Source: an uncultured Psychrobacter sp.
GTDB lineage: Bacteria > Pseudomonadota > Gammaproteobacteria > Pseudomonadales > Moraxellaceae
Direction of reading: 5' to 3'
Assembly (NCBI RefSeq): GCF_947488565.1
Contig: NZ_CANKZC010000001.1
Span: 620,001 to 684,000 of the forward strand
DNA: 64,000 bases
The position numbers and the translations under genes were made by a program. Shown piece after piece: positions 1 through 64,000 of this stretch; position 1 is the stretch's first letter, and every line of letters begins with the position of its first letter. The notes below the pieces were generated by a model that had not been told where the DNA came from, did not search any database, and saw only the letters and a program-made list of their open reading frames with translations.

Positions 1-400
1 GGTGAATCGGCGCGTAGCTACCACGCTCAGAACCAGCGATTTCGTTGGCACGGTTGGCGAGTACTTCGTTCATGTTCATGTTTGACTGCGTACCAGAACC
101 CGTCTGCCATACGACTAATGGAAACTGATCCGTTAGACCACCGTTGATGATCTCGTCAGCGGCTTGCACGATTAGGTCGCGCTTATCACCTTCGATACGC
201 TCAAGACCTGCGTTGGTAATCGCAGCGGCTTTTTTGACTAAAGCCATCGCTTCAATCATCGGACGTGGCAAGGTCTCGCCACCGATTTTGAAGTTTTCGC
301 GGCTACGCTGGGTTTGCGCGCCCCAATAAGCATCAGCTGGGACTTCCACGTTGCCCATAGTGTCTTTTTCGGTACGAGTTGCCTGATTCTGTGTCGACAT
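1..400 (-). CDS. fumC: Class II fumarate hydratase, N-terminal part
   Basis: Partial gene: the first 133 codons read leftwards from an ATG at 400 and run off the window edge. The product interconverts fumarate and malate in the citric acid cycle, in the cytoplasm. The translation has the class II fumarase opening ([11 protein letters not shown] near residues 23-33) and the substrate-loop block [10 protein letters not shown] at about 98-107. The start is supported by a GAGGG ribosome-binding site about 6 bases upstream. The active-site Ser/His loops lie outside the window. FumC is the oxygen-stable, iron-independent fumarase, which suits the iron-acquisition theme nearby, although that link is only inferred. 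Confidence 0.95.
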
Positions 401-595
401 AACTACCCTCTTTGATGGTTTGTTGTATAGCTGCTTTGAAAAAAGTGCAAAATACGCTGCACATAAAGGAGAATACGTTTTAAAGTGCCGTTATGATAGC
501 ATGACTTATGACAAATTTCTCCAAGTCCATAAGTCTAACTGGCGCCTAAAAGTATCAACTACCATCAAATCAATACATTACCGAATAGTATATCT

Positions 596-1516
596 ATGCA
601 TCCTAAATCCAAAGATATTGAATCGAAACAGTCTAAACCTAGCAATCCACCGAGACGGCAATTTACCCGCCAACGTCGCCAGTTAACAGATGGCGAGCGT
701 AGACAATACGCGCGCTTGGCAAGCTTGCACTTAATCAAGTTGCAACAGCGCTTGCCTCCACATGCCCGTATTGGCTTATATTATGATGGCTTTGGTGAGC
801 TGCCGACTCAGCCACTACTCACTTGGTGCGTGCGCTTAGGCTATCTACCTTATTTGCCAGTCGTTGGTTCGTTTGGTCGTGATGCTACAGGCAATATTGA
901 TAAACACCTGCGCTTTGTGCCGATTTATCATTCCAAATTGGTAAACGTGCCGACACGGATTCACAGCTTGGGTATGAAACAAAACCATCATCGCAGGCTA
1001 CTTTGGGCGCGCGAATTAGATGTGATTATTTGTCCGCTTGTGGCGGTAGACTTAAATGGCAATCGTATGGGCATGGGCGGCGGATTTTATGATACGACGC
1101 TTGGTAAAAGCTATCGCTCAGGCTCGAAAAAACCGTTAAAAATTGGCTGGTGCTATGATTTTCAGGTGGTAGAACTTCTCGAACGTCAACCATGGGATGT
1201 TCCGTTAGATGGCTTAATTACGCCAAGTGGCATAAGGTGGTTTAAACCGAATAATGTCGCAAAGGCTAACGACAGTGCTGAGAAAAAATCTTCTAGCGCT
1301 GATACGGTTGATACGTACTTAAAAGCATTAGGAAGTGATGACGCTAGGGAAATTCTGTACTACAGTCAAGAACAGGTGTTTAGCGGTGATGAGTTGGCAA
1401 GGGTGATTAATGAGAAACGCTTAAACGAGTTGCTGGCTGACAGTGATGCTTTTTTGAATAGCTTAAGTGGTGAGATTGAGGATTTTGATGAGGACTCTGA
1501 TAATAAAAGTGAGTAA
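596..1516 (+). CDS. 5-formyltetrahydrofolate cyclo-ligase family protein with C-terminal extension
   Basis: 306 residues. The family (MTHFS/YgfA) converts 5-formyl-THF to 5,10-methenyl-THF using ATP. Residues about 20-225 form the domain: a basic N-terminal helix rich in Arg (RRQFTRQRRQL), and the signature MGMGGGFYD at 158-166 that forms the folate/ATP pocket. Bacterial members are usually near 180-200 residues. Here about 80 extra, polar and acidic residues follow the conserved part, ending in an Asp/Glu run, with no recognisable domain. The ATG at 596 is the first in frame; the N-terminal 20 residues look disordered, so a later start is possible. It is divergent from fumC and converges on the transporter downstream. 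Confidence 0.88.
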   Translation: MHPKSKDIESKQSKPSNPPRRQFTRQRRQLTDGERRQYARLASLHLIKLQQRLPPHARIGLYYDGFGELPTQPLLTWCVRLGYLPYLPVVGSFGRDATGNIDKHLRFVPIYHSKLVNVPTRIHSLGMKQNHHRRLLWARELDVIICPLVAVDLNGNRMGMGGGFYDTTLGKSYRSGSKKPLKIGWCYDFQVVELLERQPWDVPLDGLITPSGIRWFKPNNVAKANDSAEKKSSSADTVDTYLKALGSDDAREILYYSQEQVFSGDELARVINEKRLNELLADSDAFLNSLSGEIEDFDEDSDNKSE

Positions 1517-1533
1517 TATCTAGGGTATGCCTC

Positions 1534-1577
1534 GCGCACCGATAGTGGAAGTTGATGTCTTTTTCGGTGCGCTTTTT
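1534..1577 (+). terminator. Rho-independent terminator after the cyclo-ligase gene
   Basis: A 9-bp perfect stem (GCGCACCGA at 1534-1542 and TCGGTGCGC at 1564-1572) is followed by five T. It lies 17 bases after the cyclo-ligase stop codon. The 21-base loop is long but the stem is GC-rich. Confidence 0.7.
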
Positions 1578-1639
1578 AAAATATTTGATGCTGGTTTAAA
1601 AATCCAGCCTACATTAAATTTTAGCCAAACACCCTTCGC

Positions 1640-3016
1640 CTACAACACCATCGCCGCAATCCAACCAAATACCAACAATGGAATATTATAATGCAAAAAG
1701 GTTGGTACCACGCTGTCCTTGATATGGTCATGCTGTCCATCGATATTTAGACCAGAGGTTGGACCAAGGGTCGAATCTGACGCTGGCGAGCCCGCATCAC
1801 CAAGCGCCCCAGCCGTACCAATAATCGCAACGGTGGCGAGCGGCGAAAACCCTAGAGAGATACACAGCGGTACATAAATCGCGGCGATAATCGGAATAGT
1901 CGAGAATGACGAGCCGATACCCATCGTCACCACCAAGCCAATACCCAGCATGACCAAGGCAGCAATGGCTTTGTTGCCCGCAAAAAAGTTAGTCGCGCCA
2001 TCGATGAGCGGTGCAATCTCACCTGTTGCTTTCATGACTTCGGCAAAACCCTGCGCGGTAATCATGATAAAGCCAATCATCGCCATCAGTTTGATACCAT
2101 CATTAAACACTGTATCGGCATCACGCCACTTGACCACGCCTGTCGCCATAAAGACCCCAAAGCCAAACATTGAGCCGAGCAACAGCGAGTCCGTATAAAG
2201 CTGCACTACAAAAGCAGTCACAATAGCAGCCAAAGCGACCAGCGTTTTTAACTTACTTTGCGCCTTGGCACCAGCGGTTGTTTTGCTTAGCTCATCACCT
2301 TCTAACCCTTCGCTTTGGATAGCGGCATCGCGAGCTTCTTTATCGATAGCGACTTGTTGATACTGACGCGGCTTACGGTAGCTGATAAAGACTGCTGTCA
2401 ACAAACCGATGAACATACCTAACGCGGGTATCGCCATTGCTTGAATGACAGAAATGTTAGCGATATCTATACCTGCTTCACCGACGTTTTTTAGCATGAT
2501 TTGATTGAGATAAATATCACCAAAACCATAGGGGATAAACATATAGGTGGTGACCAAACCAAAGGTCAGCAAACAAGCTATGAGCCGTCGATCAATTTGC
2601 ATGCGATTAAAGGCGAGTAATAACGGCGGCACAAGCAACGGAATAAAGGCGATGTGGATAGGAATTAAGTTTTGACTAAAGCAGCTCATGACGATTAAGC
2701 CTGCAAACAGCATATACTTAATCATGCCACCAGTGCCCGCCGCGTCAATGCGTTTGATAACTGTCCCTGCTAATGACTGCGGCAAACCAGAGTGAGCTAT
2801 CGCTACCGCAAAAGCACCCAGTAACGCATAAGACAGGGCGATTTGTGCGCCATTACGGATGCCTTCTTGAAAGGCCTCTAAAGTATCGGTAATACCAAGA
2901 CCTGCGATGAGTCCACCTGCCAGCGCTCCGATTAATAAACTTAGCACCACATGCACGCGCGCAAGTGACAGACCAAGCATAATGACTACTGCCAATAATA
3001 CTGCGTTAATTGCCAT
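1640..3016 (-). CDS. Na+/H+ antiporter NhaC/YuiF-type membrane transporter
   Basis: 458 residues, almost wholly hydrophobic, with about 11-12 membrane segments and one polar cytoplasmic stretch (about residues 213-250). The N-terminal repeat-like helices (ALLGAFAVAIAHSGLPQ) and the later GSSFSTIPIIAAIYVP and GALGDAGSPASDSTLGPTSG blocks are typical of the NhaC-like superfamily, subgroup YuiF. Those proteins are annotated as Na+/H+ antiporters, but some may carry amino acids, so the substrate is open. The start at 3016 is preceded by GGGG. It is a single-gene unit reading toward the cyclo-ligase terminator. Confidence 0.82.
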   Translation of the reverse strand: MAINAVLLAVVIMLGLSLARVHVVLSLLIGALAGGLIAGLGITDTLEAFQEGIRNGAQIALSYALLGAFAVAIAHSGLPQSLAGTVIKRIDAAGTGGMIKYMLFAGLIVMSCFSQNLIPIHIAFIPLLVPPLLLAFNRMQIDRRLIACLLTFGLVTTYMFIPYGFGDIYLNQIMLKNVGEAGIDIANISVIQAMAIPALGMFIGLLTAVFISYRKPRQYQQVAIDKEARDAAIQSEGLEGDELSKTTAGAKAQSKLKTLVALAAIVTAFVVQLYTDSLLLGSMFGFGVFMATGVVKWRDADTVFNDGIKLMAMIGFIMITAQGFAEVMKATGEIAPLIDGATNFFAGNKAIAALVMLGIGLVVTMGIGSSFSTIPIIAAIYVPLCISLGFSPLATVAIIGTAGALGDAGSPASDSTLGPTSGLNIDGQHDHIKDSVVPTFLHYNIPLLVFGWIAAMVL

Positions 3017-3402
3017 GTATGGCCCCTTTTGCTCTTTGCTTTAGCCTGATAAAGACTGGTTATATCTTAAAACCTACAAATCTATACACCTTGTAAATAA
3101 CACTCTAGTACCTCAAACGCTCTACTTTAGACAGTATGGTTTTAGACGGGCGTCAGTTTACCTGATTTTACAAGTAAAACCTATGCTCATAATGAAGGAG
3201 ATATTCACTAAAGAAGAAATGAGTAAGCGGTATTATCTGTGTTTAAGTAAGAGAATTTGCCTTAGTTTTACATGGTTATTGATGTCTTGATTTTATTTAG
3301 CATTGACTATAGTAAGGCCTTGCAATTTTTTATGGGGACTCCATTTATCTAAACATGAACCACGAACTTGACTTTACAAGTCTGGTTAACGAGGAAAAAT
3401 AT
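3017..3402. other. Intergenic region between transporter and lon
   Basis: About 380 bases separate the divergent transporter and lon genes and should hold both promoters. A TTGACT at 3304 with nearby AT-rich sequence is a possible -35 element for lon. I see no clear heat-shock promoter, operator or RNA structure. Confidence 0.4.
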
Positions 3403-5952
3403 ATGAGTGAACATAATATTGATAAAGATAACATCGACATCGATGTATCATCTGCTATTGACCATGATAACGAAACAGATAACTCATCTGTAGATGAGTT
3501 GAGCGCGTCATCTGACGTTGTCAAAGACGATAGTGCTGAAGACTATTTGCCACTGCTGGCTCTTAGAGATGTGGTGGTCTATCCGCACATGCAAATCGCC
3601 CTATTCGTCGGTCGTGCACCATCCGTGCAAGCGGTTGAGCTGGCGCAAGCTGAATATGGTAATAAAGTATTGGTCGTGGCACAAAAAGACTCATTGACCG
3701 AAGATATCGATCAGGACAACTTATACCAATACGGTACGGTGTGTCGCATCGTCAGCACGATGCCACATGATAGCGATGAGGATTGCATTAAAGTCCTTAT
3801 CGAAGGTCAATATCGTGCGCGTGTCGATACCATCCAAAGTCATGACCATGTCTTGATGGCAAGCTTTGAGCGCGCTGATCTTGATGTACAAATGGATGAG
3901 AGCCAACAAAAAAACACCATTCAAGCTTTAACCAGCTTGTTTGAAAGCTACGCTGATGCACGCTTACGTAATGCTCGTGAGCTTACTCGTGTCGCGAAGC
4001 GCATTGATGACTTGCTTGAGTTGGTATATTTCATCTCAACTCGCGTATCGATGGATCTTGATGTCAAGCAGTCGTTTTTAGAAAATAATGACATCAAAGC
4101 TCACATCAATACCTTGACTGAATATTTGGTTAAGCAAAGTGCCGAGCAGAATATCGAACAAGATATTCAAGATGCGGTACGTCAGCAAATGGAAGACAAT
4201 CAGCGCGAGTACTTCTTAAACGAAAAAATGAAAGCCATCAAAAACGAGCTGTCTGACATGAATGACGGCGCGTTTGATGGCGATGATGATGTCGCGGAGC
4301 TTGAGAAGCGCCTAGAAGATGCTGACTTACCTGATGATGTCCGTAAGAAGGCGGAGCAAGAGTTTAAAAAGCTTAAGATGATGCCACCTGCATCGAGTGA
4401 GTCATCGGTTGTACGTAACTATATTGAATGGATTTTGGACACGCCGTGGAATGCGACCACTAAAGTCTCTATCAATCTAGAAAAAGCTAAGACCACGCTT
4501 GATGAAGACCACTATGGCTTGCAAGATGTAAAAGATCGTATCTTAGAATACTTAGCGGTCCAATCGCGCGTGAAAAAATTGCGCGGTCCGATTCTTTGTC
4601 TCGTGGGTCCTCCTGGTGTGGGTAAAACCTCATTGGGTGAATCGATTGCGCGAGCAACAGGGCGTAAGTTTGTGCGTATGGCACTAGGCGGCGTCCGTGA
4701 TGAAGCTGAAATCCGTGGTCATCGCCGTACTTATATCGGTGCAATGCCAGGTAAAATCGTCCAGTCTTTAGCCAAAGTAGAGGTGAAAAACCCGCTATTC
4801 TTGCTAGATGAAGTCGATAAAATGGCCCAAGATTTCCGTGGTGATCCAGCATCAGCGCTATTGGAAGTACTAGATCCATCACAAAATGATAAGTTTAACG
4901 ACCATTATTTGGACATGGACTTAGACTTATCACAAGTGATGTTTATCTGTACGGCTAACAGCATGGATATCCCGCCTGCCCTTCTTGACCGGATGGAAGT
5001 CATTCGTCTACCAGGTTATACCGAAGAAGAAAAAGTCAATATCGCGCAGAAATATCTTGTGCCAAAAGCGATTAAGCAAAATGGTCTTAAAGAAGGCGAG
5101 ATTGAAATTGTCGAAGCAGCGTTGCACAGCATCGTGCGTAGCTATACTCGCGAAGCAGGTGTACGTAACCTTGAGCGTGAAGTTAATAAAATCTGCCGTA
5201 AAGTCGTACGCGGTTCAGTTGAAAGTCATGGCGCACGTGCTCCGAAAAAAGATGAGCGTCAACTGGTCGTAGTCGATGACAAAAACATCGATGACTATCT
5301 AGGCGTGCATCAATACGATTATGGATTGGCCGAAAAAGACCCTGAAATTGGTCGTATCACTGGTCTTGCTTGGACACAAGTCGGTGGTGAGTTATTAACC
5401 ATCGAAGCGGTAGCCATGAAAGGCAAAGGTGAGCTTAGCTTCACAGGCTCACTAGGTGATGTGATGAAAGAGTCTATTCGCGCTGCCATGAGTGTCGTTC
5501 GTGCTCGCGGTGATAGCTTAGGTATTGACTATGAGACTGTCAAAACCACTGACGTTCACGTGCATATGCCAGAGGGTGCGACCCCAAAAGATGGTCCATC
5601 TGCAGGTGGAGCGCTGACAACCGCCCTGGTCTCTGCTTTGACTGGTATTGCCATTCGTCCAGATATTGCGATGACAGGTGAGATTACACTGCGCGGCAAA
5701 ATCTTGCGCATCGGTGGTCTTAAAGAAAAACTGCTCGCAGCCCATCGCGGCGGTATCAAGCACGTATTAATTCCAGCGAGTAACGAGCGCGACTTGGCTG
5801 ATATCCCTGACAATGTGAAAGAAGGCTTAACCATTCAGCCTGTAGCGACAATTGATGAGATATTAAAGGTTGCCTTGGTCAGTATGCCAACGCCACTAAA
5901 ACCTGCAAAAGTGACCGTTGATAAAACGGCAGGTAAAGCGCTGCACAATTAA
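3403..5952 (+). CDS. lon: ATP-dependent protease La (Lon)
   Basis: 849 residues from the ATG at 3403. Lon is a cytoplasmic hexameric AAA+ protease that removes damaged and short-lived regulatory proteins. Order: N-terminal substrate domain (from about residue 45, LPLLALRDVVVYPHM), AAA+ module with Walker A GPPGVGKT at 402-409, then the protease domain with the Ser733/Lys776 dyad (DGPSAGG and GGLKEK, 43 residues apart as in E. coli Lon). The 3403 start is chosen because GAGGA sits 8 bases upstream; an in-frame ATG at 3355 has no such site and would add 16 residues. An acidic, low-complexity leader of about 45 residues precedes the first conserved strand, longer than in E. coli Lon. Confidence 0.98.
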   Translation: MSEHNIDKDNIDIDVSSAIDHDNETDNSSVDELSASSDVVKDDSAEDYLPLLALRDVVVYPHMQIALFVGRAPSVQAVELAQAEYGNKVLVVAQKDSLTEDIDQDNLYQYGTVCRIVSTMPHDSDEDCIKVLIEGQYRARVDTIQSHDHVLMASFERADLDVQMDESQQKNTIQALTSLFESYADARLRNARELTRVAKRIDDLLELVYFISTRVSMDLDVKQSFLENNDIKAHINTLTEYLVKQSAEQNIEQDIQDAVRQQMEDNQREYFLNEKMKAIKNELSDMNDGAFDGDDDVAELEKRLEDADLPDDVRKKAEQEFKKLKMMPPASSESSVVRNYIEWILDTPWNATTKVSINLEKAKTTLDEDHYGLQDVKDRILEYLAVQSRVKKLRGPILCLVGPPGVGKTSLGESIARATGRKFVRMALGGVRDEAEIRGHRRTYIGAMPGKIVQSLAKVEVKNPLFLLDEVDKMAQDFRGDPASALLEVLDPSQNDKFNDHYLDMDLDLSQVMFICTANSMDIPPALLDRMEVIRLPGYTEEEKVNIAQKYLVPKAIKQNGLKEGEIEIVEAALHSIVRSYTREAGVRNLEREVNKICRKVVRGSVESHGARAPKKDERQLVVVDDKNIDDYLGVHQYDYGLAEKDPEIGRITGLAWTQVGGELLTIEAVAMKGKGELSFTGSLGDVMKESIRAAMSVVRARGDSLGIDYETVKTTDVHVHMPEGATPKDGPSAGGALTTALVSALTGIAIRPDIAMTGEITLRGKILRIGGLKEKLLAAHRGGIKHVLIPASNERDLADIPDNVKEGLTIQPVATIDEILKVALVSMPTPLKPAKVTVDKTAGKALHN

Positions 5953-5981
5953 GCTGTAAAGTTATTAATAGTCAATAAATG

Positions 5982-6017
5982 CAAAAAGACCGTAATATTA
6001 ATTACGGTCTTTTTTTA
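5982..6017 (+). terminator. Rho-independent terminator of lon
   Basis: The stem AAAAAGACCGTAAT pairs with ATTACGGTCTTTTT across a short loop and ends in a run of T. It begins 30 bases after the lon stop and is near-symmetric, so it could work from both sides. The following sequence to 6306 contains no other gene I can support. Confidence 0.85.
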
Positions 6018-6306
6018 TGTTTCTCTTCTACTTAGCTAAGCCTACTTATTCTCTTTGATACTACTGTGATGACCGTAGCTTATATTTTTTCTTCTTACTT
6101 CATGTTCTCATTTTTCAAACCCATACGTTATTTACATTTATTAACCGATTGTTGCGCTTATGGTGAATAACTATGACCAATGTTTGTCTATACTGACTGT
6201 GATGTCTGTAAGTAGTACAGAGCGAACAGTACAGAACAAACCTATATAGATAGTAGACTTAACTATCAATAAAAACGTTCAATAACCGAATAAAATGGAG
6301 AAAACA

Positions 6307-6861
6307 ATGAAAAAGACGATGCTCGCAAGTGTTTTATTATGTGGTTCAGCGTTAGCAATGACAGGTTGCCAAACAGTACAAGATCAGCTCCAAACAGGTA
6401 ATCCGTTTAGTCAACCTGCTCTAAAATCAACGATTAAAACGGTTGATGGTAATAAGGAAGTTGGTCAGGTGTTCTTGCGCCCTGTTGATGGCGGTGTACA
6501 GGTTTACGGTAAGCTTATGAATATGACACCAGGTAAAACAGTAGCGCTACATATTCACGAAACTGGTAGCTGTGCTGATATGGGTAAAGCAGCAGGTGGT
6601 CATTTTAATCCTGATAACTTCCCCCACTCTAACCCAGATGATATGAACGGTCATGCAGGTGATTTGCCTAACTTAACCGCCAACGAAGATGGTGTTGCCA
6701 CTATCAACTATGTGAACAAGCAAATTTCAGCAGCTCAAACAGGTAAATACAGTGTCAATCGCCGTGCCTTTATCGTTCATGCTGGCGCTGATGACTATAC
6801 CAGTCAACCAGCAGGTAACGCTGGCGACCGTATTGCTTGCGGTATCATCGAAAAGAGATAA
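6307..6861 (+). CDS. sodC: Cu/Zn superoxide dismutase, lipoprotein type
   Basis: 184 residues. It removes superoxide in the periplasm, probably anchored to a membrane by lipid. The signal peptide ends in LAMTGC, with Cys21 the likely lipidation site. All metal ligands are present: copper His82, His84, His99 and His158; zinc His99, His107, His116 and Asp119. The Cys89 and Cys178 pair forms the usual disulfide. The start at 6307 is preferred over an in-frame ATG at 6295 because that earlier ATG overlaps the GGAG ribosome-binding site (6297-6300). The gene is monocistronic with its own terminator. Confidence 0.95.
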   Translation: MKKTMLASVLLCGSALAMTGCQTVQDQLQTGNPFSQPALKSTIKTVDGNKEVGQVFLRPVDGGVQVYGKLMNMTPGKTVALHIHETGSCADMGKAAGGHFNPDNFPHSNPDDMNGHAGDLPNLTANEDGVATINYVNKQISAAQTGKYSVNRRAFIVHAGADDYTSQPAGNAGDRIACGIIEKR

Positions 6862-6890
6862 TAACGTTTAGCTCAACTCTTATCGATAAT

Positions 6891-6923
6891 AAAAAACCTC
6901 TTAGGATGCTAAGAGGTTTTTTT
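6891..6923 (+). terminator. Rho-independent terminator of sodC
   Basis: Perfect stem ACCTCTTAG/CTAAGAGGT with a 4-base loop, flanked by A6 and T7, 29 bases after the sodC stop. The flanking A and T runs would allow it to act on both strands. Confidence 0.88.
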
Positions 6924-7106
6924 ATGGATAATTAAGATCGTAAGGGATAGTTGAATCCAAATAAATCAGATACATGGCTATCAAGTCGCTCAATGAAAAG
7001 TTATTTTTCTTGCGTGCTGTGCCTACTCCGACAGATGCTGCGAAAAACAACTTTCCATCTCACTGTATCGTTTTTATATCAGATTGACTATAGTTTGGGT
7101 TATTAA

Positions 7107-9785
7107 CTACTCCTCAACCCACTCGCCTTTACGCCAATATACACCCCAACGCGTGGCTTTGCCGTTTTTCTCAGAGCCGATATACTGCTCTTTTTTCTTA
7201 CGTGACCAGCGTAAAATCGTTGGATTACCATCAGGATCTTCATCTGGCCCTTCAAACAAATATTGGAACTTATCTTCCATTTTATCTTTGACTGCGCGTA
7301 GCTCAGCAAGCTTTGGCGCACGTGTCTCGCGTACTTTTGGGAACTTAGATGCTGCTAAGAACATCCCAGCCGCCCCCTCTCGCAAAATGAAATAATCATC
7401 ATGCTTGGTTGATTTGAGCTCCGGCATATGAATTGGATCCATACGCGGTGGTGCCGCTTCTCCCGTTTTGAGCACTTTACGCGTGTTATCACATTTTTGA
7501 CAAGCAAAGTAAGGACCAAAACGCCCCGTCTTTAATTCCATCTGCCCATCACACTTATTACAATCAATGGTTGGCGCATCTGAGCCTGGTACTTCAAACT
7601 TACCTTCTTCTAAGATATAACCGTCGCAGTCGGGGTTGTTACCACAAACATGAAGTTTTAGGCCACCATCAACGATATAACCGTTCATGGCTGTACCACA
7701 TTTCGGACAGCGCTTTTTTTCCATCAAATCTTTGACTTCGGCCGCCTCATCGTCCCCTTCCGCGTCATCGAGATTGGCAAAAGCCTCAACTGGCATTAAA
7801 TTTTTTGTACCTTTACAGCGCTCTTTTGGCGGTAAGTTGTAGCCAGTACACCCTAAAAACACACCCGTTGAGCCAGTACGTAGTTGCATCGGACGATCAC
7901 AGATATCACAGTGTACGTCCGGCACATCCGTCGGATCATTAGGACGCATACCATCTTTATCTTTGGCATGTTCAAGTTTGGTCTTAAAGTCACCATAGAA
8001 GTTGTCTAACACATCTTTCCAGTCTTGATCGCCTTCTGCGACATGGTCAAGTTTATCTTCTAATGCTGCGGTAAAGGTATAATCCATCAAGTCTGGGAAG
8101 CTTGCTGTCAATCTGTCGGTGACGATATCACCCATCTTTTCGGCAAATAAGCGCTTATTTTCTAATTTGACGTAACCGCGATCTTGAATGGTTGAGATAA
8201 TTGAGGCATAAGTCGATGGGCGTCCGATACCTTTTTTCTCAAGCTCTTTAACGAGACTTGCTTCAGTATAGCGCGGTGGTGGCTTGGTGAAATGCTGACT
8301 TGGATCAAGCTTATCCAAGATGAGCTGATCGCCTTTTTTAACATCAGGTAACAAAGTATCGTCAGTTTTGGCTGGGGGCATTACTTTAGTATAACCATCA
8401 AAGGTCATGGTGCGACCACGAGCCTTTAGCTCGACATCACTGGCACCAACGAATAGGTTTACTGACAAATATTTTGCTGGCGGCATCTGACAAGCGACAA
8501 ACTGACGCCAAATCAGCTCATACAAACGTATGGCATCGCGCTCCACACCTTTTAACTGAGTAGATTTCATGTTGACGTTAGAGGGACGAACCGCCTCATG
8601 CGCTTCTTGTGCACCCTGTTTGTTACCATAAAAGTTTGGCTTTTCTGGTACATACTTTGCGCCATAGTTATCTTCGATATAGCCACGTGCAGCAGCTAAT
8701 GCGTCACCAGACAAGAAGGTCGAATCCGTACGCATATAGGTGATATGACCCGCTTCGTATAAACGCTGGGCCAAAATCATGGTTTTTTTAACTGAAAACC
8801 CTAAGCGGGTGCTAGCAGCTTGCTGCAAGGTCGAGGTAATAAACGGCGCACTCGGACGTGATTGTGTTGGCTTTTCTTCACGCTCTTTGACGATAAAGTC
8901 GCTTGATTTTAATACCTCTAAGACTTTGTCAGTCTGCTCTTTATTGACAAGCTTAAGCGTCTTACCACCTTGCTTGGTCGCCTCTAAGCGCAAAGCAGTT
9001 TGCTCAGCGTCTGCAGGTTTTTTGGCAGTACTATTGGTAACGTGAGTATCAGCATGAATTTGCCAATATTCTTCTGGTATAAAAGCGCGAATTTCGTGCT
9101 CGCGTTCAACGACCAAGCGCATAGCAACCGACTGCACGCGTCCTGCAGACAGGCCACGAGCGACCTTTTGCCATAGCAGCGGCGACACCATAAAGCCGAC
9201 GACCCGATCTAAAAAGCGCCGCGCCTGCTGGGCGTTGACGCGATCGATATCAAGCTTCGATGGTTCTTTAAACGCATTTTGAATAGCGGACTTGGTAATT
9301 TCATTAAAAACCACACGCTGATACTTACTATCAGGGCCACCGATGACTTCTTTTAGATGCCAAGCGATTGCTTCCCCTTCTCTATCCATATCCGTTGCCA
9401 GATAGATTTTATCGGCGTCTTTGGCCAGAGCTTTTAGCTCTTTGATGACTTTGGTCTTGTTCGGCAGTACTTCATAGACTGCTGCCCAATCATGCTCTGG
9501 ATCAACACCCATACGGCGTACTAGAGCTTGCTGCGCCTTTTCTTCTTTGCTGAGCGTTTCATCTTTTTTGGCCGTCGCTGCTTTTTTGGCACTCTTACTG
9601 GCACTGACAGGCAAGTCACGGACATGACCAATACTTGAGCGAACAATAAAACTATCGCCAAGATATTTATTGATGGTTTTGGCCTTGGCTGGTGATTCGA
9701 CAATAACTAAAGACTTACCTTTCGGTTTATCAGCAGTAGTTGCCTTCTTTTTAGTTGTAGTTTTTGCCATATGTGACGACACCAT
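7107..9785 (-). CDS. topA: DNA topoisomerase I
   Basis: 892 residues. It relaxes negative supercoils by cutting one strand. Domains: N-terminal TOPRIM ([18 protein letters not shown], then [13 protein letters not shown]), the gate domains with catalytic Tyr350 in [10 protein letters not shown], and a C-terminal set of four-cysteine zinc fingers (CDICDRP..., CPKCGTAM..., CNKCDGQM...). Length is close to the E. coli enzyme (865). A second in-frame ATG at 9770, giving MAKTTTKKK, is as likely a start; neither has a clear ribosome-binding site. A Lys/Ala/Glu-rich insertion sits around residues 60-90. It is a single gene facing sodC. Confidence 0.97.
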
Positions 9786-10062
9786 AATATAAGTAGATTA
9801 AAAATAAGGATAAATTCAGCAGCATGGCAATTTTATTGACTAATGATAATAGTTCAGCGTTTTATTGTAGTAATAGCTGCCATTAAAAATGTTTACTTAA
9901 CAAACAATAACCATAAAACAAAAATGCGGTTATAAAGACGTTACACTGCTAATAGTGAAACTGTCAACTTTAAATAATTTAGAGTTTGCCAAAAACGTCT
10001 GCTCAATATCCCTTAATGGAGATGAAAAAACCCTTTACCAGCTTCATGACCGTTTTATATGA

Positions 10063-10659
10063 TTATGGCTGTTTTCGCATGGTTAAGGCCCACTTTTCAA
10101 GGTTTTCTTTGAGTGCAAGTAAGTCAGTTTCAATCATTTTTGATTGGTAATTAGGATTGGTCAATGGACGAACATAAGCGATATCTTCCCAATATATAAC
10201 AATGCTGTTAGATTTAGTCAGCAGACCTTTTACAAATGGCTCGATACTAACAGGCAAATCCAGCGGCGCTTTATCTAGAGCAAAATTGGATTTTTTGAGT
10301 ACCGTATTGTTACTAGCTTGATGATTACGAATCACACTTGGAATCGTAAGCTTACTATCATCTGTACTCGTATCGATAAAATTGCTGTCTGGTCGCCATT
10401 GGCCATCAATAACTTGATAACGCATATGCGGCAGCTGCGTATCCTCTAACACAAGGCAGTACTGACCAAGCATCCCGCGACCATACTCATTGTCACGACC
10501 TTTGATCCAATCAGGACAAGCCACAAGCTTTGGATGAAGCTGTAGACGACGCGCTGTCATACGCAGCTTATCTAAACGCTGATCAATACCGTTTGGTTTA
10601 AGCGCCATCATACTCCCTAATACAAATAGTACAATGACGACTGCGATCCATAGCCCCAT
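10063..10659 (-). CDS. Membrane-anchored protein of unknown function
   Basis: 198 residues. One N-terminal membrane segment (GLWIAVVIVLFVLGSMMAL, residues 2-20) is followed by a soluble domain with two Cys (in VACPDW and GQYCLVL) and a basic C-terminus. I do not recognise the family with certainty; the topology is N-terminal anchor with a cytoplasmic or periplasmic globular part. It is flanked by topA and a divergent lipoprotein gene. It looks like a conserved single-gene unit, since the ORF is long and uninterrupted with normal codon use. Confidence 0.7.
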   Translation of the reverse strand: MGLWIAVVIVLFVLGSMMALKPNGIDQRLDKLRMTARRLQLHPKLVACPDWIKGRDNEYGRGMLGQYCLVLEDTQLPHMRYQVIDGQWRPDSNFIDTSTDDSKLTIPSVIRNHQASNNTVLKKSNFALDKAPLDLPVSIEPFVKGLLTKSNSIVIYWEDIAYVRPLTNPNYQSKMIETDLLALKENLEKWALTMRKQP

Positions 10660-11014
10660 GAAAAACTTGCCTTATCGTTTGGTTAATAAGCATCTATTAA
10701 CGTTATAAATGATACTTGTTTGCTAGCTATCGTTATCAGATATGGCCAACTCTTTTTTATGCACTATATATTAAGCCAATATGCTATGAGCCAATAAAGA
10801 GACACTCTCAAGATGCTGTGTGCAGACTAATATCGCGGCCTTATACTCAAAATTCAAGCACAAGCTTCTGCTCTTTATCAGTAAAAGGCAAACAAACACT
10901 TCTATATCAATTACTTAAAAAGAGATAATAATTCAACTCGATAACAAGATATAAAAGCCATTCGTATAAAAAATGCTATGATAAACCATAATTTTAAACG
11001 CGCGCAGGTTTATT
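10660..11014. other. Intergenic region, no gene supported
   Basis: About 350 AT-rich bases lie between two divergent genes. Short ORFs here lack family features or ribosome-binding sites. The region presumably carries both promoters. Confidence 0.4.
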
Positions 11015-11554
11015 ATGAAATATCTTCTTAAACAACACTCATCGGCTGCTGCTTTTGGCGGCAAAATAAACGAAATACGAATCAATAAATCGGGTATAGC
11101 GTTGGGGCTGATGGGCGCGGCTGTACTCGCCTTATCAGGCTGTGCCACGACGAAAACCCTCACGCCGCAGCAGTGCCAAGCCAGCAATTGGCAAGAAGTC
11201 GGCTATGCAGATGGTATCCGCGGCCGCTCAGGGGCTTATTTCGGTCACTATACCAATCAATGTGCAAGCGTTGGCGGCGCTACACCTAACCGTATCCAAT
11301 GGGAACAGGGACGCCAGCAAGGTCTCAAAAATTATTGTACCGAGCTGAACGCTTATAAGCTTGGCCGCGAGGGCTATGACTGGCAACCTGTCTGCCCGTT
11401 AGATAACATCGAAAAGTTAGAGGAAGCTTACTCGCAAGGTCGCTACTACTATATTCGTCAGCGTGACCTTGATTATCTACGTACGCCTTATCCATTCGGC
11501 TACGGACCTAGTCACTTTGGCTATGGTTATCGTCCATTTGGCTATGGCTGGTAA
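11015..11554 (+). CDS. DUF2799 family lipoprotein
   Basis: 179 residues. A lipoprotein signal (GAAVLALSGCATT) ends at the likely lipidated Cys43, preceded by an unusually long n-region of about 26 residues. The body has the DUF2799 pattern: repeated W/G-rich units (NWQEVGYADGIRGR, QWEQGRQQGLKNYC, YDWQPVCP) and four or five conserved Cys. The C-terminal tail is a Gly/Tyr/Pro/Phe-rich repeat (PFGYG, HFGYGY, PFGYGW). Function is unknown; an envelope location is inferred. A shorter version starting at the ATG at 11111 would have a very short n-region. Confidence 0.82.
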   Translation: MKYLLKQHSSAAAFGGKINEIRINKSGIALGLMGAAVLALSGCATTKTLTPQQCQASNWQEVGYADGIRGRSGAYFGHYTNQCASVGGATPNRIQWEQGRQQGLKNYCTELNAYKLGREGYDWQPVCPLDNIEKLEEAYSQGRYYYIRQRDLDYLRTPYPFGYGPSHFGYGYRPFGYGW

Positions 11555-11585
11555 CCACTACAACGAGCTTTGAACTTTACTGACA

Positions 11586-11753
11586 TTGTTAAATAACATT
11601 GACACTTTAAAATCATTCTACAATAAAGAAACCTTACAAGGTTACCCAAGTAAGGCTGGAGAAAAATTTATTATTTTAATTATTCTTCTTATTGTTTTGG
11701 TTATATTTTTATTGCTGGGTTTATTGGTTTTTTTGGCAAGCCTATTACTATAA
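11586..11753 (+). CDS. Possible small tail-anchored membrane protein (TTG start)
   Basis: An open frame of 55 codons starts at TTG 11586 and ends at TAA 11751-11753. The first 27 residues are polar (NIDTLKSFYNKETLQGYPSK) and the last 28 form one unbroken run of Ile/Leu/Val/Phe, ending at the stop as in a tail-anchored protein. There is no ATG and no good ribosome-binding site, so this may be chance in AT-rich DNA. It lies just downstream of the DUF2799 lipoprotein gene. Confidence 0.3.
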   Translation: MLNNIDTLKSFYNKETLQGYPSKAGEKFIILIILLIVLVIFLLLGLLVFLASLLL

Positions 11754-11787
11754 AGGCCAACCTTTCAATACAGCCTATCTATAAAAA

Positions 11788-12189
11788 CTACTCATTGACA
11801 AAAGCTATCTTAGACAGACCTGCTTCACTAGCCGTTGCCAATACTTGCGCCACGGTATCGTACTTGCTATCTTTGTCAGCGCGTAGCTGTATTGAAGGCT
11901 CTTTACCCTTAGCGCTTTCTTTTTGCAAACGTACCTCTAAAGCCTCTAGACTAATGGCTTTATCATCCCAAAATATTCCCGCATCTTCATCAATACTGAT
12001 CTGAATCACCTCGGGCGGGGTCTCATTAACTGTGGCACTAGTTTTTGGCAAATCTAGTGGCACTGTGGGATTTAATACCGTCGCCGTCAATAAAAAAATA
12101 ATCATCAACACTAACATGATATCGATCAGCGGAATAAGGTTCATCTCATTCATACCTTGAACGTCATCATCACCCAGTTGAAACGCCAT
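11788..12189 (-). CDS. exbD: Biopolymer transport protein ExbD
   Basis: 133 residues from the ATG at 12189. ExbD works with ExbB as the proton-driven motor that energises TonB for outer-membrane iron uptake. It has one N-terminal membrane helix (IPLIDIMLVLMIIFLL) with the essential Asp at residue 23, then a periplasmic domain ending in GLSKIAFVNE. The 12189 start is chosen over an ATG five codons earlier because GAGGG lies 6 bases upstream. It is last in the tonB-exbB-exbD operon, 112 bases after exbB. Confidence 0.95.
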   Translation of the reverse strand: MAFQLGDDDVQGMNEMNLIPLIDIMLVLMIIFLLTATVLNPTVPLDLPKTSATVNETPPEVIQISIDEDAGIFWDDKAISLEALEVRLQKESAKGKEPSIQLRADKDSKYDTVAQVLATASEAGLSKIAFVNE

Positions 12190-12301
12190 AATTACCCTCG
12201 ACATGCTGCTTTTAATTCATTTGATTATTCACACTACCACTTACATCTATTATCTGATCATAACCTTCGTCGGTTTTAACGACCTTATTAGAGGATGGCT
12301 A

Positions 12302-12979
12302 CTACCCCTGTGATGGTGCTGAGCTATGATAATGCGCGGCGTGCTGTGCGTCTTTTTTGGCAACTTGCTGATCTTTTGCTAGCTGCGCGGTTGGTACAGT
12401 ACTTGGACGGCTATTGGCGGCTGCTTGCTTGGCAGACGACGCTAACAAATCATGGGCGCGGTCATTGGCATGATACATAACACGGCGATTGATACGCACT
12501 GCAAGGTTATAAAATATTACGGCTGGAATCGCGACAGCAATACCTAAACCCGTCATAATCAGTGCCTCGCCCACAGGCCCTGCTACTTGCGCAAGTCCCG
12601 CCTGCCCAGTGTTACCAATGTTATGTAGCGCATGGAAAATACCCCATACCGTACCAAATAGCCCGATAAAGGGCGCAATAGCGGCTATCGTACCTAAAAT
12701 AGGCAGTCCGCGCTCACTAGCAAAGCGGTAGCGACCGATATATTTGAGTAGCGTCTGTTCTGTGACCGAACGACGAGTGACCGCATCAGACTCTAGTAGA
12801 TCAGACTGTTTGGAAGCAATCTGCTGACTCAAGTCGTCCGCGACCGTAGCGGCCAATTTGCGACTTTGTAGCACACGGATGATACCCGTCACCCAAGAGA
12901 CAATAGACAAAATCAATAGCAAAAAGAACAGGGTCTTGGTCACCATATCGCTAATTTGCCAGTAGTGCATAAAGTCCAT
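12302..12979 (-). CDS. exbB: TonB-system motor protein ExbB (MotA/TolQ/ExbB family)
   Basis: 225 residues from the ATG at 12979. It forms the pentameric proton channel around ExbD. There are three membrane helices: one near the N-terminus and two in the conserved core (GTIAAIAPFIGLFGTVWGI and EALIMTGLGIAVAIPAVIFY), both with the family's glycines. The C-terminal 45 residues are an Ala/Gln/Lys/His-rich cytoplasmic tail. The 12979 start has AAGGAG 6 bases upstream; an ATG at 13006 lacks one. It sits between tonB and exbD. Confidence 0.95.
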   Translation of the reverse strand: MDFMHYWQISDMVTKTLFFLLLILSIVSWVTGIIRVLQSRKLAATVADDLSQQIASKQSDLLESDAVTRRSVTEQTLLKYIGRYRFASERGLPILGTIAAIAPFIGLFGTVWGIFHALHNIGNTGQAGLAQVAGPVGEALIMTGLGIAVAIPAVIFYNLAVRINRRVMYHANDRAHDLLASSAKQAAANSRPSTVPTAQLAKDQQVAKKDAQHAAHYHSSAPSQG

Positions 12980-13095
12980 GTCAGACTCCTTAATGTTTAA
13001 TACCATTACAGGATAACGCCACTTTTATTACAGCTTTCGTTATCACGAATATTTAAAATAAATATGTTTTAGAATATCTTAGTTAATCGCCAGCG

Positions 13096-14037
13096 TTAGG
13101 GTACAGCGTAGCTGACAGGTAAGGTTACATCGCCTACCACAGGTACGCCGTTTTGTGTAAAGGGCTTAAACTTGCCAGAGCGTACTTGACGCTGCGCCTC
13201 TTTATCTACTCTTGGATTGCCTGACGACTTTGCTATTCTCACGCTATCAATGCCGCCTTGCTTATTGACTCTTAATACCAGTACCACGTTAAAGGTATCA
13301 CCTGAGCGAGCATTACGAGCAGCACGCTCAGGAAAGCTTAACCTCGGTGCAGATGCCCAATCTGCATTACTGGCAGTAAAGCTCACAGGCGTATTGCTTG
13401 CTGCAGCTTTCGCTGCCGCCTCGGCAGCTTCTTTAGCCGCTTTTGCTTGTGCTGCCGCTTGTTGAGCAGCTTTTGCTTCAGCTTCTCTAGCAGCTTGTTC
13501 TGTGGCCAGCCTCTGAGCCTCTTGCGCAGCTTTATCACGCGCTTCTTGCTCAGCCTTCTGCTGTGCTTGCTCTATTCTACGATGCTCTTCAGCTTGGCGG
13601 CGCTCTTTGGCTCTGCGCTGGTCTTCAACCACTTGAGTATCGACTTTAGGCTCAGCTATTGGTGTTTTTGTTTTAATGATGTCAGGCTTTTTTTCTTCTA
13701 CTTTTTTGGGCGGTGCGACTTCAGGTTTCTGCTCTTTTATGACAGGTTCTTTACGCGGTTTCGGCTGAGCCTTGACGGCTGGTGACGCTTTAGATTTGGG
13801 CGGTGTGGCTGGCGGCAAATCAGGAACCACTTCCTCCACCGCTGCCACAGGCTGTTTTTGCGACAATGTTACAAGCTCTATCTCGATAGGCGGTATTTGG
13901 TTTTTTGGTGCTACTTTTATGTCAGGTGCTTTCATCCCAATCAAGGCTACAGCAGTCAGCACATGTAGGCCAATGACAGCCGCGACAGCTGTCAGTGTTA
14001 ATTTGGAGGATGGTGCGTCTAAATTCGTTGAACTCAT
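13096..14037 (-). CDS. tonB: Energy transducer TonB
   Basis: 313 residues. An N-terminal membrane anchor (about residues 14-34) is followed by a Pro/Lys-rich spacer (about 70-130), a long Ala/Glu/Gln/Lys helix of coiled-coil character (about 138-215), and the C-terminal TonB domain (SFPERAARNARSGDTFNVVL through GDVTLPVSYAVP) that touches TonB boxes of receptors. It is longer than E. coli TonB (239) because of the central helix, which resembles TolA. It is the first gene of tonB-exbB-exbD, with Fur-like boxes just upstream. Confidence 0.94.
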   Translation of the reverse strand: MSSTNLDAPSSKLTLTAVAAVIGLHVLTAVALIGMKAPDIKVAPKNQIPPIEIELVTLSQKQPVAAVEEVVPDLPPATPPKSKASPAVKAQPKPRKEPVIKEQKPEVAPPKKVEEKKPDIIKTKTPIAEPKVDTQVVEDQRRAKERRQAEEHRRIEQAQQKAEQEARDKAAQEAQRLATEQAAREAEAKAAQQAAAQAKAAKEAAEAAAKAAASNTPVSFTASNADWASAPRLSFPERAARNARSGDTFNVVLVLRVNKQGGIDSVRIAKSSGNPRVDKEAQRQVRSGKFKPFTQNGVPVVGDVTLPVSYAVP

Positions 14038-14090
14038 AACACTCTAATATACATTAACTAAGATATAATGGTGTAGATAATAATGCAAAC

Positions 14091-14122
14091 GATAATTATT
14101 ATCAATAATAGATTATGATAAT
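14091..14122 (-). promoter_or_regulatory. Fur-like boxes upstream of tonB
   Basis: GATAATTATTATC at 14091-14103 is a perfect 6-1-6 inverted repeat of the Fur hexamer GATAAT. A second copy, GATTATGATAAT, follows at 14111-14122. They lie 54-85 bases upstream of tonB. Iron-dependent repression is inferred from the motif and the gene content. Confidence 0.7.
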
Positions 14123-14233
14123 TTTATTAAATAATTGCCTGTTAGATGATAAGCAGATGGAAGTTTATAGGTCGTAAATAAGGGGTTTTAGTTTAATAAA
14201 ATAAAAGAATATTCAATATACGTTAATAAAAAC

Positions 14234-14256
14234 CATTATCGTTTATATTGATAATG
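14234..14256 (+). promoter_or_regulatory. Fur-like inverted repeat upstream of siderophore ABC operon
   Basis: CATTATC (14234-14240) and GATAATG (14250-14256) form a perfect inverted repeat with a 9-base spacer, followed by AGTCTCAATT. It lies about 290 bases upstream of the binding-protein gene, so it may mark a distal promoter. The rest of the 505-base tonB/ABC intergenic region shows no gene. Confidence 0.5.
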
Positions 14257-14542
14257 AGTCTCAATTAATTTATCATGACCGCTTATCTATGCGCTAAGAC
14301 TGCTTAATTAGACCAATAACATCAATAAGCCTGTAGATAGTGAATGTATAAATGATAAAAAATACCACCGAGCTTTGTCTTGTGTACCGCCCCATGTAGT
14401 TAATCCTGCAAGACAAATTTTTCTTGTTTTAGATGAGTAGTGTCACGACTATTTTTGTACTTAAGACTAACGTTGACGCTTTTAAGACGCTAATCAACAT
14501 TTTTTTATACACTGCTCATTCAGCTGATATACCGAGTTCCTT

Positions 14543-15589
14543 ATGGCTAACAATAATTTTACGACCGCTACTACTTTATTTAAACGTCCATTATTAGCAA
14601 CGATGGCAGCAGCACTGTTTGTCAGTATCGGTTTAACTGGCTGCTCGTCACCTGACTCAAATGAGACGGAGATAGACGACACTAAGGTTGAGAATAAAAC
14701 AGCGGATGCCGCTTCAAACGTCGCTAATAATGATGCCGTGTCTGTCAATGCTATCGATATTGATACAGTAAAAGGGGATGTCAGCCTACCGATTAATCCC
14801 TCACCAATAGCGGTCTACGACATGACCCTATTACAAGACTTAGCGGCACTTGATGTCGCAGTCACAGGTATCCCAAGCGGTCTAAAATTAGATAACTTGT
14901 ACTCCAAAAACCAGCCGGATCCAGAAGAGGTGGGTACGGTATTTGAGCCTGATCTTGAAGCCCTAAACGCCATGCAGCCACAAGCGATTTTGGTCGGCTC
15001 ACGTATGGCAGAAAAATACAATGAGCTCTCAAGCATCGCGCCCACACTTGATATGACGATCGATACCGCTAATATTTACGAGTCCAGCAAACAGCGCTTG
15101 CATGATTTGGGTGCCTTGTTTGGCAAAAGTGATGAGGCGCTCAAGCTGCAGCAAAACATCGATGGGCTGATTGATGAAACCAAAGCTTTGAGTCAAGACA
15201 GCGGTACTGGCTTGGTGGTCATGGTCAATGGCAATAAGCTGTCCGCCTATGGCGATAAGTCGCGCTTTGGGTTTGTCCATAGCGTGCTTGGCGTGCCAAT
15301 GGCAGATAAGCAAATCGAGGATGCGCGTCACGGTCAGCCGATCTCGTTTGAGTACCTGCAAAAAACCAATCCGGACTGGTTGTTTGTCATCGACCGCAGT
15401 GCGGCTATCGGTGAAGATGGCGTGGGCGCAAAAGCGGTACTCGATAATCCGCTAGTGGCACAAACCAATGCCTGGTCAAAAGATCAAGTGGTGTACCTAA
15501 GCCCAGACTCCTACCTGGCGTTTGGTGGTTATAATCAATGGATGCAAGACTTGACCTCGATTAAGACCGCTTTTAGTAATGCCAAATAA
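14543..15589 (+). CDS. Siderophore ABC transporter substrate-binding lipoprotein (CeuE/FatB/YclQ type)
   Basis: 348 residues. A signal peptide with lipobox LTGC (Cys34) tethers it to the inner membrane. The mature part has the class III binding-protein fold read from motifs: AVYDMTLLQDLAALDV at the first strand, LEALNAMQPQAILVGSRMAEKY in the first lobe, and the C-terminal DWLFVIDRSAAIGEDG and SPDSYLAFGGYNQWMQDL. This pattern is that of CeuE/FatB/YclQ, which bind catecholate or petrobactin-type ferric siderophores. It is the first gene of a four-gene importer operon opposite tonB. Confidence 0.9.
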   Translation: MANNNFTTATTLFKRPLLATMAAALFVSIGLTGCSSPDSNETEIDDTKVENKTADAASNVANNDAVSVNAIDIDTVKGDVSLPINPSPIAVYDMTLLQDLAALDVAVTGIPSGLKLDNLYSKNQPDPEEVGTVFEPDLEALNAMQPQAILVGSRMAEKYNELSSIAPTLDMTIDTANIYESSKQRLHDLGALFGKSDEALKLQQNIDGLIDETKALSQDSGTGLVVMVNGNKLSAYGDKSRFGFVHSVLGVPMADKQIEDARHGQPISFEYLQKTNPDWLFVIDRSAAIGEDGVGAKAVLDNPLVAQTNAWSKDQVVYLSPDSYLAFGGYNQWMQDLTSIKTAFSNAK

Positions 15590-15607
15590 CACCTCAAATA
15601 CTCTAGC

Positions 15608-15630
15608 GTAGGCTGGGTGCTCCATCCTAC
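15608..15630 (+). other. Hairpin between binding-protein and permease genes
   Basis: GTAGGCTGG and CCATCCTAC can pair over 9 positions (one mismatch) around a 5-base loop. No T-run follows, so it is not a classic terminator. It may trim or stabilise the message so that the binding protein exceeds the permeases. A GTG at 15617 that could extend the next gene falls in this hairpin, arguing for the later ATG. Confidence 0.4.
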
Positions 15631-15655
15631 AACAGCTTTTAAGCCAGTAGCCGTT

Positions 15656-16759
15656 ATGTCATTATTCCCGAAACGTAATAACAGTAGTGCCTATCATGCG
15701 ACTCACGGCGCGGCGAGCCTAACAGCGGTCTCATCGTGGCGCTCAGGATATGGTGCTCGCAACCCTACCAGCAAGCGCACCCCGCCGCCTTGGCTCATCA
15801 ATGGCGGCAGCTTAGTGGTTATGAGTGTATTGGTGTTATTAAGCTTGTCTATTGGGGTGGCTGACTTCTCTTGGTCGGGTATGCTACAAAGCTTGGTGAA
15901 CCATAGCGCCAATGCAGACAGCTCGCTGATGCTGGTCAGCCGTCTGCCGCGTACCATTGCCATTATTTTGACCGGTATTGCGATGGCGGTCGCGGGTATG
16001 ATTATTCAAGTGGTGCTCAAAAACCGCTTTGTAGAGCCTTCTATGGTGGGCGCCACCCAAAGCGCCGCATTAGGGCTACTGGTGGTCAGTTTGCTGTTTC
16101 CTGCCAGCACCTTGTTGATCAAAATGAGCGTGGCAACCGTGACGGCGCTTATTGGCATGATGGGATTTATGGCGCTGATCCACCGTATTCCTCCGACAGA
16201 TTTTTTGATGATTCCGCTGATTGGTATTGTTTTTGGCGGTATTATTGAGGCGATTACCACCTTTATTGCCTATCAGACTGAAACGTTACAGATGCTTAGC
16301 GTCTGGCAGTTTGGTGATTTCTCAAGCGTATTAGCAGGTCGTTATGAGCTGCTTTGGCTGACGGGCGGCCTCTGCGTCATCGCTTATATTATCGCCGACA
16401 AGCTGACCATCGTCGGTTTGGGGGACAATATTGCGCTCAACTTAGGGGTCAGTAAAAAGCAAGTCACTTGGCTTGGGGTTGGCATGGTGGCGATGATGAG
16501 TGCGATGGTCGTGGTGACGGTTGGTATGATTCCGTTCATTGGTCTGGTTGTTCCCAATATCGTCAGCCGTATTATGGGGGACAAATTACGGCGTAGCCTG
16601 CCTGCGGTCGCGCTACTTGGCGCTTCTGCTGTGCTGCTGTGCGATATCATTGGCCGCTCAATTCGCTATCCGTTTGAAGTGCCTGTCGCCACAGTCTTTG
16701 GTGTGGTAGGCACCATCATTTTCTTATGGCTATTATTACGTGCCCCTAGTGACTCTTAA
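15656..16759 (+). CDS. Iron-siderophore ABC transporter permease (FecCD family, first subunit)
   Basis: 367 residues from the ATG at 15656. After about 45 polar residues come 9-10 membrane helices. Family marks are SRLPRTIAIILTGIAMAVAG near the start, the cytoplasmic coupling helix around GDNIALNLGVSKKQVTW, and IPFIGLVVPNIVSRIMGDK before the last helices. It pairs with the next permease to form the membrane channel. A GTG at 15617 would add 13 residues but lies in a hairpin. The 45-base gap to the second permease and the shared orientation indicate one operon. Confidence 0.9.
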   Translation: MSLFPKRNNSSAYHATHGAASLTAVSSWRSGYGARNPTSKRTPPPWLINGGSLVVMSVLVLLSLSIGVADFSWSGMLQSLVNHSANADSSLMLVSRLPRTIAIILTGIAMAVAGMIIQVVLKNRFVEPSMVGATQSAALGLLVVSLLFPASTLLIKMSVATVTALIGMMGFMALIHRIPPTDFLMIPLIGIVFGGIIEAITTFIAYQTETLQMLSVWQFGDFSSVLAGRYELLWLTGGLCVIAYIIADKLTIVGLGDNIALNLGVSKKQVTWLGVGMVAMMSAMVVVTVGMIPFIGLVVPNIVSRIMGDKLRRSLPAVALLGASAVLLCDIIGRSIRYPFEVPVATVFGVVGTIIFLWLLLRAPSDS

Positions 16760-16804
16760 GCATTATTGATCCACCTCTACTTTACTTACCCTTTTTAATA
16801 AGAC

Positions 16805-17881
16805 TTGCGTATGTTTTCATCGTCTGCTTCTAACCCTGACAATATGGATAACCAAAGTGTCAATGGCTCAGCCAATGCCGCAGGCAAGTCTTCTGCTAGT
16901 AAAGGGTTAGGGGTAACGTTTTGGCAAGCTATCAAGCAGCATCCCAGCCTCGTTGCCACCGTCATTTTATTAGTCTCAGCAGTGCTGTTTTTGACCCTTA
17001 ACGTCAATGGTCATTGGGATTTTGCCCTACCGTTACGCGGCAAAAAACTGCTGGCGCTCATGGTGGTCGGCTACGCGATTGGGGTATCGACGCTCCTGTT
17101 TCAGACGCTAACGCACAATCCGATTTTGACGCCCTCCTTACTGGGCTTTGACTCGCTTTATGTGCTGCTGCAAAGTCTATTGGTGTTTTTTTTAGGGGCG
17201 ATGAGCTTTGCCAGCATCAATCCTATTGTCAAGTTTACCCTTGAGATCGTTTTGATGTTTGGCGCGTCCTTATTGTTATTTAAGCTGCTATTTTCTAAAA
17301 GCAGTCAGGATTTAACGCGCTTGATATTGGTGGGTGTGATCTTTGGCGTACTGTTTCGTAGCTTATCAGCTCTCATTGCACGGCTGATTAATCCCGATGA
17401 CTTTGTGGTGGTACAGTCGGCAAGTTACGCGCAGTTCAATACGGTCAATCCGCAGCTACTGGGCATCAGTATGATTATCTGCGTGATAAGCGCTCTGTTT
17501 GTCTGGCGCTGGCGTTACCAGTGTGATGTATTGATGCTCGGTAAATCACAAGCCATTAACCTTGGTATCAATTATCAACGCTTGGCATTTGGGCTGTTAA
17601 TCGTTATCGCTGTATTGGTCGCCACCGCCACCGCGCTAGTGGGTCCGGTGACTTTCTTTGGACTGCTGGTCTGCGCCTTGACCAATCGTATTGCCCGTCA
17701 TATGCATCATAGTGAGCGGCTGATACTCGTCAGTCTGATCGCCATGATTTGCTTGGTACTGGGTCAGACGATATTTGAGCAACTGCTCGGCATGGCTGGC
17801 GTATTATCCGTGGTGATTGAGCTTGCTGGCGGCTTGGTATTTTTATTGCTGATATTTATGGCCAATCGTCGCCGCGTGTAG
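16805..17881 (+). CDS. Iron-siderophore ABC transporter permease (FecCD family, second subunit)
   Basis: 358 residues. About 40 polar residues precede 9-10 membrane helices. FecCD features include LPLRGKKLLALMVVGYAIGVST, the coupling segment GKSQAINLGINYQRLAFG and VGPVTFFGLLVCALTNRIAR. It is the YclO/CeuC-like partner of the upstream permease. Its stop codon overlaps the possible GTG start of the ATPase gene by one base, which points to coupled translation. Confidence 0.9.
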   Translation: MRMFSSSASNPDNMDNQSVNGSANAAGKSSASKGLGVTFWQAIKQHPSLVATVILLVSAVLFLTLNVNGHWDFALPLRGKKLLALMVVGYAIGVSTLLFQTLTHNPILTPSLLGFDSLYVLLQSLLVFFLGAMSFASINPIVKFTLEIVLMFGASLLLFKLLFSKSSQDLTRLILVGVIFGVLFRSLSALIARLINPDDFVVVQSASYAQFNTVNPQLLGISMIICVISALFVWRWRYQCDVLMLGKSQAINLGINYQRLAFGLLIVIAVLVATATALVGPVTFFGLLVCALTNRIARHMHHSERLILVSLIAMICLVLGQTIFEQLLGMAGVLSVVIELAGGLVFLLLIFMANRRRV

Positions 17882-18693
17882 TGGCATCGATAACTGAAAC
17901 AAAACCGGTAGTAAACACGACTATGATAACAATAAATAACCTCTCGCATCACATCGGCAAGCAGCACATCTTGCACGATATTGACTTATCCTTGCCGCCG
18001 TCACAAGTTATCGCCTTAATCGGCCCCAATGGCGCGGGCAAATCTACTCTGTTTTCGGTCATGGCACGCCTGCAACCGCTACAATCAGGGCAAGTGAGTT
18101 TTTCGGTAGATAATGAGGCGCGTGATATCGTCAGCTGTGATGCGCGCACGCTTGCCACGACGGTTGCGATGCTCAGCCAAGACAATCAGGTACAAGGCCG
18201 CCTGCGAGTGCATGAGCTGTTGATGTTTGGCCGCTATCCCTACCATCAAGGCAAACCTACGACCACAGATGTACAAAAAGTCGCTGAGATTATCGAGCGC
18301 TTTGAGCTGGCGCCACTTGCCGATCGGTTTTTATCGACATTATCGGGCGGTCAGCGGCAGCGGGTACTGATTGCGATGATTGTCTGCCAGGATACGCCCT
18401 ATCTGCTACTTGATGAGCCGCTGAATAATTTAGACATGTACCATGCTGGGCGGCTGATGCGTGAGTTGCGCAAGCTCAGTCAGGTAGAGCAAAAAACGGT
18501 GGTGATAGTCTTACATGACATCAATCAAGCGGCGCAATTTGCTGATACGGTGGTCATGATGAAAGAAGGTACCGTGACAGCCGTTGGACGTCCTGCTGAT
18601 GTCATCACCCAAGAGACGATGAAAGAGCTGTATAACGTCGATGTGACCGTACTCAATCATCAAGGCCGCCCCGTGATTGTGGATACGGTTTAA
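17881..18693 (+). CDS. Iron-siderophore ABC transporter ATP-binding protein
   Basis: 270 residues from a GTG at 17881. It powers import of the ferric siderophore. Motifs in order: Walker A GPNGAGKST, Q-loop MLSQDNQVQGRLRV, signature LSGGQRQR, Walker B LLLDEPLNNLD and the H-loop VLHDINQAA. An ATG at 17923 (MITINNLSHH) starts closer to the conserved domain and is a real alternative; neither start has a strong ribosome-binding site. It is the last gene of the importer operon. Confidence 0.93.
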   Translation: MASITETKPVVNTTMITINNLSHHIGKQHILHDIDLSLPPSQVIALIGPNGAGKSTLFSVMARLQPLQSGQVSFSVDNEARDIVSCDARTLATTVAMLSQDNQVQGRLRVHELLMFGRYPYHQGKPTTTDVQKVAEIIERFELAPLADRFLSTLSGGQRQRVLIAMIVCQDTPYLLLDEPLNNLDMYHAGRLMRELRKLSQVEQKTVVIVLHDINQAAQFADTVVMMKEGTVTAVGRPADVITQETMKELYNVDVTVLNHQGRPVIVDTV

Positions 18694-18821
18694 TATAGGA
18701 ATGCACAAAACTAAAACTGTCGCTTAAAAGTCATTGTTACCTAATAGTTAGTATCTAAAACAACGCGGCTTATTGGGTCATACAGCTTAGGACGGACTTC
18801 TCTTTGGTTGTCATGTTTGGC

Positions 18822-19577
18822 TTATAACGCTAACGCGGCATCCTCACGCTTAATGACTTTGTGCTCATCTTCGCTATTATCGAGCTTCCAGTAACTGGAG
18901 ATATAAAAATAGGCTTTATTCACGCTTTTTTCTTTAAAATAGAGACGTAGCGCGCGCATACTATTAAACTCACACGCCGCCCACACGGCCACCTCACCGT
19001 CCAGCCAGTCCAGCGTGTTAATCTTATCTAATAACGGATAGTGGCTATCGGTGGTCGCCGGATTTATCACCCAATGGATCGTGATGTTTTCTGGTTTTTG
19101 TAGCGGCTGAATATCGTCTTCGCTTAATACTTCTATCACCGCATAGCCCGTAGCGTCTTTAGGCAACTTTGCCAAATTGACGGTGATGGCTGGCAAGGCG
19201 GTCATATCACCTGCCAATAAAACCCAATCCGCCTCATGATTGATAAGCTTTTTGGGGCCTGGTCCCCCGATCAGGATGGTATCACCGACCTGTACGGTTT
19301 TGGCCCAATGCGAAGCAGGTCCCTCGCAGCCGTTATGATTGAGACCATGCAACACAAAATCGACATCAATCTCATCAGCGCGCTGCTGGATGATGGTATA
19401 GGTGCGCATGATGGGCTTTTGCCCTACCTCTCCTGCAAACATCAGCTTAATATAGCCACTTTCTTGATCTGCTGGGAAGCCTTGCATGCCTTCACCGCCA
19501 AGCGTAATGCGGCGCATGTTTGGGGTGATATCAGTGATGCCTTTCACTTCCAATACTCTTGGATTAGGTTTGGCCAT
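18822..19577 (-). CDS. Siderophore-interacting protein (FAD/NAD(P)H ferric reductase)
   Basis: 251 residues. SIP-family enzymes (ViuB/YqjH) reduce Fe(III) in siderophores in the cytoplasm to free iron. The N-terminal FAD domain has MRRITLGGEGMQGFP and IMRTYTIIQQ (the RxYT flavin motif), then DFVLHGLNHNGCEGPASHWA and GDTILIGGPG, all diagnostic. The C-terminal NAD(P)H domain has VLLAGDMTALPAI and a VWAACEF motif. AAGGAGC lies 6 bases before the ATG. It lies downstream of the receptor gene on the same strand, after a terminator, and convergent with the importer. Confidence 0.93.
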   Translation of the reverse strand: MAKPNPRVLEVKGITDITPNMRRITLGGEGMQGFPADQESGYIKLMFAGEVGQKPIMRTYTIIQQRADEIDVDFVLHGLNHNGCEGPASHWAKTVQVGDTILIGGPGPKKLINHEADWVLLAGDMTALPAITVNLAKLPKDATGYAVIEVLSEDDIQPLQKPENITIHWVINPATTDSHYPLLDKINTLDWLDGEVAVWAACEFNSMRALRLYFKEKSVNKAYFYISSYWKLDNSEDEHKVIKREDAALAL

Positions 19578-19654
19578 TTTCAGCTCCTTTTAACTGTCTC
19601 GTTGACCCACTTTAAAAAAGATACAGTATCTTCGTAGTGTCTAAAATTACGATT

Positions 19655-19687
19655 AAAAAAGCCAGCTCTCATACAGACAGCTGGCTT
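19655..19687 (-). terminator. Terminator after the FetA-like receptor gene
   Basis: On the minus strand, AAGCCAGCT pairs with AGCTGGCTT (9 bp perfect, 11-base loop), followed by a T-run. It lies 28 bases after the receptor stop codon and before the siderophore-interacting gene, so read-through into that gene may be partial. Confidence 0.75.
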
Positions 19688-19714
19688 ATTTGTACTTAAA
19701 ATACCAAAAAAGGT

Positions 19715-21778
19715 TTAGAATTGATACGTGAGTGAGGCTTTGATGTTGCGACCTGGCTCAAAGTCAGTACTCTCATCTTCAATGGCATTGAAGCGTGACG
19801 CATGGCTGGCATAGGTTTCCTCAAACAAGTTATACACTCCAAGCGTTGTAGTAACATTATCAAGCTGACGCGGCGCATAATCCATATAGATATCGTGTAC
19901 GTCATAGCTTGGCTTAGTCTCTCCTTGATTGTCAGTGATAGAGGCGACATAAGTACTGCGCCAGCCAAGCCCAACCATATCATTTGGTGCATAGTTTAAG
20001 TTGACCATATAGCGATCGCCTGAATCGCTACTGCCGCCGCTCACTGAGGGGATACTATTACCCGTTTTATCGCCTTCGCTACGGGCACGCGAATAGCTCA
20101 GACCCATGCCAAAGTCTTGAACAGCATAGTTGGCTGCCAGCTCAACGCCGTCGATTTTATAGTCCTCATCACTGTTATACATCCCTTGGCACTCGCCGCC
20201 TATCGCGCCTGTATCGCAGTCCAGACCAAACCTGCCTGGGCGGTCACCCGTACGCATATACAGCTGATAGTTTTCGATATTGGTTCTGAAGTATTTTGCA
20301 CTCAGTTGTAGCGCATCATCAGCGACGGTTAGATCGCGTAGTGTGGTAGCCACGCCAACTTCGGAGTTGTAGCCCTCTTCTGGCTTGAGATCATTATTGA
20401 CATAAAGGCCTTCACCGTTTTTATTAAACACGGCTTGAGCCAAATCTGGACCATTAAACAGCTGGGTATAGCTGGCAAATACTTGCGTGCGCGGGGCAAT
20501 CTCATAACTGGCCGCCAGTGCGCCCACGACATTGTCATAAGTGGAGCCACCTGCTACAAATTCAGGTGATTTATAACGGTCATAGCGCACGCCTGGCGTC
20601 AGGGTCAATTTGCCCATTTGCCATTGGTCTTCTAGATAGACTGAAGTGTTATTGGCACTGTCGTCGCCAGTCTGAGCACCCTCTCGCGCCATCTCAGATT
20701 CTTTCTTATAATGCTCAGCGCCTGCGATCAGCTTATGGCGACCTGCATTGGTATCAATGACGCTGGTGTTTTCAATTTTAGCGCCGGTGGTTTTTACTTT
20801 GGCATTCCAGTCATAGTCTGATGATACCTCAGCATTATTATTACGAGAAATCTCTGTTTCGGTTTGATAAACAGTGGTATCAACATCAACCAGCTTATTT
20901 AGCGGATTGAAATTGTAGTCGAGCGTATAAGTGTCGCGTTTTACCTGTTGCGGTATTGGGTCATCACCTAAGCTTGGAAAATCCGGACGAAATGGGAAAA
21001 CACCTTCTTTGTCGGTACGGCTAAAGCTTGCACCCACGCGGTGATCGTCCGTGAGATAAGCACCAGCTTTTAATAAGATGTTTTCGCTTTCGCTGTCTTC
21101 AAATAACTCGCGGCCGCTGCCATCTTCGCCTGAGTCTGTATCACGTTTGCCATAGTAGGCCAATAAATCGACATTGTCAGTTGGCGCGCCATAGACAGTC
21201 GCTGATGTGAGTAATTCATCATTATTACTGGCATAACCGGCTTTTAGTTTTGCGCCAATTTTTTGACCTGGTCTTAGCAAGTCTGCGGCATCGACGGTCT
21301 CAAACGCGACTGCGCCGCCCAAAGCATCATTGCCAAGCGTGACTGAGTTGTTGCCCACGGATACCTCAGCTTGCTTGAGCAAGTCAGGATCGATGGTGAC
21401 ATCGCCCATATGATAAAACAGTGGCCCTTCTTGGCGCGCGCCATCGATAGACACTTTTAGATTGGTATCATCAAGGCCGCGCACACGGATGCGCTGATTG
21501 ACTGTGGATGTGCCGCCAACCGTCACTCCTGGCACCACATTTAAAAAATCGCTTAAATGGCTGGCCTGCTTGGCTGGCGTATAATCTTCGATATAAACGC
21601 TGTCTTCTTGTACTTTATCTCTAACCGACGTATTGGCCGTGACAGTAATGGTTTGTAAGGTCGTACTAGGCGTATCGTCTGCCGCCGCACTGGCCGCTTG
21701 TGTCCATAATATGGCTGCCACACCCATTGATAATACGGTTAATGGGTTGGATGAGATTGATAACTTTACTTCACGCAT
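19715..21778 (-). CDS. TonB-dependent siderophore receptor, FetA/FrpB-like
   Basis: 687 residues. A signal peptide ends near QAASAAA; a TonB-box-like TLQTITVTA follows, then the plug domain (about 50-165) with RIRVRGLDDTNLKVSIDGAR and VGNNSVTLGNDALGGAVAFE, and a 22-strand barrel ending in the terminal Phe (IKASLTYQF). The stretch VDAADLLRPGQKIGAKLKAG closely parallels Neisseria FetA (VDAQDLLKG...), a ferric-enterobactin receptor, so a catecholate siderophore is the best guess. The neighbouring CeuE/FatB-type importer and reductase fit this. The ligand is not proven by sequence. Confidence 0.93.
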   Translation of the reverse strand: MREVKLSISSNPLTVLSMGVAAILWTQAASAAADDTPSTTLQTITVTANTSVRDKVQEDSVYIEDYTPAKQASHLSDFLNVVPGVTVGGTSTVNQRIRVRGLDDTNLKVSIDGARQEGPLFYHMGDVTIDPDLLKQAEVSVGNNSVTLGNDALGGAVAFETVDAADLLRPGQKIGAKLKAGYASNNDELLTSATVYGAPTDNVDLLAYYGKRDTDSGEDGSGRELFEDSESENILLKAGAYLTDDHRVGASFSRTDKEGVFPFRPDFPSLGDDPIPQQVKRDTYTLDYNFNPLNKLVDVDTTVYQTETEISRNNNAEVSSDYDWNAKVKTTGAKIENTSVIDTNAGRHKLIAGAEHYKKESEMAREGAQTGDDSANNTSVYLEDQWQMGKLTLTPGVRYDRYKSPEFVAGGSTYDNVVGALAASYEIAPRTQVFASYTQLFNGPDLAQAVFNKNGEGLYVNNDLKPEEGYNSEVGVATTLRDLTVADDALQLSAKYFRTNIENYQLYMRTGDRPGRFGLDCDTGAIGGECQGMYNSDEDYKIDGVELAANYAVQDFGMGLSYSRARSEGDKTGNSIPSVSGGSSDSGDRYMVNLNYAPNDMVGLGWRSTYVASITDNQGETKPSYDVHDIYMDYAPRQLDNVTTTLGVYNLFEETYASHASRFNAIEDESTDFEPGRNIKASLTYQF

Positions 21779-21960
21779 AACACACTCACTTTAATGACGG
21801 TCAAAATTATATTTTTAGAATTACTATTAAAAACTGTTTATCAACGGTTTTTACCCTAACTCACCTTCTAAATACTTATCTGCTTTTAACAAGATTGGTT
21901 TTACAACAACTAAAGCTTCAATCGTAATCAGTTAATTACATATAATAAGAATATTGTAAA

Positions 21961-21980
21961 TGTTAATGATAATGATTAAC
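21961..21980 (-). promoter_or_regulatory. Fur-like box upstream of the FetA-like receptor
   Basis: TGTTAATGATAATGATTAAC contains overlapping GATAAT-type hexamers and matches the Fur consensus GATAATGATAATCATTATC over most of its core. It is about 180 bases upstream of the receptor start. Confidence 0.6.
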
Positions 21981-22097
21981 ATTTAAATAATGGCAAGTAT
22001 GATAACGGAGTAATAACATTTTGGCAATAATTAATATGAGAATTTAATATTAGAAAAACATTGCAATTAGCTACCTTTTCGTTATACGCTAAGATAT

Positions 22098-22113
22098 CTG
22101 ACCAGATAGTCAG
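22098..22113. promoter_or_regulatory. RutR-like operator upstream of the NCS2 permease
   Basis: CTGACCAGATAGTCAG is an imperfect palindrome close to the RutR consensus TTGACCANNTGGTCAA and, with the GGTTT that follows, nearly repeats the site at 24817. It is about 340 bases before the permease. The 21779-22454 region holds no gene I can support besides this site and the Fur-like box. Confidence 0.5.
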
Positions 22114-22454
22114 GTTTTTAGGTATTATAGTTAATGACATTAATAAATAGATGATTATTATTGACATAGTTAGTGCTATTTAAAGAAGTTATAAATCAGC
22201 CACGTACAGTTGGTTGCGTAACACTTTAAGCAAGCGACTGTTATAACTCTTTCATAGTAAATTGACTATTAATAATGGCTAATCGGTTTTATTAATTAGC
22301 ACAAGGATCAGTGCGACTCTTTGTTGGATAGATAGGCAATACGATTCGTTATATAGTTTTAAGCGAATAGGGATTTCTAGCTCACACACGCCCTGTATTA
22401 CTAAATATTTCTGATAAGGATTGGACTAAAGAGTCACTCTAGGAGGAAGCCCAG

Positions 22455-23894
22455 ATTAGTAAGACCACTCAAGGAAACCCTGATTTATTATACGGTCTGC
22501 ATGATCGTCCCGCCCCTACAAAAGCATTTTTAGGTGCCGTACAGCACGTCTTAGCCGCTTTTGTCGGCGTTATTACTCCCTCATTAATCATTGGTGGTGT
22601 TTTAGGTCTGGGTGAACATATTCCCTACCTTATCAGTATGGCCCTGATGGTATCTGGGGTTGCTACCTTTATTCAGACTCGCAAGGTCGGCCCTGTAGGC
22701 TCAGGTCTTATGGCACTACAAGGTACCAGCTTTGGTTTCTTAGCGGCCGTATTGGCGGCAGGTTTTGTAGTCAAAAACAAAGGGGGAAGTCCTGAAGAGA
22801 TTTTATCGGTCATCTTTAGTATCACCTTCCTTGCAGCATTCGTTGAAATCTTTTTAAGCCAGTTCATCACTAAACTTAAGTCCTTGATGAGTCCAATCGT
22901 CACGGGTTGTGTCATTGTCACTATCGGTCTGTCACTCACTAAAGTTGGTCTAACCGATCTAGCAGGCGGTGTTGGTGCTGAAAATTTTGGTAGCATACCA
23001 AACTTGTTATTAGGTGGCGGTGTCCTAGTGAGCGTAGTGCTTATTAGTATCGTACCCAATAAAGTTATTCGCTCAAGCGCTATTTTTATTGGTCTAATGT
23101 TAGGCTTGCTGATAGCAGCATTTATGGGTCGTATTGACTTCTCTTTGGTCGCTGAAGCTCCACTATTGACTGTACCTATCCCTTTTAAGTTTGGTTTTGG
23201 TTTTGATTGGCAGGCGTTTATTCCTATTGCCTTTATGTATATCATTACTAGTATTGAGACTGCGGGTGACTTAACTGCGACCTCAATGATCTCAGGCGAG
23301 CCTATTAAAGGTCCAATATACGAAAAACGTATTAAAGGTGGGGTGTTAGGTGATGGTGTCAACTCCGCCATTGCTGGCATATTTAACAGCTTCCCAGTCA
23401 CTACGTTTAGTCAGAACAACGGTGTTATTCAGATGACAGGTATTGCCAGTCGTTATGTTGGCTTCTATGTCGCTGGTATCTTATTCTTTATGGGTTTATT
23501 CCCTATCTTGGGCGCTATCTTCACTCAGCTGCCAAAACCAGTTGTTGGTGGAGTAACCTTGCTGATGTTTGCAACCGTGGCCACCGCTGGTATTCGTATT
23601 CTATCAACAGTGAACTTTACTCATCGCAACATTTTAATCATTGCCACATCTTTAGGCCTTGGCTTAGGGGTTGCATTTGTACCTGATGTATTCGCACAAA
23701 TGCCACAGCTATTCCGTAATATCTTTGGTTCAGCAGTGACGATGTCAGGTATAGTAGCTATTATGCTTGATATGATTTTACCGAAGAGCTTCGGTGTTGA
23801 ATACGACACTGATGAGCAGCATCATGAAGATGGCTTGAAACCTGTACATAAATCACCTCAGAGTAAAAATGAGGTCGAAGGACAAGCGTTATAA
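22455..23894 (+). CDS. NCS2-family xanthine/urate permease, apparent ATT start
   Basis: 479 residues if translation starts at ATT 22455. Twelve to fourteen membrane helices; the family's QH motif (GAVQHVLAAFVGVITP) lies near the N-terminus, and TSIETAGDLTATSMISGEP and NSFPVTTFSQNNGVIQMTG mark the substrate site. NCS2 members of this type carry xanthine or urate. The first in-frame ATG is 22638, but that would delete the first helices and the QH motif. The frame opens at a TAG at 22440, and the only good start context is AGGAGG (22441-22446) 8 bases before ATT AGT AAG. No ATG, GTG or TTG lies between. It precedes the urate-degradation genes. Confidence 0.88.
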   Translation: MSKTTQGNPDLLYGLHDRPAPTKAFLGAVQHVLAAFVGVITPSLIIGGVLGLGEHIPYLISMALMVSGVATFIQTRKVGPVGSGLMALQGTSFGFLAAVLAAGFVVKNKGGSPEEILSVIFSITFLAAFVEIFLSQFITKLKSLMSPIVTGCVIVTIGLSLTKVGLTDLAGGVGAENFGSIPNLLLGGGVLVSVVLISIVPNKVIRSSAIFIGLMLGLLIAAFMGRIDFSLVAEAPLLTVPIPFKFGFGFDWQAFIPIAFMYIITSIETAGDLTATSMISGEPIKGPIYEKRIKGGVLGDGVNSAIAGIFNSFPVTTFSQNNGVIQMTGIASRYVGFYVAGILFFMGLFPILGAIFTQLPKPVVGGVTLLMFATVATAGIRILSTVNFTHRNILIIATSLGLGLGVAFVPDVFAQMPQLFRNIFGSAVTMSGIVAIMLDMILPKSFGVEYDTDEQHHEDGLKPVHKSPQSKNEVEGQAL

Positions 23895-24017
23895 TTTGCC
23901 CTTCATTTAATTGAGTACAGCAAGAAGCGCTTGCTGTACTTTTAGTACCTGTTTAACGATAAAGCACTCATACAGCTCCATTGTTAATAGGGTTTTTCGT
24001 ATTGACTATACAAGCCG

Positions 24018-24680
24018 TTAAAGACCACAGCCTCGCAAAATAAACGGTACCAAAAACTCAGCCGCTCGTGCTTCGTCTTGCTTATCATAAGCATTTTTCT
24101 CCATTAAGCCGACGATTTCTGTTTCAAATTCAGCATATCTTTGGGTTGTCGCCCAAATCAAAATCAGCAATTGTAATGGATCAACAACGCTTATTTTGCC
24201 TTGTTCATGCCATGTCTTCATTACCTGCGTTTTATCCAGTGCCCACTCTTTCATCGTAGTCGACATAAAATCATGGAGGTGCGGTGCACCGCCGATGACT
24301 TCAAGTGCGAACAGCTTGTGCCGGTTTGGATTGGCAAATGCCTGATGCAGCTTGGTACGTACAAACTTTTCGATAACAACTTTGGGATCACTATCCACTG
24401 TCATGGTAATCAGCCCCTCGTTCCATTCTTGAATAATAGAATGCAGCACAGCCTTGTACAGATTTTTTTTATTTTTAAAATAATAATGAATATTGGCTTT
24501 TGGCAGCCCTGCTCGATCAGCGATACCTTGCATGGTGGCACCGCGATAGCTTTGTAGAACGAACTCCTCTTCAGCCGCTGACAAAATCAGTGCCTGATTT
24601 TGCGCGCGTATATCTTGTTGACTACGATGAGTATATGCTTCAAAGGCGGATGAGATGTTTGCTTGATTTTGATGAGCCAT
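24018..24680 (-). CDS. TetR-family regulator, RutR-like
   Basis: 220 residues. The N-terminal helix-turn-helix (about 26-75) includes GATMQGIADRAGLPKANIHY and YFKNKKNLYKAVL. The C-terminal domain parallels E. coli RutR: KLFALEVIGGAPHLHDF and DPLQLLILIWATTQRYAEFE match RutR's FCMEMLAGAPLLMDE and DPQHLIFMIWASTQHYADFA. RutR senses uracil or thymine and controls pyrimidine and purine degradation. Here it is divergent from uraD, with a near-perfect RutR operator between them, so control of the purine cluster is inferred. The ligand may be a purine product instead. Confidence 0.88.
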   Translation of the reverse strand: MAHQNQANISSAFEAYTHRSQQDIRAQNQALILSAAEEEFVLQSYRGATMQGIADRAGLPKANIHYYFKNKKNLYKAVLHSIIQEWNEGLITMTVDSDPKVVIEKFVRTKLHQAFANPNRHKLFALEVIGGAPHLHDFMSTTMKEWALDKTQVMKTWHEQGKISVVDPLQLLILIWATTQRYAEFETEIVGLMEKNAYDKQDEARAAEFLVPFILRGCGL

Positions 24681-24816
24681 ATTTTAAACCATTAGGTATT
24701 ATTGTTAAGTAGCTATATTCTGGTGAGCAGATGAGTTGAATTGTTGGTTTTTATAGAACAATTTTTGGTTTTTATAGAACATAGTAAGATAAATACAAGT
24801 ATTTCGCATAAAGTAG

Positions 24817-24832
24817 TTGACCAAATGGTCAG
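24817..24832. promoter_or_regulatory. RutR-like operator between the TetR gene and uraD
   Basis: TTGACCAAATGGTCAG matches the published RutR consensus TTGACCANNTGGTCAA at all but the last fixed base. It sits 80 bases before uraD and about 137 bases before the divergent regulator, so it could control both. Confidence 0.75.
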
Positions 24833-24911
24833 GTTTAAGCAGAATAGATAATACTAAAGCAATAATTACTTAAGTAATACTACTTTTGTATAAAAAGAAA
24901 AGGATTTCGTT

Positions 24912-25433
24912 GTGAGCTTAACTTTACAGCAATTTAATACTCTCTCGCAAGAAAAGGCGACCTCATGTCTCTTAACCTGCTGCACAAGCACCAGCTGGGC
25001 ACAAGAAGTAGCAAATGCTCGTCCTTTTACAGATATAGATGCTTTACTCACTCATAGTGATGAAGCATGGCAACAGGCTCAAACGACTGAAGCAAATTTG
25101 CTTGAGGCCTTTGACGGTCATCCGCAAATCGGTAACGTCGACTCACTAAAAGAAAAATACCGTAATACTCAAGATAGCGCGGCACATGAACAATCAGGCG
25201 CAAATGATGCTGAGGATGATGTGATTGCAGCATTGGCTCAAGGCAATCAAGACTATCTCGATAAGTTTGGTTTTATCTTTATCGTATTTGCCACGGGTAA
25301 AAGCGCACAGCAAATGCTGGACCTATTGTTAGCACGCCTACCAAACGATCGCGCTACTGAGCTGGTTAATGCTGCTACTGAGCAAAACAAAATTACGCGT
25401 TTGCGCCTACAAAAACTACTGGGCGCAGCTTAA
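24912..25433 (+). CDS. uraD: OHCU decarboxylase
   Basis: 173 residues from a GTG at 24912, with AAAGGAT upstream. UraD decarboxylates 2-oxo-4-hydroxy-4-carboxy-5-ureidoimidazoline to S-allantoin, the third step of urate breakdown. The catalytic His70 lies in HPQIG (70-74), and EQSGA at 93-97 plus the KFGFIFIVFATG strand are family marks. It opens an operon-like run with uraH and puuD in the same direction (43- and 67-base gaps), encoding consecutive steps. Confidence 0.95.
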   Translation: MSLTLQQFNTLSQEKATSCLLTCCTSTSWAQEVANARPFTDIDALLTHSDEAWQQAQTTEANLLEAFDGHPQIGNVDSLKEKYRNTQDSAAHEQSGANDAEDDVIAALAQGNQDYLDKFGFIFIVFATGKSAQQMLDLLLARLPNDRATELVNAATEQNKITRLRLQKLLGAA

Positions 25434-25476
25434 CTTAAACTTCGTCTTACTTGTACAATAAATAAAAGGAATTATC

Positions 25477-25845
25477 ATGTCAGGTACTCTCTCATCACAT
25501 ATCTTAGACACCCATCTTGGCAAACCTGCCGCTGACATTGCTGTGACGCTCCATCGTGTAAACGCAAGCGGTGAGGCATCACTATTGGCCAAGGGAGTCA
25601 CCAACGCTGATGGTCGCGTAGCACCAGATAGCTGGTCTTTTGACCCGACTATTGACATTGCCGAATATCATTTAGATGTTGGTCGTTATACATTAACGTT
25701 TGATACTCAAACTTATTTTGACGCACAAAAGCTAACAGCTTTTTATCCGCAAGTGGTTATCGACTTTATGATAAGTGACAATGGTCATTACCATATACCG
25801 CTATTACTAAGCGCACATGGCTACAGTACATATCGCGGTTCGTAA
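25477..25845 (+). CDS. uraH: 5-hydroxyisourate hydrolase (transthyretin-like)
   Basis: 122 residues, the usual length. It opens the ring of 5-hydroxyisourate made by the urate oxidase. The N-terminal SHILDTHLGKPA with His8 and the C-terminal tetrapeptide YRGS (119-122) are the signatures separating it from hormone-binding transthyretin. The ATG has AAAAGGAA 6 bases upstream. There is no signal peptide, so it is cytoplasmic. Confidence 0.96.
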   Translation: MSGTLSSHILDTHLGKPAADIAVTLHRVNASGEASLLAKGVTNADGRVAPDSWSFDPTIDIAEYHLDVGRYTLTFDTQTYFDAQKLTAFYPQVVIDFMISDNGHYHIPLLLSAHGYSTYRGS

Positions 25846-25912
25846 AAATTATTACATTTCAGTGTAAGAACATACTGAATGAAAGAACATTGGACAAAAG
25901 GACATTTGCCAT

Positions 25913-27253
25913 ATGGGTGCATATCTTCTCGATTGGGTCGCTTTATTTTTTCGCTGGTTTCACGTTATTGCTGGAATTGCATGGATTGGTGCGTCCTTTT
26001 ATTTTGTTTGGCTAGATCTTAGCCTTCGTAAGCCACCACAATGGAAAACCGACAAAGGTATTTCAGGTGACTTATGGGCTGTACATGGCGGCGGTTTCTA
26101 TGAGATTGCTAAATATAAGCTTGAACCTGAAGAGATGCCCAAAACTTTGCATTGGTTTAAATGGGAAGCTTATACGACATGGTTGACTGGTATGGCGATG
26201 CTTTCTATTGTCTATTATGCCAACGCCACCGCTTATCTCATCGACCCAAGCAAAATCGCTTTTGGTAGTGGCATTGGCGCCATATCAACAAGCTTACTAT
26301 TTTTATTTGGCAGTTACTTTATTTATGAAGTGATTGTTCGCAGTCATCTAGGCAAAAATGCCTTTGTATTTAGCTCGATTATCTTTACCCTATTAATTAT
26401 TGCAACGTGGGGTTCGTATCAGCTGTTCAGCGATCGCGCGTCCTTTATTCATATTGGTGCCATTTTAGGTACTGTGATGGCAGGTAACGTATTCTTTGGC
26501 ATCATGCCAGCTCAGCGAGCACTTGTAGACTGTGTGCGGCGCGGTGAAAAACCAGGTAAAGAAGTTGCTGACCTAGCTTTGCAAGCAAAAAACCGTTCAC
26601 TGATGAACAACTATTTTACCTTACCGCTTATTTTTACCATGATTAGTAACCACTATCCGATGATGTATTCTCATGAGCATGGTTGGTTAATCTTAGTATT
26701 TGTAGGTATTATCACAGCCCTTGTAAGACACTATTTTAACCAAAAGCATTTAGGTAATACTCAAACAAAATTCTTATGGATTCCTGCGCTATTAACGTTG
26801 TTATTAATTATTTGGATGCGTCCAGCCCCAATTGAGCCATTGCCTGCTGCTACAGCTCCAGTCGCTGCTGCACCTGCAGAGACTGACAGCACGCCACCGG
26901 CTGCTAGTACAGATACTGAAGTAGAAAACGCTGCAGCCGTTGATACGACCAGTGCTACTGACAGTGCTAATGATAGTAGCGCTGCTGAAACTGTACCAGT
27001 TACCGCCTCAGCTGACGATGCTATCATGGCTGTCGTACATACGCGCTGTAGTACGTGTCATGCCGCGCAGCCGACTCAACAAGGATTTGCTGCCCCGCCA
27101 GCAGGGATTATCCTTCAAACGCCTGAAGATATGAAAATTCACAAAGCCAAAATCGTCACTGCGGTACAAAGTGGCTATATGCCTTTAGGCAACATTACGC
27201 AATTAACGGATGAAGAACGTCAGCAGATCGTCGCTTACACTTCAGGTTTGTAG
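25913..27253 (+). CDS. puuD: Membrane urate oxidase PuuD with C-terminal cytochrome c
   Basis: 446 residues. PuuD is a urate hydroxylase unrelated to soluble uricase. The first about 300 residues carry eight or nine membrane helices (ALFFRWFHVIAGIAWIGASF, GGGFYEIAKYKLEPEEMPKTLHWFKWEAY). A low-complexity Ala/Thr/Asp/Ser/Glu linker (about 306-365) follows, then a cytochrome c domain with heme motif CSTCH at 379-383 and an axial Met candidate in SGYMPLGNITQLT. Electrons would therefore leave to the respiratory chain rather than directly to oxygen. It follows uraD and uraH, which process its product. Confidence 0.95.
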   Translation: MGAYLLDWVALFFRWFHVIAGIAWIGASFYFVWLDLSLRKPPQWKTDKGISGDLWAVHGGGFYEIAKYKLEPEEMPKTLHWFKWEAYTTWLTGMAMLSIVYYANATAYLIDPSKIAFGSGIGAISTSLLFLFGSYFIYEVIVRSHLGKNAFVFSSIIFTLLIIATWGSYQLFSDRASFIHIGAILGTVMAGNVFFGIMPAQRALVDCVRRGEKPGKEVADLALQAKNRSLMNNYFTLPLIFTMISNHYPMMYSHEHGWLILVFVGIITALVRHYFNQKHLGNTQTKFLWIPALLTLLLIIWMRPAPIEPLPAATAPVAAAPAETDSTPPAASTDTEVENAAAVDTTSATDSANDSSAAETVPVTASADDAIMAVVHTRCSTCHAAQPTQQGFAAPPAGIILQTPEDMKIHKAKIVTAVQSGYMPLGNITQLTDEERQQIVAYTSGL

Positions 27254-27356
27254 TTTTCAAATACTGACCCTTATGGTGTAAGTAATAATGCTAAGCTCAT
27301 GATTACTTACTGTTTACAACGTTGTCGCTATTTATTCAGTTAAGTCAAAAATTATC

Positions 27357-27372
27357 TTGACCAATGACTTAG
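27357..27372. promoter_or_regulatory. Weak RutR-like site upstream of the NCS1 permease
   Basis: TTGACCAATGACTTAG has a perfect left half (TTGACCA) but a degenerate right half. It lies 84 bases before the permease. It is listed because stronger copies occur at other promoters in the cluster. Confidence 0.3.
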
Positions 27373-27455
27373 ACATCCTTAAAGTGTTAACAATGGATAT
27401 CAATAAGTGTTAACAATCTTGGCTTCGATTGACTCTAATCTAAAGGAAGAAAAGG

Positions 27456-28967
27456 ATGTCTAATAATGAGCGACAAGGACGTCGGCAGAATACTCATAAG
27501 AACACAGCTCTTTATGACTGTAATAAGTTTAATCCCGAGCGTAAAAGCTCCAGATTATACAATGAAGATTTAGCACCGTTACAGTCAGAACAGCGCAACT
27601 GGGGCTGGTTTGCGATATTTAATGTCTGGTCAAATGACATCCAAAGTTTATTCGGTTATACCCTTGCTGCGTCTTTGTTTTTGAGCTATGGTTTGAGTGG
27701 TTGGTGGGTTATGGCAGCCATTATCTGTTCAGGCTTTATCGTCATGTGGATGGTGAACTTAACTGGTAAGCCTAGTGTCAAATATGGTATTCCTTTTCCT
27801 GTATTGATACGTGCCAGCATGGGCATCAATGGTGCCAATTTACCTGCTATTTTACGCGCTATTATCGGTATCTTCTGGTATGGGGTACAGACCTACTTTG
27901 CCTCAACCGCAGTCGCCATCTTATTGGCAATCTTTATAGGCAGTCCAGATACAACATTTTTAGGTTTAAACAGTACCGCATGGATTGCTTTTGTGATTGT
28001 TTGGGTATTTCAAATTCTGCTATTTTGGGCAGGTATTGAGCCAATCAAGCACTTTTTAAATTGGGCAGGTCCTCTGGTTTATGTTGTGATGGTCGTCCTT
28101 ATGGCGGTTATTTGGTATCAGTCAGGTTCTGAATTGCTACCAGCCATCAACTCTATCTTTGTAAGTGGCAGTGATTACAGTGGAAACTCCATCCAAGCAT
28201 TTACTGCTATCGTCGGTACGATGGTTGCTTACTTTGCCGCAGTCGTCATCAATTTTGGAGATTTCTCTCGCTTTTTACGCAGTGAGCGTGATATGCGCTT
28301 AGGTAATTTAGTGGGTCTACCTATTAATATGGTGTTTTTCTCTTTCATCGCTTTGGTCATTACTGCTGGTACCTTGGTCATATTTGGTGAAGCGTTGACC
28401 AATCCATCGGACATTGTTGATCGAGTGGACACCCTACCCTTGACCATTGTTGCGGCGGTGACCTTTTTTGCCGCTACGGTCGGTATCAATATGGTCGCAA
28501 ACTTTATTCCTCCAGCTTACGATTTGGCCAATTTGTTCCCTAAACATATTAACTTTCGTAGGGGCGGCTTAATCACTGCTATTATCGCCTTCTTTGTTGG
28601 CGCACTGTGGTTATCATTCATCAGTAAAATCGGTATTGTTGGTTTTGTCAATGCTGTCGGTGCCATCATCGCTCCATTTTTTGGAATCTTGGTAATCGAT
28701 TACTACCTGATTAAACGTCAACATATTGATATGAATGATTTGTTTTCTGATCAACCAACAGGCGCTTATTATTACTACAAAGGCTGGAACATTCGTGCGC
28801 TTATTGCCTTTGCCATCGGCGCTTTATTCTCTATTGCCACGGTGCTGATACCAGCGCTTACTAAGCTTGAAGGCTATGGTTTCTTGTTAGGTGCTGCATT
28901 AGGGGGTGTCGTATATTGGGTCTTGATGCGCTCTTATGCAGTAGATCCTGACACAATAGTAGAATGA
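27456..28967 (+). CDS. NCS1-family allantoin/nucleobase permease
   Basis: 503 residues with twelve membrane helices. NCS1 marks include GWFAIFNVWSNDIQSLFGYTLA, GIPFPVLIRASMGINGANLPA and NFGDFSRFLRSERDMRLGN. A family close to PucI/Mhp1/PutP-like carriers moves allantoin, hydantoins or nucleobases with a cation. The position between puuD and allantoinase makes allantoin the likely substrate, but this is context only. AAGGAAGAAAAGG precedes the ATG. Confidence 0.9.
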   Translation: MSNNERQGRRQNTHKNTALYDCNKFNPERKSSRLYNEDLAPLQSEQRNWGWFAIFNVWSNDIQSLFGYTLAASLFLSYGLSGWWVMAAIICSGFIVMWMVNLTGKPSVKYGIPFPVLIRASMGINGANLPAILRAIIGIFWYGVQTYFASTAVAILLAIFIGSPDTTFLGLNSTAWIAFVIVWVFQILLFWAGIEPIKHFLNWAGPLVYVVMVVLMAVIWYQSGSELLPAINSIFVSGSDYSGNSIQAFTAIVGTMVAYFAAVVINFGDFSRFLRSERDMRLGNLVGLPINMVFFSFIALVITAGTLVIFGEALTNPSDIVDRVDTLPLTIVAAVTFFAATVGINMVANFIPPAYDLANLFPKHINFRRGGLITAIIAFFVGALWLSFISKIGIVGFVNAVGAIIAPFFGILVIDYYLIKRQHIDMNDLFSDQPTGAYYYYKGWNIRALIAFAIGALFSIATVLIPALTKLEGYGFLLGAALGGVVYWVLMRSYAVDPDTIVE

Positions 28968-29028
28968 GAACCACAGTATAAACATAAGCATGTTTGTAAA
29001 ACTCAGTACAAACGATTTTATCTTTGTG

Positions 29029-29044
29029 CTGACTATTTGCTCAA
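29029..29044. promoter_or_regulatory. RutR-like site upstream of puuE
   Basis: CTGACTATTTGCTCAA agrees with TTGACCANNTGGTCAA at 11 of its 14 fixed bases. It lies about 190 bases before puuE in a 265-base gap that otherwise shows nothing. Confidence 0.4.
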
Positions 29045-29232
29045 CAGGCGTTGCTACAATATCAAAACGGTTAGATCACTAATGAAGCCTACTCATAACG
29101 CTCAATCGATGACATTCAACTCGTAATAAATACGCGATAACGCTCTATTATATTTTTATCGCGTTCTTATCCTCTTTTAGTTAGTAAGTTTCGAGCGACT
29201 ATACTGCTCTGTTTTATAAAGGATTAAACAAA

Positions 29233-30225
29233 ATGACAAAAAAGATTACCAGCGATTTTAATCATGATGCCTACCCCCGCGATCTAAAAGGCTATGGTGC
29301 CAATCCACCACAAGCAAACTGGCCAGGCGGTGCAAGAATAGCGGTACAGTTCGTACTAAATATCGAAGAGGGCGCAGAAAACAGTGTCATGCATGGCGAT
29401 GGTCAGTCTGAGCGCTTTTTATCGGATGTTTTAGGGACACCAGAATTCAACAACCGTCACCAGTCTATCGAGTCTGCCTTTGAATACGGTAGCCGTGTGG
29501 GCGTTTGGCGAGTGTTAGATGTTTTTAAAGAATATGGTCTACCAATTACCACCTTTACTTGTGCTTCTGCTGCGGAAAAGACACCGCACATTATCGAGCG
29601 TGTTTTAGAAGACGGGCATGAGGTGGCAAGCCACGGACTACGCTGGATCACTTATCAATATATGTATCGTGAGACGGAGCGTGAGCATGTGCGCCGAGCA
29701 ACTGAAATCTTTAATCGCATGCTCGGTGGTCAGCCACTAGGTTGGTACACTGGGCGTGATAGCCCTAATACACGTGAACTGGTCGCTGAGCAAGGTGGCT
29801 ATATCTACGACTCTGATTCCTACGCTGATGAACTGCCTTACTGGCTCAATGTGAAGGTAGAAGAAGGCAGTCAGCTAACCCGCAAGCCGCATTTGGTTAT
29901 CCCTTATACCCTTGAAACCAACGATATGCGTTTTGCGTCAAGTCCAGGATTTACCAATGCTGAACCCTTTTATCAGTATTTAAAAGACAGTTTTGATACC
30001 CTTTATGAAGAAGGTGCCAAAGAAGGCAAAAACGCGCCAAAAATGCTAACCATTGGCTTGCATTGCCGTATTATTGGCCGTGCTGGCCGTATTACTGCGC
30101 TCAAACAATTTTTAAAATACATCACCAGCAAGCCTGATGTTTGGGTCTGCCGCCGCGATGAAATCGCCAAGCATTGGTACGAAAATCATCCTGCCACAGA
30201 TGACAATACTGCTAATTGGATGTAA
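29233..30225 (+). CDS. puuE: Allantoinase PuuE (polysaccharide deacetylase-like)
   Basis: 330 residues. PuuE hydrolyses allantoin to allantoate but belongs to the NodB/polysaccharide-deacetylase fold, not the metal amidohydrolases. Diagnostic stretches are DLKGYGANPPQANWPGGARI at the start, FNNRHQSIESAFEYGSRVG, HEVASHGLRWITYQ and LTIGLHCRIIGRAGRI. AAAGGA precedes the ATG. It is followed by allA after 42 bases. Confidence 0.95.
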   Translation: MTKKITSDFNHDAYPRDLKGYGANPPQANWPGGARIAVQFVLNIEEGAENSVMHGDGQSERFLSDVLGTPEFNNRHQSIESAFEYGSRVGVWRVLDVFKEYGLPITTFTCASAAEKTPHIIERVLEDGHEVASHGLRWITYQYMYRETEREHVRRATEIFNRMLGGQPLGWYTGRDSPNTRELVAEQGGYIYDSDSYADELPYWLNVKVEEGSQLTRKPHLVIPYTLETNDMRFASSPGFTNAEPFYQYLKDSFDTLYEEGAKEGKNAPKMLTIGLHCRIIGRAGRITALKQFLKYITSKPDVWVCRRDEIAKHWYENHPATDDNTANWM

Positions 30226-30267
30226 TCTATAATGAATGACATTGTTAATCGTCATAAAGGTGAACTT

Positions 30268-30828
30268 ATGAAAACTACGATAATTGCTCAGCCTTTAACT
30301 AAAGCTGCATTTAAGCCATATGGCTCAGTGATTGAGCCTTATAGCGATGAAGAAAAAACCCCCGAAAATAGCTGGGATATCAATCGCGGTTATGCCTGTC
30401 GTCATGACTCCATCTGCAAAGTTCAACATGACGGCGGAGAGGTTGGTCTTAGTATATTCCGTACTAAAAGACGTGATTGCCCTATTACTCTATCAGTTAT
30501 GGAATATCATCCGTTTGGTACACAAGCTTTTTTTTCTATGAATTCAACAGACTATTTGGTCGTTGTGGCCAAACCAGGCGATCCACCTAAATCAGCTGAT
30601 GATTTAGAAGTTTTTTATGCTTATTCGCATCAGGGCGTTCAATATGACGCTAACGTTTGGCATCATCCGCTACTTGCTCTAAACGCTGATTGTGACTTTT
30701 TAGTTATCGATCGCATTAATGGTGAGGGCAACAACTGCCATGAATTTGAGATTGATGATTGGGAAGTTTGCATTGATGTCGCTACTGAGCAAGCTAAGTC
30801 AAATAGAGCAAAGGCTAATACTGTTTAG
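30268..30828 (+). CDS. allA: Ureidoglycolate lyase
   Basis: 186 residues from the ATG at 30268. AllA splits ureidoglycolate to glyoxylate and urea. Family stretches: the start LTKAAFKPYGSVIEP, LSVMEYHPFGTQAFFSMN, and VWHHPLLALNADCDFLVIDR, which holds the cupin-like site. The start at 30268 has AAAGGTGA 5 bases upstream and gives the usual N-terminus; the ATG at 30232 would add 12 residues with no better site. The C-terminus is about 25 residues longer than the E. coli enzyme (160). Confidence 0.93.
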   Translation: MKTTIIAQPLTKAAFKPYGSVIEPYSDEEKTPENSWDINRGYACRHDSICKVQHDGGEVGLSIFRTKRRDCPITLSVMEYHPFGTQAFFSMNSTDYLVVVAKPGDPPKSADDLEVFYAYSHQGVQYDANVWHHPLLALNADCDFLVIDRINGEGNNCHEFEIDDWEVCIDVATEQAKSNRAKANTV

Positions 30829-30927
30829 AAGTTAGATGTTTCATAATTTTACAGATATACCTCCTCTTTGCTCTATGAGTTTAAATACAAATTTATCGTG
30901 ACACAAAACTGCTAAGGAACATCAATT

Positions 30928-31764
30928 ATGTCAACAAAAAGTACTTATTACGCCCCTACAGGCGGCTTGCCTCCGCAAACGCAATTACTATCTGACCGCG
31001 CTATCTTCACTGAAGCTTATGCCATCATTCCCAAACGTGTGCTCACTGATATTGTTATCAGCTACCTACCGTTTTGGCAAGGTATGCGCATGTGGGTAAT
31101 CGCCCGTCCACTAACAGGTTTTTCAGAAACTTTTTCACAATATATCGTCGAAGTTGAACCTAATGGCGGCTCAGAAAAACCTGAGCTAGATGCAAAGGCT
31201 GAAGGTGTCATATTCGTCGTCGAAGGTGAGATGGACATGACCATAGAAGGCGTGTCACATCATCTTGAAGCAGGTGGATATGCATTTTTACCACCTGGTT
31301 GCAAATGGTCGTTGAAAAACAATGGCGACAAGCATGTTAAATTCCACTGGATACGTAAAGCTTATCAATTTGTAGAAGGCATTGATGTGCCTGAACCCTT
31401 TGTCACCAGCGATCACGAAGTCGAAGCGATTGAAATGCCAGGTACAGAAGGCGTATGGAAAACCACTAGATTTACAGAGCAATCAGACATGCGTCACGAT
31501 ATGCATGTAAACATTGTTACTTTCCAGCCAGGTGGTGTGATTCCATTTGATGAAACGCATGTTATGGAACATGGTTTATATGTACTAGAAGGTAAAGCGG
31601 TCTACCACTTAAACGCTGAGTGGGTAGAAGTTGAAGCGGGTGACTTTATGTGGCTGCGTGCGTTCTGCCCACAGTCTTGTTACGCTGGCGGTCCTGGACC
31701 GTTTAGATACTTACTCTATAAAGATGTGAACCGTCATATGCCGTTTATTCGTCCAGAACGATAG
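30928..31764 (+). CDS. allE: (S)-ureidoglycine aminohydrolase
   Basis: 278 residues. It is a manganese-dependent bicupin that turns ureidoglycine into ureidoglycolate, the substrate of AllA. The first cupin spans about residues 60-130 (VEGEMDMTIEGVSHHLEAGG, FLPPGCKW). The second spans about 190-270, with metal-site candidates in ETHVMEHGLYVLEGKAVYH. TAAGGAAC precedes the ATG. It is the last gene of the cluster and has its own terminator. The upstream enzyme, allantoate amidohydrolase (AllC), is not in this window. Confidence 0.94.
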   Translation: MSTKSTYYAPTGGLPPQTQLLSDRAIFTEAYAIIPKRVLTDIVISYLPFWQGMRMWVIARPLTGFSETFSQYIVEVEPNGGSEKPELDAKAEGVIFVVEGEMDMTIEGVSHHLEAGGYAFLPPGCKWSLKNNGDKHVKFHWIRKAYQFVEGIDVPEPFVTSDHEVEAIEMPGTEGVWKTTRFTEQSDMRHDMHVNIVTFQPGGVIPFDETHVMEHGLYVLEGKAVYHLNAEWVEVEAGDFMWLRAFCPQSCYAGGPGPFRYLLYKDVNRHMPFIRPER

Positions 31765-31811
31765 GTAACTTTGAGTAATAAGCGCTATAAATGATACTAT
31801 TCTATAATAGA

Positions 31812-31840
31812 GCCAGCTAATAACCATTAGCTGGTTTTTT
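31812..31840 (+). terminator. Rho-independent terminator of allE
   Basis: CCAGCTAAT and ATTAGCTGG form a perfect 9-bp stem with a short loop, followed by T6. It lies 49 bases after the allE stop and closes the purine cluster. Confidence 0.88.
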
Positions 31841-31924
31841 GTTTTTATAGCAAATTGAATCATAATATAATAGTCCTTTAGCCAAGTACTGGTAAAACAA
31901 TCCATAACTTTACTTGTTTTCTAT

Positions 31925-31942
31925 GTACTATTGCACTAGAAT
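31925..31942 (+). promoter_or_regulatory. TrpR-box-like operator upstream of trpR
   Basis: GTACTATTGCACTAGAAT agrees with the E. coli trp operator core GTACTAGTTAACTAGTAC at 13 of 18 positions, including both TACTA/CTAG half-site cores. It is 48 bases before trpR, which suits autoregulation of a trpREG operon. Confidence 0.5.
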
Positions 31943-31989
31943 ACTGAAACAATACATTATTCATCCTACTATTATAAAGATTAAATACC

Positions 31990-32268
31990 ATGAGCATTGA
32001 TCCCTATCACAGTTTATTAACTCATTTAGCAAATTGTAGTGACAGTACCGCTATTGGCGTGTTATTTAGTGCGTTATTGACTGATAAAGAACAGCAAGAA
32101 ATCGCCAATCGTATTCGTATTTTTGATCTATTAGCACACGGTATGACTCAGCGTGAGATATCTGAACAATTAGGTGTCGGTATTGCTACTGTCTCGCGTG
32201 GGGCCAAAGTGATGCAAAGTCATGATGTCAGCGCGCTACTAGCGACCCACAGACAAAATGCCCAATAA
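31990..32268 (+). CDS. trpR: Trp operon repressor
   Basis: 92 residues. TrpR binds tryptophan and then the trp operator. The protein aligns with E. coli TrpR through the whole DNA-binding core: LLTDKEQQEIANRIRIFDLL, then MTQREISEQLGVGIATVSRG, where GVGIAT and the RG pair form the recognition helix and part of the Trp pocket. It is slightly shorter than the 108-residue E. coli protein. It is 62 bases upstream of trpE, an arrangement that would tie repressor level to its target. Confidence 0.9.
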   Translation: MSIDPYHSLLTHLANCSDSTAIGVLFSALLTDKEQQEIANRIRIFDLLAHGMTQREISEQLGVGIATVSRGAKVMQSHDVSALLATHRQNAQ

Positions 32269-32330
32269 ATAAAATCACACAAATTGAATCTATTTTTTGC
32301 CAATATTGATAAATCCCCTCGGACATTATT

Positions 32331-33749
32331 ATGAGCTCTTCTATATCCCAACATGATCATCCTGCTGCGATTGATATTCCTAGCAAACCACAACGCATCA
32401 AACTGACACAAGATATCGATTTTTTCGCGCTATTTAAACGTATTGAGCGTGCTTTTGAGACCTGTTATCTACTCGAGTCATTGGGCGAAGATGGTCATAT
32501 GGCACGTCACCATGCCATCGGTTTTGATCCAATTATGACTATCGCAGCCATTGACCGCACTACCCTGGCTATCACTGATAATAAAACAGTGAATACCAAA
32601 CATTATCAAACTGACAATCCTTACCAGTTGCTACGAAAAATTACGCCGCAGCATGTCATTGCCCGTGACCAAAGCGGTGGGCTGGTCGGCTATTTAGGTT
32701 ATGACAGTGTCAATTTTTTTGAGCCAAGTCTTGATGCAAAGGCAAGCGATGATTTCGAACCCTTTAAATTTGGCGTGTATCTAGATGGATTGACGCTAGA
32801 TAAAATGACCGGGGAGATCTTCTACTTTTATTACCCGACTGCTCAGCAAGACAATCGTATTGAGCAAATCAAAGCCCTACTTGATGAGCCAACGCCTAGC
32901 TATGAAGCGCCCAGAGTTGAGTTTTTGGGCGATGGTATGAGTCCGGAAGAACATGCCAAGGGAGTGATGCAGGTAAAAGAAGACATTATCTCTGGTCGTA
33001 TTTTTCAGTGCGAGGTTGGCTTTAAGTCAAAGTACCGTATCGTTGGTGACAAAATGCCGATTTATGAAAAGCTACGGGCGGTCAACCCGTCACCACATAT
33101 GTATTTTATGAAATTTGCTGAGCAGTGCATTATTGGTGCCTCCCCTGAGCTGCTGTTTCGCCTGCGACAAGGTGAGATGGAGACCTACCCACTGGCTGGC
33201 ACCGCCAAGCGTGGCGTTGATATAGTAGAGGACCGTAAGCTTGCTCGTGCCTTACTAAACGATACTAAAGAGATTGCCGAGCACAATATGCTTGTTGACC
33301 TGCACCGTAATGATATCGGCCGCGTCGCGCGCTTTGGTACGGTAAAAGTACGCAGTCTAATGGACATCAAACGCTTCTCACATGTCCAGCATATCTCCTC
33401 TGAAATCGTTGGGATTTTGCATCCTAATGAAGATATGTTTAGCGCTCTAGCCAGCAACTTTCCCGCTGGCACCTTATCAGGGGCACCAAAAGTCGAGGCA
33501 ATCAAAGTCATCAATGAGTTAGAGCCTGATGGTCGCGGTGCTTATGGCGGCGCGCTTGGCTCGTTTAATTTTAATGGCGATTGTATTTTTGCCATCCCTA
33601 TTCGTAGTCTATTTATCAATGGTGAGTCCGCCTATGCGCAAACCTGCGGCGGCAATGTCTACGACTCCAACCCTGCTGATGAATATCTTGAGATTCAGCG
33701 TAAGCTCTCTGCCATGAAAGTGGTCTTAGACAGCTTTATGACCGCCTAA
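32331..33749 (+). CDS. trpE: Anthranilate synthase component I
   Basis: 472 residues. With TrpG it makes anthranilate from chorismate, the first step to tryptophan. The N-terminal domain carries LLES (47-50), the tryptophan-feedback motif. The chorismate domain has VNPSPHMYFM, IIGASPELLF, PLAGTAKRG, the active-site segment LVDLHRNDIGR (most TrpE have LVDLARND), LSGAPKVEAI and TCGGNVYDSNP. Only the His in place of Ala is unusual, and it does not touch a known catalytic residue. AT 33 bases downstream trpG follows. Confidence 0.93.
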   Translation: MSSSISQHDHPAAIDIPSKPQRIKLTQDIDFFALFKRIERAFETCYLLESLGEDGHMARHHAIGFDPIMTIAAIDRTTLAITDNKTVNTKHYQTDNPYQLLRKITPQHVIARDQSGGLVGYLGYDSVNFFEPSLDAKASDDFEPFKFGVYLDGLTLDKMTGEIFYFYYPTAQQDNRIEQIKALLDEPTPSYEAPRVEFLGDGMSPEEHAKGVMQVKEDIISGRIFQCEVGFKSKYRIVGDKMPIYEKLRAVNPSPHMYFMKFAEQCIIGASPELLFRLRQGEMETYPLAGTAKRGVDIVEDRKLARALLNDTKEIAEHNMLVDLHRNDIGRVARFGTVKVRSLMDIKRFSHVQHISSEIVGILHPNEDMFSALASNFPAGTLSGAPKVEAIKVINELEPDGRGAYGGALGSFNFNGDCIFAIPIRSLFINGESAYAQTCGGNVYDSNPADEYLEIQRKLSAMKVVLDSFMTA

Positions 33750-33782
33750 CTTTCCTATATCTCAGTAAAGAGCTTATGACTT

Positions 33783-34442
33783 ATGAACGTTTTAATTATC
33801 GACAACTACGATTCCTTTACCTTTAATTTATATCAGTATATCGGCGAGATTTTGCAAACCATGGAGGATGATAAAGACGGCAATAACGCTGCAAACGTCA
33901 TCGTTAAACGCAATAATGAAATTACCTTGGCTGACGTACAAGCAATGAATCTAGATAGAATCATTATCTCACCCGGCCCTGGCTCCCCTGATGATCCTGC
34001 TTACTTTGGTATTTGTGCAGAAGTGATTGAAACGCTGGGTAAGACGGTGCCACTACTGGGTGTTTGCTTAGGTATGCAAGGTATCGCTCATGTATTTGGC
34101 GGAGATGTGATTCAAGCTAGCGTACCGATGCATGGCAAAGTCTCAGCCATTCGCCATGATGACGCAGGTGTCTATCAAGGCTTGCCGCAAGAACTTGAAA
34201 TCATGCGCTACCACTCACTTATGGTACGAGCAGATACTCTGCCTGAGTGTTTAAGCGTCACAGCTGTCATTGCAAATGATGCACATCATCATTTAAGCTT
34301 GGCTGAGTCAGCGCTCGCAGGAGATGAGATTATGGGATTGCAGCATAAAGACTATCCAATTCAGGGCGTGCAGTTTCACCCTGAGTCCTTTGCCACCGAA
34401 GGCGCCAAACGGCTACTTACCAATTTTTTATTGCAAGTGTAG
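33783..34442 (+). CDS. trpG: Anthranilate synthase component II (glutamine amidotransferase)
   Basis: 219 residues, class I glutamine amidotransferase. It supplies ammonia to TrpE. Motifs: LIIDNYDSFTFNLYQYI at the N-terminus, oxyanion-loop SPGPGSPDDP, catalytic Cys in LLGVCLGMQGIAH and the His/Glu pair in VQFHPESFATEGA. Length is a little over the usual about 190-200, with an insertion (about residues 28-40) rich in Asp and Asn. TrpG and PabA are hard to separate by sequence; the adjacent trpR and trpE support TrpG, which may also serve folate synthesis. Confidence 0.9.
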   Translation: MNVLIIDNYDSFTFNLYQYIGEILQTMEDDKDGNNAANVIVKRNNEITLADVQAMNLDRIIISPGPGSPDDPAYFGICAEVIETLGKTVPLLGVCLGMQGIAHVFGGDVIQASVPMHGKVSAIRHDDAGVYQGLPQELEIMRYHSLMVRADTLPECLSVTAVIANDAHHHLSLAESALAGDEIMGLQHKDYPIQGVQFHPESFATEGAKRLLTNFLLQV

Positions 34443-34574
34443 TTTGTTTTAAGTAAGTACCATTACGCGCCACTGGTATAGATGCTCCTTACTTGCTGCC
34501 ACTTCGCACTCGTCGCTGGTATCTATTTAATGGTGACTTATCAAGTTTGATAATACATAATAATAGAGAGCGAT

Positions 34575-34808
34575 ATGGCAAATACTGGTAGCATAATGTC
34601 AGCGCGGCAATCGTGGATAGGCACCATTCAAATCATTACTGCCGCTGTCTGTTGGGGTACTTTGGGGATATTTTCTACCTATAGAACTTACGAGCAATTA
34701 CTAAGCTTGTCACTACGTATCTAGGGCTACGCTTTAGAACTGTCTTTAATTGGGACAGTGGCGCCCTTTGCACTCTACATAATAGTCGATAAAGAGCGAA
34801 ACCCTTAG
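34575..34808 (+). pseudogene. Remnant of an EamA/DMT-family membrane transporter
   Basis: From an ATG at 34575 the frame reads a typical DMT N-terminus (SWIGTIQIITAAVCWGTLGI), then meets a stop at about 34721. A second fragment, in another frame, SLIGTVAPFALYIIVDKE (near 34744-34795), matches the later part of the same family and stops at 34808. Roughly the middle 150 residues are gone, so the gene has lost internal sequence and its frame. The further stretch to 34918 encodes a short open tail (EGVLLLLLHHLLEKEGFDP) that I cannot assign. Confidence 0.6.
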
Positions 34809-34919
34809 CCATGATATTATCGTTGAGGGGGTGTTACTTCTATTACTTCATCATTTACTAGAAAAAGAGGGTTTTGATCCGTCAAAATTTAATAGATAAT
34901 TGTGGCTGTTTTAGCGACA

Positions 34920-35663
34920 TTACTGCTCTATACGCTGTAAGAACGCTTGTGTACGTGGGTGTGTTGATAGCTCAAACATCTGCTTGGCACTGCCCTCTTC
35001 GACCACATAACCGTCTTCAATCAAAACCACATGATCTGCCACTTCACGAGCAAAGTTAATCTCGTGGGTCACCACGACCATCGTCCAGCCTTCAGACGCT
35101 AGCTGCTTCATAGTCTCAAGCACGTCTTGCACCAGCTCTGGATCAAGTGCAGACGTCGGCTCATCGAACAACAATAATGACGGCTCGATCGCCAGCGCCC
35201 GCGCGATACCGATACGCTGCTGCTGGCCACCAGACAGCTGAAACGGATACAGGTCAGCTTTTTCGGATAAACCAACTTTCTTTAGCAATGCTAAAGCTTG
35301 CTCGCGAGCTTGCGCTTTACTCTGACCTTGTACGATGGTCGGTCCGAGCATTAAGTTTTCAATCGCCGTCTTATGCGGAAACAAATTATAAGACTGAAAA
35401 ACCATACCAGATTTGCGTTGTAGCGCCAGTAGTGCTTTTTTCTTAGGATTAGTAGCAAAATCAATCGTCAAACTGTCATCATCAAAAGCAATGACACCTT
35501 GATCAGGAATCTCCAGCGCATTTAAGCAGCGTAAAAAAGTTGTTTTACCCGACCCTGATGGCCCAAGTATCACTACTACCTTACCTTTTTCGATGGTCAA
35601 GTCGATGCCTTTGAGCACTTGATTATGACCAAAGGCTTTGTGAATATTAGTGACTTGAATCAT
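34920..35663 (-). CDS. Polar amino-acid ABC transporter ATP-binding protein
   Basis: 247 residues. Motifs: Walker A GPSGSGKTT, Q-loop GMVFQSYNLFPH, signature LSGGQQQR, Walker B LLLFDEPTSALD, H-loop VVVTHEINFA. The HisP/GlnQ/TcyC subfamily of polar amino-acid importers fits its length and the sequence after the D-loop. It is the last of three genes that read leftwards (binding protein, permease, ATPase). Confidence 0.95.
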   Translation of the reverse strand: MIQVTNIHKAFGHNQVLKGIDLTIEKGKVVVILGPSGSGKTTFLRCLNALEIPDQGVIAFDDDSLTIDFATNPKKKALLALQRKSGMVFQSYNLFPHKTAIENLMLGPTIVQGQSKAQAREQALALLKKVGLSEKADLYPFQLSGGQQQRIGIARALAIEPSLLLFDEPTSALDPELVQDVLETMKQLASEGWTMVVVTHEINFAREVADHVVLIEDGYVVEEGSAKQMFELSTHPRTQAFLQRIEQ

Positions 35664-35717
35664 AGAGGTTCCTGTTGTGCTAATAATACTAAAACTGCTG
35701 GTGAATGAGTCAATGAA

Positions 35718-36455
35718 CTACTTAGCCACGTAACGATCAAGCCTAGTTTCAAGCTTACCTTGAATAAAGGTCAAAAACAGACAAATACCCCAATATATAA
35801 ATGCCGCTTCGGTATAGACCAGCATAAACTCGTAGTTACGTGCGGTGATAATCTGGGCTTCTTTGAATAACTCAGTAACCAGTACCAATGAGGCCAAAGA
35901 GGTGTCTTTGACCAAACTAATAAAAGTATTGGATAACGGTGGTACCGATACCCGTAGCGCTTGCGGCAAAATCACATGCCGAAAGGTCTGCAAATACGTC
36001 AAGCCAACGGTTGACCCTGCTTCCCACTGACCTTTTGGAATCGACAAAATCGATGCACGCACGGTCTCCGATGCATAGGCTCCGATATTCAATGAAAAGG
36101 CGATAATCGCTGAGGGAAACGGATCAAGCTTGAGGCCAACGCTTGGCAAGCCATAAAAGATAATAAATAGTTGTACCAGCATCGGTGTACCGCGAATAGC
36201 AGACACATAGATGCGAGCCAGTCTATAGATAATCTTATGAAACCAGCCTGTCCGCGGCACAATACGAATGAGCGCCACTGTCAGCGCAATCATCATACCA
36301 ATAGCAAATGATATCAATGCCAGCGGTATCGAATAATAAATACCGCCTTTTAGCATCGGCCAAAAAGAATCAATAACGATTTGCGCCCGATCAGGACTCA
36401 TAAACGGCAACAATGCCAATAAATCAGCCAACATCGACGTTATAGACGCTAGCAT
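35718..36455 (-). CDS. Polar amino-acid ABC transporter permease
   Basis: 245 residues with about five membrane helices. It has the HEQ/His-M family opening ([20 protein letters not shown]) and the coupling motif region [23 protein letters not shown] followed by [20 protein letters not shown]. Its ATG overlaps the stop codon of the binding-protein gene as TAATG, so the two are translationally coupled. Confidence 0.94.
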
Positions 36456-37291
36456 TATTTTTGTTGACTTATATCAGCACCAAAGAACTCTTCGCTAAGC
36501 TCAGTCAACGTGCCATCTGCTTGCAACTCACCCATCGCTTCATTTAGCTTTTCTACGACAGCATCATCACCTTTTAGCAGTATTAAACCTGAACCACGCT
36601 GCTCACTAGCAGGAGCCTCCAATTTAATCTCTAAGCCGCTGTCTGGGAATTTTTTTAGGTAGTCTAGTACAGCGAGTTGGTCATTCATTGTGAAATCAGC
36701 ACGGTCCTGCTTCACCAGCTGGATTGCTTGCGCCATTCCATCAACAGGAACGATTTCTGCTTCATAGCGCTCTGCCATTTCACCATAGTTACTGCTCAAT
36801 GATTGCGCGCTACGCAGACCCTTTAATGCTTCCCATGAGCTATAACGATTGTCATCGGTTGCTGCTAAGACGACAGCACCTGACCAGCTATAAGGTTGAG
36901 CGAGGTCGTATTTCGCTTGGCGCTCAGGCGTCGTCAAGCTTACTTGGTTGGCGACTATATCAAAACGCTCAGAATCAAGGCCTGCCAACATGGCATCCCA
37001 CTGGGTTTCTTTAAACTCAACGTCAACGCCTAGCTTGTCAGCGACTGCACGAGTCACTTCGACATCATAACCAGTTAGCTGTCCGCTTTCATCATGATAA
37101 GTGAACGGTGGGTAAGTACCTTCTGTACCGACATTGATCGTGCCGCCGTTGTTGATACGTTGTAGCAAATCGGAGCCTTCGGTTGCAGCATTATCGGTTG
37201 CACTGGTTTCCGCTTCATTGGTAGTTGACTGACCACAAGCGGCAAGCAGTACGGTACTGGCAGCAAGGGCTAAAAGATTACGACGTTTCAT
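36455..37291 (-). CDS. Amino-acid (cystine-type) ABC transporter substrate-binding lipoprotein
   Basis: 278 residues. A lipobox LAAC places the lipidated Cys at 19. The mature protein has the class II (SBP_bac_3) pattern: [56 protein letters not shown] and the C-terminal [15 protein letters not shown]. It resembles E. coli TcyJ/FliY, a cystine binder, most closely by eye, but a different small amino acid cannot be excluded. It is next to hutC, so histidine is another possibility. It is the first gene of the importer operon. Confidence 0.9.
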
Positions 37292-37592
37292 AAGGCGTCC
37301 TTATAAGGTAAGTAAATAATGTAATGAGCGGACCAAGTTAAACAAACCATCGATGTTGCCGCAAAATATAACTTACTCTTGGCAATATCTTACTCTGGCT
37401 GCCCGATTTGAGGGTATTATTTGTGTCTTTCAATACCATTTTATAGTATTTTTTTGGAATAAGCTTTTTGTATTAAAACGTGATTCAATAGAACCAAGCG
37501 TTGATAGTTGATAATCGTCTGCTATTTATAACTTATCTTATTACAACTTGGCAAGAATGACCGTACGAAAACAGTGACCTTACGTAAGAAGG

Positions 37593-38387
37593 TTAAAGTT
37601 TGCCGGAGAATTGATAACGATCCCCTGCATGCCACATCTTTACAAAGGTCAGCACCCGTCCTGCCGAATAAGTCTGACGGCGCAGTACTAACGTTGGTGA
37701 CTGCGGTGCAATTTGTAGCGCATTAGCGATCTCATCAGGTGCTGCTAAGGCTCGAATGGTATAGTTGCCGCGCTCAAGCGGGCTTTTGGCAATCAGATAG
37801 TCGCTGGTATTCACCACGCTAAAATCTTGCTCAATGAATTCTGGTACTTTTGTCGCATCAACCCAGCGCTCTTCGAACTGTATCGGCTGACCATCCGCAA
37901 AGTGAATGATTTTTACTTCATATAAAACAGCTGCCTCAGTGCTATCAGTATTGCTATCAATGCTATATGAGTCAACGTTCTTTGCATTAGCAGCTTTGGA
38001 GTTAGAGGGCACGACTGCTTCATCAATACCAAATTTACGGCGCATCTCATCATCTAACATACTCGCGGTAATAGCGCGTTTGCTCACCACTCGTGCCTGA
38101 TAGTCACGATTGGCCGATTTTAAGTCTTGCGCGATATTACGCACTTCCACAAAGGTATGATTGAACTGCTGCTGGGCAACAAACGTCCCTGACCCTTGCC
38201 TGCGCTCTAATACTCGCTCCTCGCTTAGCTCTTTTAGCGCGCGGTTGACCGTCATGCGCGATACTTCAAACTCTTCTGCCAACGCCATTTCGGTGGAGAT
38301 AGCTTCGCCCGCCTGCCACTTTCCAGAATGGATATTATCTAGTATGGCGTTTTTAATCCGCTGATATGCTGGAACTGTTTTTGTCAT
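37593..38387 (-). CDS. hutC: Histidine-utilisation repressor HutC (GntR family)
   Basis: 264 residues from the ATG at 38387. HutC binds hut promoters and is released by urocanate. The N-terminal winged helix (about 5-70) has AYQRIKNAILDNIHSGKWQA and EEFEVSRMTVNRALKELSEE; the C-terminal UTRA domain includes FEERWVDATKVPEF and PQSPTLVLRRQTYSAGRVLT. AAGGTG sits 10 bases before the 38387 ATG; upstream in-frame ATGs exist at 38408 and beyond but are less likely. A polar insertion of about 25 residues (SNSKAANAKNVDSYSIDSNT region) interrupts the UTRA domain, making it longer than the usual about 240. Divergent from hutU. Confidence 0.92.
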   Translation of the reverse strand: MTKTVPAYQRIKNAILDNIHSGKWQAGEAISTEMALAEEFEVSRMTVNRALKELSEERVLERRQGSGTFVAQQQFNHTFVEVRNIAQDLKSANRDYQARVVSKRAITASMLDDEMRRKFGIDEAVVPSNSKAANAKNVDSYSIDSNTDSTEAAVLYEVKIIHFADGQPIQFEERWVDATKVPEFIEQDFSVVNTSDYLIAKSPLERGNYTIRALAAPDEIANALQIAPQSPTLVLRRQTYSAGRVLTFVKMWHAGDRYQFSGKL

Positions 38388-38463
38388 GTCACGCTTCACC
38401 TTTGTCATGCTTGTCTCTAACCGTTGATTCCAACTATAGCCAGTCCAATATGAAAAAGATACA

Positions 38464-38539
38464 GCGGAACTGGGATGAATTTTTTGCAGCCTCTGTCGGC
38501 GTAGGCACAGCAAGCTAGAAAAAATTATACCCGTTTCGC
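38464..38539. repeat. Palindromic intergenic repeat, copy A
   Basis: A 76-base element starts GCGGAACTGGGATGAATTTT and ends AAAATTATACCCGTTTCGC, so its ends are an inverted repeat of about 20 bases with four mismatches. Its core GCAGCCTCTGTC...CACAGCAAGC recurs in copies B-E. It lies upstream of hutC. Confidence 0.75.
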
Positions 38540-38726
38540 GTTATGAAATAACGTATCCATTTTATTTAGTATCAACTATATGGGACTGTGCAGCTATGAA
38601 AGTGCTGACATAATATCACGACAGTTATGACAATCACCACGAGAACGACCTAACTAACTATTAACTTCATAAATAATTTAACTATTTATAAAAAAGTGCT
38701 TGCATGAAAAAATAATCTTTGATAAT

Positions 38727-38738
38727 TTGTATATACAA
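38727..38738. promoter_or_regulatory. Probable HutC operator before hutU
   Basis: TTGTATATACAA is a perfect 12-base palindrome 77 bases before hutU and in the hutC/hutU intergenic region. HutC operators in pseudomonads have a TGTATATACA-like core, so this is the natural binding site, inferred from the match and position. Confidence 0.65.
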
Positions 38739-38814
38739 CTTATTCATTATACCCAATAATGCTACTACTAAAATGTCACCAGCAAACTGTATAAATAATC
38801 ACAAGGATATGATC

Positions 38815-40548
38815 ATGACTACCGATAATGAAATGAACAATAACGGCACCAGCAACCGCAATGTTTTTACGCGTCGTGATGAGAGTCGTGATATCGCTGC
38901 GCCGACTGGCAGTACGCTCAATTGCAAAAGCTGGCTCACTGAAGCGCCGTATCGCATGCTGCAAAACAATCTACATCCTGATGTGGCCGAAAACCCAAAA
39001 AGCTTGGTTGTGTATGGCGGTATCGGACGCGCTGCCCGTAACTGGGAAAGCTATGATCAAATCTTAGAATCTTTAAAAGAATTAGAAGACGATGAGACCC
39101 TACTCGTGCAATCGGGCAAACCGGTCGGCGTCTTTCAAACGCATGAAAATGCACCGCGCGTATTGATTGCCAACTCCAACCTTGTCCCGCGCTGGGCAAC
39201 GTGGGAGCATTTCAATGAGCTGGATCGTAAAGACTTATTTATGTATGGACAGATGACCGCGGGTAGCTGGATTTATATCGGCACTCAAGGCATCGTCCAA
39301 GGTACTTATGAGACCTTTGTCGAAGCCGGTCGTCAGCATTATGATGGCGACTGGAGCGGACGCTGGATTTTGACCGCAGGTCTTGGCGGCATGGGTGGCG
39401 CGCAACCACTAGCGGCCACCTTTGCTGGCGCCACTTCTCTAAACATCGAATGCCAGCAGTCTAGTATTGACTTCCGTTTGCGTACGGGTTACGTCGATAA
39501 GCAAGCTGATAATCTTGACCATGCTTATAAGCTGATTAAACAGCATACCGACGCGGGTGAAGCCGTCTCAATCGCGCTACTTGGTAATGCGGCAGATATC
39601 TTGCCTGAGATGGTCAAGCGTGCCAATGTAGGCGAGATAAAACCTGATTTGGTCACTGACCAAACCTCCGCTCATGACTTAATCAATGGCTATCTGCCAA
39701 GTGGCTGGACAGTTGAAGAATGGAGGGCAGCACAAGAAAATCCGGACCAACATGCTGCCTTAACCAAAGATGCCGCCGCGTCTTGTGCCGTACACGTGCA
39801 GGCCATGCTAGATCTACAAGAAATGGGTATCCCAACGACTGATTACGGTAATAACATTCGTCAAGTTGCCTTTGATGAAGGGGTAAAAAATGCCTTTAAC
39901 TTCCCGGGTTTTGTCCCTGCTTATATTCGTCCGCTGTTTTGCCAAGGTAAAGGCCCATTCCGCTGGGTCGCATTATCAGGTGATCCAGAAGATATCTACA
40001 AAACCGATCAAAAGATTAAAGAGCTATTCCCTGAAAACCAACATATTCATCGCTGGCTAGACATGGCGAAAGAACGCATTCAATTTCAAGGCTTGCCAGC
40101 GCGTATCTGCTGGTTAGGGCTTGGTGAACGTGATAAAGCAGGACTTGCCTTTAACGAGATGGTCAAAAACGGTGAGCTCAAAGGCCCTATCGTTATCGGT
40201 CGTGACCATTTAGATACTGGCTCTGTTGCCAGCCCGAACCGCGAAACAGAAAGCATGAAAGATGGCTCGGACGCGGTCTCTGACTGGGCATTATTAAATG
40301 GCATGCTCAATGTCGCAGGCGGCGCCACTTGGGTGTCATTGCATCATGGCGGCGGCGTGGGTATGGGTTACTCGCAGCATTCTGGCATGGTCATCGTCGC
40401 TGATGGCACAGATAGCGCCGCCAAGCGCTTGTCACGCGTACTGGTCAATGATTGCGGCTCAGGGGTGATGCGTCATGCGGATGCAGGCTATGAGCTGGCG
40501 ATCAAAACAGCGAAGGACTACGGCTTAAATCTACCAATGATTAAATAG
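38815..40548 (+). CDS. hutU: Urocanate hydratase
   Basis: 577 residues from the ATG at 38815. It hydrates urocanate to imidazolonepropionate using tightly bound NAD+. Conserved parts: [14 protein letters not shown] at the start of the domain, the NAD loop [15 protein letters not shown], and the active-site Cys segment [20 protein letters not shown]. The start is set by AAGGA 7 bases upstream; ATGs at 38719 and 38809 are in frame but too early or too close. The N-terminus (Asn/Thr-rich) is about 20 residues longer than in most family members. Confidence 0.96.
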
Positions 40549-40609
40549 CTTGTCCTTATATGCTCAAGTGGTATAAGGACATTATCAACACTTTATCAAG
40601 GACGATAAT

Positions 40610-42001
40610 ATGTCTGAACGTGATATTTTGCCCCCAGATAGCTCCGTGCCTAGAACGCCTCTAGACAGTCCAGCGCCTGCTAGCCCGCCGCCTGAAGAGC
40701 TGCTGTCCAAACCTGTCGCGCTAATACAGCTAATCGTATTTAGTGCTATTGGCTTGGTGATGTTCTTTGTGCCTTTTACTATTGGTGAAAAGAGCACCAT
40801 TTTATTTGATCATGGGGCAACTTATCTGGTCACTCAGCAGCACACCCTTGCAGTGTTTTTGCTATTTCTACTGATGATTTATGGTGTTGGCAAGCCCATT
40901 TATGATGGTTCATGGCGTAAAAATATCACCAATATGATATTAACTGTTTTTAAGATAATCGGGCTTATTTTAGCAATGATGTATATCACTGATATGGCGC
41001 CTGCTATTATTATGGAAAAGGACATGATGCCGTTTTTGTTTGAAAAACTGGCGTTACCAGTTGGCATGATTGTTCCTATTGGCGCATTAATCCTCGCTTT
41101 TTTGCTCGGTTTTGGCTTATTAGAGATGTTTGGGGTACTCATGCAGCCTATTATGAAGCCGATTTGGAAAACGCCCGGCTCATCAGCGATTGATGCCGTT
41201 GCGTCCTTTGTTGGCAGTTATTCTATTGGGCTGCTCATTACCAATCGAGTCTTTCTGCAAAAGCAATATTCGGTTCGTGAAGCCATCATTATTGCTACTG
41301 GGTTTTCTACGGTGTCGGCAGCCTTTATGGTCATCGTTGCCAAGACTTTAAACTTGATGGCGTTTTGGAATCTGTTCTTTTGGTCGACCCTGATTATTAC
41401 CTTTATTGTCACTGCCATTACTGCCCGTATTCCGCCTATCCGGGGTTTTGATGATAGTGCCAGCCGTCCAGATTTGGACAACCAACAAGGCAATCGCTTA
41501 GCCGCAGCGTATCATTTGGGACTAGCTACCTCACGCCGTGCGACTGACCTTAAACAAATTATGTGGTCGAACTTTCGCGATGGGGTGACGATGGCGGCAG
41601 CGATTGTGCCTTCTATCATCGCGGTAGGGTTGACAGGCCTTTTACTAGCCAAATATACGCCCGTCTTTGATGCATTAGGTTTGCTCTTGTATCCATTCAC
41701 TTGGGTAACCGGTATGCCCGAGCCACTAGTTGCTGCTAAAGGCATGTCAGCGGGATTGGCTGAGATGTTCTTGCCTGCCCTATTGCTAACGGAAGCTGAG
41801 GTTTTGACCCGCTATGTGGCAGGCGTCGTTTCGATTAGTAGTGTGCTGTTCTTTTCAGCGATGATTCCTTGTGTATTGGCAACTGAGATTCCGCTGTCAG
41901 TACCTAAGATGGTCATCATTTGGTTTGAGCGCGTGGTGCTTAGCATTCTCATCGCCGCGCCTTTTGGACATTTAGCGATATATCTAGGCTGGTTCGGTTA
42001 G
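40610..42001 (+). CDS. YjiH-type membrane protein (nucleoside-recognition/GATE domain)
   Basis: 463 residues. A proline-rich cytoplasmic N-terminus (about 1-35) precedes about ten membrane helices; the GATE-domain stretch is LLGFGLLEMFGVLMQPIMKP and GSYSIGLLITNRVFLQKQYS. YjiH-type proteins of this family are often found in hut operons and are suspected histidine or urocanate carriers, but the substrate is not established. AAGGA lies about 7 bases before the ATG. It stands between hutU and hutH, where a transporter such as HutT would be expected. Confidence 0.85.
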   Translation: MSERDILPPDSSVPRTPLDSPAPASPPPEELLSKPVALIQLIVFSAIGLVMFFVPFTIGEKSTILFDHGATYLVTQQHTLAVFLLFLLMIYGVGKPIYDGSWRKNITNMILTVFKIIGLILAMMYITDMAPAIIMEKDMMPFLFEKLALPVGMIVPIGALILAFLLGFGLLEMFGVLMQPIMKPIWKTPGSSAIDAVASFVGSYSIGLLITNRVFLQKQYSVREAIIIATGFSTVSAAFMVIVAKTLNLMAFWNLFFWSTLIITFIVTAITARIPPIRGFDDSASRPDLDNQQGNRLAAAYHLGLATSRRATDLKQIMWSNFRDGVTMAAAIVPSIIAVGLTGLLLAKYTPVFDALGLLLYPFTWVTGMPEPLVAAKGMSAGLAEMFLPALLLTEAEVLTRYVAGVVSISSVLFFSAMIPCVLATEIPLSVPKMVIIWFERVVLSILIAAPFGHLAIYLGWFG

Positions 42002-42141
42002 ACCGACTGAAACAGGCGGGATTGGTTAAGAAAATTTAGACAGCATAGCTTTTAACGGTTTATAAATAACAACACATAAACTAAAATGTATAGACAACAA
42101 AAAATACAATTAATACAGCTCATAAAATTAGGATGAATCGC

Positions 42142-43704
42142 ATGACTGATATCAAAAAACTAACCCTACACCCACGCCAGCTTAGCTTTGAGATGCTACG
42201 TGATATTTATAATCATCCTGTCAATCTCACCTTGCCCGACAGTGCTTACGAGGCGATAGATGCCTCACACGAAGATGTACGTACCATCATTGCACGTGAT
42301 AAGAGCGCTTATGGCATCAATACCGGTTTTGGCCTGTTAGCAAAAACCCGTATTAGTGATGATCAACTTGAGCTACTGCAGCGTAACCTTATCGTTTCTC
42401 ACTCAGTGGGTACAGGTGAGGCACTGCCAGACAACGTAGTCAGGCTGATTATGGTGATGAAAGTCGCCAGCCTCGCACAAGGCGTCTCTGGCGTCCGCCG
42501 CGCTGTGGTCGATAGCTTACTTGGCTTAATCAATAATCAAATTACCCCAAACATTCCGGTCAAAGGCTCCGTTGGTGCTTCTGGCGACCTTGCGCCTTTA
42601 TCGCATATGACGCTGGCCATGATGGGCGAAGGCGACGTCTATGTTGGCGGCAAAAAAGTCCCTGCCGCTGAGGCGTTAGCGCAGCATGGTCTTGAACCCA
42701 TTACCCTTGCGGCCAAAGAAGGTCTTGCTCTTATTAATGGCACCCAAGTATCCACCGCACTGGCATTGCGCGGTTATTTCTTAGCGCGTGATTTATTAGA
42801 GACCGCCACCATCGTCGGCTCCCTGTCTATCGATGCCGCCAAAGGCTCGGATGCGCCATTTGATGCCCGTATTCATGAAGTGCGTGGCCATCACGGTCAG
42901 ATAGAGATCGCTAAAGCCCATCGTCAGCTGATTAAAGGCAGTGCTATTCGCGCCTCCCACGATGGCGAGCAAGACGATAGAGTACAAGACCCGTATTGCT
43001 TACGTTGTCAGCCGCAAGTCATGGGCGCTTGCCTTGATATCATCAACCAAGCAGGCAAGACGTTATTGATTGAATCTAATGCGGTGACCGATAACCCGCT
43101 TATTTTTAACAATGATGACGGCCCAGTTGCTATCTCAGGGGGTAACTTCCATGCTGAGCCAGTGGCATTTGCCGCTGATATGCTCGCTTTAGCAATCGCT
43201 GAGATTGGTTCTATGTCTGAGCGCCGTGTGGCTTTATTAATTGATGCAACCTTGTCAGGTGGCTTACCGCCATTTTTGGTGGAAAATGCAGGGGTGAACT
43301 CTGGCTTTATGATTGCACACGTGACTGCAGCGGCGCTAGCCTCAGAGAACAAGTCTATCGCCCATCCTGGCAGCGTTGATAGTATCCCAACCTCTGCCAA
43401 CCAAGAAGACCATGTGTCGATGGCCACCTATAGCGCCCGCCGCCTATATGAGATGGCGCAAAATACCGCTACCATCGTTGGTATTGAGCTATTGGCTGCT
43501 GGTCAAGGTATCGACTTCCATCGTAATCTTGCTACTTCCGAAGCATTACAGGCCGCGCATCAAAAATTGCGTGAGCAAGTGACTTTTTATGACAAAGATC
43601 GATACCTAGCCCCTGATATTGAAGCAGCAAAACAGCTGGTATTAGATGGTGCGCTGACAAAGCATTGGCAGGCACTGCGTAGCAATTGGTATGAGTCTAA
43701 ATAA
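42142..43704 (+). CDS. hutH: Histidine ammonia-lyase
   Basis: 520 residues. It removes ammonia from histidine to give urocanate, the first step. The MIO cofactor forms from Ala146-Ser147-Gly148 within [15 protein letters not shown]. Other family marks: [14 protein letters not shown] at the N-terminus, [15 protein letters not shown] and [15 protein letters not shown]. The start is chosen at 42142 with AGGA 8 bases upstream; an ATG at 42133 overlaps that site. It is third in the hut operon, after the YjiH-type gene. Confidence 0.97.
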
Positions 43705-43756
43705 ATAGCCTCCTTCTATAGTAAGTGCTAAATAAAAAGAGTACAGCTTTTACGGC

Positions 43757-43836
43757 GTGCTACTGGGATGAATTTTATGCCGCCTCTGGAGTGACGAAGT
43801 CACACAGCAAGCAAAGAAAGTTTATACCAGTAGCAC
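43757..43836. repeat. Palindromic intergenic repeat, copy B
   Basis: An 80-base element whose ends GTGCTACTGGGATGAATTT and AAGTTTATACCAGTAGCAC are inverted repeats. The core GCCTCTG...CACAGCAAGC matches copy A. It sits between hutH and hutG. Confidence 0.75.
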
Positions 43837-43896
43837 TGTACTTATTTTATAGCGGATCAAATATACACAAGCAATACGGATTAAAGGAAATCAGTG

Positions 43897-45027
43897 ATGA
43901 GCCTATCAATGCCTGACACAGCCGTGAGCCACAGCGCCGCTGATATGAGCCGCTGGACTGGACGTGCCGAGCCGTTTGAAACTGCACGCGCCCGCTATTG
44001 GTATCAAATAGCGCAGCCTTATACCTTTGATAGCAGCAGTCAACAAAACAACCAGAAAAACGGCCAGCGCATTGGGCTGGTCGGCTTCGCTTGTGACCAA
44101 GGCGTCAGACGCAATCAAGGACGCGTGGGTGCACGAGCGGCTCCGCCCTTGATTCGTCAGGCATTTGCGGCACTGCCCGTCATCGCTGAGCTGCAACAAC
44201 GCTTTGATGGTCAACTATCGACGCTACTGGGTGATGCTGGCGATATCCACTGTCATGATAATGATAATTTTGCTGAGCGTACCCTTGAGCAAGCTCAAGT
44301 AAAATATGCCGATAAGATAAGTGACATTATTCAGCAAGGCGGGCTACCTATCGGACTTGGCGGTGGTCATGCCATTGCTTATGGCAGCTTTTTGGGATTG
44401 TGGCAAGCGCTGTCATCAGAAACCGACAAACCTACTAATGACGTTAGCACTGTTAAAAGTAATATTGAAAATGATGTTAAAAGCAATACGAGCACACTGC
44501 CTAGCATTGGGGTGATTAACTTTGATGCGCATCTGGACATTCGTCAGTCTGATGTGGCCACCTCTGGTACGCCCTTTCGCCAGATTGCCGAGCACCTTGA
44601 AGCGCAGGATCAGCCATTTCACTATTGCTGTATCGGCGTCAGTCGGTTTTCCAATACTGCCGCGCTTTTCGACCGTGCTGAGCAGTTAGGCGTACATATT
44701 ATCAGTGATGAAGATTGCACCAATAAGAAATGGAAGAAAATTGCAGCTCAAATAGAAGAATTTATCAATAACGTTGATGTTATCTACTTAACCATTGATA
44801 TGGATTGCTTACCATCGAGCGTCGTACCTGGTGTCAGCGCACCCGCCGCTTATGGTATTAACTTGGCCTTCGTTGAGCGCGCGGTCAAACGTATCATGGC
44901 GTCAGGCAAAGTAAAGATGGCTGATATTGCCGAGATTAACCCGACCTTTGATGTTGATGGGCGCAGCTGTAAAGTCGCCGCTCGCCTCTTAGCGACTATT
45001 ATTGAGCAGCATTTACTTTTAGTATAA
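43897..45027 (+). CDS. hutG: Formimidoylglutamase
   Basis: 376 residues, ureohydrolase (arginase) family. It splits N-formimidoylglutamate to glutamate and formamide, the last hut step. Metal-binding motifs are all present: GGGHAIAYG, NFDAHLDIR and the pair in TIDMDCLPSSVVPGVSAPA. The ATG at 43897 has AAGGAAA 6 bases upstream, better than the GTG just before. It is longer than the usual about 310-320 residues because of an N-terminal extension (about 45 residues) and a polar insertion around 175-200 (DKPTNDVSTVKSNIEND). Repeats B and C-D flank it. Confidence 0.95.
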   Translation: MSLSMPDTAVSHSAADMSRWTGRAEPFETARARYWYQIAQPYTFDSSSQQNNQKNGQRIGLVGFACDQGVRRNQGRVGARAAPPLIRQAFAALPVIAELQQRFDGQLSTLLGDAGDIHCHDNDNFAERTLEQAQVKYADKISDIIQQGGLPIGLGGGHAIAYGSFLGLWQALSSETDKPTNDVSTVKSNIENDVKSNTSTLPSIGVINFDAHLDIRQSDVATSGTPFRQIAEHLEAQDQPFHYCCIGVSRFSNTAALFDRAEQLGVHIISDEDCTNKKWKKIAAQIEEFINNVDVIYLTIDMDCLPSSVVPGVSAPAAYGINLAFVERAVKRIMASGKVKMADIAEINPTFDVDGRSCKVAARLLATIIEQHLLLV

Positions 45028-45069
45028 GTAAATCGATACAGAATAAAAGTGTTATGAATATTTATACAA

Positions 45070-45142
45070 GTGACTGGGATAAATTTTGCAAAACCTTTGT
45101 CTCGCTTGCGCACAACAAGCGAGTAAAATTTGTACCAGTCAC
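45070..45142. repeat. Palindromic intergenic repeat, copy C
   Basis: A 73-base element with ends GTGACTGGGATAAATTTT and AAAATTTGTACCAGTCAC. The interior is itself a perfect 8-bp stem (CTCGCTTG / CAAGCGAG), so the element could form a long hairpin. It lies in the hutG-hutI gap. Confidence 0.8.
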
Positions 45143-45177
45143 GCTATAACATTTTTAAAATAAACCAACCATACAAG

Positions 45178-45254
45178 GCTACTGAAGTAAATTTTGCACA
45201 TCCTCTGTTAGCAGCACCACAGCAAGAAGCGTTTTTACCAACGACACAATGTCT
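45178..45254. repeat. Palindromic intergenic repeat, copy D (degenerate)
   Basis: Recognised by the core ACTGAAGTAAATTTTGCACA...CCTCTGTTAGCAG...CACAGCAAG, which parallels copies A-C. The terminal inverted repeat is weak. It is 36 bases after copy C, also in the hutG-hutI gap. Confidence 0.5.
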
Positions 45255-45318
45255 ATTTTAAAGTGAACGGACTATGGATGGCTGCACTAAATCTATACTA
45301 ATTAAGTAGGAGCACATC

Positions 45319-46659
45319 ATGACTAACACAACAAACTCTACAGACCGAATGCCTATAAACGATTCTACCCTGACCTCGTTCGACCACCTCATTATCAATG
45401 CCAATCTCGCCACCTTTTCAGCACAATACGGCTTTGATATTTATAATGATAATCAAAGTGACAACCAAAGCGCCAATCAAAACAAAAGCACTCCTTATGG
45501 TCAATTGGAAAACGCCGCTATCGGTATCAAAGACGGTAAAATCGCATGGGTTGGTATGTATGAGCAAATAAAGCCTCATCTGAACCATTATCAAAGCGAG
45601 CAAATCAAAGACGTTGACGGCAACTGGGTCACGCCCGGACTCATCGATTGTCATACCCATATCGTGTATGGCGGCAATCGCAGCAACGAGTTTGAAGCAC
45701 GCTTGCAAGGTGCCAGTTATCAAGATATCGCGGCACAAGGTGGCGGCATTGTCTCGACGGTTAGCGCTACTCGCAAGGCAAATGAAGAAGAGTTATTTGC
45801 GCAAAGTGAAAAACGTCTGCTCGCGCTCATTAAAGAAGGCGTGACCAGTGTCGAAATCAAATCTGGGTATGGACTGGACTTAGACACTGAACGAAAAATG
45901 CTAAAAGTCGCTCGTACGCTCGGCGACAAACACAACATTCATGTCAGCACCACGTATTTGGCCGCCCATGCGCTACCGCCTGAGTATAAAGACCATGCCG
46001 ATGACTATATAGAGCAAGTTTGCCAATGGTTACCAATCTTGCATAGCGAGGGTTTGGTCGATGCGGTCGATGGTTTTTGTGAAAACATCGCCTTTAGTAG
46101 TGAGCAAATTAAGCGGGTCTTTGACGTTGCCCGTTCATTAGACTTGCCAGTGAAGTTACATTCCGAGCAGCTATCAAATATAGGTGCTAGTGCTTTGGTA
46201 GCAGAATACCAAGGACTATCAAGCGACCATCTCGAGCACTTAGCAGAAGACGATATTAAAAAAATGGCCGCAAGCAACACGGTAGCGGTGCTATTGCCAG
46301 GTGCTTTTTATACCTTGCGTGATACCAAGTTGCCACCGATTGAAGCATTGCGTAAACATCAGGTGCCGATGGCCATTTCAACCGATTGCAATCCTGGTAC
46401 CTCCCCATTAACCTCGCTGTTATTGGCAATGAACATGGGCTGTACATTATTTTATCTCACTACTGAAGAAGTATTGGCAGGGGCAACTGTTCATGCGGCA
46501 CAAGCGTTAGGTCTCGCCAACAAAGGTAAAATAGAAGTGGGCTGTGATGCTGATTTGGTATTATGGGACATCGCCCGCCCCGCTGACCTTGCTTATCAAA
46601 TAGGATTAAACCCTATCGCAGGTATTATGGTACAAGGCAAATGGCGCGAAACAGTATAG
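45319..46659 (+). CDS. hutI: Imidazolonepropionase
   Basis: 446 residues, amidohydrolase superfamily. It hydrolyses imidazolonepropionate to formimidoylglutamate. The metal-binding HxH is in [10 protein letters not shown]; other marks are [19 protein letters not shown] and the Asp in [19 protein letters not shown]. The N-terminal beta domain carries a Ser/Asn/Gln-rich insertion (about 40-55, [13 protein letters not shown]). AGTAGGAGC is 7 bases before the ATG. It ends the hut operon and is followed by a strong terminator. Confidence 0.96.
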
Positions 46660-46687
46660 CGAATTCATATAAACATTTAGCATAACT

Positions 46688-46726
46688 AAAGAAAGCCCCA
46701 ACCATTCAATGGTAGGGGCTTTCTTA
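46688..46726 (+). terminator. Terminator of hutI, probably bidirectional
   Basis: AAGAAAGCCCC and GGGGCTTTCTT form a near-perfect stem around an ACC...GGT inner stem, with A and T runs on both sides. It lies 29 bases after hutI and 57 bases from the convergent PepSY gene end, so it can serve both. Confidence 0.85.
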
Positions 46727-46782
46727 TTGTCTATCGATAGAAGTTAACCAAAATTTAATACATTTGATAAACTTTAAAAGTG

Positions 46783-47400
46783 TTATAACTCGACTGCCGT
46801 CATATCTGGCGTAGCGTCTATATCATCAATTGAATTTTCAAACACTGTACCCGTCTCTGCGTCTATGTTTAATTCAAATATTTGATTGTCTTTTAACACC
46901 TTAACCTCGTAGTAAGTTGGATGATCCATCTTATCATCGTCACTCTCAAATTCAATCTCTAGAGTATGACCGTTGGTTTGTTTTTCAGCAATATCAATGG
47001 CATCAGTCATGCTTATCTTCGCTTGTTGCTGAACCTTATAATCGTCGATATCTTCTTTATCAAGTTGCTCGGTCTCAGACGTTACGATCTCGCCTGTCAT
47101 GGCATCGACTTTTATCTCGTAGCTGGTGGTGTCATTACTAAATTCTAATTCGTAGACACTATTACCATTTTGGGCATCACTATCATTATCGTCTAGCTCT
47201 GCGCTGACCAAAGAACCAGCAGCTTCTTTACTTGCTGTAGCAACCGCTTGCTTTAAGCTGACTTTAGCTGCTTGCACCACGCTTACTTCATCAGAGTTAT
47301 TTGCCGCGACCACAGCGGTACTTAATGCCCCTGTCGTCAATGCCACAGTTAGACAAGCACCCAATGTCGTTAGTTTAAAGTTTTTAAGTGTCTTTTTCAT
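46783..47400 (-). CDS. Secreted protein with two PepSY domains
   Basis: 205 residues. A signal peptide ends near STAVVAANN. Two PepSY repeats follow: about 45-110 (VSLKQAVATASKEAAG ... YEIKVDAMTGEIV) and about 125-195 (ISMTDAIDIAEKQTNG ... FELNIDAETGTVF). PepSY domains are found in protease inhibitors and small envelope proteins; the role here is unknown. The product is very acidic. Gene end is shared with the hutI terminator. Confidence 0.9.
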   Translation of the reverse strand: MKKTLKNFKLTTLGACLTVALTTGALSTAVVAANNSDEVSVVQAAKVSLKQAVATASKEAAGSLVSAELDDNDSDAQNGNSVYELEFSNDTTSYEIKVDAMTGEIVTSETEQLDKEDIDDYKVQQQAKISMTDAIDIAEKQTNGHTLEIEFESDDDKMDHPTYYEVKVLKDNQIFELNIDAETGTVFENSIDDIDATPDMTAVEL

Positions 47401-47639
47401 AAATCCATCCTTCTAATTATGATTTAGCTGCTCTTATGGTACGGATATATAAAAAAGACTCTAAGGTAAAAAGGTTGCAAAATGTAGCATCTATGTATTA
47501 CAAAACATTGTCTAATAGTCGGTTTTTTACTATATTTATCATAACCTTAGGTGATGTTATTTTAATAGACATACGGTATAATGTTTCTCCGTTTTTTATA
47601 ATGTTAATTCTTCTTTCTATTTAGGTCATTTAAGCTTCT

Positions 47640-48473
47640 ATGCTACATACGTCCCAGCCAACAGACTCATTGTACGACAACATTTATCACTCTATAAGTG
47701 ATTTTGATTTCAATATTGCTACCGATGAAAACATGATATCGGCTTTGGCTTTTGCAAGCTTACCGCTTGTTATTCAAGAGTCATTATTACAAAGTGAGCG
47801 GATCATATTGATAGCTAACAACCCGTCGATAGATACAGCAAGCTTAGAAGCACTATTACGGCCTACTGATATGCTGGTGTTATTTAATGACTTTATTCAC
47901 GCAGACTTCTTTGCCCATCATCCACTGGCTAAAGGTTTACCAAAGCTACTGTTCTTTAGACAAATTGGTGACAGTAAGCTACATTTTGGCCTGCCGCCGC
48001 GTAGTAATAACTTAACAGCGATGCTAGATATGGCAAAGCAAGCGCCACTTGGTATTTTGTTTGGCAACACTGACTATAAGTTCCCATTGCCATCTGATGA
48101 CCCAAGTCCTCATGATGACCCCATAACGGTTGACCGAGTGTTAGAGATTTCAGAGGCGCCTGATAAACTATTACGTAGTGATGAGTATTGCCGCGTGTTG
48201 TCAGAACAACATGAAGTAGTAGCAGACTATCCTATCTTTGCTGATATTCATTCATCTGCGCCAACTTCAGGATTTTTGTTATATCGGTTACTCTTATCTG
48301 CTCGCCTGCACATTCAGCAAAAACAGAATGTTGAGACTCCGCTATCTATCATCATGTTGGGTTTTAATAATGATGACAAAACCGCGCATTTTTGGGAAGG
48401 GCATAACTGGGCCTTTGAAAGACAAGAACTTGCCACGCCGCCTAGAGATGTCGAAATTATTCGTCAATACTAA
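47640..48473 (+). CDS. Protein of unknown function next to glycosyltransferases
   Basis: 277 residues, no signal peptide or membrane helix. I do not recognise the family. Two visible stretches are ILIANNPSIDTASLEALLRP followed by MLVLFNDFIHADFF, and a C-terminal SIIMLGFNNDDKTAHFWEGH with HNWAFERQ. The NNPS/FN pattern loosely recalls the nucleotide-sugar site of GT42-type sialyltransferases, which is only a weak guess. It reads toward the glycosyltransferase operon, in the opposite direction. Confidence 0.6.
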   Translation: MLHTSQPTDSLYDNIYHSISDFDFNIATDENMISALAFASLPLVIQESLLQSERIILIANNPSIDTASLEALLRPTDMLVLFNDFIHADFFAHHPLAKGLPKLLFFRQIGDSKLHFGLPPRSNNLTAMLDMAKQAPLGILFGNTDYKFPLPSDDPSPHDDPITVDRVLEISEAPDKLLRSDEYCRVLSEQHEVVADYPIFADIHSSAPTSGFLLYRLLLSARLHIQQKQNVETPLSIIMLGFNNDDKTAHFWEGHNWAFERQELATPPRDVEIIRQY

Positions 48474-48527
48474 TAGAACATTACCAATAAGATTAAACCC
48501 TTATAGTTGATTCAGTTTAAAACTGAT

Positions 48528-48610
48528 ATAGCGAAACTGGGTTAAATGTCTTGCAGCCTCTGTCTGCCCAGGCACAGTACTCAAAAGCAATTTGTACCAG
48601 TCTAGCGTAT
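48528..48610. repeat. Palindromic intergenic repeat, copy E
   Basis: An 83-base element from ATAGCGAAACTGGG to TTTGTACCAGTCTAGCGTAT with inverted ends. The core TTGCAGCCTCTGTC...GGCACAG is nearly identical to copy A. The following TTTTATTTAGTATCGACT also recurs after copy A, so the unit may be longer than the palindrome. Confidence 0.75.
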
Positions 48611-48650
48611 CAATGCAGTATATCTATTTTATTTAGTATCGACTCTATAT

Positions 48651-49616
48651 CTACACATAAGGCGCATCTGGGCAATGCGCGGCATTAATCTCCGCTTTAC
48701 TGGGTTGCCGATTAATAGCAATCGGCACTGTCTGCGCCTCCTGCCAATCAATCAATTGCCGCTGCGCAAACTCTACAAGCCAGCCTGCCATCGGCCAATG
48801 TTGCCATTTTTCATAAAAGCGATTGGCATTGATAACGATACTATCTAAATGATTAAGCGGCGGTCTATAGACACTATGCTGTTGATGGTAAATCACATCG
48901 TCAGTTAAATAAAAATCGATATTTAACGCACGCGCCATAAAAGCAAAATCCGTATCTTCAGCGCCATAGCCAACATAATCCGTATCGAAGCCGCCTACCC
49001 GCTCAAACTGACTGCGCATAATAGCAAAACAAAGACTCCAAAATGCGCCATAATCTTGCGTCTGTTTAATAGATTGACCCTGATGCTGTAAATCAAAGTT
49101 ATCGCGATAAGGGTTAAAGACGGACAGCTCATCTAAAAAGTCGACTGCCAATCTACCTTGCTGTAGCTGATTACCCTCATCATCCGTCAAAGGACGTGTC
49201 AGATAACGCGGTTGACCCATGAGTAGTGCATCAGGATGCGCTTGCAGTTTACTATGTAATTGCTCAATAAAGGTTGGCGCGACGATACAATCCACATCCA
49301 AGAAAATCATGGCCTTATGTGTGGCACGCGTAGCGCCAAGATTACGGTTACGACCAATATCGAACGAGACATTACTTGCTAGTCCATTCTCAGTCGCTGT
49401 AGTCGTTGCTATCTTAATAATATTTAAATCGTACTCTGCCAGACGTTGAGGCTCAGCATCGTCATTAACGATAATCACCTCGCTTGGTCTGACACTACCC
49501 TGCGCCAAGCTACCAAGTAGGTTGTAGAGATGCCGATTGCGTCCGTAACAGGTCGTTATTACACTCACAGGAATGGTGTTATGTGCAGGGCTTGCTACTT
49601 GGGGTATGGTAATCAT
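48651..49616 (-). CDS. Family 2 glycosyltransferase with galactosyltransferase-like C-terminus
   Basis: 321 residues. GT-A fold: VSVITTCYGRNRHLYNLLGS then SEVIIVNDDAEP, a LDVDCIV metal (DxD) site, and the late ERVGGFDTDYVGYGAEDTDF block, as in family 7-like C-terminal galactosyltransferase domains. It would add a sugar from a nucleotide donor in the cytoplasm. It is the last of four same-strand glycosyltransferase genes and 38 bases from the previous one. Confidence 0.88.
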   Translation of the reverse strand: MITIPQVASPAHNTIPVSVITTCYGRNRHLYNLLGSLAQGSVRPSEVIIVNDDAEPQRLAEYDLNIIKIATTTATENGLASNVSFDIGRNRNLGATRATHKAMIFLDVDCIVAPTFIEQLHSKLQAHPDALLMGQPRYLTRPLTDDEGNQLQQGRLAVDFLDELSVFNPYRDNFDLQHQGQSIKQTQDYGAFWSLCFAIMRSQFERVGGFDTDYVGYGAEDTDFAFMARALNIDFYLTDDVIYHQQHSVYRPPLNHLDSIVINANRFYEKWQHWPMAGWLVEFAQRQLIDWQEAQTVPIAINRQPSKAEINAAHCPDAPYV

Positions 49617-49654
49617 AAATATCTTCTTTACTTTTATTATTATAAGTTTCTTTG

Positions 49655-50911
49655 TTATTTCTCAGGTTTTAGGCCCAACTGCGGCAATAGCCATTCTTGA
49701 AACCAAGCGTTCACAGAAATATAGTCAGCGATGCTGTCCATAAAATTTTGCGCGGCTTGATTGGTCTGATGATCCGTCAAAGCAGCCTGCTCATTGCTAA
49801 TGGTTTTATCACTCATTGATAAAAAAGACGTTCCATTCTGACTGTCCATATGGGAAGTTTGAGCCATAAACTGCGCCCAGCTAAGCGCACGCCCTCGCTC
49901 AATTAAGGCTTCTGCCATCACTTCTTGCTCACGATGTGGACGCACATCAGGCAGTACCACAAGCGGCGTTGCATAATCATAGACTTGCGCGATACCATTG
50001 AGACCACAGGCCATCAACAGCAAATTACTATAGGCGATAAACGGCGTCACATCATCCACATGGGCGGCGATATCAACACAATGTCTTACTTCTTCATTAA
50101 TAGGGCCAAGAGAGACGATTATAGCGTCTGGTAGCAATTGGCGCAGCTCTGGCAGCTTGGCATCAATCGCTTCATGACCACCATAACCTTTAATCACAGT
50201 GGCTATATGAGTTTTAACACTGGTTTGTGGATTGGCTTTATCATGATCATAGATTGCTTTATCAGCACTTGCGTGCGAGCATAGCTGTTGTTTAGTAGCG
50301 CCATTTTCGCTGAGCGTCATGAGCTTATCTATAAACTCGCTAAAGCTGGGCAGACTTTGGGCTTTGTTTGGCAAAAAATCCAGATATAGTGTTTTTTGGC
50401 GTACCCAGTCTGGCGTTGCAGCGGCTTCTAGCGCTTTAGGATAAGGAGCTAGCAATCCAAGCGCGCCAGCAAAGGCGTTTAAGTGCGGCATATCATCACG
50501 CTCGCCTGCCAGTCTCACATACAAATAAGGCACGCTAGCGGTACGGCACAGCATAGCGACTTCGACACTGACATCGACAATCATCAAATCAATCTGGCGC
50601 TGATAAATAGCATCAAGCAGCTGCCAACTGCGCTTTTGAATATCTTCATTACCCACTGGCGAATAGTGCAAACTGTTTGGCTGCCAGTATTTTCCAGCGC
50701 GCCCTGGCAGCACATCATCTGGCAACTCATCCTCAGCACTCAAACGTACGATTTGCTCATCGGTTATCGTACTGAAGTGATAAGCGTCATTAGGCAAACT
50801 TGTAAACACTGTCATTCGCTGACGCAACTCTGATGGTAGTAAAGCGGCCAATTTATCGGCTTGACGGCAGTGCCCCGAGCCATGGTGATGAGCATAATAG
50901 CCGATACGCAT
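49655..50911 (-). CDS. Glycosyltransferase family 28-like (GT-B)
   Basis: 418 residues. The N-terminal GT-B domain begins MRIGYYAHHHGSGHCRQADK, a nucleotide/acceptor-binding HHGSGH motif. The C-terminal half holds SLGPINEEVRHCVDIAAHVD and LMACGLNGIAQVYDYATPLV with the VLPDVRPHREQEVMAEAL donor-binding segment. A Ser/Asn/Gln-rich insertion sits near residues 360-385. Family assignment is by fold-like motifs and the donor is unknown. It lies in the four-gene glycosyltransferase run. Confidence 0.75.
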   Translation of the reverse strand: MRIGYYAHHHGSGHCRQADKLAALLPSELRQRMTVFTSLPNDAYHFSTITDEQIVRLSAEDELPDDVLPGRAGKYWQPNSLHYSPVGNEDIQKRSWQLLDAIYQRQIDLMIVDVSVEVAMLCRTASVPYLYVRLAGERDDMPHLNAFAGALGLLAPYPKALEAAATPDWVRQKTLYLDFLPNKAQSLPSFSEFIDKLMTLSENGATKQQLCSHASADKAIYDHDKANPQTSVKTHIATVIKGYGGHEAIDAKLPELRQLLPDAIIVSLGPINEEVRHCVDIAAHVDDVTPFIAYSNLLLMACGLNGIAQVYDYATPLVVLPDVRPHREQEVMAEALIERGRALSWAQFMAQTSHMDSQNGTSFLSMSDKTISNEQAALTDHQTNQAAQNFMDSIADYISVNAWFQEWLLPQLGLKPEK

Positions 50912-50977
50912 TATAAAAAGTTCCTAACAGGTTAAGGCAGTCATTGATATTAATGAGAGAATAAAAAAAGAAGAACG

Positions 50978-52183
50978 TTAGACAAACGCCTCTTGAATGC
51001 TGTCGCTATCATCGACCGCTACAGCCTGCTCATATAAGCGCAGATAACCACCAACCATTGCAGCGACGGAACAAAACTGCTCAGCTCGAATGCGACATGC
51101 CTTACGTGATATGTGTTTGATATCATCAAAGGCTTGAATAAAGGCATCTTTATCCATTTTGGGTACGATAATGCCTGTCTTTGGCGTAACGATTTCAGCA
51201 CTTGCACCAACATCAAAACCAATGACTGGGGTGCCACAAGCTAAGCTCTCAGCCAATGTTAAGCCATAAGGCTCATCCCACGTACTGGTAAATAGCATGG
51301 CTGTGACTTGACTTAAGCGCTCATTGATTTGATCTTTACTCAAATGACCAACGTAATCAAATAAAGACTCATCGTTTTTATCTTCTTCTAGTAGCGGCGC
51401 TACATATTCATCAAAGTATTCTTCATTGCTTTTAGGCCCTGCTATAATAAGACGCTTACCTGCCGCTTTACAGTACTCCATCGCCAAATGCGTGCCCTTT
51501 TCAATACAAATGCGCCCGTACCAAAAATATACTTCGTCATCAATTGGGTTTGTATTGGCATTAAATGACTGCACATCAATACCATTGTAGACTACATGCG
51601 ACGGTACAAATTCATCAAACAGCTGCTGCTGATGACCACTAATCGCAGTAAACTGGGTTTGCGTCCCTAAGCGTAGCGTCAATAATGCCAAACGCAGCTG
51701 CGGAAAAATCGGTGTATGAAAGGTGGTAAAGAAGCGTGCACCAAACGTTTGACCCATTGTCATCGGTATATGGTGCAAGCTATGGTTATGTACCACATCA
51801 ATCATACCTTGTTCATCACGGCTAATAATGTCGCGCATGGCTTGCTGATAAACCAAATACTGATATAGCTCTTCGCGGCTCATCCCTACTGAATCATGTT
51901 CGTTGGGATAAACCGTGTTATCAAACTCATCACGAGTCATAAATGGCACCAACGTCGCCCTCGTTTGACTATCAGTATGGGCATAAAGCAATACCTCATG
52001 ACCTTGAGCCACCAACTCATCACAGATCAGTTGAGTAATCATCTCAAGACCGCCTGCATAAGGCTGTGCAATGGGATATAAAGAATGCGCGATAACCGCA
52101 ATACGTAGTACGGAAGCATACTTTGGTTTTGCGTCACTATCATCAGTAATATTTGTTATATCGACAGTAGGGCTAGATAGCAT
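50978..52183 (-). CDS. Family 4 glycosyltransferase
   Basis: 401 residues, GT-B fold. N-terminal SLYPIAQPYAGGLEMITQLI carries the GG acceptor loop. The C-terminal donor domain has FWYGRICIEKGTHLAMEYCK and the family motif SLACGTPVIGFDVGASAEIV with the E(x7)E pair beginning at EPYGLTLAE. It is usually retaining and acts in the cytoplasm. It sits between the processive GT2 gene and the GT28-like gene. Confidence 0.9.
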   Translation of the reverse strand: MLSSPTVDITNITDDSDAKPKYASVLRIAVIAHSLYPIAQPYAGGLEMITQLICDELVAQGHEVLLYAHTDSQTRATLVPFMTRDEFDNTVYPNEHDSVGMSREELYQYLVYQQAMRDIISRDEQGMIDVVHNHSLHHIPMTMGQTFGARFFTTFHTPIFPQLRLALLTLRLGTQTQFTAISGHQQQLFDEFVPSHVVYNGIDVQSFNANTNPIDDEVYFWYGRICIEKGTHLAMEYCKAAGKRLIIAGPKSNEEYFDEYVAPLLEEDKNDESLFDYVGHLSKDQINERLSQVTAMLFTSTWDEPYGLTLAESLACGTPVIGFDVGASAEIVTPKTGIIVPKMDKDAFIQAFDDIKHISRKACRIRAEQFCSVAAMVGGYLRLYEQAVAVDDSDSIQEAFV

Positions 52184-52290
52184 AACGAGTCCAACATAAG
52201 TTAAGGGGGTATGAATCGGCTATGGCAGCAAACAAAACCATAGCCATCAAAATTGACAATGTCTAATGGCCAGACGTGAATAAGCCGGCG

Positions 52291-54213
52291 CTAAAAATTT
52301 ACAGTATTATCATCTTCAAACGATTTTTTTTCGTTAAGACGGACTATGCGCGAATGAGACAGGTTTTTAGCGAAGGTATTCTTAACCGTTACAGCTTTAT
52401 TAGTTACAGAGCGCTTCTCATAACCATAATTGACCAGCATGACTTTGGCCGCCCATATCTTTAAAATACAAACCACTATCGCACAGCCAAATAATAGCGG
52501 TGAGTACAGCAATGAAAATGGCGATACAATGATAGCTGTGGTTATATTTAGCATTAGTAGCACTTTAGGCATTGCCATCAGGTTAGCCACATAAACTGAC
52601 TTACGTGTACGTACAAGTGCCTGTTTTGGAGTACAGATAAAGGGCTTTTTTTGGCCCCAAAGCACAGGCCACCATGATAAAGCACCAAGTTCCCAAAAAT
52701 TTAGATGTAACGCCCAAGCTCGAAGTCGACTGCCTAAGCTTGGTGCCACGCCATGGTCAGTTTGCTGATTAAGCGGAGCCTTGTCTTGCATATAAGCCCA
52801 TAAGCGTCTACCCAAAAATATTGCATAGCTTGCATACACCGCATATAAAGGAGCCAGCAAAGCATGAATGTTGAGACTGGTGCTAAATAGTAGCGCACCT
52901 GTAATGATAAGTAGCGTCAACAACTGCAAGACAATAAATATCCCTGTAAAGTTCACCCATGCGCTCAGTTGTGATACATGTGCACCCATATAGGCTAGGC
53001 GTTCGTTAAGCCTCTTACTTCTAGATGAGCTTGGCGCAGATGAATTTGATACCGTAGAAAAGTAAGTGTTTAGCACCTGCATATTACCGTAGATCCAACG
53101 ACGGCGTTGACTCATTAGATCATGCAAGGTAGTCGGTAACAGACCGGTCGCAATGACTTCAGGTATAAACCGAGTACGCAAACCGCGACCATGCATCAGC
53201 ACTCCCATCTGTGCATCTTCGGTAATCGACGCACCTGACCAACCGCCCATCGCTAGAAGCGCACGACGACGAATAACGGCATAAGTCCCTGTCGATAGTG
53301 CACGCTGACGGTTAAATGAGCGATACAAATGATGATTGAAATAATGGTTCAATTCACTATGGACATCAGCTTTTCCTGCATCACGGTAAAACTGTGGAAA
53401 CTGCAATAGCGCATGGTCTGGATAACGCTCAATGGCCTTTGCAATGGACATACGCGCTTGCGGCAATGCTTGATAGTCACTATCGACTACAACCACGTGA
53501 CTACATTCAGGGTCCATAAGACCTAGTGCCAGGTTAAGCGCACCTGCTTTAAAGCCAGCCACCGCATCGATATGATAAAAATGCACGTTGCAGCTTGCAT
53601 CAAGACTGGCACAAAACTGTGCCAAAGGCTCATACAAGGATGTTTGGGTATTGTTGTTATCGACAATTAAAATCTCATCATCGTCCGCTTTGATTGCCAA
53701 CAACGACTTAATAGTATCAATAACCATGTTTGCCGGCTCAGCACGAGTCATTAGCTGAAAGCTCAAACGTACTAGAGCATCCGTACTGCCCTGTTTGTTA
53801 TTATTTAATGCTCCTTTATATATTCGATTATTTTTCTTATTTAAGACGGTCTCTTTATAATTATTATCTCTAAAAACATTACTATGCTCTTCTCTTTCCT
53901 GTTTATTGATCGGTGTTTCAAAGCTATCTGTCTCAAAGCTATCTGTTTCAAAGCTATCTGTTTCAAAACTATCTAAGTTATAACCAGTTGGACGATCAAT
54001 TTTTGATATATCATTCTTAGTTAAATTTAAACCAGTCGCATTTTCTTCTACGTCCCTTATACCAGTATGGCGATTGGCAGCTATCTTTTTCATACCAGCT
54101 CTCCTTCTTGTATCTTTTGCTATAGCATTCCTCTTTATAGCACTCTGTCTGATGACCTCCTCACTTACAGATAACGGCGTTCTTGTAGCATAGTTTGTAT
54201 TGTTAATGCTCAT
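52291..54213 (-). CDS. Large membrane glycosyltransferase family 2 (processive synthase type)
   Basis: 640 residues. A disordered N-terminal region (about 1-140) contains four exact DSFET repeats at 81-100. The GT-A domain has DDEILIVDNNN, the VVVDSDYQ metal site, ITEDAQMGVLMHGRG with the catalytic Asp and the QRRRW motif. Membrane helices follow (about 400-620). ED plus QxxRW is the pattern of processive synthases such as cellulose or curdlan synthase, but no polymer can be named. It is first in the glycosyltransferase operon. Confidence 0.88.
   Translation of the reverse strand: MSINNTNYATRTPLSVSEEVIRQSAIKRNAIAKDTRRRAGMKKIAANRHTGIRDVEENATGLNLTKNDISKIDRPTGYNLDSFETDSFETDSFETDSFETPINKQEREEHSNVFRDNNYKETVLNKKNNRIYKGALNNNKQGSTDALVRLSFQLMTRAEPANMVIDTIKSLLAIKADDDEILIVDNNNTQTSLYEPLAQFCASLDASCNVHFYHIDAVAGFKAGALNLALGLMDPECSHVVVVDSDYQALPQARMSIAKAIERYPDHALLQFPQFYRDAGKADVHSELNHYFNHHLYRSFNRQRALSTGTYAVIRRRALLAMGGWSGASITEDAQMGVLMHGRGLRTRFIPEVIATGLLPTTLHDLMSQRRRWIYGNMQVLNTYFSTVSNSSAPSSSRSKRLNERLAYMGAHVSQLSAWVNFTGIFIVLQLLTLLIITGALLFSTSLNIHALLAPLYAVYASYAIFLGRRLWAYMQDKAPLNQQTDHGVAPSLGSRLRAWALHLNFWELGALSWWPVLWGQKKPFICTPKQALVRTRKSVYVANLMAMPKVLLMLNITTAIIVSPFSLLYSPLLFGCAIVVCILKIWAAKVMLVNYGYEKRSVTNKAVTVKNTFAKNLSHSRIVRLNEKKSFEDDNTVNF
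53916..53975 (-). repeat. Four tandem 15-base repeats coding for DSFET
   Basis: Four units of TTTCAAAGCTATCTG type (minus strand reads Asp-Ser-Phe-Glu-Thr each) at 53916-53930, 53931-53945, 53946-53960 and 53961-53975. The first three differ by one base; the fourth differs by two or three. The unit is in frame, so copy number can change without a frameshift. Confidence 0.9.
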
Positions 54214-54802
54214 GTCTTGTTCCTGTGTTCACCCATCAACTTAAAAAAGATTAAGACAAAAATAGAAACGTTTCGGTCTCTATTGTTGTGGTAATGCATT
54301 TACGAGTTAGAGGGTCAACGCCTGTATAGATATGTACTTAATTGACACTCAGCTTTTACTGATATATAAATTTTTCTGAGCAATATTTGTAGTTATTCTT
54401 ACTATTTATTTGTATGAAGTTTTATAATAGTTGAAATAAATAGTAGAGTTTACGTATGAAATGTACATAACAACCTAGTAGTGTAACGTCACGTAATTAT
54501 TGTAAAAGTCTCGCTTTATTAGCTACTTAGCGTCCATATAAACTCATTTATCGTCTTTGTAGTATGGATAGTCTTGTTTGGTTGTTAGCTTTTATAAACG
54601 ATAGTAAACGTCGTGTTGAATCTCATACGTTTGATGTTATTACAAAGTATCGTAACGACACTTAAACTATAGAGAATCCGTTTAATGGGTTTATTTTGTA
54701 CAAAAAAATACCGCAACTATCAGACATAGTAGCGGTATCTAGATTTACTGTCGCTTAACCAAACAAAGTTGGTTTGTAGCTCAAGTTAGCTTATCTTATA
54801 AA
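54214..54802. other. Intergenic region between the glycosyltransferase operon and gdhA
   Basis: About 590 bases, AT-rich, with the glycosyltransferase promoter region at the left and the gdhA terminator at the right. I see no open reading frame or operator with support. Confidence 0.4.
54701..54738 (-). terminator. Terminator of gdhA
   Basis: On the minus strand ATACCGCTACTAT pairs with ATAGTTGCGGTAT (13 bases, one mismatch) with a 5-base loop and then T7. It starts about 65 bases after the gdhA stop. Confidence 0.8.
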
Positions 54803-56149
54803 TTAGTTTAAAATGCCATACGCCACGAGGGCATCAGCGACGCGTTTAAAGCCTACGATATTGGCTCCTGCCATATAGTCAATATAGCCATCATCAGTCT
54901 GACCATATTTCTCTGATGCGTCAGCTGCACAATCATGGATGTCTTTCATAATAAGCTTTAGACGCTCATCGATTTGCTCAAAACTCTTATATTGACGGAC
55001 CGAGTTCTGTGACATCTCAAGCGCTGACACAGCGACTCCTCCCGCATTGGCGGCTTTTCCTGGCGCATAATGTACGCGATGTAGACAAATGTAGTCTGCT
55101 GCCTTAGCGGTCAATGGCATATTAGCGCCTTCAACAACATATTTGACGCCATTTTCGACCATAAGTTTGGCATCATCTTCATCAACCTCGTTTTGAGTCG
55201 CTGATGGTATCGCAATATCTCCTTTGATACCCCACGGCTTTTGACCCTCGAACCATTCGCCGCCATGAACATCGACATAATCAGCTAGCGGTTTACTTTG
55301 TTCTTTCTGGTTTTTTAGCCAATCAATTTTTTCTTGATCAAAGCCTTTTTCATCATACAAGGTGCCCTTTGAGTCAGACACCGTGATTGCGATGCCTCCG
55401 AGCATACAGACTTTTTCAGCGGCATGTAATGAGACATTGCCCGCGCCTGATATTAATACCTTTTTACCTTTAATACCTTCATTTTGTGCTGTGAGCATAT
55501 TTTCTAAGAAGTAGACAGCACCATAGCCTGTGGCTTCTGTACGCATTAAGCTACCACCAAAACCCACACCTTTGCCAGTCAATACGCCGCCATGCTCATG
55601 AGTTAGGTTTTTGTACATTGCAAACATGTAGCTTACTTCGCGGCCTCCCACACCAATATCACCAGCGGGTACATCGACGTCTTTATTTACGTAGTGATGC
55701 AGCTCACGCATAAAGGCATAACAAAACCGGCGAATCTCGCTATCTGATTTTCCTTTAGGATCAAAGTCCGAACCACCTTTACCGCCGCCCATAGGCAAAC
55801 CAGTTAAAGCATTTTTGAAGATTTGTTCAAAGCCTAAGAACTTCAACACGGATTGGTTGACAGTAGGATGGAACCGTACGCCGCCTTTATAAGGGCCTAA
55901 GGCATTACTAAACTGTACCCGCCAGCCACGATTGACTTGAACCTCACCTTTGTCGTTCTCCCAATTGATACGAAAAGCGATAACACGATCAGGCTCTACT
56001 AGGCGCTCAAATATTTTGAATTTTTCGTATTGAGGATGAGCATCATATAAAGGGGTAATGGTAAGAGCAACTTCCTTAACCGCTTGAATAAATTCAGGTT
56101 GATGGGCGTAGCGTGATTCGATTTTTTCAATGACCTGACTAATACTCAT
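54803..56149 (-). CDS. gdhA: NADP-type glutamate dehydrogenase
   Basis: 448 residues, close to the E. coli enzyme (447). It makes glutamate from 2-oxoglutarate and ammonium. N-terminal hexameric GDH features: FRINWENDKGEVQVNRGWRV, GPYKGGVRFHP, LTGLPMGGGKGGSDFDPKGK with the catalytic Lys, and PAGDIGVGGREVSYMFAMYK. The dinucleotide fold has VLISGAGNVSLHAAEK. The Rossmann loop ending in SDS fits NADP rather than NAD. AAGGAAG lies 7 bases before the ATG. Single gene. Confidence 0.97.
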   Translation of the reverse strand: MSISQVIEKIESRYAHQPEFIQAVKEVALTITPLYDAHPQYEKFKIFERLVEPDRVIAFRINWENDKGEVQVNRGWRVQFSNALGPYKGGVRFHPTVNQSVLKFLGFEQIFKNALTGLPMGGGKGGSDFDPKGKSDSEIRRFCYAFMRELHHYVNKDVDVPAGDIGVGGREVSYMFAMYKNLTHEHGGVLTGKGVGFGGSLMRTEATGYGAVYFLENMLTAQNEGIKGKKVLISGAGNVSLHAAEKVCMLGGIAITVSDSKGTLYDEKGFDQEKIDWLKNQKEQSKPLADYVDVHGGEWFEGQKPWGIKGDIAIPSATQNEVDEDDAKLMVENGVKYVVEGANMPLTAKAADYICLHRVHYAPGKAANAGGVAVSALEMSQNSVRQYKSFEQIDERLKLIMKDIHDCAADASEKYGQTDDGYIDYMAGANIVGFKRVADALVAYGILN

Positions 56150-56832
56150 ATATCTTCCTTAACTATAGAACGTGTGGTCGTGCTGAATTACATCCCTACC
56201 ATGTCGTCTTTACAAAACGATCATATTGTAGATACTGATGCAGGATTGGCTTTTTTACAGTAAATAAAAGGCTAGCGGATTTAATAACCCATAAGTTGAG
56301 CAACCGATAGGCGTTGTGACATTGATAGATTAGATCTACTACATATTATTGTGAGACTACGGTTTGAAAATACTGATTGTGCATAGATGGGATAGATATG
56401 ACAAAGACAGTAATTATAGTGCGCAGCATATGCGGTCAGAACGATTGGTTGCTTGATAGCTCTTATTTAATTTACCTTGCTACTGAAAAAAGTCAATCCC
56501 GTATTGCAATATAAATGCTACCAATTATGAATGACTATAATTTTAAACCCACCTGTCACCATACAACCCTTTGATTTTTATACCATATTAAAACAGATAA
56601 CGGTATCAGCGGTATCAAAAACAAAACAAAAGGTAAAAAAACCGGCTTAATTCTAATAATTCTAATAATTCTATATCAATATAAAGAGTATGGGTTTATA
56701 ATAATCCACATTGCTAGTAGGGTATTATAATCGTTTACCTGAATACATCGTTTACCTGAGTACAAGACTCCTTTTTAACTTTACCAACGAATGGCATATG
56801 ACCATTTAACTATAAGGGATTGTGAGATATCT
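56150..56832. other. Intergenic region between gdhA and the Roadblock operon
   Basis: About 680 bases, AT-rich, holding the divergent promoters. TAATTCTAATAATTCTA (near 56651-56670) is a small direct repeat of TAATTCTAA. No gene is supported. Confidence 0.4.
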
Positions 56833-57195
56833 ATGCGTACAGATACGTTCCAACAAATACTAGAAGACCTCAATAGCTCATCAGCAGATGTCGAAGCGTC
56901 TGCTCTAATCTCAAATGATGGCTTAATGATAGCGTCAGCGTTACCGACAGGCATCGATGAAGACCGCGTTGGCGCTATGTCAGCTGCGCTTTTATCACTA
57001 GGTGATCGTGCTGGTCGCGAGTTGGCTCGAGGCAGTATTGACCGAATCATGATTCAAGGTGAAAAAGGCTACGTAATCACCACTTCATCGGGTGATGAAG
57101 CAGTCCTTACGATCATGGCCAAGCCAAATGCCAAACTGGGATTGATTTTTTTGGATATTAAGCGTGCATCAGAGGCACTAGCAAAGCTCATCTAA
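56833..57195 (+). CDS. Roadblock/LC7 domain protein
   Basis: 120 residues from the ATG at 56833. The whole protein is one Roadblock domain: FQQILEDLNSSSADVEASAL, ISNDGLMIASALPTG, SAALLSLGDRAGRELARG and VLTIMAKPNAKLGLIFLDIK. In bacteria these dimers often act as partners of Ras-like GTPases (MglB with MglA) or as regulatory modules. No GTPase gene is found here. An ATG at 56791 would add 14 residues but has no better start context. It opens a five-gene operon with short gaps. Confidence 0.88.
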   Translation: MRTDTFQQILEDLNSSSADVEASALISNDGLMIASALPTGIDEDRVGAMSAALLSLGDRAGRELARGSIDRIMIQGEKGYVITTSSGDEAVLTIMAKPNAKLGLIFLDIKRASEALAKLI

Positions 57196-57244
57196 ACAGA
57201 CTTAGATAACCGAGAATTTAGAACAGTAAATATAGGAAATACTT

Positions 57245-57739
57245 ATGGGCTCTCCACTTTTAGATGCTGCAAAGCCTGACATACCAGCTAAAGAAGTTAG
57301 CATAACCTATCATGACGGTGTCTCACGTACGATTTATGATTCGGGGATCGAGCGTCCCTACCCTGATGGTAAGCTTATCGTCTCACGTACTGACTTGGAT
57401 GGTCATCTTACCCATGTAAACGATGCTTTCGTTGAAATCAGTGGCTATACGATAGATGAGCTGATCGGTCAACAGCACTATATCTTGCGCCACCCTGATA
57501 TGCCAAGTGCCGCCTACCAAGACTTATGGCAGACGGTAAAATCAGGACAAAAATGGCACGGCTACGTCAAAAACCTGTGCAAAGATGGTAGCCACTATTG
57601 GGTGTATGCAACGGTCGTTCCTAACATACGCCGCGGACAGACCGTCGGTTATACCTCTGTACGCCGTCAGCCGTCACGTCGCAAGATAGAAGCCGCGATC
57701 ACGCAATATGCTCAAATGAAACAGAATGAGGAAGGTTAA
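57245..57739 (+). CDS. Soluble Aer-like PAS domain protein
   Basis: 164 residues, no membrane helix. One PAS domain (about 40-140): SRTDLDGHLTHVNDAFVEIS, GYTIDELIGQQHYILRHPDM, then KNLCKDGSHYWVYATVVPNI and GYTSVRRQPSRRKIEAAI. This follows E. coli Aer closely, including RHPDMP, the block that contacts FAD, and the KNxxKxGxHYWVxAxxVP stretch. Aer senses redox state through FAD, so this may be a soluble redox sensor. It lacks the HAMP and receptor parts. AGGAAA precedes the ATG; the next gene starts 3 bases after its stop. Confidence 0.9.
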   Translation: MGSPLLDAAKPDIPAKEVSITYHDGVSRTIYDSGIERPYPDGKLIVSRTDLDGHLTHVNDAFVEISGYTIDELIGQQHYILRHPDMPSAAYQDLWQTVKSGQKWHGYVKNLCKDGSHYWVYATVVPNIRRGQTVGYTSVRRQPSRRKIEAAITQYAQMKQNEEG

Positions 57740-57742
57740 ACC

Positions 57743-58498
57743 ATGAACGAAAAAACCTATAACCTATTAATCGCTCCTGATTTTTCGCCTGATCGTTTTG
57801 CAGGCTGGCACATGTTTAATACCTTGATTCAAAAGCGTGCTGACATTCACTTGCATCTCAATACGCCCACCTCTCATGTTGAGCAAGAAGAGATGGTCAA
57901 TGCTGGTAACATACATATTATCTATGCCAACCCCTTTGACGCTGCTGCTTTGATTCGGGAAAAAGGCTATCGCGCCATTGCGCGTCCCATCGGCAAATCA
58001 GATGAAATGGTAATTGCCGCGTCTGCCAATAGTGATATTAAGCGCTTAGAGGATTTGACCAAAGGCGCGTCTGTCGCTATGGCAGACAACCGTGATGTAA
58101 AGCTTATCGGTCTGCGCTTATTAGAAGCGGTAGATTTAGAAGAGTCCGATCTCATCTGGGAGGTAACCGAAAACTATCAAGCGGCAGCAAGGCAGGTCAT
58201 CAAAGGTGACGCTCAAGTGGCGTTTTTCTTAGCAGAAATCTTTCACAGCTTCTCACGTTTGACTAAAGCACAACTGTCAGTGCTGATCGAAAGTGATCTG
58301 GCAGATATTAGCCATATATTACTGATTAAAGATGACTTCGCTGATGCCCAGGCATTGAGTCAGGCGTTACTGGCCTTTCATCAAGATGATAGCGGTAAAG
58401 AAGCACTGACCGAGCTTGGTATGCCGCAAGGGTTTGAGGCAATGAGTGAAGAAGATGGTGAGTTTATGTTAGATCTGATGGAAACCTTGCTCGATTAA
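57743..58498 (+). CDS. PhnD-like substrate-binding protein without signal peptide
   Basis: 251 residues. The pattern YNLLIAPDFSPDRFAGWHMF, IIYANPFDAAALIREKGYRA, VIAASANSDIKRLEDLTKGA and AARQVIKGDAQVAFFLAEIF is that of the PhnD/SsuA/transferrin-like binding fold. There is no signal sequence or lipobox, so it is likely cytoplasmic, unlike ABC transporter partners. It may bind a small ligand for signalling. GAGGAAGG lies 7 bases before the ATG; it almost abuts the PAS gene. Confidence 0.8.
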   Translation: MNEKTYNLLIAPDFSPDRFAGWHMFNTLIQKRADIHLHLNTPTSHVEQEEMVNAGNIHIIYANPFDAAALIREKGYRAIARPIGKSDEMVIAASANSDIKRLEDLTKGASVAMADNRDVKLIGLRLLEAVDLEESDLIWEVTENYQAAARQVIKGDAQVAFFLAEIFHSFSRLTKAQLSVLIESDLADISHILLIKDDFADAQALSQALLAFHQDDSGKEALTELGMPQGFEAMSEEDGEFMLDLMETLLD

Positions 58499-58540
58499 GC
58501 GTCAAAACCTAACATTCCTTTTTATATTTAGGACACCGTC

Positions 58541-59218
58541 ATGGCTGATTTATCTGCAACTGATGATTTATCGTTGTCTAAAGATAGTGAGATGATTGCC
58601 CGTCATACGTATCGTTATTATGCGCGAAAGATCTTTATCGATCCTAGCAACCGCTACTATCACGAACAGCGTATTAATGCTGCGTTGCTACTTAACGAAA
58701 AAGAACCGCTACAAGGCGCGGTCGCCGACTTTTTCTTTGGCTGTTGGTATGACATTCCTTACGATGTCAAAGATATCTTTGCCCGTATTCAAGGTCGCCT
58801 GCATCCGCAGATAGAACACGCTTTTCATAACTGTATTAACAAGCTCGATTACATCAAGTACAGCAGTGAGTTTGCAACGCGCTGGAGCGTGCTGGTGACA
58901 CCATCGTTAAACGTACAGACTCATCGTCTACGCATCAGTAGCGACGATGCAAAAGAAATCGCCAAAAACATTACCACTGAGCTTATGAGTGCGCGTGCTG
59001 CTGAAGATTGGCATACAATTGAACAAGTTGAACGTGAGTTTTTTGCGCACTGCTTGGCCTGTAATGATCGCTTGGCTTTTTCCATCGTTTGGTTTGGTTT
59101 GGGCAAGAGCGATTGGCAGTTTGATGAGCGCTGGTGTGACTGTCAGCAGCAACTAGAACAAACCGGCTCTACCGTCCTAAAAAATACGCAGAATTTAGAC
59201 CATAAATTAAGCGTGTAG
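58541..59218 (+). CDS. Protein of unknown function in the Roadblock/PAS operon
   Basis: 225 residues, soluble, no signal. I do not recognise the family. The N-terminus is aromatic (HTYRYYARKIFIDPSNRYYH) and the C-terminus holds a Cys/Trp-rich part (FFAHCLACNDRLAFSIVWFG, then ERWCDCQQQ). AGGACACC precedes the ATG. It lies 42 bases after the PhnD-like gene, so it is probably co-transcribed. Confidence 0.75.
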   Translation: MADLSATDDLSLSKDSEMIARHTYRYYARKIFIDPSNRYYHEQRINAALLLNEKEPLQGAVADFFFGCWYDIPYDVKDIFARIQGRLHPQIEHAFHNCINKLDYIKYSSEFATRWSVLVTPSLNVQTHRLRISSDDAKEIAKNITTELMSARAAEDWHTIEQVEREFFAHCLACNDRLAFSIVWFGLGKSDWQFDERWCDCQQQLEQTGSTVLKNTQNLDHKLSV

Positions 59219-59314
59219 CGGTTACTTACCCAACAGTTATTTGCCGCATTGAGCATTGCTGTAGCCACTTACTACTTATTCATTTTTACTCATTCTGTCA
59301 ACGAGAACGTTTTT

Positions 59315-59935
59315 ATGTCCATTTTTGATAATGCTGACAAAACCTATATTACCTTGACCCCTGCTGGCGTATTTGAGGCTTTTTCCCAACAGCAACCGAC
59401 CGCCCAGCAGCTAGCACTACAGGCGCTCCTATCCTATCGCGAGACGATGCTGGTCGCAGTATGGTTAGAGGAGTACTCAGAGCGCTGGCTAAATAGCTTC
59501 GTTGAGCAAGGGTTTATCGAAAAGCTATCTACCTTTTTGCCCGCGCCCAACTTACCGCTTGATCAGTTTTTGCCGTATGTGGTCGCAAGCTTGTCTGGTA
59601 AGCGCCGTGCTGCTATTGCCTCAGATGAAGGGTTTTGCTTAGCCCGCATTGGCTATAGTCAAGAAGAAGCAGATATGCTGAGCGTAGCAGCTGCGGATTT
59701 TTCTGGATTTATGCTACGCCAAAAGCAGCGCGGCTGGGCGATTGAAAGCCAAGCGATATCGTTCTTTCAGCAAGTTGATTTATTGATACCTGAGACCAGC
59801 TTTGTATTTTTGTGGATTGATGGTGGCGGCTACGCTCTCATTATCGATGGTGAACCACTGACTAACAATCGCGCCTTTGTGGAGCTCATCTGGGGAATCA
59901 AAACCTCTGGGCTACGATTTGATAATTCAATTTGA
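59315..59935 (+). CDS. Protein of unknown function, last gene of the Roadblock/PAS operon
   Basis: 206 residues from the ATG at 59315; a TTG frame at 59249 would add 22 residues. Soluble, no signal. Not recognised. Visible parts are TPAGVFEAFSQQQPTAQQLA, VWLEEYSERWLNSFVEQGFI and a C-terminal FVFLWIDGGGYALIIDGEPL. The gap to the previous gene is 96 bases, the longest in the operon, so co-transcription is likely but less certain. Confidence 0.7.
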   Translation: MSIFDNADKTYITLTPAGVFEAFSQQQPTAQQLALQALLSYRETMLVAVWLEEYSERWLNSFVEQGFIEKLSTFLPAPNLPLDQFLPYVVASLSGKRRAAIASDEGFCLARIGYSQEEADMLSVAAADFSGFMLRQKQRGWAIESQAISFFQQVDLLIPETSFVFLWIDGGGYALIIDGEPLTNNRAFVELIWGIKTSGLRFDNSI

Positions 59936-60277
59936 GAATAGCAACTGCGGCGTAGCAAGGTATGAAGCGCATGCACCAAAAACCAATCGGGTAAAATATA
60001 TAATGATTATATTGACTAACAAATAAACAATCTGATCTAAATAATGAACCGTTATTTTAATGATTAAGAGAGTATAGTAAAAGATAATGTTTCCGTACTG
60101 TTATCAATTATCGGTTTGTTTTGATGCAGCTTTATAGAAGATAAAATCTTGAAAAGAGAATTTAACATTACAATGTAATTTAGTTGTTTTATTCAATACA
60201 AATAATTACTTTATAAATAGGTTGTTTTTTATGCTGTATAACTCTATGGTTTATTCACCATTGGTTACAGTGGCTTT
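59936..60277. other. Intergenic region, nothing supported
   Basis: About 340 AT-rich bases between convergent genes. I see no gene and no clear terminator hairpin. Confidence 0.4.
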
Positions 60278-60841
60278 TTATAACAAATTGTTATCTTGCC
60301 ATTCCTGCTGCGTAATCTTATATAAGACATGCTCAGCTAGAGGATGGCTAGGATCAAGCATAGGATGATCAAAGTTGTCTTGTGTATTACTCATACCGAT
60401 GCGCTGCATAATTAGCTGTGAGTGCGTGTTAACAACGGCAGTAAAGGCAACGACCTCATCAAGCTCTAATTCCTCAAATGCAAGCCTCAATGAAGCCCGC
60501 GCCGCTTCTGTAGCATAACCCTGCCCCCAATAGTCCTTATGCAGTCGCCAACCAATCTCCACGTTGGGCGCAAAAGGCATATCAGCATGTGCTGTATTTA
60601 AGCCGACCATCCCTATAAAAATATTGCTTTTTTTTAAGCTGACCGCCCAAAACCCCCAGCCATTGTCTTCAATAAGCCGCTGGCATTTATTGGCTATCGC
60701 ATCGCTCAATGTCGGTGTTAGTAGCTTTGGGAAATATCTCATGACCTCAGGATCTGCATTCATCTTAGCAAACACGGCCAAGTCACTTGGTTGCCATTGC
60801 CTAAGAACAAGCCGCTGTGTTGTTAGCACTCTTTGCCTCAT
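60278..60841 (-). CDS. GNAT-family N-acetyltransferase (RimJ/RimL type)
   Basis: 187 residues. Typical opening LTTQRLVLRQWQPSDLAVFA, core VEIGWRLHKDYWGQGYATEA with the acetyl-CoA loop (Q/R-x-x-G-x-A type WGQGYA), and VVAFTAVVNTHSQLIMQRIG near the end. Such enzymes acetylate protein N-termini, small amines or antibiotics; the target here is unknown. Single gene. Confidence 0.9.
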   Translation of the reverse strand: MRQRVLTTQRLVLRQWQPSDLAVFAKMNADPEVMRYFPKLLTPTLSDAIANKCQRLIEDNGWGFWAVSLKKSNIFIGMVGLNTAHADMPFAPNVEIGWRLHKDYWGQGYATEAARASLRLAFEELELDEVVAFTAVVNTHSQLIMQRIGMSNTQDNFDHPMLDPSHPLAEHVLYKITQQEWQDNNLL

Positions 60842-60899
60842 GATATTTTGTCTGCTTCATTCAATGTATAACTTTACTGATGTCTAGTACATTCTGCAC

Positions 60900-61592
60900 T
60901 ATTGATATGTTCTGCCATTATACTCTAAATCATGCGTCTGATTATCAGCCTCTCATTACGATATCGTATATCTATTTAAAAACTCACCTAAAACGAAAAT
61001 TAAATTGTAATAATTTAATTTATTACAATTAAAATAAAAAATAAATATCTTAATTTTTTATATTATTAAATACTTATTTTTTAATTTTATTCTCATTAAA
61101 ATATTATATAAAAAATTTTATTTTTTATTTTAATGAAACGATTAATATTCTTTAAAAAGTTTATATCGAATAAAATTTAAAATAATCTGTTTTAATTTTT
61201 ATAATTAAAGATTGAGTGACTAACAGCACTTAAGACTACCTGCATCCCTCTCTCTACAGACTACTACTCTGTATTAAAAAACAAAATTCTCGTCATATGT
61301 TCTATAAATTTTATATTAAATAACAACTACCATCAATATTCGTTTTAATGAATTTTTATATTCATAAAAATAAATATATAGATAAATGAATATATTCTTT
61401 TAAGTTAATATATATCCTGCTTGTTATTTTATAATTATTATTTTTATTAACTTCACTTTTATTTATTTTTGCATTAACATTAATTAAATTTTATTTAATA
61501 AACCATAAATTGGTTTTTTCGTGATGTCAATTTATTGTCAGCAGGTTTTACTGTTACTAGGCAGGGTTTTGACCAATACAGGATGTTAACTT
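60900..61592. other. Very AT-rich intergenic region upstream of the autotransporter
   Basis: From about 60,970 to 61,510 the sequence is dominated by A and T with long runs of TTTAATTTT type and almost no G or C. No gene is supported. Such DNA is a usual target of H-NS-like silencers and can be strongly curved, which would fit a phase- or environment-controlled surface adhesin. Confidence 0.6.
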
Positions 61593-64000
61593 ATGAATCG
61601 CAATTATAAAGTTATTTGGAATCAGTCATTAAACTGTTTTATGGCAGTTGCAGAATATGCAAAGAGCCGAGGAAAATCATCAAGTACCGTCGTAAGCTCT
61701 AACGCTGCAAATGTCTCCAATGGCACGACAACAGGAGGTGCGCACTTGTTGCGGTTAAGTGCGTTGTGTATTGGACTTGCGAGTGCTGGGTTTAGTATGC
61801 AAGCATCAGCTATCGCTGCTTGTGCTGAGGATAATGCAGCAGGTGCAAGTGTGGTTGACAGAGTACAGTGCGGTACTGGGGCAAACGCTGCGGGAGGTAC
61901 AAGCGTGGCTATCGGTCAAAATGCCCAAGCGACAGGCGGTCAATCAATTGCCATTGGTGGAGTAAACGGTGGGCAGAATACGACAGCAAGTGGTGATCAA
62001 TCCACGGCTATCGGTGCGAACGCAGTATCATCAGGCAGCTCCTCTATTGCCATCGGCGGTGATGATCTAAACAAAGCCTCTGGAACTACTGTAAACCAAG
62101 ATGGTACAGAGACTGTTGGCGCAGTCAACAGCGGTGAAGTCAATACAATTTTTAAAAAGTATTCTGGTGGCCGAGATTTAGTCGATACATCGGCAGGCGG
62201 TAATCAATACCCTAATACAGCATCAAGTGGTGCCGCTTCCGTCGCCATTGGTGTACAAGCGGTCTCCTCTGGCGCACTATCAACTGCGTTTGGTACGCAG
62301 GCCAATGCTACAGGTGTTGCCTCATCAGCTTTTGGTGTCTCTGCTGATGCGTCCAAAGAAGGCTCAGTGGCTATTGGCGCAGGTAGTAAAACGGATGGTA
62401 GCGCGACAAAGGTCGAAAGCCAGACAGTCAACGGTGTTACCTTCGCAGGGTTTGACGGTGCGTCAGGTTTTGCTGGTAATGCAAGCGATGCTGGACGTCA
62501 AGTGTCTGTTGGTCTTATAGGTAATGAGCGCCAGATCAAAAACGTGGCACCAGGTGAGATATCCTCAACCTCCACCGATGCGATTAATGGTAGTCAGGTT
62601 TTTTCAGTGACCAATGAGTTGGTTGATAATATCAGAGCCGCTCAAGCAACGGCTGATGCTGCATCCACGCAAGCAGACAACGCCGTTCAATATGATGACA
62701 ACACAAAAGACAACGTTACCCTAGGTGGTGCGAATGGTACTACAATCACTAATGTCAAAGCAGGCGACTTGAGTGACAACAGCACGGACGCGGTCAATGG
62801 CAGTCAACTGAATGCCACCAATCAAGACGTGGCCGCTAATAGAGCAGACATTGATACCAATACAGGCAATATTAGCGACCTTACCACAGGTAAAACGGGG
62901 CTTGTCCGTCAAGACACTGGCACTGGTCCAATCACTGTTGGCGCTGCTACTGGTGGTACGAGCGTTGATTTCACAAATTTAGCAGGCGATGCCCGTACAC
63001 TGACAGGTGTCGCTGATGGCGTTAATGACAATGACGCGGTGAACTTCGGTCAGCTAAACCGAACGGTTGCAGACAATAAAGTCAAGTACTTCAGCGTGAA
63101 TTCCACAGGTGGTGGTAACGTAAACAATGACGGTGCACAAGGCACCAATGCAATAGCCATTGGTAAAGATGCTAAAGTTGCTGATGGTCATAATAGCTCT
63201 ATCGCTATGGGGCTTGGGGCGAAGGTTGACAGGGGACCCGATACAGGAGCTGCGCTACCATTCGGTGCAGTTGCTATTGGTAATAAAGCATGGGCTAGGG
63301 GGACTAACTCTGTTGCCCTCGGTACTGATGCGACAACATCCGTCTTTGATAGGGGGCTTGCCATTGGTAATAAAGCTGAGTCATTAGGCTCTGATGCAAC
63401 GGCGATAGGCAGCGAAGCTGTTGCAGCCTCTGTTGGGGTGGCGCTTGGTAATAAGGCTAAGGCACACAATACCCGCAGTATTGCAATTGGTGACAACGCT
63501 GTAGCGGGTGTTGTTGGTGGTGATTTTGCTGACGGTGCAAGCTCTTACGGAATTGCTATCGGTCAACGGTCAACGGTCAAGGGTGAAGCTAGTATTGCCA
63601 TAGGTCGACTGGCAAACACTTCAGGTAAAGATGCATTGGCTATTGGTCGAGAATCTATTGCAGCTGCAAATGGTACTGCTATTGGCGCAGGAGCTAAAGC
63701 AAATAAAGCAGGTGGTGTTGCCATTGGTGCAGGCTCTATAGCTAATATAGAAGCAGGTATTAAAGGCTTTGACCCTTCTACGGGTGGCGCAACTACCAAA
63801 ACATCAAATGTGTGGCAATCTACTCGAGCAGCTGTAGCTTTAGGAGATAGTGATAATGGAGTCACCCGTCAATTAACTGGATTGGCAGCAGGTACCAATG
63901 ATTCTGATGCGGTAAACGTCGCGCAGCTCAGATCCACCAATGACAGAGTGACCACCAACACCGATGACATCGCTGACCTAGCTTCTGGTCGCACCGGTAT
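61593..64000 (+). CDS. Trimeric autotransporter adhesin (YadA/Hia type), N-terminal part
   Basis: Partial: 802 codons from the ATG at 61593, open at the window end. Extended signal region MNRNYKVIWNQSLNCFMAVA (ESPR) is followed by a hydrophobic segment ending near MQASA (69-73). The passenger then has YadA-like head repeats of S/T-x-A-I-G-x-x-A type (61,890-62,370 and 63,130-63,740), separated by stalk segments with neck motifs DAVNGSQLNATN and DAVNFGQLN, and TGL repeats. The membrane anchor lies past the edge. AGGA is 9 bases before the ATG. Secretion by the type V pathway and a role in adhesion are inferred from the family. Confidence 0.95.
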   Translation, partial: MNRNYKVIWNQSLNCFMAVAEYAKSRGKSSSTVVSSNAANVSNGTTTGGAHLLRLSALCIGLASAGFSMQASAIAACAEDNAAGASVVDRVQCGTGANAAGGTSVAIGQNAQATGGQSIAIGGVNGGQNTTASGDQSTAIGANAVSSGSSSIAIGGDDLNKASGTTVNQDGTETVGAVNSGEVNTIFKKYSGGRDLVDTSAGGNQYPNTASSGAASVAIGVQAVSSGALSTAFGTQANATGVASSAFGVSADASKEGSVAIGAGSKTDGSATKVESQTVNGVTFAGFDGASGFAGNASDAGRQVSVGLIGNERQIKNVAPGEISSTSTDAINGSQVFSVTNELVDNIRAAQATADAASTQADNAVQYDDNTKDNVTLGGANGTTITNVKAGDLSDNSTDAVNGSQLNATNQDVAANRADIDTNTGNISDLTTGKTGLVRQDTGTGPITVGAATGGTSVDFTNLAGDARTLTGVADGVNDNDAVNFGQLNRTVADNKVKYFSVNSTGGGNVNNDGAQGTNAIAIGKDAKVADGHNSSIAMGLGAKVDRGPDTGAALPFGAVAIGNKAWARGTNSVALGTDATTSVFDRGLAIGNKAESLGSDATAIGSEAVAASVGVALGNKAKAHNTRSIAIGDNAVAGVVGGDFADGASSYGIAIGQRSTVKGEASIAIGRLANTSGKDALAIGRESIAAANGTAIGAGAKANKAGGVAIGAGSIANIEAGIKGFDPSTGGATTKTSNVWQSTRAAVALGDSDNGVTRQLTGLAAGTNDSDAVNVAQLRSTNDRVTTNTDDIADLASGRTG

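Follow-up and report, generated by a model that had tools for sequence, protein, structure and literature searches.

A conserved Roadblock, PAS and PhnD-fold gene set found without its Ras-like GTPase in Psychrobacter

Organization of the five-gene locus

The window analyzed here, a stretch of 64,000 nucleotides from an uncultured Psychrobacter sp., possesses five genes in a putative operon at 56833-59935. The first encodes a Roadblock/LC7 protein of MglB type (56833-57195, 120 aa), the second a soluble Aer-type PAS protein (57245-57739, 164 aa) and the third a cytosolic PhnD-fold protein (57743-58498, 251 aa). The last two were named G4 (58541-59218, 225 aa) and G5 (59315-59935, 206 aa). All five genes and the features within them lie on the plus strand, and the successive gaps are 49, 3, 42 and 96 bases. 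Pfam scanning assigned the first three products to Robl_LC7 (E 1.1e-17), PAS_3 (E 6.3e-18) and Phosphonate-bd (PF12974, E 1.8e-37); G4 and G5 matched no Pfam or NCBIfam family above cut-off. The ORF coordinates and Pfam matches confirm the original prediction of five same-strand genes, namely Roadblock, PAS, PhnD-fold and two more, with this spacing. No typical membrane helix or signal peptide was detected in any of the five products (top 19-residue Kyte-Doolittle mean 1.25). Promoter- and terminator-like sites were not more frequent than in shuffled sequence.

Roadblock protein and its putative sensor partners

Roadblock proteins of MglB type are known to regulate Ras-like GTPases. Relatives of the window Roadblock in the PDB are 7f8m, 9jue, cvnB5 and MglB. 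Since its relatives share an MR start, the ATG at 56833 was preferred over the upstream ATG at 56791. The protein carries an Asp29-Gly30 pair (56917-56922), a Group 3 trait, and such a pair is reported to be conserved in MglB of Groups 2-5 (PMC4316618).

The PAS protein shows PAS matches only and has no hydrophobic stretch. Among solved structures, the PAS domain of Aer, the aerotaxis receptor of E. coli, is nearest to it in sequence (8dik, E 7.5e-38), including the RHPDMP block (57488-57505), but unlike Aer the window protein possesses no membrane or signalling part. RHPxxP was present in all 91 PAS proteins examined and RHPDMP in 85 of them. The Aer-type PAS probably receives a redox input through a putative FAD. 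The PhnD-like protein has the Phosphonate-bd domain of periplasmic PhnD binding proteins, although it scores far below the cut-off of the specific PhnD model TIGR03431 and lacks the signal peptide or hydrophobic N-terminus needed for their export. It ends in an acidic tail of the E..EFM.DLM.TL type (58442-58495), found in 84 of 90 homologues; four of the six non-matching homologues have near-identical tails and the other two are cut ORFs of one contig. This tail would be a likely docking helix. Pfam, the 8dik match and hydropathy support the earlier suggestion that the module probably receives its inputs through a soluble PAS of Aer type and a PhnD-fold protein in the cytosol.

The two partners go together. 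When the downstream side of Roadblock was counted in the 69 of 80 loci with enough flank, both followed it in 46 and neither in 23. One locus has PAS alone, upstream.

Predicted structure of G4 and G5

The AlphaFold2 model of G4 is all-helical (mean pLDDT 82.7, pTM 0.61). Fold search gave it no clear assignment, and in one G4 homologue TPR matches were seen below cut-off. The G5 model (mean pLDDT 87.6, pTM 0.82) shows a predicted N-terminal winged-helix-like domain (residues 8-73, 59336-59533), which matches PriA chains in fold search, followed by a C-terminal fold (residues 79-202, 59549-59920) predicted as Roadblock-type by AlphaFold2 and fold search. On this prediction G5 would probably be a hidden second Roadblock protein whose front is winged-helix-like, so that the core would comprise a Roadblock pair, one of them predicted, and the helical G4.

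The G4-G5 junction (59219-59314, no strand) is the position taken in relatives by a gene named X and a small GTPase. X is reported to have a receiver-like front and a winged-helix back, and transcription control has been suggested for it (PMC4316618). Together with the PriA matches of G5 this could mean that the front of G5 binds DNA and that the sensors steer G5 in controlling transcription. Such a role is unlikely, as winged helices also form protein contacts and X is missing in the window. One X protein (P0007) gave no match in the window genome, which is a weaker test because X diverges fast.

Related loci and absence of the GTPase

The order Roadblock-PAS-PhnD-G4...G5 was recovered in 16 of 18 related loci; the exceptions are L036, which is ended by a contig edge, and L046, without PAS or PhnD match. 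In L035 the PAS is spread over two ORFs. G4 and G5 share the same 49 of 149 family genomes. The five-gene set is therefore a real conserved module, and the predicted co-occurrence beyond chance holds. In 15 of the 18 loci the G4-G5 interval holds X and the small GTPase, and X and the operon-type GTPase occur in the same 15 of the 149 genomes; both are missing at the window locus. Loci of the window's family with all the genes have a rotated order, Roadblock-PAS-PhnD-G4-X-GTPase-G5, as compared with G4-X-GTPase-G5-Roadblock-PAS-PhnD in relatives elsewhere. Relatives possess seven genes, namely G4, X, the Ras-like GTPase, G5, Roadblock, PAS and PhnD, of which the window keeps five. Collections of plasmids, phages and viruses yielded no close relative, the best match being a 51% Roadblock in Neisseria gonorrhoeae; the records concerned are chromosome-sized though filed as plasmids.

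Group 3 MglA GTPases are described as having GTPGQ in the G3 motif and DAR in the G5 motif, often without the Lys of the G4 motif (PMC4316618). Among 22 rows of relatives' GTPases, GTPG and DAR were invariant, the Q was present in more than 90% and the Lys was missing in 19, being kept by L120, L140 and L143. Judged by these published motif marks, the relatives' GTPase is of the Group 3 MglA kind.

The window genome has the gene set, and no operon-type GTPase was found in it. The operon-type GTPase query gave no match there at E 1e-3, and a 12-row GTPase profile gave nothing better than a 29-position match at E 0.24. PF03029 also gave no match; it is a weak test, since across 60 genomes it matched in 8 and missed the GTPase in at least four (G057, G062, G085, G118) where direct query found it. 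Relatives show the Group 3 trait of an operon that couples MglB to an MglA-type GTPase, whereas no such GTPase was found in the window or its genome. The original prediction had proposed a possible link of the module to a small GTPase encoded elsewhere. The link itself is borne out by relatives, which encode the GTPase inside the same operon, while no similar GTPase was found at another place in the window genome; one of a different family may be encoded there.

Among 31 congeners with G5 and without the operon GTPase, 14 have a paralogous GTPase elsewhere. These paralogues, and a Roadblock sequence nearly unchanged without the GTPase, Asp29-Gly30 included, would fit a swap of partner, in which Roadblock still regulates a GTPase or NTPase encoded elsewhere, such as a divergent P-loop protein or a pilus ATPase. 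This swap is doubtful, because the other 17 congeners, the window genome included, have no match to the operon GTPase anywhere, and the one paralogue inspected in the genus (G140, L056) adjoins its own Roadblock gene.

A tree was built from 116 loci, of which 62 have the GTPase and 54 do not; these are 112 distinct rows, and some records are included twice. It requires at least four switches of GTPase presence, three of them forced by well-supported branches, and the likely explanation is that the GTPase was lost repeatedly. Outside the family, a clade of 40 rows is likewise characterised by the GTPase-less state, some of these rows again being repeated records. For the Neptuniibacter/Amphritea clade, absence of the GTPase means absence from the locus. 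Outside the family, 16 genomes had G5 matches and loci sets were taken from 15 (G415 left out). Not included in the tree were L036, L121, L139, L150 and L161, which lack Robl or G5, L087, L088 as a duplicate of L078, and 11 of 20 close-relative loci; L087 encodes a G5-like protein but no module. The X label on the tree was unused, as it came from a distant-X profile only and reads '-' in family rows despite X in 15 of 18.

Conservation and selection

Roadblock shows at least 84% identity in 48 of the 49 family genomes with G4 and G5; in the remaining one (G033) it is only partial and has an internal stop. Of the Roadblock columns 95% conserved with the GTPase, 48 of 62 stay so in both GTPase-less clades, and both columns of the Asp-Gly pair are at least 95% kept in all three sets. 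When 21 loci of the genus without the GTPase were compared, the median omega was 0.013 for Roadblock, 0.049 for PAS, 0.047 for PhnD, 0.047 for G4 and 0.044 for G5, as against 0.041 for the flanking gdhA and 0.115 for the flanking acetyltransferase. The five kept genes are under strong purifying selection, Roadblock most strongly.

Some loci do show decay. Of 60 genomes from the genus, 18 have no G5, L046 has a stop in Roadblock in addition to its missing PAS and PhnD, and L060 yielded no Robl, PAS or PhnD and has a short G4. Such erosion hints at a remnant heading for loss, but the full set of five genes at every one of the 21 loci compared, their low omega and the GTPase-less clade outside the family make this very unlikely for the module.

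Comparison with known systems

By motif marks, the ancestral core agrees with the Group 3 MglA/MglB systems that Wuichet and Sogaard-Andersen described in 2014 for beta/gamma-Proteobacteria (PMC4316618). Both have a GTPG(Q)/DAR GTPase, X beside it and one or two Roadblocks per operon. In contrast, the window lacks the GTPase and X and has PAS, PhnD and G4, of which no mention was found for Group 3 in the available text of that paper. The original claim that no such system is described therefore fails for the ancestral core. Of a GTPase-less form that includes PAS and PhnD, no description was found in literature that mostly excludes subscription journals. Searches for Roadblock in Acinetobacter or Moraxella gave nothing on the present system among the matches listed, and no paper was found for Roadblock with FimV.

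In 2014, 328 MglB homologues uncoupled to MglA were reported and no orphan MglB had been characterised (Wuichet and Sogaard-Andersen, PMC4316618). The later cases found, in Snodgrassella and Myxococcus, are from genomes with MglA (PMC11112851), the latter being the MglB paralogue MglC (cited in PMC11112851). Snodgrassella resembles the window in its Group 3 mgl operon and a 121-aa Roadblock encoded away from the GTPase gene, but it keeps mglA, and PAS or PhnD is not mentioned in the text available (PMC11112851). Actinobacterial conservons likewise place a Ras-like GTPase in one operon with a sensor, a Roadblock and an unknown protein; their sensor is histidine kinase-like, in contrast to soluble PAS and PhnD without GTPase in the window (PMC13343842, PMC4316618). 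Neither the CvnA histidine kinase nor the CvnD GTPase was found among the five window genes. The Myxococcus MglA/MglB/SgmX polarity module shares Roadblock and would share, by analogy, a pilus output, but there MglA-GTP works via the TPR protein SgmX, while the window has no GTPase and its G4 is known as helical only (PMC7519303).

Proposed role of the module

Taken as a whole, the locus probably descends from a gammaproteobacterial module of Group 3 MglA/MglB type without retaining its GTPase, and its sensors would signal to a Roadblock scaffold. The most likely reading is a sensor-driven Roadblock complex with no further need of its GTPase. The PAS protein and the PhnD-fold protein, the latter on binding a small ligand, would signal straight to the Roadblock assembly, which would act as a scaffold and no longer as regulator of an operon-type GTPase. 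More tentatively, the Roadblocks may have become a stand-alone device after the GTPase was lost in several lineages, the Roadblock pair now being switched by soluble redox and ligand sensors. In this genus the Roadblock neighbourhood is kept, many genomes yield no such GTPase and Roadblock is the best conserved member of the set, so that a function independent of the GTPase can be tested directly. With PAS and PhnD pointing to likely inputs, the module offers a means to ask what Roadblock proteins do without their switch.

The target might be cell-pole or type IV pilus machinery, although confidence in this is low. FimV-like clusters were present at 27 of 80 loci and bactofilin clusters at 24 of 80, and both kinds of genes border the module in some sulfur bacteria among the loci listed. 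Five of 60 congeners were counted without PilB and all five also lack G5; in this count G539 (match ended by contig edge) and G558 (86% complete, without G5) were scored as having PilB though under cut-off. These flanks and the absence of G5 in PilB-less congeners hint at cell-pole or pilus control. In Snodgrassella, mutation of the orphan mglB has been linked to pilus-type spreading (PMC11112851).

Conserved five-gene module in Moraxellaceae

The five + strand genes at 56833-59935 are real and as originally described, with gaps of 49, 3, 42 and 96 bases. Roadblock/LC7, PAS_3 and Phosphonate-bd are the Pfam names for three of the products. G4 (225 aa), predicted to be all-helical, and G5 (206 aa), predicted to be a second, hidden Roadblock, gave no above-cut-off family match in the Pfam and NCBIfam searches, and no membrane-type stretch was found in any of the five proteins. 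The proposed likeness of the PAS protein to Aer was borne out, as the Aer PAS 8dik is its nearest relative among solved structures (E 7.5e-38) and the RHPDMP block is present. Further along, a long, repeat-bearing + strand ORF (61593-63998) runs open to the window end; its repeats resemble those of trimeric autotransporter adhesins.

G4 and G5 were found in the same 49 of 149 family genomes. Roadblock is present at 84% identity or more in 48 of these 49, and the copy in the other genome (G033) is partial with a stop. The gene order Roadblock-PAS-PhnD-G4...G5 was found in 16 of 18 fetched loci; the five-gene set is a conserved module. In 15 of the 18 loci G4 and G5 are separated by two more genes, X (called at 383-463 aa) and a small GTPase. 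Across the family, the 15 of 149 genomes that have X are also the 15 that have the operon-type GTPase. The three family loci without them (L044, L046 and L048) form one starred group on the tree.

The operon is decaying in two loci, L046 (Roadblock with a stop, PAS and PhnD unmatched) and L060 (Roadblock, PAS and PhnD unmatched, G4 short). Another family genome encodes a second X-like protein (L050:6955-8373) with no GTPase or Roadblock match nearby. Loci L052 and L053 hold a different Roadblock/GTPase operon, in which ABC-type ATPase, ferredoxin-like and PAS-like genes are apparent by eye.

Distribution beyond the family

Within the order, 28 of 390 genomes gave a match to a G5 profile; 16 of the 28 belong to other families, and 15 of these 16 were fetched. 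G5 adjoins Roadblock in 14 of the 15 loci, in the order G4-X-(GTPase)-G5-Roadblock-PAS-PhnD; L075 has no PAS or PhnD match, L079 has no X ORF, and G4 was unmatched at first in L085 and L086. The GTPase is present in three of the 14 (L078, L085 and L086) and absent from 11.

An 11-row Roadblock alignment was used to scan 84,980 species genomes, and the best 80 of 498 relative-encoding stretches were used, including Neptuniibacter, Amphritea, Marinobacterium, Thiothrix, Leucothrix, Methylocaldum, tubeworm symbionts and others. Among the 69 of these best 80 with enough flanking DNA, G5 and G4 each lie near Roadblock in 65 loci, X does so in 66 and the GTPase in 38. PAS and PhnD lie 3' of Roadblock together in 46 of the 69 loci, neither does in 23, and a single one in none. 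In three of the 69, not one of these six genes turned up in the places examined; one of the three (L161) has PAS upstream, without PhnD. In two of the best 80 (L139:3415-3972 and L121:7407-7997), a lone Roadblock gene of the same family adjoins a protoglobin gene (PF11563, E 8.6e-25 and 9.2e-20), possibly again a gas or redox sensor. A bacterial globin was also seen downstream in the GTPase-Roadblock loci L051 and L054.

Absence of the GTPase

Roadblock and G5 sequences of 116 loci were placed on one tree (quick method, LG+G4). The GTPase is present in 62 of these loci and absent from 54, a pattern that requires at least four changes, three of them forced by starred branches. One GTPase-less clade is Neptuniibacter/Amphritea (40 rows, some being the same record twice); the other such rows are 10 from the window's genus, taken to be Psychrobacter, the group L044/L046/L048, and L137, which is placed with uncertainty among long branches. 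Change counts on the tree do not separate gain from loss, and loss is the simpler reading because the gene order around the GTPase is constant in loci which bear it. Copies elsewhere in the genome were searched in the window's family, and outside it absence refers to the locus.

The original suggestion of a possible GTPase encoded elsewhere was not supported for a GTPase of the operon type, as a close GTPase query, run at E 1e-3, had no match in the genome of the window; the same query detects paralogues of 34-46% identity in other genomes. A 12-sequence GTPase profile gave a single match there, of 29 positions (E 0.24). PF03029 gave none, which adds little since at least four genomes have a known GTPase that it failed to detect. 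Among 31 genus genomes with G5 and without the operon GTPase, 17, including the window's, had no query match anywhere and 14 had a paralogue elsewhere.

Selection was analyzed in 21 GTPase-less genus loci (the window and 20 others). Median omega was 0.013 for Roadblock and 0.044-0.049 for PAS, PhnD, G4 and G5, compared with 0.041 for gdhA and 0.115 for an acetyltransferase in the flanks (15 loci each); with dS close to saturation and omega obtainable for 75-170 of 210 pairs per gene, these values are rough. Of 62 Roadblock columns conserved at 95% or more in GTPase-bearing loci, 48 keep that level in each of the two GTPase-less clades, and the Asp-Gly pair is among the 48. The operon-type GTPase is therefore unlikely to be the main constraint on Roadblock.

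Relation to Group 3 MglA/MglB

All 22 operon GTPases compared have GTPG and DAR, and 19 of them have no Lys in the G4 motif; these are marks given for MglA Groups 2 and 3 (PMC4316618). The same paper describes Group 3 as almost exclusively beta/gamma-proteobacterial, with one or two MglB and a conserved unknown protein having a receiver-like front and a winged-helix back. This set fits X, G5 and Roadblock, and G5 may already be included there among the second MglBs. A Neisseria gonorrhoeae record (L190) holds a related mgl cluster in pieces, with X-, GTPase- and G5-like parts followed by a Roadblock reading frame; the Neisseria Roadblock and that of the window share 51% identity across residues 9-120 of the latter. 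In Snodgrassella, a Group 3 genome, a mutation in an orphan mglB is linked to pilus-type spreading (PMC11112851). The module is thus of a known kind, and what is new is the form that has PAS and PhnD but lacks the GTPase.

The Asp ending the G4 motif is replaced in the 12 GTPases of the window's family (alignment A2; Glu in 11, Gln in one) and is mostly retained in relatives elsewhere. This replacement was perhaps a first step toward loss of the GTPase.

Possible output at the pole or pilus

FimV, bactofilin and PilB data point to pole or pilus control, as a lead and not as proof. Among the best 80 of 498 loci, a FimV-like cluster lies downstream in 27 and a divergent bactofilin cluster upstream in 24; those listed (14 each) are from Thiothrix, Leucothrix, Thiofilum and nearby MAGs. 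All four FimV-like proteins tested, from three loci, exceeded the cut-off for FimV_Cterm and two of them for FimV_core, and the single bactofilin tested matched at E 1.5e-22. A FimV_core match below cut-off (E 2e-8) is present in the window's genome, elsewhere on the contig. In 60 genus genomes, with kinship ignored, FimV is associated with G5 (Fisher 0.021), with two genomes possessing G5 and no FimV match. PilB is likewise associated with G5 in these genomes (Fisher 0.0016, kinship ignored); 13 PilB-bearing genomes lack G5, as do all five genomes counted as PilB-less.
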